Positions 1 through 40,667 of a stretch of DNA of 40,667 nt are shown here, in pieces (the first letter of the stretch is position 1; each line of letters starts with the position of its first letter). Under the pieces are notes generated by a model, which had not been told where the DNA came from, did no database searches, and worked only from the letters and a program-made list of their open reading frames with translations. The position numbers were made by a program, and so were the translations under genes. The stretch comes from an uncultured Roseburia sp. GTDB taxonomy: Bacteria; Bacillota; Clostridia; Lachnospirales; Lachnospiraceae. The stretch is from NCBI GenBank assembly GCA_947567625.1, contig CANONN010000031.1, forward strand, positions 1 to 40,667, given 5' to 3'.

Positions 1-1
1 T

Positions 2-1180
2 AATGATGATGACGGTGACGGGGATGGAGACGGCGATGACGACGACCCGGGCATATGGGAGACGGACGGGGAACAGGCCACAGTCTGCGGAATCGTAATA
101 CAGGAGTCGGATCATCAGATGCTGGTGATCTCCGGCACGCCGACGGCGGATGTGTCCATCACCCTGTTCAGTATCGGCGTGCACAACGGGGGCCCCGGGG
201 TGGTGGAAGAGCCGCCGACCTGCGGTGTGGAAGGAGCAATCGCTTACCGCTGTAATAGCTGTGGGGAGACATGGTCGGACAGTATCGAACCGACCGGAAA
301 TCACACATATGTATTTGTGAATATCGTGCCTCCCACGTATGAGACAGAGGGGATTATGGCTCATTTTGAGTGCAGCGAATGTGGGGCGATTTTTGCGGAC
401 GAACACGGGGAGACGGAGCTGGAACCAGAGGATTTGATTATTCCAAGGTTAGTGCAAAAAGAGCCGGAATCGGAGACACCTTTGATCACCGGACCGTCGA
501 TTATCGCCACCGAACCGGTTGTGCTGCCGACGATCGGCGCCGAACCCGAGCTTTTGATCGGCAATGCGTTCAGCAATAAATGGGTGACTTCGGAAAAGAT
601 TGACGATAGTATCCTGCCCGCCATGATGGAGCCGATTGAATCGGGGGCTACCTACAACACGCTCTACTGGAAAGAAGTCAAGGGGGCCGACGGTTATCTG
701 GTCTATGGCGCGGAGTGCGGCACGAACCAAAATGTTGTCAAGAAAATAAAAGACATCAAGAATTCTTATACGACAACTTATAAGCACAAAAAATTAAAGA
801 AAAATACCTGGTATCGCTATAAGGTTGTGCCCTATCGGCTCGAGAACGGTAAGCGTGTAGCGCTTGGAAAGACATTGGAAATATTTGCGGTGACAGCGGT
901 GAAGAGCGGGAAATTCGCCAATCCGACGGCGATTAAGCTCTCAAGCAGCAAAATGACCGTCAAAAAGGGAAAGAGTGCGGTGATCTCGGCGAAGGTTTTG
1001 CTGCCGCCAAATAAAAAATCAAAAAAATATACCGCAGAAATACGCTGGGTGTCTTCCGACACAAAGATTGTCAAAGTGGACAAAAAAGGGAAGATTACGG
1101 CAAAGAAAAAGGGCAGTTGTTACGTCTATGCGTTCACGCGCAACGGATTGGGCAAGAGAGTAAAGGTAACGGTAAAATAG
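2..1180 (+). CDS. Cell-surface Ig-like (BIG2) repeat protein, 5'-truncated by window edge
   Basis: The reading frame is open from base 2, so the true start lies upstream; 392 residues are visible. It opens with an Asp/Gly-rich acidic linker (about residues 1-16). Two CxxCG pairs follow at about residues 84-87 and 120-123 in a segment of the kind common in Firmicutes surface proteins. A fibronectin-III-like segment (around residues 210-290, with a YLVYG strand) comes next, and the protein ends in a bacterial Ig-like group 2 domain (about residues 306-392). The C-terminus is strongly Lys-rich. No LPXTG signal is present at the end. The likely role is an extracellular, wall-associated or adhesive protein; the catalytic or binding part, if any, is outside the window. 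Domain assignment is by pattern only. Confidence 0.75.
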   Translation, partial: NDDDGDGDGDGDDDDPGIWETDGEQATVCGIVIQESDHQMLVISGTPTADVSITLFSIGVHNGGPGVVEEPPTCGVEGAIAYRCNSCGETWSDSIEPTGNHTYVFVNIVPPTYETEGIMAHFECSECGAIFADEHGETELEPEDLIIPRLVQKEPESETPLITGPSIIATEPVVLPTIGAEPELLIGNAFSNKWVTSEKIDDSILPAMMEPIESGATYNTLYWKEVKGADGYLVYGAECGTNQNVVKKIKDIKNSYTTTYKHKKLKKNTWYRYKVVPYRLENGKRVALGKTLEIFAVTAVKSGKFANPTAIKLSSSKMTVKKGKSAVISAKVLLPPNKKSKKYTAEIRWVSSDTKIVKVDKKGKITAKKKGSCYVYAFTRNGLGKRVKVTVK

Positions 1181-1190
1181 CATAAAGAAG

Positions 1191-1222
1191 CGGCACGCTG
1201 CCACAAAACCGGCAGCGCGCCG
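1191..1222 (+). terminator. Hairpin after the surface-protein gene (weak terminator candidate)
   Basis: The arms 1191-1202 and 1211-1222 pair over 12 bp with one mismatch around an 8-nt loop, starting 10 bp after the stop codon. No U-run follows, so an intrinsic terminator is only weakly supported; mRNA 3'-end protection is an alternative. Confidence 0.4.
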
Positions 1223-1444
1223 TCCCTGATGCGCTCGTGGAAGTTTACGCGCGGAAATCAAATCCGTTTGATTCCTCGTTACCCATATGAGCTGCCGCAG
1301 CCAGAAGGGAGGCGAAAGAACTCTGCTCTTTCTTCTGCTGTCCACGAGAGTCCCGTTTCAGAGATGAAAGGCGCTCAATGGGGCTTACTGGTGTTACAGG
1401 TGTCCATAAAGTTGTAGTTAAGTATGCTGCGACAATCATCCTCC

Positions 1445-1467
1445 TTGACAAATGTGCTGTTATTTGT
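1445..1467 (+). promoter_or_regulatory. TTGACA hexamer overlapping an ACAAAT/ATTTGT dyad
   Basis: A perfect -35 hexamer (1445-1450) overlaps the inverted pair ACAAAT (1448-1453) and ATTTGT (1462-1467) separated by 8 nt. ATTTGTAC is also the half-site of the Bacillus AraR operator, but there the half-sites face each other with a 4-nt centre. A repressor site upstream of the arabinose genes is an inference. The -10 is poor. Confidence 0.3.
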
Positions 1468-1563
1468 ACCTGTTTCTTATTATTTATATCGGCAGAAACG
1501 GGATGATTGATAACAAGTTTCCAATGATTCATGCAAATCGGAAGGATGTGTGCTGACAGGCAT

Positions 1564-1577
1564 TGTGAACGGTGACA
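1564..1577 (+). promoter_or_regulatory. cre site (CcpA catabolite repression)
   Basis: TGTGAACGGTGACA matches the degenerate cre consensus TGWNANCGNTNWCA at every fixed position. It lies 120 bp upstream of the kinase start, as expected for carbon catabolite repression of a pentose operon in Firmicutes. No CcpA gene is in the window. Confidence 0.55.
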
Positions 1578-1696
1578 GTCCAGGATGCATTTGGGTGAAA
1601 TCGTCCGGCGGCTATGCCCCTGCTATGCCGGAGTAGAGAAGAAATGTGGCAGGTAATATGGGACCTGCTGCGAAAAGATAGAAATGGAGGATTACT

Positions 1697-3298
1697 ATGT
1701 GCAACGCAAAAGAAACGATTGAGAGTGGCAGGGCCGTGCTGGGGCTGGAATTTGGCTCCACCCGCATCAAAGCGGTACTGATCGACGAGGACAGTAAGCC
1801 GATCGCCCAGGGCGCCCACGACTGGGAAAACCGTCTGGAGGACGGTATCTGGACCTACCGTCTGGAGGATATTTGGACGGGCCTGCAGGACTGCTACGGC
1901 AGGCTGGCAGAGGATGTGCAGCATCAATACGGCGTGACGATCAAAAGGCTTGCCGCGATGGGATTTTCCGGTATGATGCATGGCTATATGGCCTTTGACA
2001 AAGCGGGCGAACTTCTGGTACCGTTCCGCACCTGGAGAAATACAATCACGGGGGATGCAGCGGCAGCGCTGACCGAGAAGTTTCAGTTTAATATTCCGCA
2101 GAGATGGAGCATCGCGCATCTCTATCAGGCGATTTTAAATCAGGAGGAGCATGTCAGGGACATCGACTTTTTTACGACGCTGGCAGGGTATATCCATTGG
2201 AAATTATCGGGGGAAAAAGTGCTGGGCGTCGGCGAGGCGTCGGGTATGTTTCCGATTGACGCCGGGACGCATGACTATAACGCAAAGATGGTGGCACAGT
2301 TTGATGAGCTGGTGGCAGATCGAAAGCTGCCATGGAAATTATCGGAGATTTTACCGCGCGTTCTGCACGCGGGTGAGGCGGCCGGCGTTTTGACCGCCCA
2401 GGGCGCTAAGCTTTTGGATGTGAGCGGCAGCCTTGAGCCGGGGATTCCGATGTGTCCGCCGGAAGGAGATGCGGGTACGGGGATGGCGGCGACCAACTCG
2501 GTTGGCGTGCGTACCGGCAATGTGTCTGCCGGAACCTCCGTGTTTGCGATGGTGGTGCTCGAGGAAGACCTCAAAGCGCTGCACGAAGAGCTGGATATGG
2601 TGACGACCCCGGCGGGCGACGCCGTGGCGATGGTACACTGCAATAACTGTACGTCCGACTTAAACGCATGGGTGGGACTGTTCAAAGAATTCGCGGATGC
2701 GTTCGGCGTATCGGCCGATATGGACGCACTCTACGGCACGCTCTACCACAAAGCGCTGGAGGGAGACAAAGACTGCGGCGGTCTGGTTTCCTACAACTAT
2801 TTTTCCGGTGAACCGATCACCGGTACCAACGAGGGCCGTCCGCTGTTTGTGCGCAAGCCGGATGCAAAGCTGACGCTCGCCAATTTCATGAGGAGCCACC
2901 TCTACGCGTCGCTTGCCACCTTAAAGCTGGGGCTCGATATTCTGATGAAAGAGGAGAACGTCAAGGTTGACCGCATATATGGGCACGGAGGGCTGTTTAA
3001 GACAAAAGGCGTTGGGCAGGGAATCCTTGCCGCTGCCATGAACGCTCCCGTCGCAGTGATGAAGACCGCCGGCGAGGGAGGCCCCTGGGGAATGGCGCTG
3101 CTGGCGGCTTACATGGTAAACAAAGCGGACGCAGAGACGTTGGAACAATATCTGAGTCAAAACGTATTTGCGGCCGGAACCGATGACGGCGAAGTGTTAG
3201 AACCGGACGCGGCGGATGTGGCAGGATTTGACGCTTACATCGAGGATTACAAAAAGGTGCTCGCGGCGGAGAAAGCGGCGATCGCCAATTATTGCTGA
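1697..3298 (+). CDS. araB: FGGY-family sugar kinase, probable L-ribulokinase
   Basis: A 533-residue FGGY carbohydrate kinase (actin/hexokinase fold). The N-terminal phosphate-binding strand [15 protein letters not shown] is at about residues 15-29, the MMHGYM segment near 95, a [10 protein letters not shown] glycine-rich segment near 274, and the C-terminal ATP-binding stretch [10 protein letters not shown], then [15 protein letters not shown], near 430-475. The length suits the family. ATG 1697 follows the ribosome-binding site GGAGG at 1686-1690. Its place directly upstream of L-arabinose isomerase points to phosphorylation of L-ribulose to L-ribulose-5-phosphate. The sequence resembles the xylulokinase-like kinases found beside araA in Lachnospiraceae rather than classical enterobacterial AraB, so substrate is inferred from context. 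The leader carries two hairpins and a cre site. Confidence 0.75.
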
Positions 3299-3401
3299 GA
3301 AGCATGATGGTGCATGATCGTTGCGGCGTACAGGCGGTTAGCAATGTCTGGATGACAGAGATCATGATCACATATCTTATATTATTTTAAGGAGGATACC
3401 A

Positions 3402-4898
3402 ATGTTAGCAGCAAAGAATTACAAGTTTTGGTTTTGTACCGGCTCCCAGGATTTATACGGTGACGAGTGCTTAAGAAATGTGGCCGAGCACGCCAAGATT
3501 ATTGTCGCAAAGCTCAATGAGTCGGGGGCGCTTCCCTATGAGGTGATCTGGAAGCCCACGCTCATCACCAATGAATTGATCCGCAAAACCTTTAACGAGG
3601 CCAATATGGACGAAGACTGCGCCGGTGTGATCACATGGATGCACACCTTTTCACCTGCCAAGTCATGGATTTTGGGACTGCAGGAATACAGAAAACCTCT
3701 GCTTCACCTGCACACGCAGTTTAACGAAGAGCTGCCGTATGATACGATTGATATGGATTTTATGAATGAGAATCAGTCGGCGCACGGCGACCGCGAGTAC
3801 GGTCACATCGTCAGCCGTATGGGCATTGAGCGCAAGGTCGTGGTGGGACACTGGTCCGACCCCAAGGTACAGGAGCGCATTGCCGGGTGGATGCGCACCG
3901 CCGTCGGTGTCATTGAGAGCAGCCACATCCGCGTGATGCGTGTGGCCGACAACATGCGCAATGTGGCAGTGACGGAGGGCGATAAGGTTGAGGCACAGCT
4001 CAAGTTCGGCTGGGAGATCGACACTTATCCGGTCAATGAGATCGCGGAATCGGTGGCGGCGGTTTCCGAGGCCGACACCAATGCGCTGGTGGAAGAGTAC
4101 TACGGCAAATACGAGATTTTGCTCGAGGGACGCGACCCGGAGGAGTTTAAGCGCCACGTTGCCGTGCAGGCGCAGATCGAGATCGGCTTCGAGCGTTTTC
4201 TGGAGGAGAAAAATTATCAGGCGATTGTCACGCATTTCGGTGATCTGGGCGCGTTAAAGCAGCTGCCGGGCCTGGCGATACAGCGTTTGATGGAAAAAGG
4301 ATACGGTTTCGGCGCGGAGGGCGACTGGAAGGTTGCCGCGATGGTTCGCCTGATGAAGATTATGACAGCGGGCATGAAGGGCGCGAAGGGAACCTCTATG
4401 TTGGAGGATTACACATACAATTTTGTCAAAGGAAAAGAGGGCATTTTGCAGGCTCATATGTTAGAGATCTGTCCGACGATTGCGGACGGTCCGATCAGCA
4501 TCAAGTGCCAGCCGCTCTCCATGGGCGACAGAGAGGACCCGGCGAGATTAGTCTTTACCTCCAAAGAGGGAAAAGGAATCGCCACTTCCTTAATTGATCT
4601 GGGCAGCCGTTTCCGCCTGATTATCAATGACGTGGACTGCAAAAAGGTGGAAAAACCGATGCCGAAGCTTCCGGTGGCAACCAATTTCTGGACGCCGCAG
4701 CCTGACCTTTATACGGGGGCCGAGGCGTGGATACTGGCAGGCGGCGCGCACCACACGGCGTTCACCTACGACCTGAGCGCGGAGCAGATGGGCGACTGGG
4801 CTGCGGCCATGGGGATTGAGGCGGTCTATATCGACAAGGACACGACGATACGCGAGTTCAAAAAAGACCTGATGCTGGGAAATGTTGTTTACCGTTAG
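3402..4898 (+). CDS. araA: L-arabinose isomerase
   Basis: This cytoplasmic metal-dependent enzyme interconverts L-arabinose and L-ribulose. Its 498 residues match the family length (about 500). Residues E306, E335, H352 and H450/H451 align in position and context with the Mn-binding and catalytic residues of E. coli AraA (E306, E333, H350, H450). The N-terminal FCTGSQDLYG and the WMHTFSPAK segments are family hallmarks. The start ATG 3402 has a strong AAGGAGG ribosome site at 3389-3395. The gene lies 103 bp downstream of the kinase; that gap contains a small GATC-type palindrome near 3360 but no clear terminator, so co-transcription is likely. No frameshift or missing residue was seen. Confidence 0.95.
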   Translation: MLAAKNYKFWFCTGSQDLYGDECLRNVAEHAKIIVAKLNESGALPYEVIWKPTLITNELIRKTFNEANMDEDCAGVITWMHTFSPAKSWILGLQEYRKPLLHLHTQFNEELPYDTIDMDFMNENQSAHGDREYGHIVSRMGIERKVVVGHWSDPKVQERIAGWMRTAVGVIESSHIRVMRVADNMRNVAVTEGDKVEAQLKFGWEIDTYPVNEIAESVAAVSEADTNALVEEYYGKYEILLEGRDPEEFKRHVAVQAQIEIGFERFLEEKNYQAIVTHFGDLGALKQLPGLAIQRLMEKGYGFGAEGDWKVAAMVRLMKIMTAGMKGAKGTSMLEDYTYNFVKGKEGILQAHMLEICPTIADGPISIKCQPLSMGDREDPARLVFTSKEGKGIATSLIDLGSRFRLIINDVDCKKVEKPMPKLPVATNFWTPQPDLYTGAEAWILAGGAHHTAFTYDLSAEQMGDWAAAMGIEAVYIDKDTTIREFKKDLMLGNVVYR

Positions 4899-4926
4899 TG
4901 TGAGAAGAACTAGAAATGGAGGAAAA

Positions 4927-5044
4927 GATTGAACATTTAATTTTCAATCTGCAAGTTTGTGTCTGTGCGGCATCCACAAACTTGTTCATGCGCATAGTCT
5001 CAGCAAAGCTGAGCCTTTAAAGCCGCGCAGAAATGAGGAAAACG
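4927..5044 (+). promoter_or_regulatory. Structured leader, copy C (before transaldolase): hairpins plus pseudoknot
   Basis: Hairpin 1 pairs 4927-4933 with 4943-4949. Hairpin 2 is a perfect 10-bp stem, 4952-4961 with 4975-4984. Its loop segment CTGTGCGG (4963-4970) can pair over 8 bp, one of them G-U, with CCGCGCAG (5023-5030), which ends 4 nt before the GAGG ribosome site at 5035-5038. An extra 6-bp hairpin (4999-5013) is inserted between. The same architecture recurs at 5937 and 24978 with different stem sequences. Function unknown; translational control is a plausible inference. Confidence 0.6.
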
Positions 5045-5698
5045 ATGAAATTTTTTATTGATACTGCAAATGTAGAAGACATCCGCAAAGCAAACGACAT
5101 GGGCGTAATCTGCGGCGTAACAACCAATCCATCCCTGATTGCCAAAGAGGGCAGGGATTTTAATGAGGTCATCAAGGAGATCACGACGATCGTCGACGGC
5201 CCGATCAGCGGTGAGGTAAAGGCCACCACGGTAGATGCGGAGGGGATGATCAAAGAGGGAAGAGAGATCGCCGCCATCCATTCCAATATGGTAGTAAAAA
5301 TTCCCATGACAGTGGAGGGCTTAAAGGCGGTGAAGGTGCTCGCCAAAGAGGGCATTAAGACAAATGTGACGCTTATTTTTTCCGCAAACCAGGCGCTGCT
5401 TGCGGCGAGAGCGGGAGCGACGTATGTGTCGCCTTTCCTTGGCAGATTAGACGATATCAATATGACGGGCGTTGACCTGATCGAAGATATCGTGCAGATT
5501 TTTGAAAACTACGGGCTCGAGACGGAGATCATTGCGGCCTCCATCCGCAATCCCATCCATGTGACGGACTGTGCGCTCGCCGGCGCTCACATTGCAACGG
5601 TGCCATACAAGGTCATCGAGCAGATGACAAAGCATCCGCTTACGGACGCGGGGATTGAAAAGTTCCAGGCGGACTATAAAGCTGTATTTGGAGAATAG
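5045..5698 (+). CDS. Transaldolase / fructose-6-phosphate aldolase (TalC/FSA type)
   Basis: A short, 217-residue transaldolase of the decameric FSA/TalC family. The N-terminus [14 protein letters not shown] and the segment [13 protein letters not shown] are characteristic, and K85 (in NMVVKIPMT) falls at the position of the Schiff-base lysine of E. coli FSA (K85). Proteins annotated this way in Firmicutes generally act as transaldolases in the non-oxidative pentose phosphate pathway, which the neighbouring transketolase supports. An in-frame ATG at 5033 exists, but ATG 5045 has GAGG at 5035-5038 with a 6-nt gap and gives the canonical N-terminus, so it is chosen. The gene follows leader copy C, and its stop codon overlaps a long hairpin. 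Confidence 0.92.
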
Positions 5699-5734
5699 TG
5701 TGAAAAATCAGCTTGATAGCTGATTTTATCACAC
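5698..5734 (+). terminator. 16-bp hairpin overlapping the transaldolase stop codon
   Basis: Outer arms GTGTGA (5698-5703) and TCACAC (5729-5734) and inner arms 5704-5713 with 5718-5727 form a near-continuous stem with one bulged A (5728) and a TGAT loop. No U-run follows. It may act as a processing or 3'-stability element within the operon rather than a terminator. Confidence 0.45.
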
Positions 5735-5749
5735 GTGAACTTGTTCACG
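5734..5749 (+). repeat. Short perfect hairpin CGTGAA-CTTG-TTCACG
   Basis: A 6-bp stem with a CTTG loop directly abuts the preceding hairpin. A second hairpin with the same loop and the same inner GAA/TTC pairs lies at 5793-5808, suggesting a small repeated structural unit. Confidence 0.5.
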
Positions 5750-5763
5750 TTGGCTATATTGTG

Positions 5764-5856
5764 CTGGAGCGTTACAAATAGCACGGATGGCGCACGAACT
5801 TGTTCGTGATACGCAATATTTGAGATTTGCGTCGCCCTGTCGCGCAAACGCTCCAG
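5764..5856 (+). ncRNA. Candidate structured RNA: nested three-way junction
   Basis: P1 is a perfect 10-bp helix, 5764-5773 with 5847-5856. Inside it P2 (GGCG 5789-5792 with CGCC 5833-5836) directly encloses P3 (5793-5798 with 5803-5808, loop CTTG) and P4 (5811-5816 with 5827-5832), with only 2 unpaired nt in the junction. No coding capacity was recognised. It sits between the transaldolase and transketolase genes, so it is probably transcribed. It is not a family I can name; a palindromic repeat element is the main alternative. Confidence 0.45.
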
Positions 5857-5936
5857 AATGAAGAATAGTGTGAGAAGAACGCCTTTATTGTGTTTTGATG
5901 AAAAGAAATGCCGCTTACGCGGCGGAATGTGAGGAA

Positions 5937-6034
5937 GATTGAAAATTAAAATTTTCAATCACGAGATTTGTGTCTGCGCGTTGCTTGCCACAAACTCGAT
6001 ATGCGCAAAAAGCAGCGCAGAAATGGAGAAAATT
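5937..6034 (+). promoter_or_regulatory. Structured leader, copy A (before transketolase)
   Basis: Hairpin 1 is a perfect 10-bp stem, 5937-5946 with 5951-5960. Hairpin 2 pairs 5962-5972 with 5989-5998, with A5966 bulged. Its loop CTGCGC (5974-5979) and TGCT (5982-5985) can pair with GCGCAG (6015-6020) and AGCA (6011-6014), a 10-bp pseudoknot with a 2-nt bulge. The 3' strand ends 5 nt before the GGAGA ribosome site (6026-6030 region). The loop and 3' strand are nearly identical to copy B at 24978 while the stems differ in a compensatory way. Confidence 0.6.
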
Positions 6035-6871
6035 ATGACGAATTTAGAACTTCAGAAAATCGCTGTCGAAGTTCGCAGAGGCATTATCGACGGGGTGCAC
6101 AGTGCGAAAGCCGGTCATCCGGGCGGTTCCCTTTCTGCGGCAGAGATTTTTACTTACCTTTACTTTGAAGAGATGAATATCGACCCCAAAAATCCAAAAG
6201 ATCCCGACCGTGACCGTTTTGTTTTGTCAAAGGGACATACCGCGCCGGGGCTCTATTCTACACTGGCAAACCGGGGCTATTTTCCGGTGGAAGATCTGCT
6301 GACGCTGCGCCATACCGGCTCCTATTTGCAGGGCCATCCCGACATGAAGCATATACCGGGTGTCGATATGTCCTCCGGTTCGCTCGGACAGGGCGTGTCC
6401 GCCGCCTGCGGCATGGCACTGGCCGGAAAGCTAAACGGCAGGGATTACCGTGTCTATGCGCTCTGCGGCGACGGTGAGATTGAGGAGGGACAGATCTGGG
6501 AGGCCGCTATGTTTGCGGGTTTTCGCAAGCTGGACAACCTTTGTGTGATCGTGGACAACAATAATCTGCAGATCGACGGGCCGATCGATAAGGTGTGTTC
6601 TCCCTATCCGATTGACAAGAAGTTTGAGAGTTTTAATTTCCATGTCATAAGTATCAACGGCAATGATTTCGACGAGCTGCGCAGTGCCTTTGCGGAAGCG
6701 AAAGCCACAAAGGGGATGCCGACGGCGATTGTTGCCCGCACCTTAAAGGGCAAGGATATCTCTTTCATGGAGAACAGCGTCGACTGGCACGGCAAGGCGC
6801 CGAACGATGAAGAGTACGCAGTCGCAGTCGAGGATTTGAGAAAGGTAGGTGAGGCGTTATGTCAGAATTAA
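6035..6871 (+). CDS. tktA: Transketolase, N-terminal (TPP-binding) subunit
   Basis: This 278-residue protein is the N-terminal half of a split transketolase, as is usual in many clostridia. It carries the thiamine-diphosphate motif GDGEIEEGQ, ending in NNNLQIDG, and the early SAKAGHPGGSLSAAE and FVLSKGHTAPGLY segments. It transfers two-carbon units between pentose and triose/tetrose phosphates together with the next gene product. An in-frame ATG at 6023 would place the ribosome site inside the gene; ATG 6035 with GGAG just upstream gives a normal N-terminus and is preferred. The last 13 bases overlap the next gene, indicating translational coupling. It is preceded by structured leader A. Confidence 0.93.
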   Translation: MTNLELQKIAVEVRRGIIDGVHSAKAGHPGGSLSAAEIFTYLYFEEMNIDPKNPKDPDRDRFVLSKGHTAPGLYSTLANRGYFPVEDLLTLRHTGSYLQGHPDMKHIPGVDMSSGSLGQGVSAACGMALAGKLNGRDYRVYALCGDGEIEEGQIWEAAMFAGFRKLDNLCVIVDNNNLQIDGPIDKVCSPYPIDKKFESFNFHVISINGNDFDELRSAFAEAKATKGMPTAIVARTLKGKDISFMENSVDWHGKAPNDEEYAVAVEDLRKVGEALCQN

Positions 6872-7809
6872 AGCCGATGGCGACGAGAGAGAGTTACGGG
6901 AACGCTCTGCTCGAGCTGGGAAAAGAACATGAAAACCTCATCGTCCTGGATGCAGATTTGGCCGCGGCTACCAAGACCGGCGTGTTTCGGAAAGCATTTC
7001 CGGACAGACATATCGACTGCGGTATCGCGGAGGCCAATATGACCGGCGTGGCGGCAGGACTTTCAACCTGCGGTTTCGTGCCGTTTATCAGCACCTTTGC
7101 CATGTTTGCCGCGGGCCGCTCCTACGAGCAGGTGAGAAATTCCATCGGTTATCCGCACCTGAATGTCAAAATTGGCGCGACACATGCGGGAATTTCCGTA
7201 GGCGAGGACGGCGCGTCTCACCAGTGTCTCGAGGACATTGCCCTGATGCGCGCCATTCCGGGCATGGTAGTCATCAATCCGGCGGATGATGTGGAGGCGC
7301 GGGCGGCAGTGCGTGCTGCCTATGCGTATGACGGGCCGGTCTATCTGCGCTTTGGACGTCTCGCGATTCCTGTCATGAACGACAGCCCTGATTACAAGTT
7401 TGAGATCGGCAAGGGCGTGCTGCTGCGCGACGGCAGGGATGTGACACTGATCGCCACCGGACTGTGCGTCTACGAGACGCTCTGCGCGGCGAAGATGCTG
7501 GCGGAAAAAGGCATTGATGCGCAGGTGATCAATATCCATACGATCAAGCCGATTGACGAGGAAATGATACTCGCTGCGGCGGAGAAGACAGGCCGCATCT
7601 TTACGATTGAGGAGCACTCAATTATCGGAGGACTTGGCGGAGCCGTGGCGGAAGTGCTGAGTGAGAAACGCCCGACAAAGCTGACGAGAATCGGCGTGAA
7701 TGATGTGTTTGGCGAGTCGGGTCCGGCCAAAGAGCTGCTGCACAAGTATAAGCTGGACGCGGAGGGCATTGCAGAGCGCGTACAAAAGGAACTAGGAGGC
7801 ACAGCGTGA
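6859..7809 (+). CDS. tktB: Transketolase, C-terminal (pyrimidine-binding) subunit
   Basis: The 316-residue partner of the preceding gene contains the pyrimidine-binding and transketolase C-terminal domains. Visible features are the [11 protein letters not shown] start segment, [15 protein letters not shown] (with the Glu that activates the thiamine cofactor), a [17 protein letters not shown] segment and the C-terminal [18 protein letters not shown]. The two chains form the active site together. It overlaps the upstream gene by 13 bp and the downstream araD start by 4 bp, so the three are translated from one message. No anomalies seen. Confidence 0.93.
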
Positions 7810-8516
7810 AAAGGGTTAGTGTGTTAGAAGAGTTAAAAAAACAGGTATACGAGGCTAATATGGAGCTTCCCCGCCGCGGACTGATTACCTACACCTGGGG
7901 CAATGTCAGCGGGATAGACCGAAAGAGCGGTTACTTTGTCATTAAGCCGAGCGGTGTGGATTACGATGATCTTAAGCCGGAGGACATGGTTGTGATGGAC
8001 CTGGAGGGCAATAAAATCGAGGGGGCTTATAAGCCGTCCTCCGACACGGCCACGCATCTGGAGCTGTATAAGAAATACCAAGAGATCGGCGGCATTGTGC
8101 ACACCCATTCGCCGGAGGCGGTGGCATGGGCACAGGCCGGAAGAGATATTCCGCTCTACGGAACGACGCATGCCGATTATTTCCTGGGGTCCATACCATG
8201 TGCCAGGAACCTTACGCCGCAGGAGATCGACGAGGCATATGAGAAGAATACCGGCGTGGTGATTATTGAGACGTTCGAGAGGAGAGGCATCAATCCGATG
8301 TATACTCCCGCGGTGCTCTGTCAGAACCACGGGCCGTTTACATGGGGAAAAGATGCGGCGGAGGCGGTACACAACGCTGTGGTACTCGAGGAGGTTGCCA
8401 AAATGGCAAGAAATACGGAACAGATCAATCCACAGGTAAAACCGGCGCCAGACAGCATTAAGGAAAAGCATTTTTACCGCAAGCACGGTGCGAATGCTTA
8501 TTATGGACAGAATTGA
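7806..8516 (+). CDS. araD: L-ribulose-5-phosphate 4-epimerase
   Basis: A class II aldolase-fold epimerase of 236 residues that converts L-ribulose-5-phosphate into D-xylulose-5-phosphate, the last step of arabinose entry. The metal-binding histidines are H99 and H101 (in IVHTHSPE) and H175 (in QNHGPFTWG); the phosphate-contact segments GNVSG and KPSG are at about residues 32-36 and 47-50. The start is GTG 7806, overlapping the previous stop, with AGGAGG at 7794-7799. A hairpin with a short U-tract follows at 8523-8555. The araB-araA-tal-tkt-araD order makes the operon's purpose clear. Confidence 0.93.
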
Positions 8517-8522
8517 TTTGTG

Positions 8523-8555
8523 GGGCCGTCTGAGTACTTTTCGGGCGGCTCTTTT
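8523..8555 (+). terminator. Terminator-like hairpin between araD and aldose epimerase
   Basis: Arms 8523-8530 and 8544-8551 pair over 8 bp including G-U pairs, followed by TTTT (8552-8555). It lies just before the ribosome site of the next gene, so it may be a partial terminator or attenuator within the operon. Confidence 0.5.
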
Positions 8556-8585
8556 CACCTGAATTGTGTAGAAATGGAGAAAATT

Positions 8586-9932
8586 ATGACAAAGACGTTA
8601 TTTGGGACAACGCGTGAGGGCGCGGAGGTATTAAAATACACGATCAAGAATCAAACCGGTATGGAGGCGGATATCATTACGCTGGGGGCCGCCGTGGTAT
8701 CATTGAGAATCGCAGGCAGCGACGGTGTGGTGCGCGATGTTGTGCTCGGCTATGACACCCCGGCGGAATATCAGACACATACCTGCTATTTTGGGGCGGT
8801 GATCGGACGAAATTCCAACAGAATCGGGGGCGCCGCGTTCAAACTGGACGAGAAAGAATATAAATTGGAGCAAAATGACAACGAAAACAATCTGCACAGC
8901 GGCAGCAAAGGGTTTCACGCAGTTATCTGGGAGGTGGAGCAGGCGGCGGACGATTCCGTCACACTCTCCTATCTGAGTAAGGACAGCGAACAGGATTTCC
9001 CGGGCAATATGACGGTCAAAGTCACCTATACCCTGACCGATGAGAATGAGCTTGCCATTTCCTACGAGGCGGTGACGGATGCCGATACGGTGGCCAATAT
9101 GACCAATCACTGTTATTTTAACTTAAATGGTCATGATTCCGGTAAGATTGAAAATCAACTGCTGGAAATAAATGCGTCCTACTATAATCCGGTTGTGGAC
9201 GAACAAGCGATTCCGACCGGTGAAATTGCGCCGGTGGCGGATACGCCGATGGATTTTCGCACGATGAAAGAGATCGGCAGGGATATTGGCGATGACGATG
9301 CACAGTTGAAGTTTGTGGGCGGATATGACCACAATTATGTGCTGGACCGCAAAGGGGACGGCATGGAGCTGGCTGCCGTTGCAAAATGCAGGGAGTCCGG
9401 CATCTGCATGGAAGTCTACACCGACTGTATCGGCGTGCAGCTTTATGCCGGAAACTTTATCGGCGATCAGATCGGAAAAGGCGGCGCGGTGTACGGGGAC
9501 AGACATGGTTTTTGCCTGGAGACACAGTATTTTCCAAATGCCGTCAATGAGAAAAATTTCACGCCGCCGATCTTGCGGGCAGGTGAAATCTATGAGACGG
9601 ACACGATCTACCACTTTACGGTGGAGCAGCCGGAGAACCTTACGAAGATGGCTCCCGATCTCATGACAGAGGCACAGGGCAGCGAGGCGGCTCCCGGGGT
9701 ATCCATGGCAGATGGAGCGGAGCAGACGCTGGCGGCGCCGGATATCTGCATCCAGTACCAGTCTCTGGAGAGCTCGATGGACCAGGTGGTGGAAAAGATA
9801 CATCGGCAGTATGCACAGAGCGGAGAGAACGTATCCGAAATCCAAAAGCTGCAATTGTATGTCAAACCGGAAGATTTGACGGTATACTATGTGATCAATG
9901 AGGACTTTATGGGAAGCGTACCGTTGTTTTAA
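8586..9932 (+). CDS. galM: Aldose 1-epimerase with C-terminal DUF6465-like domain
   Basis: Residues 1-344 form a complete mutarotase: H104 (NLHSG), H175 (TNHCYFNLNGH) and the catalytic Glu E312 (CLETQYFP) are in place. The module ends at the usual DTIYHF. It interconverts alpha and beta anomers of aldoses, which suits the upstream arabinose genes. Residues 345-385 are a low-complexity acidic linker. Residues 386-448 (starting DICIQYQS, with LQLYVKPEDLTVYYVIN) resemble the small stand-alone DUF6465 proteins of Lachnospiraceae, whose function is unknown. The fusion is unusual. ATG 8586 is chosen because GGAGA lies just upstream; the frame is open earlier (to 8520) without a ribosome site. addB begins 20 bp downstream. 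Confidence 0.88.
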   Translation: MTKTLFGTTREGAEVLKYTIKNQTGMEADIITLGAAVVSLRIAGSDGVVRDVVLGYDTPAEYQTHTCYFGAVIGRNSNRIGGAAFKLDEKEYKLEQNDNENNLHSGSKGFHAVIWEVEQAADDSVTLSYLSKDSEQDFPGNMTVKVTYTLTDENELAISYEAVTDADTVANMTNHCYFNLNGHDSGKIENQLLEINASYYNPVVDEQAIPTGEIAPVADTPMDFRTMKEIGRDIGDDDAQLKFVGGYDHNYVLDRKGDGMELAAVAKCRESGICMEVYTDCIGVQLYAGNFIGDQIGKGGAVYGDRHGFCLETQYFPNAVNEKNFTPPILRAGEIYETDTIYHFTVEQPENLTKMAPDLMTEAQGSEAAPGVSMADGAEQTLAAPDICIQYQSLESSMDQVVEKIHRQYAQSGENVSEIQKLQLYVKPEDLTVYYVINEDFMGSVPLF

Positions 9933-9952
9933 CAGATAAAGGCGAGGCAGCT

Positions 9953-12900
9953 ATGTCATTACAATTTGTTTTCGGCAATTCCGGCAGCGGAAAATCCGAA
10001 TATTTATACCGTTGGGTGTTGGAGCAGGCGGCGGAGCATACCGACCGAAACTATATCATGCTGGTGCCGGAGCAGTTTACGATGCAGATACAGCGGGAGC
10101 TGGTGGAGCGTCATAAAAACCATGCGATTATGAACGTGGATGTGCTCAGTTTTGCACGACTTGCCTACCGGGTATTTGACGAGCTCGGAAAGCAAGACCT
10201 TGTGATTTTGGAAGAGACCGGCAAGAATCTGGTGCTGCGCAAGGTGGCGGAGCAGAAGAGGGCAGAGCTTTCCGTGCTCGGCGGCAGATTAAATAAAATG
10301 GGCTATATCAGTGAGATCAAGTCGCTGCTCTCCGAATTGACACAGTACAATATCACGCCCGGGGAGCTCTCGGATTTTTTGGAGCGCTCTGATGTCGGCG
10401 AGGCGCTGTCGCTTAAAATGCGGGATATTCTCGCCATCTATCAGGGGTTTCGCGATTATCTTGAGGGCAGATATATCACGGCGGAGGAGGTGTTATCCCT
10501 GCTCTGCCGGGTGGCGGGGGAGTCTTCCCTGCTGCGCGGCAGTGTGATTGTCTGCGACGAATTTACGGGTTTTACGCCGATACAGAATCAATTACTGCGG
10601 GAGCTGCTTTTGATTGCCGATAAGATCATGGTTTCGGCCGTCGTCGACGTGCGGGAAGATATCTACGAAAGCGGCGGCATCCATGAGCTGTTTGCCATGA
10701 GCAAAAAGACCGTACAAGTGTTGTTGAAAATCGCTGCCGATAGCTCCGTGCAGGTGGAGGAGCCGATCATCCTGCCGGCGTCCGCAAAAAAACGTTACCG
10801 GGGAGCGCCGGAACTTTTTTTTATGGAGCAGAATCTTTTTCGTGCGCACCGCATGACTTGGGAGGAGGCGCCCGCCCATGTGCGTATCGCAGCCGCCAAA
10901 AATCCGCGCGCCGAGATAACCTTTGCGGCAAAAGAGATCACAAGGCTGGTGCGCGCCGGCGGCTGCCGCTACCGGGAGATCGCGCTGGTGACGGGAGATG
11001 TGCCGCAATATGCCAACTATGTGCCGGAAATATTTGAACAGTTCGAGATACCTTTTTTTATTGACCAGACCAGAATGATATTGTTTCATCCGTTTATCGA
11101 ATTGATCAGGGCCGCGCTTGAGGTGGTGGAAAGTGATTTTTCCTATGTCAGTGTCTTTCGCTTTTTTAGAAGCGGGCTCGTACAGACGCTGTTTGTGGCG
11201 AATCATGAGGCGCGCATATTGACAGAGGAGGAGATTGATTTACTGGAAAATTATGTTCTGGCGCACGGCGTTTTTGGCAGGCGCCGCTGGAGCAGAGTGT
11301 TTACCTTGGCAAAGAAAACAGAGCGGGAGCCAGACGAGCAAGAGCGGGAAACCATCCGGCTCTTAAATGAAATTCGGCGCGCTTTTATGGACTTGTTTGC
11401 GCCGCTTGTCACCGTTTTTTCTGTCGATGGAGAGGGCGGGCGGCAGGATGTAAGCGCGCAGACCTATGCCCTCTATCAGTTTATCTATGCGCTGAGAATT
11501 GAGGAGCAGCTAAAAGCCAAACAGCAGGAGTTGGAGGCATCCGGTAATATGGCGCTCGCGAAAGAATACGCCCAGATCTATAAGATCGTGATGGATTTGT
11601 TGGATAAAGTCACCAGCCTTTTGGGCGGGGAAGTGATGACGGTCCGCGAGTACGGCGATATTTTGGACGCAGGTTTTGAGGCGGCGCGCGTGGGTATCAT
11701 ACCGCCGGGAAATGACAGAGTGATCGTCGGAGATATTGAGCGTTCGCGTTTAAGCCACATCAAAATATTGTTTTTTCTCGGGGTAAACGACGGCATCGTG
11801 CCGAAAAATAGCGGCAGCGGCGGCATTATCTCCCAGTATGAGAGGGATAAGATGAAAGAGCAGAAGCTGGAGCTTGCGCCGGGAGCCAGAGAGAAGGTCT
11901 TTATTCAGAAATTTTATCTCTATCTGAATCTGACCAAGCCCTCCCAGGAGCTGTATCTGACCTACGCAAAGACTGCGTCCGACGGCAAAGCGCTGCGCTG
12001 TTCCTATCTGATCGGCGTGCTGCAAAAGCTGTTTCCGGCGCTTTTGACAGAGCAGTTAGAGGAACGGGAAACGATCTTAGATGTGCTGACGCCGCAGAAC
12101 GCGCTGCGGTTTTACATAGAAGGGTTGCAGAGCAGGGAATATACCGAGGCGTGGGCGGCGCTCGGCCGCTGGTATTTATCCAGGGAAACCTATGCAAAAG
12201 AGGCAAAGCGGCTGCTTGCGGCGGCCTATGATGTCTACACTGGCGAGCCCATAAGCCGTGCGGTGGCGCGCGCGCTGTACGGCCGGGTGCTGGAAAACAG
12301 CGTCACAAGGCTCGAGCGCTTCGCGGCCTGTGCGTTCGCCCATTATCTGGATTACGGCCTGCGCTTAAAAGACCGGGAGATTTTTGGCTTTGCCAGCGTG
12401 GATATGGGAAATATCTACCATGAAGTGTTGGAGCGCTTTGCAAACAGACTGGGGCAGTCAAAATATACCTGGTTTTCCATCCCGGAGGAGATACAAAGAC
12501 AGTGGGTGGAGGAGTGCATGGAGGAGACGATTCTTGGCGCCGAGCGCGCGCAGACATTTGAGGAGGCGAGAAACCGATTCCTCCTTTTCCGTATGAAAGG
12601 CACGCTGCAGCAGGCAGTATGGGCGCTGATTACGCAGATCAGAAAAGGCAAGTTTGTGCCGCGTGATTTTGAGGTCTCTTTTTCCAGGGTCAGTGAACTT
12701 TCCGCCCTTCAATTTCGTCTCAGCGAGGATGAGAAAATGCAGCTTCAGGGAAGAATTGACCGCATTGATACCTGTGAGGACGAGGAGCGGGTCTATGTAA
12801 AGGTGATCGATTACAAATCGGGAAACACCAGCTTTTCCCTGTTAAATCTGTATCACGGGCTGCAATTGCAGCTTGTCGTCTATTTAAATGCCGCCATGGA

Positions 12901-13456
12901 GCTGGAGGCCAAAAAATATCCCGGGAAGCAGATAGAACCTGCGGGCATTTTTTATTATCATGTGACAAATCCCATCGTCGAGGGCAACGGCGCAGAGTCC
13001 GAGGAACAGATCAGACAGGCCATCCTGGAAAAACTAAAATTAAACGGCGTGGTCAATGAAGAAGAACAGATCTATCGCGCCATGGATGAGGAATTTAGCG
13101 GCAATTCCGCGGTTATTCCCTTGGGAGTAAAGGCGGACGGCTCTTTAAAGGCCGCCTCTAAGACGCTTAGCACCGGAGAATTTCAAATGATTTCTGATTA
13201 CGTCAACGGGGTGCTGGTTGAGAGCGGGCGAAAGATCTTGGCGGGCGATGTCTCGGTCCAGCCGTTTTTGCTGGCGGATAAGACGGGCTGCGATTACTGT
13301 CCTTACCATATGGTATGCGGTTTTGACCGCAGGGGCGCGGGATATGATTTTAAAAAGTTGGAGAGTTTTACCGGAGAAGAAGAGATTTTAGAGGCGATGA
13401 GGAGAAAAAAGACGGATGGCAGTGAGATGGACAGAGGAGCAGCAGCAGGTCATTGA
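9953..13456 (+). CDS. addB: AddB, helicase-nuclease subunit B
   Basis: The 1167-residue AddB subunit of the AddAB complex processes double-strand breaks to load RecA and recognises Chi-like sites. It has a Walker A GNSGSGKS (residues 8-15), an inactivated helicase-like body, and a RecB-type nuclease motif with D953 (VIDYKSG). Four cysteines, C793, C1113, C1116 and C1122, match the spacing of the iron-sulfur cluster cysteines of Bacillus subtilis AddB (C801, C1121, C1124, C1130). The 3' end overlaps addA by 41 bp in another frame, so the subunits are translationally coupled. The gene follows the epimerase by only 20 bp, and no promoter was identified between them. Confidence 0.96.
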   Translation: MSLQFVFGNSGSGKSEYLYRWVLEQAAEHTDRNYIMLVPEQFTMQIQRELVERHKNHAIMNVDVLSFARLAYRVFDELGKQDLVILEETGKNLVLRKVAEQKRAELSVLGGRLNKMGYISEIKSLLSELTQYNITPGELSDFLERSDVGEALSLKMRDILAIYQGFRDYLEGRYITAEEVLSLLCRVAGESSLLRGSVIVCDEFTGFTPIQNQLLRELLLIADKIMVSAVVDVREDIYESGGIHELFAMSKKTVQVLLKIAADSSVQVEEPIILPASAKKRYRGAPELFFMEQNLFRAHRMTWEEAPAHVRIAAAKNPRAEITFAAKEITRLVRAGGCRYREIALVTGDVPQYANYVPEIFEQFEIPFFIDQTRMILFHPFIELIRAALEVVESDFSYVSVFRFFRSGLVQTLFVANHEARILTEEEIDLLENYVLAHGVFGRRRWSRVFTLAKKTEREPDEQERETIRLLNEIRRAFMDLFAPLVTVFSVDGEGGRQDVSAQTYALYQFIYALRIEEQLKAKQQELEASGNMALAKEYAQIYKIVMDLLDKVTSLLGGEVMTVREYGDILDAGFEAARVGIIPPGNDRVIVGDIERSRLSHIKILFFLGVNDGIVPKNSGSGGIISQYERDKMKEQKLELAPGAREKVFIQKFYLYLNLTKPSQELYLTYAKTASDGKALRCSYLIGVLQKLFPALLTEQLEERETILDVLTPQNALRFYIEGLQSREYTEAWAALGRWYLSRETYAKEAKRLLAAAYDVYTGEPISRAVARALYGRVLENSVTRLERFAACAFAHYLDYGLRLKDREIFGFASVDMGNIYHEVLERFANRLGQSKYTWFSIPEEIQRQWVEECMEETILGAERAQTFEEARNRFLLFRMKGTLQQAVWALITQIRKGKFVPRDFEVSFSRVSELSALQFRLSEDEKMQLQGRIDRIDTCEDEERVYVKVIDYKSGNTSFSLLNLYHGLQLQLVVYLNAAMELEAKKYPGKQIEPAGIFYYHVTNPIVEGNGAESEEQIRQAILEKLKLNGVVNEEEQIYRAMDEEFSGNSAVIPLGVKADGSLKAASKTLSTGEFQMISDYVNGVLVESGRKILAGDVSVQPFLLADKTGCDYCPYHMVCGFDRRGAGYDFKKLESFTGEEEILEAMRRKKTDGSEMDRGAAAGH

Positions 13457-16400
13457 TGCGCGAAATAAGAACATTTTAGTGTCGGCCGCGGCGGGTTCCG
13501 GCAAGACGGCGGTGTTAGTCGAGCGCATCATTCAGATGATAAGCGATGAGACGAAGCCGGTGGATATCGACCGGCTGCTGATCGTCACCTTTACCAACGC
13601 CGCCGCCGCGGAGATGCGCGAGCGGATTGCGGCCGCCATCGAAAGAAAGTTAGACGAGACGGCCAGTGAACATCTCTTAAAGCAGACGACACTGCTGCAC
13701 AATGCCCAGATCACCACGATCGACAGCTTTTGTCTCTACGTGATTCGCAATCATTTTCACGAGATTGATCTGGAGCCCAACTTCCGCATCGGGGACGAGG
13801 GGGAGCTGAAGCTTTTGCGCCAGGATGTGTTAGAGCGCGTATTAGAGCGCAATTATGAGGCGGCCGACGAAGTGTTTGTCTCATTTGCCGACAGCTATTC
13901 GACCGGCAGGAGTGACGCAGGGCTTTGCGATATGATTTTAAAGCTCTATGAGTTCTGCCGCAGCTATCCATGGCCGAAAGCTTGGCTGGCATCGTGTGCC
14001 AAGGGCTATGAGATCACGGAGGAGAGCGGGTTTTTTGATGCGCCGTGGATTGGCTCGCTGACCGAACGGATTCGCCTGGCGGCCCTTGATATGGAACAGA
14101 TGATGCTTCGGGCGTTAGCGCTTGCGCAAGCCGACGACGGCCCCTCCATGTACGAGAAGCTGTTTGAGGAGGAGATAAAGCAGTATCAGCGGGCGGCGCA
14201 GTGTACGACATTTGAGGAGCTGCGGGCAGCATTTGCGGCGTTTACCTTTGCAAGACTTCCCACAAGCCGCGGTTTTGCGGGGGACGCTCAAAAGCTGGCG
14301 CAGGCGAAAGCCTGGCGCGACCAGGCCAAAGATGTGGTAAAGAAAATAAATACGCAGTATTTTTATTGTTCCACGGAACAGATGATACATTTGCTGCGGC
14401 AGACAGCGCCGGCCGCAGCGGAGCTGGTGCGTTTGACAAACGAGTTTTATGACGCGTTTGCGGCGGAAAAGCGCCGCAAGAACATCGTTGATTTTTCGGA
14501 TCTCGAGCATTTCGCACTGGAAATACTGGTGGACAAAGAGACCGGAGGGGTGCGGGCGGCCGCGGAGGAGTTTTGCGATACCTTTGAGGAAATTATGATC
14601 GACGAGTATCAGGACAGCAATTATGTGCAGGAGACGATACTTCGCGCCGTGTCCAGGGAGAGCCGCGGCCTGCACAATATCTTTATGGTGGGCGACGTCA
14701 AACAGAGCATCTACCGTTTCCGGCTGGCGCGGCCGGAGCTTTTCATGGAGAAATATGACAGCTATCCGCTGGCAGAGGAAGAGGAAGACAGCGGCTGCCT
14801 GCGCATTGATCTGTTTAAAAATTTCCGCAGCCGTCCCCAGGTGCTTTCCTTTGCCAACGACATTTTTTTTCAGATCATGAAAAAGGATATCGGAAATGTG
14901 TGCTATGATGAGAGGGCCGCTCTCTACGCGGGCGCCGATTACCGCGATACCGCAGAGGACGGACAGGCGGCGGGGGATATGTTTTTGCCGGAGTTATTGC
15001 TGGTGGACGATAGCGAGGAGTTGTTGGCCGACGGAAAGATTACGGATAAGCGCTATCTGGAAGCGAAGCTGATCTCTGCCAGAATACAAAGACTGCTGAC
15101 CTCGCAGCTTGTGACCGATCAGGCGACCGGTGCGCTGCGGCCGGTGCGCTGCAGTGATATTGTGATCTTGCTGCGCAGCCTGGGCGGCACGGCGGACACT
15201 TTTGCGGAAGTCTTAAACGGAGACGGCATCCCGGCGCATACCGTCTCACAGACCGGTTATTTTTCGGCTGTCGAGGTACAGACCGTGCTTGCCCTGCTTC
15301 GGGTACTAGACAATCCCAGGCAGGATATCCCGCTGGCGGCGGTGCTCAGGTCGCCGATCGTGGGGCTTTGCGAGGAGGAGTTGGGAAGGCTGCGGCTGTT
15401 TTTGCCAAAAGAGCCGTTTCATGTCTGCGTCCTGGAAAAATGTAAGGAGCTTCGTCGGGCATACCGCGAGGCGGCAGAGCGGGAGGACGGCGCAGGGACG
15501 CAGCCGGGCGTGCAGTGGGAGGCATACGAAGACAAGCTGTATCAATTTTATATGTCGCTTGTGCGATGGCGTGGGATGGTGCCCGATACCCCGATCCATC
15601 TGTTGATCGAGCTTTTGTTGAAGGAAACGGGATACGGCAATTATGCGGCCGCGATGCCGGGTGGGGAACGCAGACGGGCCAATCTTTTGATGCTCGTGGA
15701 GCGGGCGATCTCCTACGAGGCGACCAGCTATAAGGGATTGTTTCATTTTGTGCGCTATATCGATCAGCTGCGGCGCTATGAGGTGGATTTCGGCGAGGCC
15801 GATATGGTCGGTGAAAATGAAAACGTGGTGCGCATTATGAGCATCCATAAAAGCAAGGGGCTGGAATTTCCGGTGGTGTTCGTCTCCTGCCTGGGCAAAC
15901 AGTTTAACAAACAGGATGTGAGAAGCCGCATGGTGCTCCACCCGGAGCTCGGCATAGGGCTTGACTGTATCGACGGCAAAAGGCGCCTGCTTACGCCCAC
16001 GATCATCAAAAAGGCGATTGCAAAGCAGATTGATCTGGAAAATCTGGGGGAGGAGCTTCGTATTCTCTATGTGGCGCTGACCCGGGCCAAAGAAAAGCTG
16101 ATACTGACCGGAAATAAAAAAGGAGCCGCAGAGGAGCTTGCGGCGTCTGATTTTCGGCCGGAGCTCTCTTATCTGGAGCGCGAGAGCGCCGCCGGGTATC
16201 TGGACTGGCTGCTGCCTGTGCTTAAAATGGAGGGCGGGAAATACCCGGTCCGTTTTGTGAGCGCCGCAGAGCTTGTGACGGAGGAGGTCGCCAAACAGGT
16301 GGAGGCGGCGTGCTCCAAAGAGGAATGTCAAAACATGATTCTGTCTGCGTCCGGGGAGGGGCAAGCTTGGTTTGACGAGCGTTTTGCTTTTGTGTACCCG

Positions 16401-17132
16401 TATGCGTCCGAGATCGGCAGGCCCAACAAATATTCGGTTTCCGAGTTAAAACACCGCGCGATGCGCGAGAAGCTTATTCAGGAGGAGGATGACGTCCTGC
16501 CGCTGTTTCTAAAAGAGGAAATCGTTCCCTATGTGCCCGCTTTCGCCCGCACCATGGAGGAGGAACAGTCGTTTCGCAATCAGGGCGCTCTGCGGGGCAC
16601 CGCAATGCACCGCGTCATGGAGTGCTATCATTTTGCCGGGGAACAGCCTGCCGCAGAACAGATCGAAACACAGGTTATGCACGGTCTGCTCACGGAAGAG
16701 ATGCGCGCGCTGGTTAAAGTTTCCGCGGTAGAAAAAATTGTGCAGTCAGAGTTGGGAGCGCGGATGAAAAGCGCGGAGCGCGCGGGCCTTTTGTACCGCG
16801 AAAAACCCTTTGTTATGGGATTTACAAAAGACGAACTGGAAGCGTTCGGCTTTGCTGCCGCCGGGGAGACGAAAGGGGCTTCCTCCGATCTCACGCTTAT
16901 TCAGGGGATTATTGATGTGTTCTGGCAGGAGGAGGACGGCATCGTGGTGCTCGATTATAAGACAGACCGGGTGGAGAGCGCCGCGCAGCTGATCGATCGG
17001 TATGAGGCGCAGCTGCGCTTGTACGGTGAGGCATTGGAGCGCATTTTTGCCGGGGAGGGCGGTGTTAAGCTTCCGGTGAAAGAGCGGCTTCTCTACTCGT
17101 TTCGGCTGGGCGAGGTGATTCCCATCGTCTGA
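13416..17132 (+). CDS. addA: AddA, helicase-nuclease subunit A
   Basis: A 1238-residue UvrD/Rep-type (SF1A) helicase with a C-terminal RecB-family nuclease domain. Walker A is SAAAGSGKT (K30, T31); the DEYQDSN Walker B, MVGDVKQSIYRFR, IMSIHKSKGLEFP and LYVALTRAKEKL helicase motifs follow in order. The nuclease motif has D1180 in VLDYKTDRV. It unwinds and degrades DNA ends with AddB. ATG 13416 lies inside the end of addB with a GAGGAG site about 13 bp upstream. The length is normal and all motifs are intact, so the complex should be functional. Confidence 0.96.
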   Translation: MAVRWTEEQQQVIDARNKNILVSAAAGSGKTAVLVERIIQMISDETKPVDIDRLLIVTFTNAAAAEMRERIAAAIERKLDETASEHLLKQTTLLHNAQITTIDSFCLYVIRNHFHEIDLEPNFRIGDEGELKLLRQDVLERVLERNYEAADEVFVSFADSYSTGRSDAGLCDMILKLYEFCRSYPWPKAWLASCAKGYEITEESGFFDAPWIGSLTERIRLAALDMEQMMLRALALAQADDGPSMYEKLFEEEIKQYQRAAQCTTFEELRAAFAAFTFARLPTSRGFAGDAQKLAQAKAWRDQAKDVVKKINTQYFYCSTEQMIHLLRQTAPAAAELVRLTNEFYDAFAAEKRRKNIVDFSDLEHFALEILVDKETGGVRAAAEEFCDTFEEIMIDEYQDSNYVQETILRAVSRESRGLHNIFMVGDVKQSIYRFRLARPELFMEKYDSYPLAEEEEDSGCLRIDLFKNFRSRPQVLSFANDIFFQIMKKDIGNVCYDERAALYAGADYRDTAEDGQAAGDMFLPELLLVDDSEELLADGKITDKRYLEAKLISARIQRLLTSQLVTDQATGALRPVRCSDIVILLRSLGGTADTFAEVLNGDGIPAHTVSQTGYFSAVEVQTVLALLRVLDNPRQDIPLAAVLRSPIVGLCEEELGRLRLFLPKEPFHVCVLEKCKELRRAYREAAEREDGAGTQPGVQWEAYEDKLYQFYMSLVRWRGMVPDTPIHLLIELLLKETGYGNYAAAMPGGERRRANLLMLVERAISYEATSYKGLFHFVRYIDQLRRYEVDFGEADMVGENENVVRIMSIHKSKGLEFPVVFVSCLGKQFNKQDVRSRMVLHPELGIGLDCIDGKRRLLTPTIIKKAIAKQIDLENLGEELRILYVALTRAKEKLILTGNKKGAAEELAASDFRPELSYLERESAAGYLDWLLPVLKMEGGKYPVRFVSAAELVTEEVAKQVEAACSKEECQNMILSASGEGQAWFDERFAFVYPYASEIGRPNKYSVSELKHRAMREKLIQEEDDVLPLFLKEEIVPYVPAFARTMEEEQSFRNQGALRGTAMHRVMECYHFAGEQPAAEQIETQVMHGLLTEEMRALVKVSAVEKIVQSELGARMKSAERAGLLYREKPFVMGFTKDELEAFGFAAAGETKGASSDLTLIQGIIDVFWQEEDGIVVLDYKTDRVESAAQLIDRYEAQLRLYGEALERIFAGEGGVKLPVKERLLYSFRLGEVIPIV

Positions 17133-17162
17133 TATGTTCCTTAAGAAAAACAACGGGGACGC

Positions 17163-17190
17163 TTGCAATTCCCCTAAGATACTATATAAT
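17163..17190 (+). promoter_or_regulatory. Sigma-A promoter for the hydrogenase gene
   Basis: TTGCAA (17163-17168), a 16-bp spacer and a perfect TATAAT (17185-17190). It lies in the 146-bp gap after addA, about 90 bp upstream of the hydrogenase start. Confidence 0.65.
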
Positions 17191-17208
17191 ATTTTTGAGC
17201 TGGTCAAT

Positions 17209-17225
17209 CGTTTCACTGTGAAACG
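17209..17225 (+). promoter_or_regulatory. 17-nt perfect dyad near the hydrogenase transcription start
   Basis: CGTTTCAC and GTGAAACG flank a single central T. It lies about 10-25 nt after the predicted start of transcription from the promoter at 17163-17190, a usual place for a repressor operator. It does not match the Rex consensus; the regulator is unknown. Confidence 0.4.
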
Positions 17226-17278
17226 CAACTACGAAGACACCGATTAATTCAACAACGGAAAGAATGAGGTAAAAGCCT

Positions 17279-18727
17279 ATGTATGCTGATGAGAATGTGA
17301 TTCGTATCAAACATGAAGTACTGTATGAGGTGGCAAAGCTGGCATTTGCGGGAGAACTCGAGGAGAAGCGCGACCATATCGCGATAGAGCTGATTCCGGG
17401 GCCAAAGCCGCAGTTTCGCTGCTGTATCTATAAAGAGAGAGAGATTATCAGACAGAGAGTTCGTCTGGCGGAGGGAAAAGCGCCGGGACCCGTGGATGAC
17501 GGCAACGTGATTCAGGTAATCAGTTCCGCCTGCGAGGATTGTCCGATTTCCAGTTACACGGTGACGGAGAATTGTCAGAACTGTCTGGGAAAAGCCTGCA
17601 TCAACGCCTGCAAGTTCGGCGCGATCGAGGTGGGGAGAGACCGCTCCCATATCGACCCGCAGAAATGCAAAGAGTGCGGCAAATGTGCGCAGGCTTGTCC
17701 CTATAACGCCATCGCGCATTTAAAGAGGCCCTGCAAATTCAGCTGCCCGGTCAATGCGCTGACTTATGATGAAAACGGTATCTCTGTCATTGATAAAAAG
17801 AAATGTATCCGCTGCGGAAAATGTATTCACAGCTGTCCGTTCGGCGCGATCGGTTCTAAAACCTACATTGTTCCCGTTGTGGAGGCATTAAAATCAGACC
17901 GCAATGTCTATGCCATGGTGGCTCCGGCGACAGAGGGGCAGTTCGGCGCGGATATCACGATGGCAAGCTGGCGCGCGGCCATGACGGAGATGGGCTTTAC
18001 CGATTTTTATGATGTGGGACTGGGCGGCGATATGACGGCTGCCTATGAGGCCGAGGAGTGGGCAGAGGCATACCGGGAGGGAAACAAGAAAGTGACCTCC
18101 TGCTGTCCGGCGTTTGTCAATATGGTAAATCTGCACTATCCAGAGCTGGCGGAATGTGTGTCGACGACTGTCTCGCCGATGTGCGCGGTCTCCCGCTTAA
18201 TCAAGGCGAAAGACCCGACGGCGATCACGGTGTTTATCGGACCGTGTCTGGCCAAGAAATCAGAGGTGGTCGACCAAAATATCGAGGGCAACGCGGATTA
18301 TGTGCTGACCTACAGTGAAATCCGCGCCATGATGCGCGCCAAGGGTGTGGAGCTTAAGCCTTGCGAGAACAAAGAGCAGACGGCTTCCGTGTTCGGCAAG
18401 CGGTTTGCCAATTCCGGCGGCGTTACGGCGGCAGTGCTGCAGAGCTTAAAAGAATCCGAAGACGAGATCGCGGCGACGGTATGCCGGGCGAACGGTGCGG
18501 CGGACTGTAAGAAAGCGCTGCTTCTGCTGAAAGCGGCGAGACTGCCGGAAGATTTCATTGAAGGTATGGCCTGCGAGGGCGGCTGTGTCGGCGGCCCGAG
18601 TTCGTTCAACGATCAGATGGCGTCTAAGAAGGACCGCGATACGCTGATTGGACAGGCGGATGATCGGGGGATACATCAGAACTTAGAGTACTATGATATG
18701 GACAGCTTTTCCATGCACCGGGCATAA
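17279..18727 (+). CDS. Stand-alone [FeFe] hydrogenase (group B-like) with ferredoxin clusters
   Basis: This 482-residue protein has an N-terminal region of about 80 residues, then a Cys-rich 4Fe-4S region (about residues 85-192) with several CxxCxxCxxxCP motifs, then the H-cluster domain. The H-cluster signatures are TSCCPAF (273-279), SPM (299-301), GPCLAKK (321-327) and ACEGGCVGGP (431-440). The double-Cys TSCCP form resembles group B enzymes rather than the classic TSCSPGW of group A. It would produce or sense hydrogen using ferredoxin electrons during fermentation. It is monocistronic, with its own promoter and a dyad operator candidate. No maturases (HydE/F/G) are in the window, so they must lie elsewhere. 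Confidence 0.85.
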   Translation: MYADENVIRIKHEVLYEVAKLAFAGELEEKRDHIAIELIPGPKPQFRCCIYKEREIIRQRVRLAEGKAPGPVDDGNVIQVISSACEDCPISSYTVTENCQNCLGKACINACKFGAIEVGRDRSHIDPQKCKECGKCAQACPYNAIAHLKRPCKFSCPVNALTYDENGISVIDKKKCIRCGKCIHSCPFGAIGSKTYIVPVVEALKSDRNVYAMVAPATEGQFGADITMASWRAAMTEMGFTDFYDVGLGGDMTAAYEAEEWAEAYREGNKKVTSCCPAFVNMVNLHYPELAECVSTTVSPMCAVSRLIKAKDPTAITVFIGPCLAKKSEVVDQNIEGNADYVLTYSEIRAMMRAKGVELKPCENKEQTASVFGKRFANSGGVTAAVLQSLKESEDEIAATVCRANGAADCKKALLLLKAARLPEDFIEGMACEGGCVGGPSSFNDQMASKKDRDTLIGQADDRGIHQNLEYYDMDSFSMHRA

Positions 18728-18747
18728 AATGGTAATTTGTGGCAACT

Positions 18748-18781
18748 ATTCAGCCTGCAACTGCGCACTTGCTGCGCAGTT
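18748..18781 (+). repeat. Left copy of a 29-bp inverted repeat containing a hairpin
   Basis: Bases 18748-18776 recur exactly as the reverse complement at 30683-30711. The repeat overlaps a perfect 8-bp hairpin, AACTGCGC (18759-18766) and GCGCAGTT (18774-18781), with loop ACTTGCT. It lies between the hydrogenase and phosphatase genes. It could be a terminator-like structure or a dispersed palindromic repeat. Confidence 0.6.
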
Positions 18782-18845
18782 AGCAGCCAGTAGTGCCGAT
18801 ATGCACACAGCTATCATAGAGTGAGAAAAAGGGGATGCTGATTTT

Positions 18846-19631
18846 ATGCAAAATATCGTTTTTTTTGACATCGACGGCACGCTGTGGGACGAAAATATGC
18901 AGATACCGGCCAGCACGGTCGCGGCTATCAAAGAATTGCAGTCAGGCGGCAGCTACGCTTTTTTGTGCAGCGGCAGGAGCCGCGCCAATATCAAGAGCAG
19001 ACATCTGTTGGATATCGGATTTGACGGTATCATTGCAGCCTGCGGCACCAGCATCGAATACCGGGGAGAGAGCATCTTTGAACAACTGCTTTCCGCAGAA
19101 CAGGTGACTCATATATTGCGGGCGTTAAAAGCCCACAATATCCCGGCGGTGCTAGAGGGGCCGGAGTATATCTATGTCAATCCGGAGGAGTTTTTGGACG
19201 ACCCGTATGTGATCTATCTGCGGAAAGAGTTAAAAGAGCAGGTGGCGGAGATTGGGACGGACATGTCAAGGATAGTGATCAATAAATTGAGTGCCGCCCT
19301 TAAGGGTGCGGATGTGGAGCGGTTTAAGAGAGATCTGGGGGAAGCCTATGACGTGATTATTCATGAGGACGATATCATAGAGATCAATCCCCACGGACAC
19401 TCCAAGGCGACCGGAATCGAAAAAGTATGCGATCTGCTTCATATTTCCCATGAAAATACATATGCTTTTGGAGACAGCGCCAACGATCTGGAAATGCTGT
19501 CTTATGTCTCGCATGGCATCGCCATGGGAAACGGCACGGCGGTCGCGAAAGCGGCGGCTGAATATGTGACGACGGATATACACGCGGACGGCATCGCACA
19601 GGGGCTGCGGCATTACGGATTGATTAAGTAA
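18846..19631 (+). CDS. Cof-type HAD-IIB family phosphatase
   Basis: A 261-residue HAD-superfamily hydrolase. Motif I FFDIDGTL carries the nucleophile D8 and acid/base D10, and motif IV is GDSANDLEML near residue 216. Between them lies the large alpha/beta cap typical of Cof (HAD-IIB) sugar-phosphate phosphatases. The substrate cannot be told; such enzymes dephosphorylate sugar phosphates or flavin precursors. The ribosome-binding site is weak (AGGGGAT about 10 nt upstream). The next gene follows after 28 bp and may be co-transcribed. Confidence 0.85.
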   Translation: MQNIVFFDIDGTLWDENMQIPASTVAAIKELQSGGSYAFLCSGRSRANIKSRHLLDIGFDGIIAACGTSIEYRGESIFEQLLSAEQVTHILRALKAHNIPAVLEGPEYIYVNPEEFLDDPYVIYLRKELKEQVAEIGTDMSRIVINKLSAALKGADVERFKRDLGEAYDVIIHEDDIIEINPHGHSKATGIEKVCDLLHISHENTYAFGDSANDLEMLSYVSHGIAMGNGTAVAKAAAEYVTTDIHADGIAQGLRHYGLIK

Positions 19632-19659
19632 AATATGGTCCGAGTACGGGAGGTTTCGT

Positions 19660-20817
19660 ATGGCGAATATAATGGATTATCTGGATTGGCGCGGGGATCT
19701 TACGATGGAAGCCGACGGTTTTAACGAGGTGGATAACCTGATTCTGGCGCAGCTTGTCTATGTGGATTTTGAGGGCATCGTGCCCCCGCCAAAGCAGGGA
19801 GATATCTATCTGAAAGAAGCTTCCGATTTGTTTTGGCAGCGGCATACCAAAAAGGAGATACTCTCCCATGTGTCCATGACAAAATCCGCGCCGTTTTTAA
19901 TGCGCAAGCTGGCGGAGAGCAGGCGGTTCCGCGGGGCAAAGCTGTCTGCTTATATCAATGATATCAGCGATGAGGAGCAGTCCCAGTTTTCTGTGGTCTG
20001 CGTGCGGCTTGCCGACGGAAGCCTTTATGTGGCGTTTTCCGGCACAGACAACACGATTGTGGGCTGGAGGGAAAACTTTAACATGGGTTTTTTGTCCGAG
20101 ACGCCCGGTCAGAAGAAAGCGGTGAAATATTTAAACTGGGCTGCGGCAAATGAGGAGGGGACGCTGCGGGTGGGCGGTCATTCCAAGGGCGGCAACCTGG
20201 CGGTATATGCCGCCGTCAAATGCGACGCAGCGATAAAAGAGAAGATTGTACATGTCTACAGCAATGACGGGCCGGGGTTTAGCCGGGATGTGGTGGAGAG
20301 CGACGAGTATCAGCAGATGCTGCCGAAGATCAGCACGATACTCCCCGAATCCTCCATTGTCGGGATGTTGCTGGAACATCAGGAAAAATACGAGGTGGTA
20401 AAGAGCACGGAGAGAGGTGTGGGGCAGCATGACGCCATGAGCTGGGAAGTGCTCGGGCCATCTTTTTGTTATGTGGAACATCTGGCGGCCGAGAGCCTGC
20501 TTTTGGATGAGACCATGAAAAACTTTATCGAGCAGCTCGACAACGAGGAGCGCCGGCAGTTAATCAACGCGGTTTTTACGCTTCTTGAGGAGGCTGAGAT
20601 CAGGACGGTCGATGATTTTTATAACAGCAAATGGAAAAAGATACAGGAGCTTGTAAAAGCGCAGAGCAAATTGCCGGAGGAGACGCAGAAAATATTTTCC
20701 AAGGCGCTGCGGTCGCTGTGGAACAGCGGAAACGATACCATACGCCGCTCGGTAAAACAGGCGATGCGGGAACACAGAGGGGAGGCGCAGGAGCCTCTTT
20801 TGGGGAAGAAAGAGTAG
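19660..20817 (+). CDS. DUF2974 / Mbeg1-like alpha/beta-hydrolase protein
   Basis: A 385-residue protein with a lipase-like core. The nucleophile elbow is VGGHSKGGNL with S175; upstream strands VVCVRL and LYVAFSGTDN and downstream SNDGPGF fit the Mbeg1-like (DUF2974) family common in Firmicutes. There is no signal peptide or transmembrane segment, so it is probably cytoplasmic. The C-terminal third is helical and charged. Function in the family is uncharacterised; esterase activity is suggested by the fold only. An AT-rich stretch follows before the groES promoter. Confidence 0.8.
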   Translation: MANIMDYLDWRGDLTMEADGFNEVDNLILAQLVYVDFEGIVPPPKQGDIYLKEASDLFWQRHTKKEILSHVSMTKSAPFLMRKLAESRRFRGAKLSAYINDISDEEQSQFSVVCVRLADGSLYVAFSGTDNTIVGWRENFNMGFLSETPGQKKAVKYLNWAAANEEGTLRVGGHSKGGNLAVYAAVKCDAAIKEKIVHVYSNDGPGFSRDVVESDEYQQMLPKISTILPESSIVGMLLEHQEKYEVVKSTERGVGQHDAMSWEVLGPSFCYVEHLAAESLLLDETMKNFIEQLDNEERRQLINAVFTLLEEAEIRTVDDFYNSKWKKIQELVKAQSKLPEETQKIFSKALRSLWNSGNDTIRRSVKQAMREHRGEAQEPLLGKKE

Positions 20818-20932
20818 TTTCTAAAAAAAGTATTAAATAAAAGAAAATATCAAAAAAAGAGAAAACATAAGAATTAATGAGAAAATAATATAAAAATTGG
20901 AAATAAATACATTTATACGGGAATATAGTTAG

Positions 20933-20961
20933 TTGCAGTTTCAAAAGCAAAAATCTATTAT
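20933..20961 (+). promoter_or_regulatory. Sigma-A promoter of the groESL operon
   Basis: TTGCAG (20933-20938), a 17-bp spacer and TATTAT (20956-20961). The predicted transcription start falls just before the CIRCE element. Confidence 0.7.
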
Positions 20962-20973
20962 ATGTACTATCAG

Positions 20974-21000
20974 TTAGCACTCAAATAGAATGAGTGCTAA
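20974..21000 (+). promoter_or_regulatory. CIRCE operator (HrcA binding site)
   Basis: TTAGCACTC, a 9-bp spacer and GAGTGCTAA: a perfect match to the CIRCE consensus. Bound by HrcA, it represses chaperone genes until heat shock. HrcA itself is not in the window. Confidence 0.97.
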
Positions 21001-21032
21001 TAACAAGAAAAGTAAAACAGCTGATATTATGA

Positions 21033-21335
<303 letters not shown>

Positions 21336-21415
21336 GTTGAAAAATGTACTGATCGCGGCAGGGCCGCGACATGTCGGATGCTTAAAGTAGGAAAATAATA
21401 AAAAGAAAGAGGTAG

Positions 21416-23047
<1,632 letters not shown>

Positions 23048-23094
23048 GCGTTATGCCAAAGAATCAATAGAAAAGCGGCAGAAATGTTTTATGG

Positions 23095-23125
23095 CAGGAG
23101 CCGGGCTTATATAGCCCGGCTCCTG
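23095..23125 (+). terminator. groEL terminator hairpin
   Basis: A perfect 12-bp GC-rich stem, 23095-23106 with 23114-23125, loop TTATATA, 47 bp after the groEL stop. The following T-run is short (TTGCCGTTT). Confidence 0.75.
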
Positions 23126-23219
23126 TTGCCGTTTAGGAAGCTGCAAAAAGTAATTTGAGTGATAATTTCTTGTGATTGACAAATTTGTGTAGCAAATACG
23201 TCTAATTTTGTCAGCAGGA

Positions 23220-23248
23220 TTGCTGGTAAGAAACAAATCAAGTATACT
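23220..23248 (+). promoter_or_regulatory. Promoter of the secreted-protein gene
   Basis: TTGCTG (23220-23225), a 17-bp spacer and TATACT (23243-23248), about 50 bp upstream of the start at 23297. A second TTGACA at 23176 overlaps the palindrome ACAAATTTGT (23179-23188) but has no good -10. Confidence 0.55.
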
Positions 23249-23296
23249 ATAAATCTCGAAAGATTAAGACATTGCCATAAGTTAGATGGGGGTTCT

Positions 23297-24085
23297 ATGA
23301 GAAGAAAAAAAATAGTATGCATGTTCTTAGCAGCCCTGTTGCTGTTTTCCTGCTGTATACCAATTTCCACAGAGGTCACTGCGGCAAAGAAAAAGATCGC
23401 AGAGATAACAGGCGACACAATCATACTGGAAAATGGCAGAACGTTTTACATCGGCGACATGATTTCTGTTAAATTAGATGAGGCAAGCGTCGATTCTTCA
23501 CTGGTAGAAATTGTGGGAATGGACCTATATAATTATTCCGCAACCGAGATGGGGGCAACCTATGTTTCCGACAGTCCGCAAGTATTGGCGGTGGACGAAA
23601 AGAGCGGCTTTGCCGAAGCCAAAGAACCGGGCACTGCCACTGTTACGGTCAATTGCCAGGGTGTGAGCGCGTCTTTTCCCGTTACCGTGATGGCCAAAGG
23701 GACACTTCGCGGGAAGCTTCGCGCAGGCAAAAAGGATATCACCGATCAATTAGATGCGGCGGGGAAAAAACTTGCGAAAAAAATTCCGCAAAAGCTGACC
23801 CCTGAAAATGGTTATGATCTGTTTCGGGCGATGAAGTCTTATCTGGCCACTTTTACAGATTACAATTCCACCTATGAGCCGCAGGGAGGTCTAACGATAC
23901 ACCGCATGTTGTGCGGATGGAATCCGGACGGAAAGTCGAGAATGGCGCCGGCCTGTTCCAGCTATGAACGTGCATACCTGATGATCAAGCATTACGTTCA
24001 AAACTATCATCCAATCTACCAAAAAAATACTGGATATCCAAACAAGGCCAACGGTTTGCCGTGTCCGCAACGACGGGACAGATAA
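23297..24085 (+). pseudogene. Secreted BIG2-like protein, N-terminal part, frameshifted at A7
   Basis: This frame codes 262 residues and starts with a clear signal peptide (MRRKK, then a Leu/Ala/Cys core, then STEVTAA). A BIG2-like Ig domain follows (about residues 70-135, SPQVLAVDEKSGFAEAKEPG). Then comes an unrecognised segment of about 110 residues with MLCGWNPDGKSRMAPACSSYE. After the A7 run at 24021-24027 the frame runs into an unlikely Pro/Arg-rich tail and stops. The -1 frame continues smoothly as KKYWISKQGQRFAVSATT into the C-terminal part. Restored, the gene would span 23297-24477 and about 393 residues. The sequence at the junction is C-AAA-AAA-T, so mutation, sequencing error or -1 slippage are all possible. 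Confidence 0.65.
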
Positions 24086-24477
24086 CCATGAAAATGAAAA
24101 AAAAGCTTACAAAACAGGCGCTTTTGGCAATGTATCTCAATGATATCATCTGTGAAGTGGATGGTTATGGACCGGATGGGGCAATACTTCCGCTGGCGAT
24201 CAGCACGACCGTTCAAAAAGACCGTTTTGAAGCCCACGGTTATATCTCCAACTATAAAGACAAGGACAAGAGATACTCTGGAAGTACCGTACTGCTGTTT
24301 CAACTGGGAAGCAAAACTGCCACTGTGACACATGTGTACCGCACGCGTTACAATCCCGCAAATGGCAGGTACAAGTATCATCACAAGAAAAAACTGAGTT
24401 TAAAAAAGGGAAAAACCTATTATCTGCGTATTTATAGCTTAAATTTTTATTGTCCCGGCAAATTTGTGGTAAAGTAA
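24021..24477 (+). pseudogene. C-terminal part of the frameshifted secreted protein
   Basis: In the -1 frame relative to the preceding segment, translation from the A7 run reads KKYWISKQGQ and continues to a stop at 24475-24477. It gives about 150 residues of beta-rich sequence ending in a YYLRIYSLNFYCPGKFVVK strand. No own ribosome-binding site is seen at the first internal ATG (24088), and a TTG-type start at 24061 also lacks one. It is therefore read as the continuation of the 23297 gene. The domain is not recognised but resembles Lys-rich beta-sandwich ends of clostridial surface proteins. A strong terminator follows. Confidence 0.6.
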
Positions 24478-24494
24478 AACGGGCTTAAGCAGAG

Positions 24495-24533
24495 AGGCTG
24501 CCGCATGAATGAAAATTCTTGCGGCAGCCTTTT
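24495..24533 (+). terminator. Rho-independent terminator after the secreted-protein gene
   Basis: An 11-bp stem, 24495-24505 with 24520-24530, and a TTTT run at 24530-24533. It marks the left limit of the accessory region. Confidence 0.8.
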
Positions 24534-24655
24534 CGCATTTTCCCGAGCGGGGGTTGGAATCAAAAGAATCGCAGGCGGCAGTCAAGTGGTACAAACGATA
24601 CCGCATACAATCATGTATACCTGGTTAGGGCGGCAGTCCGGGAGAGGAGCATGGC

Positions 24656-24862
24656 ATGGCGAAAGGAAAATATCCCCAAAAACCGACATTTCGCTATTTT
24701 ATACAAGACAAACAAGGAAAAGCGGTCAATATGGATACGCTCTCGGAGCAAGAGCGCAAAGAGGTCGGCCTGTGGGCGTATCGCACCATGTTAAAGCAAA
24801 TGGGCTATGTCCCGGTGACGGAGGATGCGGCAGAAAACCCCAATAAACTGACCGGCAAATAA
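24656..24862 (+). CDS. Small conserved-looking hypothetical protein
   Basis: A 68-residue Lys/Gln-rich protein (MAKGKYPQKPTFRYF, then LSEQERKEVGLWAYRTMLKQMGY), predicted soluble. A GAGAGGAG ribosome site lies 5-12 nt upstream, which supports translation. I do not recognise the family. It precedes the serine-recombinase genes and may be part of the accessory module. An overlapping ATG at 24651 is in another frame. Confidence 0.6.
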   Translation: MAKGKYPQKPTFRYFIQDKQGKAVNMDTLSEQERKEVGLWAYRTMLKQMGYVPVTEDAAENPNKLTGK

Positions 24863-24977
24863 CAAAAGAGGCGTTTTTCATACCTATTTGAGCCGCCAAA
24901 GGCGGCATGGGGATTAGGGGGCTTGAATAACAATGGCATTTATTGGAAATAATGCAGGCAGAAGAGAAAAAAGTTAG

Positions 24978-25074
24978 GTGTGAAAAATAAATTTTTCACA
25001 CGGCGCTTTGTGTCTGCGCGTTGCTTGCCACAAAGTCGCTTATGCGCAAAAGCAGCGCAGAAATGGGGATTTCT
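24978..25074 (+). promoter_or_regulatory. Structured leader, copy B (before the recombinase-module small protein)
   Basis: Hairpin 1 is an 11-bp stem, 24978-24988 with 24991-25001. Hairpin 2 pairs 25003-25012 with 25029-25039 (one bulge). Its loop, identical to that of copy A, can pair (25014-25019 and 25022-25025) with 25051-25060, just before GGGGA and ATG 25075. The loop and 3' strand match copy A while the lower stems are changed on both sides, which is compensatory variation. Confidence 0.6.
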
Positions 25075-25323
25075 ATGGAACATGCAACTGCCGGGACAGC
25101 AGACCGCTCCCTGCTAAAGGATATACGCGATGTCGTCATCGACACATCCAAGCCCTGCAAAGAACGTATGAGAGCCTATATCGAGCAAATCGGCAACCCC
25201 TATTGCTACCTGGATGACGGCGTCGTGGTAGAAATCGCATACGCAGACAACGGCGTGAGCCTGCAGGAACGATTGACGGCATATGTAAGCAGCATAGACG
25301 AGGATTTTGGCAATTTACGGTAA
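25075..25323 (+). CDS. DUF6870-like small protein of recombinase modules
   Basis: An 82-residue protein with the pattern RMRAYIEQIGNPYCYLDDGVV, then VEIAYADNGVSLQERL and a terminal YVSSI. This resembles small proteins (DUF6870-like) commonly found just upstream of serine recombinases in Lachnospiraceae elements. Its function is unknown; a recombination directionality or regulatory role is an inference. ATG 25075 sits at the end of leader copy B. A separate promoter for the recombinases follows the stop. Confidence 0.6.
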   Translation: MEHATAGTADRSLLKDIRDVVIDTSKPCKERMRAYIEQIGNPYCYLDDGVVVEIAYADNGVSLQERLTAYVSSIDEDFGNLR

Positions 25324-25337
25324 CTGGCAAGGCTCCA

Positions 25338-25366
25338 TTGACAAGGCAGGAAATACTGGCCATAAT
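25338..25366 (+). promoter_or_regulatory. Promoter of the recombinase operon
   Basis: A perfect TTGACA (25338-25343), a 17-bp spacer and CATAAT (25361-25366). Downstream, AAAACATGCA occurs twice as a direct repeat (25473-25482 and 25494-25503), 21 bp apart centre to centre, just before the first recombinase start: a possible operator. Confidence 0.6.
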
Positions 25367-25515
25367 ATAGAATATGAGAGCGGAAGGATTCTGATCTTTC
25401 TTCTGTATCCCATATGGTCAATGAAGCGGCTTAGCCAGCCGTCCGGGAAAACTGCCAGAAACAAATGTCCGCAAAACATGCAACCATATCCAAAAAACAT
25501 GCAGGGAGGTTTGTT

Positions 25516-27183
25516 ATGGCCGTTTATGAGAAACAATCTTTTGCCCCGGAAGAATATAGGGCAATGGCATACTATCGTTTGTCTAAGGATGACAAAAATG
25601 AGGATAGAGGCAGAGATCGCGAAGGCAGGGTCAGCGACAGTATCTTAAACCAGCGAAAACTGGTTCATGCCTATTTGAAGAGCCATCCGGGGATTACTCT
25701 GGTGGATGAAGCCTATGATGACGGTTATTCCGGAACGAACTATGATCGTCCCGGTTTTCGCTCTGTACTCGAAAAGGTTCAGTCGGGGAGCATTAACTGT
25801 GTCATCGTAAAAGATTTGTCCCGGCTGGGAAGAGAATATATTGAGACGGGAAAATATCTTGAGATGATCTTCCCGTCTTTTGGCGTGCGCTTTATTGCCA
25901 TCAACGATGATGTTGACAGTGAACACAGCACGGCGGGGGATGATCTGATCATTCCCATTAAAAACATAATGAATGAGTCCTATTGCCGTGAATTGTCAAG
26001 AAAGCTTAGGAATCAGTTTCGGATTCAGCGCGGCAACGGAGAATTTTTGGGTGCTTTTGCGAGCTACGGGTACTGCAAATCTCCCGACGATAAGCATAAG
26101 CTGATCGTCGATGAGTATGCGGCCGAAGTTGTGCGGGGCATTTTTTCGTTGAAAATGAAGGGATATAGTCAAAACGGGATTGCTGATTTTTTAAATCGTG
26201 AACAGGTGCTGCCGCCTTCAGAGTATAAAAAAAGCCTTGGCATGAACTATAAAACCGGATTTCGGACAGCCGCACAGCCAAAATGGAGTGTCGTGACGCT
26301 GAACCGGATTTTGACAAATCCCCTTTATATCGGCACCCTGATTCAGGGAAAACGGGGAACGCCGAACTATAAAATAAAAAAAATGCGCATGCGCAGTGAG
26401 GAGGATTGGGTTGTGGCTGCGCACAATCATCCGGCCATTATCGATCCGCAAATCTTTGCTGTCGTGCAGAAAATGATGGAGCGGGATACCAGGCGGCCGC
26501 CGCACAGGGAAGTCCTGCTGCCGTTGGCCGGAATACTTTTTTGCGCGGACTGCGGACGATCGTTGCTGCGCAGAACTGTGACGAGAGGGGAACAGAAATA
26601 TTGTTACTATGTGTGCGCGGGTTATAAAAAGGGCGAAGGTTGCAGCAGTCACAGCTTTGAGCAAAAGAAACTGGAGGAAACGGTCTTACATGCCTTAACC
26701 CAGCAAATACGCGTGGTTGTGGAATTAGAGCAGCTTGCCGTGGAAATCGGACGCAATAAGATCGATCGGATTCGTCAGGAGCGCATGGATGTCAGGATTG
26801 CCAAGAAAGAGCAGGATTTAGACCGTGATAAGGAATTTCGCTTGAAGCTGTATGAGGCATTGCATGACGGCCTGATCGACCGGGAGGAGTACGATAAAAT
26901 GCGCAGCCGATATACACAACAAATCGAAGACACACAAAAGGCCATTGATAAACTGCGGCTCGCGCGCGAGGAGATCACCTTGGGCAGTGGGGCGGATCAC
27001 AACTGGGTTTTGCAGTTTATCAAGTATGAGGGCATTACTAAACTGACCCGCGAGGCTGTGGTGACTTTGGTTGATCGTATCTATGTATATGAGGACAGGC
27101 ATATCCGCATTGAATTCAATTACCGCGACGAAATCGCCGCATATCAGGAGATTTTGCAGGCAAAAGCAAAGGAGGTGGGGTGA
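25516..27183 (+). CDS. Large serine recombinase 1
   Basis: A 555-residue site-specific recombinase. The resolvase-type catalytic domain has the nucleophile S23 in AYYRLSKDD, then DDGYSGTNYDRPGF and VKDLSRLGREYIETGKYLE. The recombinase domain follows (YGYCKSPDD through the ILTNPLYIG segment). A zinc ribbon comes next (CADCG, later YYVCAGY and GC), then a coiled-coil (about residues 410-490) as in integrases of the phiC31/TnpX class. ATG 25516 with GGGAGG 25503-25508 is chosen over the upstream in-frame ATG 25465, which lacks a ribosome site. Its stop is immediately followed by the start of recombinase 2. Confidence 0.92.
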   Translation: MAVYEKQSFAPEEYRAMAYYRLSKDDKNEDRGRDREGRVSDSILNQRKLVHAYLKSHPGITLVDEAYDDGYSGTNYDRPGFRSVLEKVQSGSINCVIVKDLSRLGREYIETGKYLEMIFPSFGVRFIAINDDVDSEHSTAGDDLIIPIKNIMNESYCRELSRKLRNQFRIQRGNGEFLGAFASYGYCKSPDDKHKLIVDEYAAEVVRGIFSLKMKGYSQNGIADFLNREQVLPPSEYKKSLGMNYKTGFRTAAQPKWSVVTLNRILTNPLYIGTLIQGKRGTPNYKIKKMRMRSEEDWVVAAHNHPAIIDPQIFAVVQKMMERDTRRPPHREVLLPLAGILFCADCGRSLLRRTVTRGEQKYCYYVCAGYKKGEGCSSHSFEQKKLEETVLHALTQQIRVVVELEQLAVEIGRNKIDRIRQERMDVRIAKKEQDLDRDKEFRLKLYEALHDGLIDREEYDKMRSRYTQQIEDTQKAIDKLRLAREEITLGSGADHNWVLQFIKYEGITKLTREAVVTLVDRIYVYEDRHIRIEFNYRDEIAAYQEILQAKAKEVG

Positions 27184-28893
27184 GTGGCGCGCAAGAGCAG
27201 AGCAAGGCTCTTCAACGAAGCCCCCAAAAAGGGGGACACGCCGGTACTTGCCGGGGAATACGGTCGTCTGTCCGTGGAGGATGGCGATGATATGGAGCAA
27301 AATTCCATCGGCAATCAGCAAAAAATCGCTCTGCACCATCTAGAGCAGCATCCCGAAATCAAGTTAGTGGACACATATTACGATAACGGGTATACGGGAA
27401 TGAACTATGAGCGCCCCGGCTTTCTGCGGATGTTCCAAGATTTAAAAAGCGGACGTATCAACTGTGTCATCGTGAAGGATATTTCCAGGCTGGGTCGTCA
27501 TTTTGTCGAGACCAGCGAACTGGTGGAGCGGACATTGCCGCAGATGGGGGTCAGGCTGATCTGTATTAACGATTGCTATGACAGTGCGGATGAGAACGCA
27601 GATGCCCTGGCCCTGACGATGCCCTTAAAGATGGTCATGAACGACTATTATGTAAAGGATATCTCCCATAAAATACGTTCGAGCATATCCGCGAAAATGG
27701 CAGAGGGCGAATTCCTGCCGGCGGCAGGCAGTGTTCCCTATGGGTACATCAGAAATCCACAGCGCATGACCTACGATATGGATGCGGAGGCGGCCGCGGT
27801 GGTTAGGCAGATTTATGAGCAAAGAGCCGATGGAGCAAGCTTTCATGCGATTGCCCGCCTATTAAACGAACATCATATCCCCTCGCCGGGCAAGCTGAAA
27901 TTCCTGCGGGGGACGACGAACGCGAAAAAGTACGAAAATGCGCTCTGGGTTCGCGGGACCGTACGCAAAATCTGTACCGACCAGGTCTATATCGGAAACC
28001 GGGTACACGGCAAATTAAAACGGGACAAAGTCGGCCAGGAGAAAAAGAAACGGAGCGAAGCGGAGTGGAAGGTAATGGAGTATGCGCACCCGCCGATCGT
28101 TTCCATGGCGCTGTATGAACAGGTGCAGCGGATAAACCGGGAGGAAGCCCAGCGCAGAGACGGCTACAGAACGAGGCCGGGGTGCGGTGACGATTACAGA
28201 GATTTGCTGCGCGGCATGGTGTTTTGCGCCGAGTGCAAAAGTCTCATGAGCCCGGCAAAGGGCTGTGCCAGGGCGGGGGCGAAGACGCAAAGCCGCATCT
28301 ACTATGATTGCAACGGATACCGGTATTTTGCGGATACACGGTGTTGCAGCCATTCGATCAGGCAGGAAACCTTGATGCAGGCGTTGAGCGACACGTTAAA
28401 CCAGCAGGTGCGGGCGGCGGTGGATGTTGGGCAGCTTGCGAAAAGCCTTGATACCATGCCCGGGGCAGTCTTTTACCAGAGCGAGGCCAAGCGCCGCTAT
28501 GTCAGTATTTCCACGAAACGCAGGCACATCGAGGCCAGGATGGAACAGCTTTTGACCGATCTTGCACAGCGAGTGATTGACCGCAGGGAATATGACGATA
28601 TCAAAAAACAGTATGCGAAAAAATATGACGAGCTGCTGCAGGAGGAAACGAGAGCGCTGTCTGATCTGAGGGCGAAAGATGCCGCTCTTAGTATCACCCA
28701 AAAATGGCTGGACGCGGTCAAAAGATACCAGAAGCTTCCGTCCATCGACCGCGGGCTTTTGGAATTGCTGGTGGAGCGCATAGAAGTCTCCAAAGACGGC
28801 ACCATCAGGATTGTACTCCGTTACGACGATCCGTATCGCCCAATAGCAGAATATCTTGAAAGAATCGAGGCGAACCGGGATGGCAGATTCTAA
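27184..28893 (+). CDS. Large serine recombinase 2
   Basis: A 569-residue large serine recombinase, clearly different in sequence from its neighbours. The catalytic serine is S30 in EYGRLSVED; DNGYTGMNYERPGF and VKDISRLGRHFVETSE complete the resolvase domain. A recombinase domain, a zinc-ribbon-like Cys set (CAECKS, later YYDCNGYRYF and RCC) and a coiled-coil follow. The start is GTG 27184, directly abutting the previous stop, with AAGGAGGTG inside the end of recombinase 1. The arrangement implies fixed stoichiometry with recombinase 1. Confidence 0.92.
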   Translation: MARKSRARLFNEAPKKGDTPVLAGEYGRLSVEDGDDMEQNSIGNQQKIALHHLEQHPEIKLVDTYYDNGYTGMNYERPGFLRMFQDLKSGRINCVIVKDISRLGRHFVETSELVERTLPQMGVRLICINDCYDSADENADALALTMPLKMVMNDYYVKDISHKIRSSISAKMAEGEFLPAAGSVPYGYIRNPQRMTYDMDAEAAAVVRQIYEQRADGASFHAIARLLNEHHIPSPGKLKFLRGTTNAKKYENALWVRGTVRKICTDQVYIGNRVHGKLKRDKVGQEKKKRSEAEWKVMEYAHPPIVSMALYEQVQRINREEAQRRDGYRTRPGCGDDYRDLLRGMVFCAECKSLMSPAKGCARAGAKTQSRIYYDCNGYRYFADTRCCSHSIRQETLMQALSDTLNQQVRAAVDVGQLAKSLDTMPGAVFYQSEAKRRYVSISTKRRHIEARMEQLLTDLAQRVIDRREYDDIKKQYAKKYDELLQEETRALSDLRAKDAALSITQKWLDAVKRYQKLPSIDRGLLELLVERIEVSKDGTIRIVLRYDDPYRPIAEYLERIEANRDGRF

Positions 28894-30487
28894 GCGGGAT
28901 ATATACTATCTGCGGCTTTCCAAGGAGGACGGAGACAGCGAGCAGGGGACTTTGGAGGAGAGCTGTAGTATCACTTCCCAGAGGGAATGTATCAGACGGT
29001 ATTTGCAGGAGCACGGCTTTGCCGAGGAAGATTTCGAGGAAATCGTGGATGACGGCTACAGCGGCACCAGTATGAACCGACCCGGGATGACGCGTCTTTT
29101 GCACCTGGTGGAAGAGGGCAGCGTGCGGACGATCATTGTGCGCGATCTGTCCCGATTTGCCCGCAATTATCTGGAGGCCGGCCATTATCTTGAATTTGTA
29201 TTTCCGGCCCGCGGCGTGCGCTTCGTCTCGATTCATGACCAGTTTGACAGCGGGCGGCTGGGAGAAAATACAGGCGGCCTGGAGCTGGCGGTGAAGAATC
29301 TGCTAAATCAGATGTACAGCAAAGATCTCTCGCAAAAGATCAAAAGCTCCGTGGACTTAAAAAAAATGAACGGCGAATATGTTTACGGAACGGCGCCCTA
29401 CGGCTACAAAAAGGGTCCGGGGAAGAATACGATTGTCATAGACGAGGAAGCGGCCGTGACCGTGCGGGCAATTTTTACCTGGGCAGCCGAGGGCAAAACG
29501 ATTACGCAGATTGCCAGAACGCTCAATGAACAAAAGATTGCGACGCCGTCGGTCTATCTGGCGGCGGTGAGAGGCAACTATAAGACGAGAGCGGTCTGGA
29601 CTTTTGATTCGGTCCGCAATATTTTAGCCAACCGCATCTATACGGGGGACACCGTGCCCTTTAAATCGCATGTGCGCCGTGTCGGCAGTAACCGCGTCAG
29701 GCAGATACCGGAAGAATTGTGGCAGGTGATTCCCGATACCCATGAGGCGATTATCACCCGCGAGCTTTTCTATAAAGCCAAAATGGTGGTGAGGGCGAAA
29801 AAAAAATCAAAATCCTGCGCGCCGCCCAATCCGTTTACTTCTTTTTTGGTTTGCGGCTGCTGCGGGAACCGCCTGTCGAAAGGTAAAACGAGTAACAAGA
29901 ACTGGATGTGCGTCACGCACAGATACCATCCTGCCCTGGAATGTCGGGCGGTTCGCTTTCAGGAAGACCTGCTGACAGAGATCGTACTTCGTGAGATCAA
30001 TATCCGCTGTAAACTGCTGGATGCAAAAATAAAAAAGATAAAGCAAGAGAGCCGTTTCGCGAAGACAAAAGAGGAGAACCTGCAGACGCAATGCCGGAAC
30101 CTGCGCAGGCAGATTGAGAGCATACAGGCGTCAAAAATGCAGTATTATGAGGCGTACGTCAGCGGAGAACTCACAAAGGATGCGTTTCTCGCAAGAAAAC
30201 AGGAAGCAGCGGCACAGGAGAAAAAGCTTGGCGAAGAACTCCTTCGGGCGGAACGCGAGCAAAAAGAGCTGGTTCTTGTCATGAAAAGTGAGGCCGCGCA
30301 TATGGAAGCCGCGCGCAAAATCATGGAAGATCAAGAGATTACCGAGCTGACGCCAAATCTTATGAGAGAGCTGGTGAAGAAAATTATAGTCTATCCGGGC
30401 GGCTCTCTGCGCATAGAATGGAATTTCTGCGATGAGATAAGCGGGCCGGTTCCCCTGGAAAGCGGTATCGCAGCCAAAGAACCGTAA
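28880..30487 (+). CDS. Large serine recombinase 3
   Basis: A 535-residue large serine recombinase. The catalytic serine is S14 in YYLRLSKED; DDGYSGTSMNRPGM and VRDLSRFARNYLEAGHYLE follow. The zinc ribbon is CGCCGNRLSKG with later WMCVTHRYHPALEC, and a long coiled-coil lies near residues 370-480. ATG 28880 overlaps the end of recombinase 2 by 14 bp with GAGG 28867-28870; an upstream TTG at 28856 is less likely. The gene ends about 30 bp before the spoIVB fragment, the usual position of an integrase next to its attachment site. Confidence 0.92.
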   Translation: MADSKRDIYYLRLSKEDGDSEQGTLEESCSITSQRECIRRYLQEHGFAEEDFEEIVDDGYSGTSMNRPGMTRLLHLVEEGSVRTIIVRDLSRFARNYLEAGHYLEFVFPARGVRFVSIHDQFDSGRLGENTGGLELAVKNLLNQMYSKDLSQKIKSSVDLKKMNGEYVYGTAPYGYKKGPGKNTIVIDEEAAVTVRAIFTWAAEGKTITQIARTLNEQKIATPSVYLAAVRGNYKTRAVWTFDSVRNILANRIYTGDTVPFKSHVRRVGSNRVRQIPEELWQVIPDTHEAIITRELFYKAKMVVRAKKKSKSCAPPNPFTSFLVCGCCGNRLSKGKTSNKNWMCVTHRYHPALECRAVRFQEDLLTEIVLREINIRCKLLDAKIKKIKQESRFAKTKEENLQTQCRNLRRQIESIQASKMQYYEAYVSGELTKDAFLARKQEAAAQEKKLGEELLRAEREQKELVLVMKSEAAHMEAARKIMEDQEITELTPNLMRELVKKIIVYPGGSLRIEWNFCDEISGPVPLESGIAAKEP

Positions 30488-30649
30488 AGAAATGTTTGTC
30501 CCTATATTGACACAAGCGTGAGCGGCAGTCCCATTATACAGGACGGGAAGATCATCGGCGCAGTCACGCATGTATTTGTCTCGGACAGCACGAAAGGGTA
30601 CGGGATATTCATTGAAAATATGCTGGAACACGATGCCCAGGGAAAGTAG
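30488..30649 (+). pseudogene. spoIVB: spoIVB 3' fragment (C-terminus of the SpoIVB sporulation protease)
   Basis: The open frame from 30488 to the stop at 30647 codes, from 30521 on, [19 protein letters not shown], then [13 protein letters not shown] and a normal C-terminus. This aligns closely with the end of Bacillus subtilis SpoIVB ([19 protein letters not shown]). SpoIVB is the forespore S55-family serine protease that triggers pro-sigma-K processing; the SGSP motif carries its catalytic serine. The upstream residues ([10 protein letters not shown]) do not fit SpoIVB, so the junction lies at about 30505-30520. The PDZ domain and catalytic His and Asp are absent from the window. The gene is normally next to spo0A, which lies 6.5 kb downstream here. 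Confidence 0.85.
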
Positions 30650-30682
30650 CGCAGACGGTCTGGACGGCTAGGGCAGATCATC

Positions 30683-30711
30683 CGCAGCAAGTGCGCAGTT
30701 GCAGGCTGAAT
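30683..30711 (-). repeat. Right copy of the 29-bp inverted repeat
   Basis: The exact reverse complement of 18748-18776. Similarity decays quickly outside the 29 bp. Together the two copies flank 11.9 kb including groESL and the recombinase module. Confidence 0.65.
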
Positions 30712-30740
30712 TGTTGTTACCAATCATACCCACGCCAGAT

Positions 30741-30764
30741 TTCATAGAGCTTTTGTTCTATGAA
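30741..30764 (+). terminator. 10-bp hairpin with TTTT loop downstream of spoIVB fragment
   Basis: TTCATAGAGC (30741-30750) pairs with GTTCTATGAA (30755-30764), including one G-U pair. No U-run follows, so termination is uncertain. Confidence 0.4.
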
Positions 30765-30915
30765 GTGCGAATTGTAACGGGGACTGCCACCGAATTGTTG
30801 CAATGATATAAACAGATTGCGATTATCAGTAGACCTTTTTCATTGACTGTGTTATAATTATCCAAAAGTATGGTAATTTGAGGAAATTATAAAATCTATG
30901 AAAAAGGAGCGTTAC

Positions 30916-32859
30916 ATGAAGATGAGTCAGAGTAAGAACAGAAAATTCATTTTTATCGCGGTGGCAGCGGTGCTTGCGGTGGCGGCAGTGTTGTTGTTTT
31001 TATTGTTTCGGCGCGGGGCAGACGCTTATCGTTCCATTAAAGTGATAGAGATGGAAGGGGTTGTTGGCGTAGAGCGCAAAGCAGGGGAGAGCGTTGCAGC
31101 CGCAGTCAATATGAACCTGGTATCGGGGGACAAAGTCACGACAGGCGATCAGTCCTATGCGGTATTGCAGTTGGACAGCGATAAGTATGTGATGCTGGGC
31201 GCAAACGGGGCCATGCAGGTCGTGGCCGACGGAGACGAGAGTACGGGCAGGACTTCGATTGAGCTCGAGAGCGGCAGTGTCCTTAGCGAGATACAAAATC
31301 CGCTGTCCAAGGGCAGCTCCTACGATATCAATACACCGAACGCGACCATGTCAGTCCGCGGCACGGTCTTTGAAGTGCGCAAAAATAGCGGCCAGGAGAC
31401 GATCGACGTGCTGGTTTACGACGGCGCTGTCTCCGTAGGGCTGGAAGGCCAGGAGCCGGTTTTGTACGGGGAGGGAGAATATACAAGCTTTGAGGATAAG
31501 GAGAACCCCCAGTTTTTGACCGAGCACGGCGTGATCACAGACGAGGTGATGGACGGACTGGTGGTAGAACGTCTGGAAAAGATCTCTGCGGAGGGCAGAA
31601 ATATTAATGCCGGTGAGGCGACGCTATCGGAGTTGTCTAAGCCGGAGCCGGAACAAGTGGCGTCCAGGGCGGAGGAGTCGAAGGTGAGTGAGACAGCCCA
31701 GGGGACAGAGAAAGATTCAGAGAAAAAGACAGCGTCAGAGACCCAAGATTCAGAGAAACAGCAGGCCGCCGTGACGGCAGGCAGTTCACAGAAGAGCAAA
31801 CCGGCGGGGGCAAGCGCAAAGAACGGCGCTAAGACGACGGGGGACGACAAGACGGTTTCCAGCCAGTCCACGGAGAGCACTGGCAGCGGCAGTACAAATA
31901 CCAATAATAACGGAAGCGGCGATACGCCGCAGCCGCCGGCAGCTCCTGCCGGTACGGAGAAACCGTCCGACAAGAAGCCGAAGGATTCCGAGAAGCCGGG
32001 CGACAAAAAACCAAAGGATTCCGAGAAGCCGGGCGATAAAAAACCAAAGGATTCCGAGAAACCGGGCGATAAAAAGCCGAACAATACGGAAAAGCCGGGC
32101 GATACGAAGCCGAACAATACGGAAAAACCGGACGATAAATTGCCTTCCGACAGCCAGGCTCCGGTAACGGGCGACAGTCAGACGCCGTCTACGGAGGTAG
32201 CACCGGACAGCCAGGCGCCGTCTACGGAGACGCCGTCTACGGAGGCAGCACCGGACAGCCAGACGCCGTCCGATACACAGACGCCGTCTACGGAGACGCC
32301 CTCCGACACGGAAAATCCGGGTGGCGATTCATGGTTTAATTTTAATGTAGTATATTATCTGCCCTATATTGCCCAGACGGCAGTAGATTCCCAGACGGGC
32401 GCGCAGACCGCGCAGGTGCAGTTCCAGTGGCACCAGTGGTATGCGGAAAACAATGTCTATCTCGGCTCGTTGTTGACGGAGCCGGCTGTAAATCCCGAGA
32501 GCAAAAACAGCCCGGGGTGGAACGGCACGACGGCGCCTGAGGGATTGACCTTTGCGGGCTGGTACTTAAAAGGAAGCACCCGTATGTGGAACTTTGCCTC
32601 GGACAGAGTGGTGTCCGGCAGAGAGCTATACGCATCGTGGAAAGATCCGGTCGACGGTAAGATGTACTATCCGGTTGTATTTGAACAGGTATACGGCAGT
32701 ACGGCTTATGTCAACTGTATCAAAGAGGGCAGTGCAGTCAGCCTCACACCGCAGAAAGAGGGGTATCAGTTCTGTTACTGGCGGACTGCCAGCGGCAATC
32801 AGTGGGACGGGATTGTCCGGGGAGCGGATTGCCTGACGCCTGTTTGGGAGAAGCTGTAA
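30916..32859 (+). CDS. Membrane-anchored FecR-domain protein with InlB B-repeat C-terminus
   Basis: A 647-residue protein. A short cytoplasmic N-terminus and one transmembrane helix (about residues 11-31) are followed by a FecR domain (about 45-175, with NATMSVRGTVFEV). A Ser/Thr/Glu-rich spacer then contains six 11-residue repeats of the EKPGDKKPKDS type (31957-32154) and TPSTE repeats. The C-terminal region (about residues 520-647) has InlB B-repeat-like motifs (FAGWYLKGSTRMWNF, then LYASWK). It is an extracellular wall-spanning protein, possibly a sensor or adhesin. ATG 30916 has AAAGGAG 7 nt upstream and is preferred over ATG 30898. The CHASE2 cyclase gene follows after 50 bp, and FecR and CHASE2 domains often occur together. 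Confidence 0.8.
   Translation: MKMSQSKNRKFIFIAVAAVLAVAAVLLFLLFRRGADAYRSIKVIEMEGVVGVERKAGESVAAAVNMNLVSGDKVTTGDQSYAVLQLDSDKYVMLGANGAMQVVADGDESTGRTSIELESGSVLSEIQNPLSKGSSYDINTPNATMSVRGTVFEVRKNSGQETIDVLVYDGAVSVGLEGQEPVLYGEGEYTSFEDKENPQFLTEHGVITDEVMDGLVVERLEKISAEGRNINAGEATLSELSKPEPEQVASRAEESKVSETAQGTEKDSEKKTASETQDSEKQQAAVTAGSSQKSKPAGASAKNGAKTTGDDKTVSSQSTESTGSGSTNTNNNGSGDTPQPPAAPAGTEKPSDKKPKDSEKPGDKKPKDSEKPGDKKPKDSEKPGDKKPNNTEKPGDTKPNNTEKPDDKLPSDSQAPVTGDSQTPSTEVAPDSQAPSTETPSTEAAPDSQTPSDTQTPSTETPSDTENPGGDSWFNFNVVYYLPYIAQTAVDSQTGAQTAQVQFQWHQWYAENNVYLGSLLTEPAVNPESKNSPGWNGTTAPEGLTFAGWYLKGSTRMWNFASDRVVSGRELYASWKDPVDGKMYYPVVFEQVYGSTAYVNCIKEGSAVSLTPQKEGYQFCYWRTASGNQWDGIVRGADCLTPVWEKL
31957..32154 (+). repeat. 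Six tandem 33-nt coding repeats
   Basis: Six consecutive 33-nt units encode variants of EKPGDKKPKDS. Units 1-3 are nearly identical; later ones read NNT or are more diverged. The repeats keep frame, so copy-number change would alter wall-spanner length without breaking the protein. Confidence 0.85.
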
Positions 32860-32909
32860 ACGGTTTGTGTGCAAAGACATGATGATATGTGGCTTAGAGG
32901 GAGACAGCT

Positions 32910-34718
32910 ATGAGAAAGAACAGTGTCAGGTTGTATGGCGGTATCGTTCTGACCGCTATTCTGGTGGGGGTCTTTACGTTACTGCTCCCTTTCCAGAGTG
33001 TGGGATACTGGCTTTCCGACGCATTTTTAATGCGGGAAAAGCCGGTCGACAATCGCATCAAGATTATCGGCATTGATGAGAAAAGCTTACAGGAGATGGG
33101 GCCTTTTGCCGAGTGGACGAGACAGGACGCGGCCGATTTGCTCAATGCCTTTGAGGAGGGCTATGAGCCGGCCGTGGTGGCGTTCGATATCAATTATTTT
33201 GGCGAGCGCGATGAGGCCGGAGACGAGGCGTTTGTGCGTGCGGCAGAGCGGATGCCCAATGTTGTTGCGGCTTCCTATCTTAATTTTTCGACGAAGATGC
33301 AGAGAGGCGAGCATGGGGACTGGGAAGTCAACACGATGTATGTGGATCAGATCGAGCGGCCCTATGACGCGTTAAACCAGGTCGTACACCACGGGTTTAC
33401 CAATGTGGTGCAGGATCAGGATAACTACATACGCAGGTCTATGTTGTCTATGGACGATGAAAACGGGGAATTGGAGTACAGTTTTGCCTATGAAACCTAC
33501 CGTGTCTATCAGATGTCGCAGGGAGCGTCTCCTACTGTGCCAAAGACGAACAGTCAGGGAATATATGGTTTTGACTATACGGCGGAGCCGGGCATGTACG
33601 AAATGTATTCTTATGTGGATGTTGTAAACGGGGTATACGATCCAAAGCTGTTTGCGGACAGTATCGTAATGGTGGGAGCGTATGCAGCCGCCATGATGGA
33701 TCAATATCTGGCGCCGATTGCCAGGGGGACTGTGGTAAACGGGGTAGAGATACAGGCGAACCACGTCAATGCGCTGCTCTCGGAGCGCACCTATCAGGAA
33801 ATGCCGGGGTATTGCAATGCCCTCCTGACCGGGCTTACGGCGGCAGTTTATCTGGTGCTCATCAGCTGTCTGGGAACGGTTGCCAGTGCGGTGAGCGGTG
33901 TTCTGATACTGGTCGCAGCGGCTGGCGGTGCGTGGGTATTATATGGCAACGGCATCTATTGGCGCTTCTGGAATCTGTTGCTGGCAGTAGCAGTTTTCAT
34001 ATTGCTGCGGATTTTTGCGGGATATATGAAAGAAGTCGTCAATAAGCGGCGGATTTTGGGCGTTTTTCGCCAGTATATTGCCCCGCAGGTTGTGGAGGAA
34101 TTGGCGAAGGATAAAGATTTTCAGAATGAGCTTGGCGGCATCACCAAAGATGTTGCCGTGTTGTTTGTAGATATCAGGGGATTCACCTCCATGTCGGAGA
34201 AATTGCAGCCGGAAGCGGTGGTCGATGTCTTAAATCATTATCTGGAGGCAGTGACGGCGGCAATTTTTAAAAACGAGGGAATGTTGGACAAATTTATCGG
34301 CGATGCGGTGATGGCTGTCTACAATGCACCGCTGTCGGTGGACAATTACGTCGCAAAGGCCGTACAGACAGGACGCGATATCATACAGTCGGTGCGGCAG
34401 TTAAACGATGGCCTGCATCAAAAGTATGGAATCGAGATCAAGTGCGGCGTGGGCGTGCACTGTGGAAAGGCAGTCATCGGCAATATCGGATGTACTTACC
34501 GCATGGATTATACCGCCATCGGGGATACGGTAAACACGGCGGAGCGCTTAGAGAGCAAAGCACCCGGCGGCTGTGTGTATCTCAGCGGGCAGGTGTATGA
34601 GCAGCTTTCGGATATATATACCGCAACTCCGGTAGGAGAACTGGATTTAAAAGGTAAGGCGGATAAGATAATGGTCTATCAGATGGAGGTAGAGGATGAA
34701 TCAGAGAGTCATGGATGA
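32910..34718 (+). CDS. CHASE2-domain class III adenylate cyclase
   Basis: A 602-residue membrane protein. A first transmembrane helix (about residues 8-27) is followed by an extracytoplasmic CHASE2 sensor domain (about 30-285). Three closely spaced transmembrane helices (about 300-372) and a cytoplasmic class III nucleotidyl cyclase domain (about 405-595) come after. Metal-binding D421 (FVDIRGFT) and D465 (GDAVMAVY) are present, as are adenine-selecting K461 and D533 and the transition-state pair N542 and R546 (NTAER). All catalytic residues are intact, so cAMP synthesis is expected. The last 23 bp overlap the next gene. Such cyclases are uncommon in this bacterial group. Confidence 0.9.
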   Translation: MRKNSVRLYGGIVLTAILVGVFTLLLPFQSVGYWLSDAFLMREKPVDNRIKIIGIDEKSLQEMGPFAEWTRQDAADLLNAFEEGYEPAVVAFDINYFGERDEAGDEAFVRAAERMPNVVAASYLNFSTKMQRGEHGDWEVNTMYVDQIERPYDALNQVVHHGFTNVVQDQDNYIRRSMLSMDDENGELEYSFAYETYRVYQMSQGASPTVPKTNSQGIYGFDYTAEPGMYEMYSYVDVVNGVYDPKLFADSIVMVGAYAAAMMDQYLAPIARGTVVNGVEIQANHVNALLSERTYQEMPGYCNALLTGLTAAVYLVLISCLGTVASAVSGVLILVAAAGGAWVLYGNGIYWRFWNLLLAVAVFILLRIFAGYMKEVVNKRRILGVFRQYIAPQVVEELAKDKDFQNELGGITKDVAVLFVDIRGFTSMSEKLQPEAVVDVLNHYLEAVTAAIFKNEGMLDKFIGDAVMAVYNAPLSVDNYVAKAVQTGRDIIQSVRQLNDGLHQKYGIEIKCGVGVHCGKAVIGNIGCTYRMDYTAIGDTVNTAERLESKAPGGCVYLSGQVYEQLSDIYTATPVGELDLKGKADKIMVYQMEVEDESESHG

Positions 34719-36195
34719 AATCCTTAATTTGGGAATACAGCTTTCGGCAGAGCGTGACTATGATAAATTGCTGTCAAAGATTATAGACTGTGCCATGGAT
34801 ATCACAAACAGCGACGCCGGGACGCTCTATATGTATGTGGATGATGTGCTGCAGTTTGCAGTGATGAAAAACAGAAGTATGCATATCAACCAGACGATCA
34901 AGGACGATAAGCTCTACCCGCCTGTGCCCATGGACGAAAAAAATGTCTGCGCCTACGCGGCGATTCATCGGGAGATTATGAATATCCCGGACGTTTATGA
35001 GAGCGAGGAGTTTGATTTCAGCGGACCTGGAAAATACGATAAAATGACGGGCTATCGTACGACCTCCATGTTGGTGTACCCGCTTTTAAACCACGAGGGG
35101 AATTTAGTCGGCGTTGTCCAGCTGATCAATGCCTTGGATGAGAACGGCAAGGCGGTGGCGTATGACCGGGAGATTGAGCTGGCCGCCCAGGCGCTGGCTG
35201 CCCAGGGTGCTGTCGCACTTTCCAATATGATGTATATGCAGGAGATCGAGCAGCTCATGATCTCCATCACGCAGGCATTTACGGATGCCATAGATACGAG
35301 AACACCTTACAATTACTACCACTCGCGCAACGTTTATCTATATACGGAAGTGGTGATCAACCACATCAACGAATTGCACGAGAGAGGAGAATGTGCGCAT
35401 TATTTTGGTTACAACGAAAAAAAAGAGCTGCTGATGGCAGCTTTGATGCATGATATCGGAAAACTGGTCGTACCGGCGGAGGTGATTGACAAGTCTACCA
35501 GGCTGGGGGAGCGTTTGGAGCTCGTTCAGCAGAGATTTGATTATCTGATTACGCTTTATCATGTCGATTACTGTGAGAGACGGATTGACAAGGAAGAGTG
35601 GATTGCCATCAAAAATGAGCTTTTGACAGCGAAGGCAAAGATCGAAGAGATCAACCGCAGCGGTCATCTGAGCGAGGAACAGCAGGCGTTTGTCAAAGCG
35701 ATGTCGGAGCGGGCATATATGGATTCCATGGGCGCTTACATAAAGTATCTCACATTGGAGGAGGCGGAGGTGCTCTCGGTGCGCGAGGGCAATCTCACGA
35801 GACGGGAGCGTGATATCATCCAGTCCCATGTGCTGTATACGGTGCGATACCTCAATAAAATGAATTTTGGAAAGCGCTATCCTCATATCGTGGACTGGGC
35901 GGGAAAGCATCACGAACTCTTAAACGGCAGCGGATATCCTGACGGCTTGAAAGGGGAGGAGATACCGTTTGAGGCGAGGATTCTCACGGTGGTCGATATC
36001 TATGAGGCTTTGACTTCCGCGGACCGCCCCTATAAAAAATCCATTGAAAACGAGCAGGCGTTTGGAATTCTCCATCGCATGGCCAAAGAGGGCAAGCTGG
36101 ATGAGGAAGTGATCACTTTGTTTGAGGAGGCAATGGGGAAAAGGGGTTGTGACATGAGATTTACTGCTGAGAATCAGCAGGAGACCAATGCGTAG
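34696..36195 (+). CDS. GAF-HD-GYP phosphodiesterase
   Basis: A 499-residue soluble protein. The N-terminal GAF domain spans about residues 20-175 and the HD-GYP domain about 190-490. The HD motif is MHDIGK (H252, D253) and the GYP motif HHELLNGSGYPDGL (H405, H406, G413-P415). This motif set is that of c-di-GMP phosphodiesterases. About 150 residues separate HD from HHE, far more than the 60-70 usual in the family, implying an inserted helical segment (about 270-375). The start overlaps the cyclase by 23 bp, so the two are coupled. The GAF domain may bind a cyclic nucleotide such as the cAMP made by the partner; that is inference. Confidence 0.85.
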   Translation: MNQRVMDEILNLGIQLSAERDYDKLLSKIIDCAMDITNSDAGTLYMYVDDVLQFAVMKNRSMHINQTIKDDKLYPPVPMDEKNVCAYAAIHREIMNIPDVYESEEFDFSGPGKYDKMTGYRTTSMLVYPLLNHEGNLVGVVQLINALDENGKAVAYDREIELAAQALAAQGAVALSNMMYMQEIEQLMISITQAFTDAIDTRTPYNYYHSRNVYLYTEVVINHINELHERGECAHYFGYNEKKELLMAALMHDIGKLVVPAEVIDKSTRLGERLELVQQRFDYLITLYHVDYCERRIDKEEWIAIKNELLTAKAKIEEINRSGHLSEEQQAFVKAMSERAYMDSMGAYIKYLTLEEAEVLSVREGNLTRRERDIIQSHVLYTVRYLNKMNFGKRYPHIVDWAGKHHELLNGSGYPDGLKGEEIPFEARILTVVDIYEALTSADRPYKKSIENEQAFGILHRMAKEGKLDEEVITLFEEAMGKRGCDMRFTAENQQETNA

Positions 36196-36224
36196 CACAA
36201 ACGGGCAGTAAAGTGAGGAATGGG

Positions 36225-37037
36225 ATGTTAGAGATAATTCCAAAATGGGGTGAATTGGAACGGTATGCAAAACTGGCGCAGGAGAGACAGCTGGGGTTTG
36301 AGTATAACGATTTCTTTATGCCGTCGCTTTTAGACGACAAGACGGCATTGGCAGAGCGCGTCAAAAGATATCAGTCTCTCATGCGGCCTGGGGGGATAGA
36401 CACCCTGCACGGGGTGTTTTTTGATATGATTCCGTTTAGTTTAGATGAGGGGATACGCAATCACAGTGTGGCGAGGATGCAGCAGTCGATGGAAATTGCC
36501 GAACAGCTGCAATGCCGCGGCGTAGTATTTCATACCAATATTAATCCTCAATTTTTAAATCAGGACTGGTATTTCAAAAACTGGCTGGAGCTTACGGCCA
36601 AGGCAGTCGAAACCTTGCTTTCCACCAGCAGGGACACCAGGATTTACATGGAAAATATGTTTGATGATTCACCGGAACCTTTGCGCGCGCTGATGGAACT
36701 TTTTGGCAAAGAGGAGAGAGTGGGGGTCTGTCTCGACGTGGGACATATGATGTTGATGCGAAGAGAACCGGAGGAGTGGTTCGTACAGTTAGCGCCCTAT
36801 ATTATGCATCTGCACATAAACGATAACCACCTGGTTTACGATGAACATCTGGCAGTGGGGGACGGAAAGATACCGTGGGAGTTTATATCTGCGCTTTTGA
36901 AAAAATATGGTTTGCTGGATAAAAGTATTTTGCTGGAAGTAAAGGAACTTACCGCAATTACGCAATCTTTGACATTTTTGGGAAAGATATCCATATTTAA
37001 CGACGAAGTTCGACAAATTTCAACGCATACATATTAG
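36225..37037 (+). CDS. Xylose-isomerase-like TIM-barrel protein
   Basis: A 270-residue sugar phosphate isomerase/epimerase-like TIM barrel (AP endonuclease 2 family). Metal-ligand-like positions are IYMENMFDD (Glu), VCLDVGHMM (Asp, His), MHLHINDNH (His, Asp) and LLEVKE (Glu). It would act on a sugar or cyclitol; the substrate cannot be told. ATG 36225 is preceded by GAGG at 36215-36218; the upstream GTG 36213 is less likely. It may be co-transcribed with the upstream signalling genes (gap 29 bp). Its 3' end contains the Spo0A-box match upstream of spo0A. Confidence 0.75.
   Translation: MLEIIPKWGELERYAKLAQERQLGFEYNDFFMPSLLDDKTALAERVKRYQSLMRPGGIDTLHGVFFDMIPFSLDEGIRNHSVARMQQSMEIAEQLQCRGVVFHTNINPQFLNQDWYFKNWLELTAKAVETLLSTSRDTRIYMENMFDDSPEPLRALMELFGKEERVGVCLDVGHMMLMRREPEEWFVQLAPYIMHLHINDNHLVYDEHLAVGDGKIPWEFISALLKKYGLLDKSILLEVKELTAITQSLTFLGKISIFNDEVRQISTHTY
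37009..37015 (-). promoter_or_regulatory. Spo0A box (0A box) upstream of spo0A
   Basis: The minus strand reads TTTGTCGAAC across this site, matching the 0A-box core TGTCGAA and its preferred T-rich 5' flank. It lies 107 bp upstream of the spo0A start, inside the end of the preceding gene. Autoregulation of spo0A through such boxes is known in Bacillus; here it is inferred. Confidence 0.5.
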
Positions 37038-37040
37038 TAA

Positions 37041-37121
37041 GATACTTAAGCAGCAAGTATCGCGCCGCATGCTTTATATGGCAACGCGGCGTAGAATAGC
37101 AGCGCAGGAATGGAGAGAATT
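37041..37121 (+). promoter_or_regulatory. Divergent structured leader, copy D (before spo0A)
   Basis: Hairpin 1 pairs 37041-37047 with 37055-37061 and hairpin 2 pairs 37063-37068 with 37086-37091. The 3' end, AGCAGCGCAG followed by GAATGGAGA and AATT-ATG, closely matches copy A. The loop-to-tail pseudoknot is weak here (TGCT 37070-37073 with AGCA 37098-37101), so membership in the family is less certain. Confidence 0.4.
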
Positions 37122-37937
37122 ATGGAAAAAATAAATGTAGCTATTGCCGATGATAATCAGAAAATGCTGCAACTTTTGGAACGTATCATCGCCAACGATG
37201 ATGAATTGAATGTTGTAGGAACCGCAAAGGATGGAGAGGAAGCCTACCGTATGATAAAAGACACGGAGCCGGACGTTGTGCTGCTCGATTTGATTATGCC
37301 GCAGCTGGACGGCATCGGTGTGTTGGATAAAGTAAACAGCGATAAGAGCATTAAGAAACATCCCGAATTTATTATGATCAGTGCCATTGGTTCTGAAGAA
37401 ATTACAGATGATGCTTTTCAAAAAGGCGCGGTTTATTATATTATGAAGCCTTTCGAGAACGATGTGGTAATTGACCGCATCAAATATGTGATCCGGCGCC
37501 GGTCCGTGACAAAATCCCAGGAGCGCAAGGTGAAAGATGTTTACCGTGAGAATAATGCGGTCTCGGAGATGGAGCCAAAGCCCTACAATCTGGAGGCGGA
37601 TGTGACGGCTATTATCCACGAGATCGGTGTCCCGGCTCACATCAAGGGCTATCAGTATCTGCGGGATGCCATCGTAATGTCTGTCGGGGATATGGAAATG
37701 CTCAATTCCATCACAAAGATTTTGTATCCCACGATCGCCAAAAAGTATCAGACGACGTCGAGCCGTGTCGAGCGCGCGATACGCCACGCCATAGAGGTGG
37801 CATGGAGCAGGGGCAAGATGGATACGATTGATGAAATGTTTGGCTACACCATACATAACGGCAAAGGTAAGCCGACGAATTCCGAGTTCATCGCGCTGAT
37901 CACAGATCGTATTCGTCTGGAATATAAGATGCATTAG
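37122..37937 (+). CDS. spo0A: Spo0A, master regulator of sporulation
   Basis: A 271-residue response regulator. The receiver domain (about 1-125) has the acidic pocket D10 and D11, phosphoacceptor D56 (LLDLIMP) and K at about 107 (MKPFEN). The Spo0A C-terminal DNA-binding domain (about 160-271) shows the recognition region [19 protein letters not shown]. Phosphorylated Spo0A starts sporulation and represses growth-phase genes. ATG 37122 has GGAGA 5 nt upstream; the in-frame ATG 37110 would overlap that site. In most clostridia spoIVB lies directly upstream; here 6.5 kb of signalling and surface genes separate spo0A from the spoIVB fragment. Confidence 0.96.
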
Positions 37938-37940
37938 TAC

Positions 37941-37969
37941 TTTTCAGATGGGAGAGAAAAGGTTATAAT
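37941..37969 (+). promoter_or_regulatory. Promoter of glgA
   Basis: TTTTCA (37941-37946), a 17-bp spacer and a perfect TATAAT (37964-37969), just after the spo0A stop and 34 bp before the glgA start. Confidence 0.55.
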
Positions 37970-38002
37970 ACTCTTAGAATAACGATCTGGGAGGGATTTC
38001 AC

Positions 38003-39439
38003 TTGAAGAGAATATTATTTGCAGCTTCGGAAGCTGTTCCTTTCATGAAAACAGGCGGCCTTGCAGACGTTACGGGTTCTCTGCCGCGCTATTTTGACAA
38101 AGAGGCCTTTGACGTGCGTGTGATTTTGCCAAAGTATGCCTGTATGGACGAAAAATGGACAAAGCAGCTTCAATTTTTATGTCATTTTTATGTGAATCTG
38201 GGATGGCGCCAGCAGTATGCCGGGATTTTGACCGCCCAATACGAGGGTATCACGTTTTATTTTGTCGACAACAAATATTATTTTGCCGGCAGCCAGCCCT
38301 ATCACAATATTTATGAGGATGTGGAGAAATTCGCCTTTTTCTCCAAGGCTGTATTGGAGGCGTTGCCGTACCTTGATTTTTGTCCTGACGTCATACACTG
38401 CCATGACTGGCAGACCGGACTGGTGCCGGTATATCTGCGCACCGTTTTTAGTTCGGACAACTATTATGCCGGAATCAAAACCATATTTTCCATCCACAAT
38501 CTAAAGTTCCAGGGACGCTGGATATTAGACGAGGTCATGGATATCACCGGACTGCCGCCGCAGGTGTTCACACCCGATAAGCTGGAGTTTTACGGGGAAG
38601 CCAATTATCTTAAAGGCGGCTGTGTGTACGCGGATATGATTACGACGGTCAGCAAGAGTTATGCCTTTGAGATCACGACCAAAGAGGGCGGCGAGGGGTT
38701 AAACGGGCTGTTTCACCAGAGAAGCGCCGATCTCTACGCAGTCACCAACGGGATTGATTATCAGGTGTTTGACCCAAAGACGGACGAGGCAGTCTGGCAA
38801 AAATACGGCATTGATAAGGCGGTGGCGGGCAAGGCGGCCAATAAAGCGGGATTGCAGCGGGAGTTCGGGCTTTGCGCAGAGGCGGATACGTTTTTGCTCG
38901 GCATGGTTTCGCGTATGACGAATCAAAAGGGGTTCGATCTGATTTTGTCTATTCTCGAGAAACTTCTGGCGGAGAGCAGGCTTCAATTTGTAGTGATGGG
39001 AACCGGGGAGGACCGCTATCAAAATGCGCTCCGCGATATCGCAGACCGATATCCCGATAAAATGCGGGTTGTTATCGGTTACTCCGAGGAAACGGCACAT
39101 AAGATATATGCCGCCAGCGACGCCTTTTTGATGCCGTCCCTGTTTGAGCCATGCGGACTGTCGCAGATGATCAGTATGCGTTACGGCACGGTGCCGATTG
39201 TGCGGGAGACGGGCGGCCTGCGGGATACCGTAGTGCCCTACAATGAATACGAAAAAACGGGGACCGGTTTTTCCTTTGCCAATTTCAACGCAGACGAACT
39301 GCTGCACACGGTCTGGTATGCGATGCAGATCTATTATGACCACAGAGCGGATTGGAATCAGATACTGCAAAGAGATATGGAACAGGATTTTTCGTGGGAA
39401 TCTTCGGCGCGGGAGTATGAGGTGCTCTATCGACAGTAA
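38003..39439 (+). CDS. glgA: Glycogen synthase (ADP-glucose)
   Basis: A 478-residue GT5 glycosyltransferase that extends alpha-1,4-glucan chains from ADP-glucose. The N-terminal KTGGLADV (K16) binds the nucleotide sugar; HCHDWQTGLVP, SIHNLKFQG and the C-terminal MPSLFEPCGLSQM with TGGLRDTV complete the family pattern. Length is normal. The start codon is TTG 38003, preceded by GGAGGG at 37989-37994; no ATG near fits the conserved N-terminus. Other glycogen genes (glgB, C, D, P) are not nearby. Granulose-type storage is often made at the onset of sporulation in clostridia, so the neighbourhood of spo0A may be meaningful. Confidence 0.94.
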   Translation: MKRILFAASEAVPFMKTGGLADVTGSLPRYFDKEAFDVRVILPKYACMDEKWTKQLQFLCHFYVNLGWRQQYAGILTAQYEGITFYFVDNKYYFAGSQPYHNIYEDVEKFAFFSKAVLEALPYLDFCPDVIHCHDWQTGLVPVYLRTVFSSDNYYAGIKTIFSIHNLKFQGRWILDEVMDITGLPPQVFTPDKLEFYGEANYLKGGCVYADMITTVSKSYAFEITTKEGGEGLNGLFHQRSADLYAVTNGIDYQVFDPKTDEAVWQKYGIDKAVAGKAANKAGLQREFGLCAEADTFLLGMVSRMTNQKGFDLILSILEKLLAESRLQFVVMGTGEDRYQNALRDIADRYPDKMRVVIGYSEETAHKIYAASDAFLMPSLFEPCGLSQMISMRYGTVPIVRETGGLRDTVVPYNEYEKTGTGFSFANFNADELLHTVWYAMQIYYDHRADWNQILQRDMEQDFSWESSAREYEVLYRQ

Positions 39440-39444
39440 GGGTT

Positions 39445-40344
39445 TTAAAATGTCGCTTGTATCTGGCCGGTCTGCCGGTCGTAATAATAAGCGTGGTTGG
39501 AGAGGACTTCTTCCGGCATTAGCTGGGAGCAGTTCACCTCCTCCACCATGGCGTTTAGCTCTTTTGGCGTGCTTTTCACCCTGGCGGAGATGAGCATTAC
39601 CTCGTGTACGCTGCTGGGGAGTATGTAGACGTCGCTGTCATGAGTGTCGGCAAATCGGCGCAGCAAATCGGGGTAGAGGATACAGACGGCGCCGTTTAAT
39701 TTGCTCTCGTTGGTGAGCACATACATATTGGAGGATGAAACGTCCGCGGGTGTCTTTTGGGGGGAGCGGGCACAGAAGAGTTCGCACAGTACATCCGCCA
39801 TATTTCTCAGTTCGGGCTTTAACAGGCGGGGCGTGTTGTCCTGCGCGAGGGCGAAAAGATCATCGGTCGTAATATTCCAGTAATGCAGGTGATGGTTGTG
39901 GATTAAGATCGTGGCATTGCCGGTATAGTCTGATTTTAACAGGCAGCAGAAGACGACGGCGAGATCAAGCAGGCGCAGATGTGGTACGTCCTGCAACAGA
40001 CGGTCGTTTTTTTGATAATTAATCAACTTGAAAATAATGTGCGATTTCACGTTGTCATAGTTGGTGAAAAATGAGATGTCAATATTGTTCAGCGGACGGT
40101 TTTCCCGGTAAATGCACAGGATATCGTGACAGATTTCGGCCATCGGCTTACCGTTTTCATATTGTCTGAAAAAGTGGTTGAGGTAGATCGTGGGAGAAAC
40201 GTTGAGCGACTCGGTGATTACGGTCAGGCCGTCTTGATGGATACCGTTATTTTTTACAATATCCTGAACGGTGAGCGTAATGTCTTGGCCGAATTCTTTG
40301 CCTAAAAGTTCTAATAGCTGGTTTTTAAATTCCTGATAATTCAT
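39445..40344 (-). CDS. DUF5688 family protein
   Basis: A 299-residue cytoplasmic protein on the minus strand, convergent with glgA with 5 bp between the stops. It has the features of DUF5688: an N-terminal VNVSPTIYLN-like stretch (LNVSPTIYLNHFF), a central helical part and the C-terminal NMYVLTNESKLNGAVCILYP, then YILPSSVHEVML. The family is abundant in Lachnospiraceae and of unknown function. The start ATG at 40344 has AAGGAG upstream on the minus strand (40355-40360). A weak minus-strand promoter (TTGCTT 40451-40446, 17 bp, TACTGT 40428-40423) lies in the gap before the tRNA. Confidence 0.8.
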   Translation of the reverse strand: MNYQEFKNQLLELLGKEFGQDITLTVQDIVKNNGIHQDGLTVITESLNVSPTIYLNHFFRQYENGKPMAEICHDILCIYRENRPLNNIDISFFTNYDNVKSHIIFKLINYQKNDRLLQDVPHLRLLDLAVVFCCLLKSDYTGNATILIHNHHLHYWNITTDDLFALAQDNTPRLLKPELRNMADVLCELFCARSPQKTPADVSSSNMYVLTNESKLNGAVCILYPDLLRRFADTHDSDVYILPSSVHEVMLISARVKSTPKELNAMVEEVNCSQLMPEEVLSNHAYYYDRQTGQIQATF

Positions 40345-40535
40345 GGAGATCTCCTTTTAGTATGAGGAGAAAGATTCTGCCGGTACAAGCGGACAAAATG
40401 AATGGTACAATCGTGTGTGCTTACAGTAGCAGATATTTTTTTGAAAAGCAAGTAGGAAAAAGGTACTGTTTTTTGACGGCTTCATGATAAAATTCGACAA
40501 GAAAAAATATTTTTGAGAAGAAATGAAAAAAATAG

Positions 40536-40563
40536 TTGCTTTTTTTTGAAAAATTGGTATAAT
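40536..40563 (+). promoter_or_regulatory. Promoter of tRNA-Thr
   Basis: TTGCTT (40536-40541), a 16-bp spacer and a perfect TATAAT (40558-40563), 30 bp before the tRNA. The region 40440-40560 is very A+T-rich. Confidence 0.7.
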
Positions 40564-40593
40564 AGCATTTGTGGCAGTCAGGTTCACAGAAAT

Positions 40594-40666
<73 letters not shown>

Positions 40667-40667
40667 T

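Follow-up and report, generated by a model that had tools for sequence, protein, structure and literature searches.

A small dispersed leader that probably inserts between the Shine-Dalgarno sequence and the start codon in Lachnospiraceae

Introduction

Among the literature searched, the nearest idea to the leaders described here is that of the TAACTGA direct repeats of Beggiatoaceae. Many copies of these repeats lie just upstream of the start codons of unrelated and partly essential genes, and both a translational role and mobile spread have been discussed for them (PMC4679880). They are heptamers with little Shine-Dalgarno (SD) character and overlap the place where the ribosome site would be expected (PMC4679880), whereas the present element is a structured leader with an SD of its own.

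Other relatives are found among the small mobile repeats. As outlined in the main text of two reviews, bacterial MITEs and small mobile sequences are, like the present element, small, non-coding, dispersed, apparently non-autonomous and hairpin-forming (PMC2229807, PMC10969869). The present element differs from them in having hardly any terminal inverted repeat, no demonstrated target-site duplication and a placement in the spacer between SD and start codon, and the terms Shine-Dalgarno, start codon and ribosome binding are absent from the main text of both reviews. REP and REPIN sequences with their RAYT transposases are likewise dispersed palindromes in many copies (PMC2817692, PMC3116915, PMC8266576). 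The present element, in contrast, is a leader of several hairpins that lies at translation starts, and nine of twelve element-bearing genomes are without a match to the Y1 transposase family (PF01797). The pneumococcal BOX and RUP sequences share with it that they are small interspersed repeats of a Firmicute genome (PMC3049150). The present element is probably a variant of such small mobile repeats. Placement between an SD and a start codon, with an SD carried along, is to our knowledge no feature of BOX or RUP. The search covered the open literature, with subscription papers mostly outside it, and neither such an element nor the delivery of ribosome-binding sites by a dispersing sequence as a route of regulatory change was recognised there.

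The window, i.e. the whole analysed stretch of 40,667 nucleotides from an uncultured Roseburia sp., contains three such leaders. Each is probably a copy of a small mobile sequence which settles between the SD and the start codon of a gene and supplies a new SD.

Leaders in the window

The leaders were scored with R1, a covariance model built from 16 copies of the own genome (G000, a 3.42-Mb assembly). The features are as follows.

4927..5038, + strand: copy A, before the transaldolase gene (start codon 5045); R1 84.4 bits (seed copy)
4918..4922, + strand: displaced native SD (GGAGG) directly 5' of copy A; from the sequence and the anti-SD pairing of flanks
4927..4949, + strand: copy A, hairpin 1; from the fold and hairpin 1 covariation
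4952..4984, + strand: copy A, hairpin 2 (CAAGTTTGTG...CACAAACTTG); from the fold and covariation
4962..4971, + strand: copy A, pseudoknot strand in the hairpin-2 loop (TCTGTGCGGC), partner 5022-5031; from loop-tail covariation
5022..5031, + strand: copy A, pseudoknot 3' strand (GCCGCGCAGA); from the sequence and loop-tail covariation
5035..5038, + strand: copy A, element-borne SD (GAGG), 6 nt 5' of the ATG at 5045; from the sequence and spacing statistics
5937..6028, + strand: copy B, before the gene for the N-terminal part of transketolase (start 6035); R1 106.4 bits (seed copy)
5931..5934, + strand: displaced SD (GAGG) 5' of copy B; from the sequence and the anti-SD pairing of flanks
5973..5988, + strand: copy B, hairpin-2 loop including the pseudoknot strand; from the sequence and loop-tail covariation
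6012..6021, + strand: copy B, pseudoknot 3' strand (GCAGCGCAGA); from the sequence and loop-tail covariation
6025..6028, + strand: copy B, element-borne SD (GGAG); from the sequence
24978..25068, + strand: copy C (GTGTGA class), before a DUF6870 gene (start 25075), upstream of three serine recombinases; R1 95.5 bits (seed copy), Pfam
25013..25028, + strand: copy C, hairpin-2 loop including the pseudoknot strand; letters identical to copy B
25052..25061, + strand: copy C, pseudoknot 3' strand; letters identical to copy B
37099..37115, + strand: D, a tail-only relative with an SD, not a full copy, before spo0A (start 37122); exact tail-pattern match

An earlier note on this DNA had placed repeated leaders at A, B and C, and both the sequence and the R1 scores bear this out; the scores were obtained with filters off and all three copies belong to the 16 seeds of R1, so that they confirm the coordinates and nothing more. 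A fourth, weaker copy had been proposed before spo0A. This site, D, shares the 3' tail only: its exact tail GCAGCGCAGGAATGGAG stands 3' of two hairpins unlike those of A to C, and R1 gives it 11.9 bits (E 0.73). Against dinucleotide shuffles, the folding z-scores are -3.9 for A, -3.1 for B, -2.9 for C and -2.0 for D. The hairpin-2 loop is complementary to the 3' strand in A, B and C, as the note had it, and the 10 bp with a 2-nt bulge that it gave for B were found again. For A, to which it had assigned the same bulge, the 10 bp follow one another without a bulge and include one G-U; for C, for which it had counted 8 bp, the match is 10 bp with a 2-nt bulge, loop and tail being identical to those of B. 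Copy B is moreover identical across 92 nt to the copy in the glyS leader (G000:C61). None of the 4227 families of Rfam 15 matches a sequence overlapping A to D up to E 1, which agrees with the statement that no named RNA family is recognisable, and the genes 3' of A, B, C and D are as unrelated as had been supposed (by Pfam a transaldolase, the N-terminal part of a transketolase, a DUF6870 protein and Spo0A).

What the note had overlooked is the insertion: the leader appears, from its letters and its surroundings, to be an inserted, dispersing element with an SD of its own, lodged 3' of a displaced native SD and 5' of the start codon.

A leader peptide encoded by the element and read in frame with the gene is scarcely credible. 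An open reading frame (5939-6871) does run through copy B, from a TTG at 5939 into tkt, but A and C each have a stop in that frame, for which reason an in-frame leader peptide was rejected, and linker and insert lengths differ by non-multiples of three.

Copy number and dispersal

R1 finds 68 matches in the own genome at E ≤ 1, of which 53 reach E ≤ 0.001 (52 in a stricter search). The 17-nt tail pattern GCNGCGCAGRAATGRRG occurs 36 times with at most one mismatch, compared to 0 times for the reversed pattern, and GCAGAAATGRRG occurs 69 times, compared to 4 for its reversed control. Across their last 100 nt, twelve copies with a length of 125-126 nt share 98.9% identity (minimum 96%), whereas for their 60-nt flanks the values are 29% (upstream) and 27% (downstream). 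Near-identical copies with unrelated flanks argue for dispersal and not for the parallel evolution of leaders, in line with the earlier suggestion of a dispersed leader before unrelated genes; dispersed, near-identical non-coding copies are also what marks a MITE. When 70 distinct tail sites of the own genome were compared with full copies, 28 matched a full copy, 17 a 5'-shortened stretch and 24 little or nothing, and one gave no alignment.

Three own loci look unusual. One of the 53 matches (L103, G000:C89:173-253) resembles a tandem array and not a copy, a hairpin-1-like unit being repeated with GAGGGAGGAACAATG in between. In L004 (G000:C16:41441-41563), a single instance, hairpin 2 is partly inverted in appearance, with GCGCAGACACAAA replacing TTTGTGTCTGCGC. 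Three tandem units resembling TGCGCAAAAGCNGCGCAG lie 5' of a gene in L003 (G000:C11:47907-48016).

Position before start codons and the displaced SD

The tail of the element holds an SD sequence and usually ends 6 nt before the start codon. Forty-five of the 53 own copies precede an open reading frame of at least 60 aa, with a spacing from tail end to start codon of 6 nt in 40, 7 nt in three, 5 nt in one and 9 nt in one. Among 47 copies outside the own genome, the subset read of 87 matches, 26 stand at 6 nt, seven at 5 nt, three at 7 nt and five at other spacings; among 36 further copies, the subset read of 117 matches in G077, G083, G064 and G070, the spacing is 6 nt in 27 and different in six. 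Copies with no open reading frame of at least 60 aa downstream (8 of the 53, 6 of the 47 and 3 of the 36) count against the insertion reading. Exact tails behave alike: 66 of the 69 in the own genome precede an open reading frame of at least 60 aa and 60 do so at 5-7 nt, compared to 3.6% of random positions. In 12 of the 53 own copies, an open frame of 100 codons or more lies upstream and stops no further than 30 nt from the element.

Directly 5' of the left border, the sequence pairs strongly with the anti-SD. The mean energy is -9.33 kcal/mol for 41 own copies with an intact left end and -3.6 to -4.4 kcal/mol for windows 20-100 nt further up; the corresponding values are -7.71 versus -3.2 to -4.6 kcal/mol in control windows for 30 copies of relatives, and -9.44 versus -4.16 kcal/mol upstream for the 36 further copies. 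The element therefore has an old SD on its 5' side and the start codon on its 3' side. For three copies (G000:C53, G077 L337 and G077 L356) this old SD is the tail of another copy, i.e. the insertions are nested.

These observations suggest the following course of events. An element of roughly 80-140 nt would enter, in sense orientation, the A/T-rich spacer that separates the SD of a gene from its start codon. The SD that it carries, in most cases 6 nt ahead of that codon, would keep the gene translatable, while the old SD would be left stranded upstream. Translation would then begin at the SD of the element, and the folded body may shield or tune the new start site.

Another account holds that GCAGAAATGAGG is just a favoured SD neighbourhood in Lachnospiraceae and that the hairpins are incidental. 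Tail sites do occur before starts in several genera, and 20 genomes out of 200 from different genera have 10 matches or more, but the long near-identical bodies, the sharp left border, the empty sites and the covariation contradict this account for full copies, and it is very improbable for the element as such.

The chances are about even that the leaders belong to a new class of mobile elements adapted to translation starts. Such an element would target the spacer between SD and start codon, including the SDs of earlier copies; its self-folding module with an SD of its own would make insertion before essential genes tolerable, and over time it would have taken the place of the native SD in many genes across Lachnospiraceae. 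If the insertion reading is right, a dispersing sequence delivers and replaces the ribosome-binding sites of essential genes and its copies form a natural library of portable translation-initiation modules. The question is raised of what sets insertion at a fixed distance from the start codon.

Empty sites, polymorphic insertions and decay

G006 and G067, two genomes of the same genus with about 95% identity, have at least five insertion sites in common (BLAST). Four copies of G006 are missing from G067, of which three are clean insertions and one (L315) is 5'-truncated; the unshared site L334 of G067 had no counterpart that could be found in G006. Two of the clean insertions, at fabZ and at one other gene, lie between SD and start codon. 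The third lies upstream of alr, outside the SD-ATG spacer, and this position, like the truncation of L315, counts against the insertion reading. Runs of A flank all three clean insertions on both sides. As for target-site duplication, the left and right ends of 68 copies match no better than permuted ends. If the insertion reading is right, polymorphic insertions of this kind would let the effect of a leader on translation be measured directly.

Single genes were followed in other genomes of the same genus, with 29 loci for each gene. The glyS loci gave no R1 match up to E 1. Among the rpiB loci, a match (30.6 bits) was found in G032 only, in a shortened version: the element is full in G064 and internally deleted in its relative G032, where the SD is kept. 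The transaldolase loci gave a match of 27.8 bits in G023, away from the gene start, and, at the transaldolase start of G035, a sub-threshold one (16.5 bits, E 0.5), where the letters GCGCAGAAAGGGAG resemble the tail. By eye, the G032 tal leader can be aligned without gaps to the own tal leader as far as the ATG of G032, a further indication of the displaced SD 5' of copy A. Among the best 80 named transaldolase loci, one weak R1 match was found, not at the gene.

If only the SD is under strong selection after insertion, the body decays and the tail remains, as in the rpiB leader of G032. The GCAGAAATGRGG tails would in that case be fossils, left behind by decayed bodies while selection kept the SD; alternatively, tail-only sites could be convergent SD contexts.

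RNA structure

The structure was analysed in an alignment of 102 copies, 101 of them distinct, which came from 100 selected loci. In hairpins 1 and 2 pairing amounts to 95.8%, and 186 double changes were counted compared to 50 in shuffles; the seven-pair pseudoknot is 93.3% paired, compared to at most 70.4% when its strands are slid against each other. The covariation that the earlier note had seen in three copies recurs in a large set, in both hairpins and in the loop-tail pseudoknot. The pair counts of the pseudoknot are weaker: it has seven double changes versus 2.4 in shuffles (0 of 500 reach 7), but a partner shifted by +3 still gives six, and for two of the five measures 27 and 95 of 500 shuffles do at least as well. 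The case for it rests, as a consequence, on the percentage paired and on a permutation of loop-tail energies, a stronger test that takes in the variable extension of the pseudoknot. Between a loop and its own tail the pairing energy is -14.63 kcal/mol, with permuted tails it is -12.97 kcal/mol, and none of 5000 permutations (87 distinct) reaches the former value; this preference persists with one row per distinct tail (49 rows, 0 of 5000).

The linker can pair with the tail in an alternative hairpin 3, which is 92.4% paired and less supported than the pseudoknot, its own-tail preference being weak (reached by 260 of 5000 permutations, or by 145 of 5000 when each distinct tail is given a single row). 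The alignment (A3) was fitted to hairpins 1 to 3 and favours these in pair counts, while the pseudoknot was not fitted; since related copies are not independent, the shuffle counts overstate significance throughout.

The conserved fold invites a second reading, a translational regulon in which the pseudoknot is read by a protein, a small RNA or the ribosome and copies spread by recombination are kept for coordinate control. This reading is possible, clearly less probable than insertion of a mobile element and compatible with mobility. Covarying hairpins and pseudoknot speak for it, as does the position of the pseudoknot 3' strand a few nt from the SD, and the linker UGCGC, as an alternative partner of that strand, gives the leader a switch-like appearance. 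The downstream genes, however, are not those of one pathway, as would be expected of a metabolite riboswitch: ten of them, identified by NCBIfam, are valS, glmU, ilvN, deoC, fabF, thiC, glyS, rpiB, trpC and ybeY, several of which are essential. The sets of copies vary between genomes 5% apart. In eleven of twelve copies read in G077, and in copies of G035 and G079, the hairpin-2 loop is short and the pseudoknot strand is missing, but linker, tail and position are retained. Nor is the SD predicted to be more open than with shuffled bodies (0.486 versus 0.454, p 0.14), while the AUG is slightly more open (0.561 versus 0.500, p 0.007), both in nested folds without pseudoknot terms for 77 distinct copies. 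SD shielding by nested folding was accordingly discarded, being weak or none in these 77 copies. Regulation by an inserted element, including the global translational control that the earlier note had suggested, is possible also on the preferred reading, that of a mobile element which brings its own SD.

Ends and candidate movers

MITEs are bounded by terminal inverted repeats. In 39 own copies, the longest exact match between the left end and the reverse complement of the right end has a mean of 5.0 nt and a maximum of 7 nt, compared to 4.0 for shuffled ends.

Movement through an RNA is one conceivable route. A reverse transcriptase that starts, as for a retroposon, at the 3' end of an RNA copy on SD-like sequences would leave a constant 3' end and 5'-truncated copies. 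The 17 shortened sites among the 70 fit this route, three of them (C69, C39 and L384) being almost identical to full copies across the remaining stretch, and so does L315 as a truncated polymorphic insertion. Some of the 17 may, however, be decayed and not truncated; selection for the SD can explain why 3'-truncated copies are missing, and one such copy (C10) does exist. The reverse transcriptase family PF00078 is present in six of twelve element-bearing genomes and in six of twelve without an R1 match, and absent from G083 and G064, which carry 39 and 28 copies. Retroposon-like movement is an unlikely explanation.

The same low probability is given to single-strand DNA transposition of the hairpins by a Y1 transposase, as in REP or IS200/IS605-like sequences. 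The hairpin at the left end, the near absence of a terminal inverted repeat and the lack of a better than permuted match between the two ends are in keeping with it, but PF01797 is found in three of the twelve element-bearing genomes versus six of the twelve without an R1 match, and not in the own genome (some genomes being incomplete). Being no commoner in element-bearing genomes, neither the reverse transcriptase nor the Y1 transposase was retained as the mover.

Distribution across genomes and collections

At E ≤ 0.001, R1 matches 12 of 37 genomes of the same genus, the own included, and one of 24 genomes of other families; with laxer filters, it matches nine of 24 further genomes of the genus. 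The search with a covariance model that the earlier note had proposed as a check has in this way recovered the element in 21 of 61 genomes of the genus (own included). Six of 30 transaldolase loci of this genus equal named records, Roseburia faecis M72 among them, which places the genus in the Roseburia/Agathobacter group.

The tail reaches further. Of 200 Lachnospiraceae genomes from different genera, 20, with the own among them, have 10 or more matches to GCAGAAATGRRG, while its reversed control has at most six in any of the 200; one genome, G263 (10 versus 6), shows no clear excess. For 40 GCAGAAATGRRG sites in six other genera, picked from the places listed, an open reading frame starts at 5-7 nt in 30 and at 4 nt in four, and none was found in six. 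Four of these 40 sites have an R1 match at E ≤ 0.001, one of them strong (L409, 74 bits), which indicates that full bodies are rarer than tails in those genera.

Plasmids gave no match to the class of copy C, and a pattern scan of IMG/VR returned one contig. A phage collection contains 13 unverified fecal records named 'Bacteriophage sp.' (MT836374.1 to MT839492.1) with partial matches to the 126-nt class, and each of the six that were read has the element before an open reading frame. These scaffolds look like bacterial DNA.

Two further stretches of the window may be mentioned. Downstream of copy C, three consecutive large serine recombinases (Pfam) occupy 25465-30484. The palindrome-rich intergenic region 3' of the transaldolase gene (5704-5870) is perhaps a second dispersed repeat, also ending near an SD-like AATGGAG, and pieces of it recur elsewhere (GTGAACTTGTTCACGTTGGCTAT in L090 and AGATTTGCGTCGCCCTGTCGCGCAAACGCTCCAGAATG in the flank of L092).
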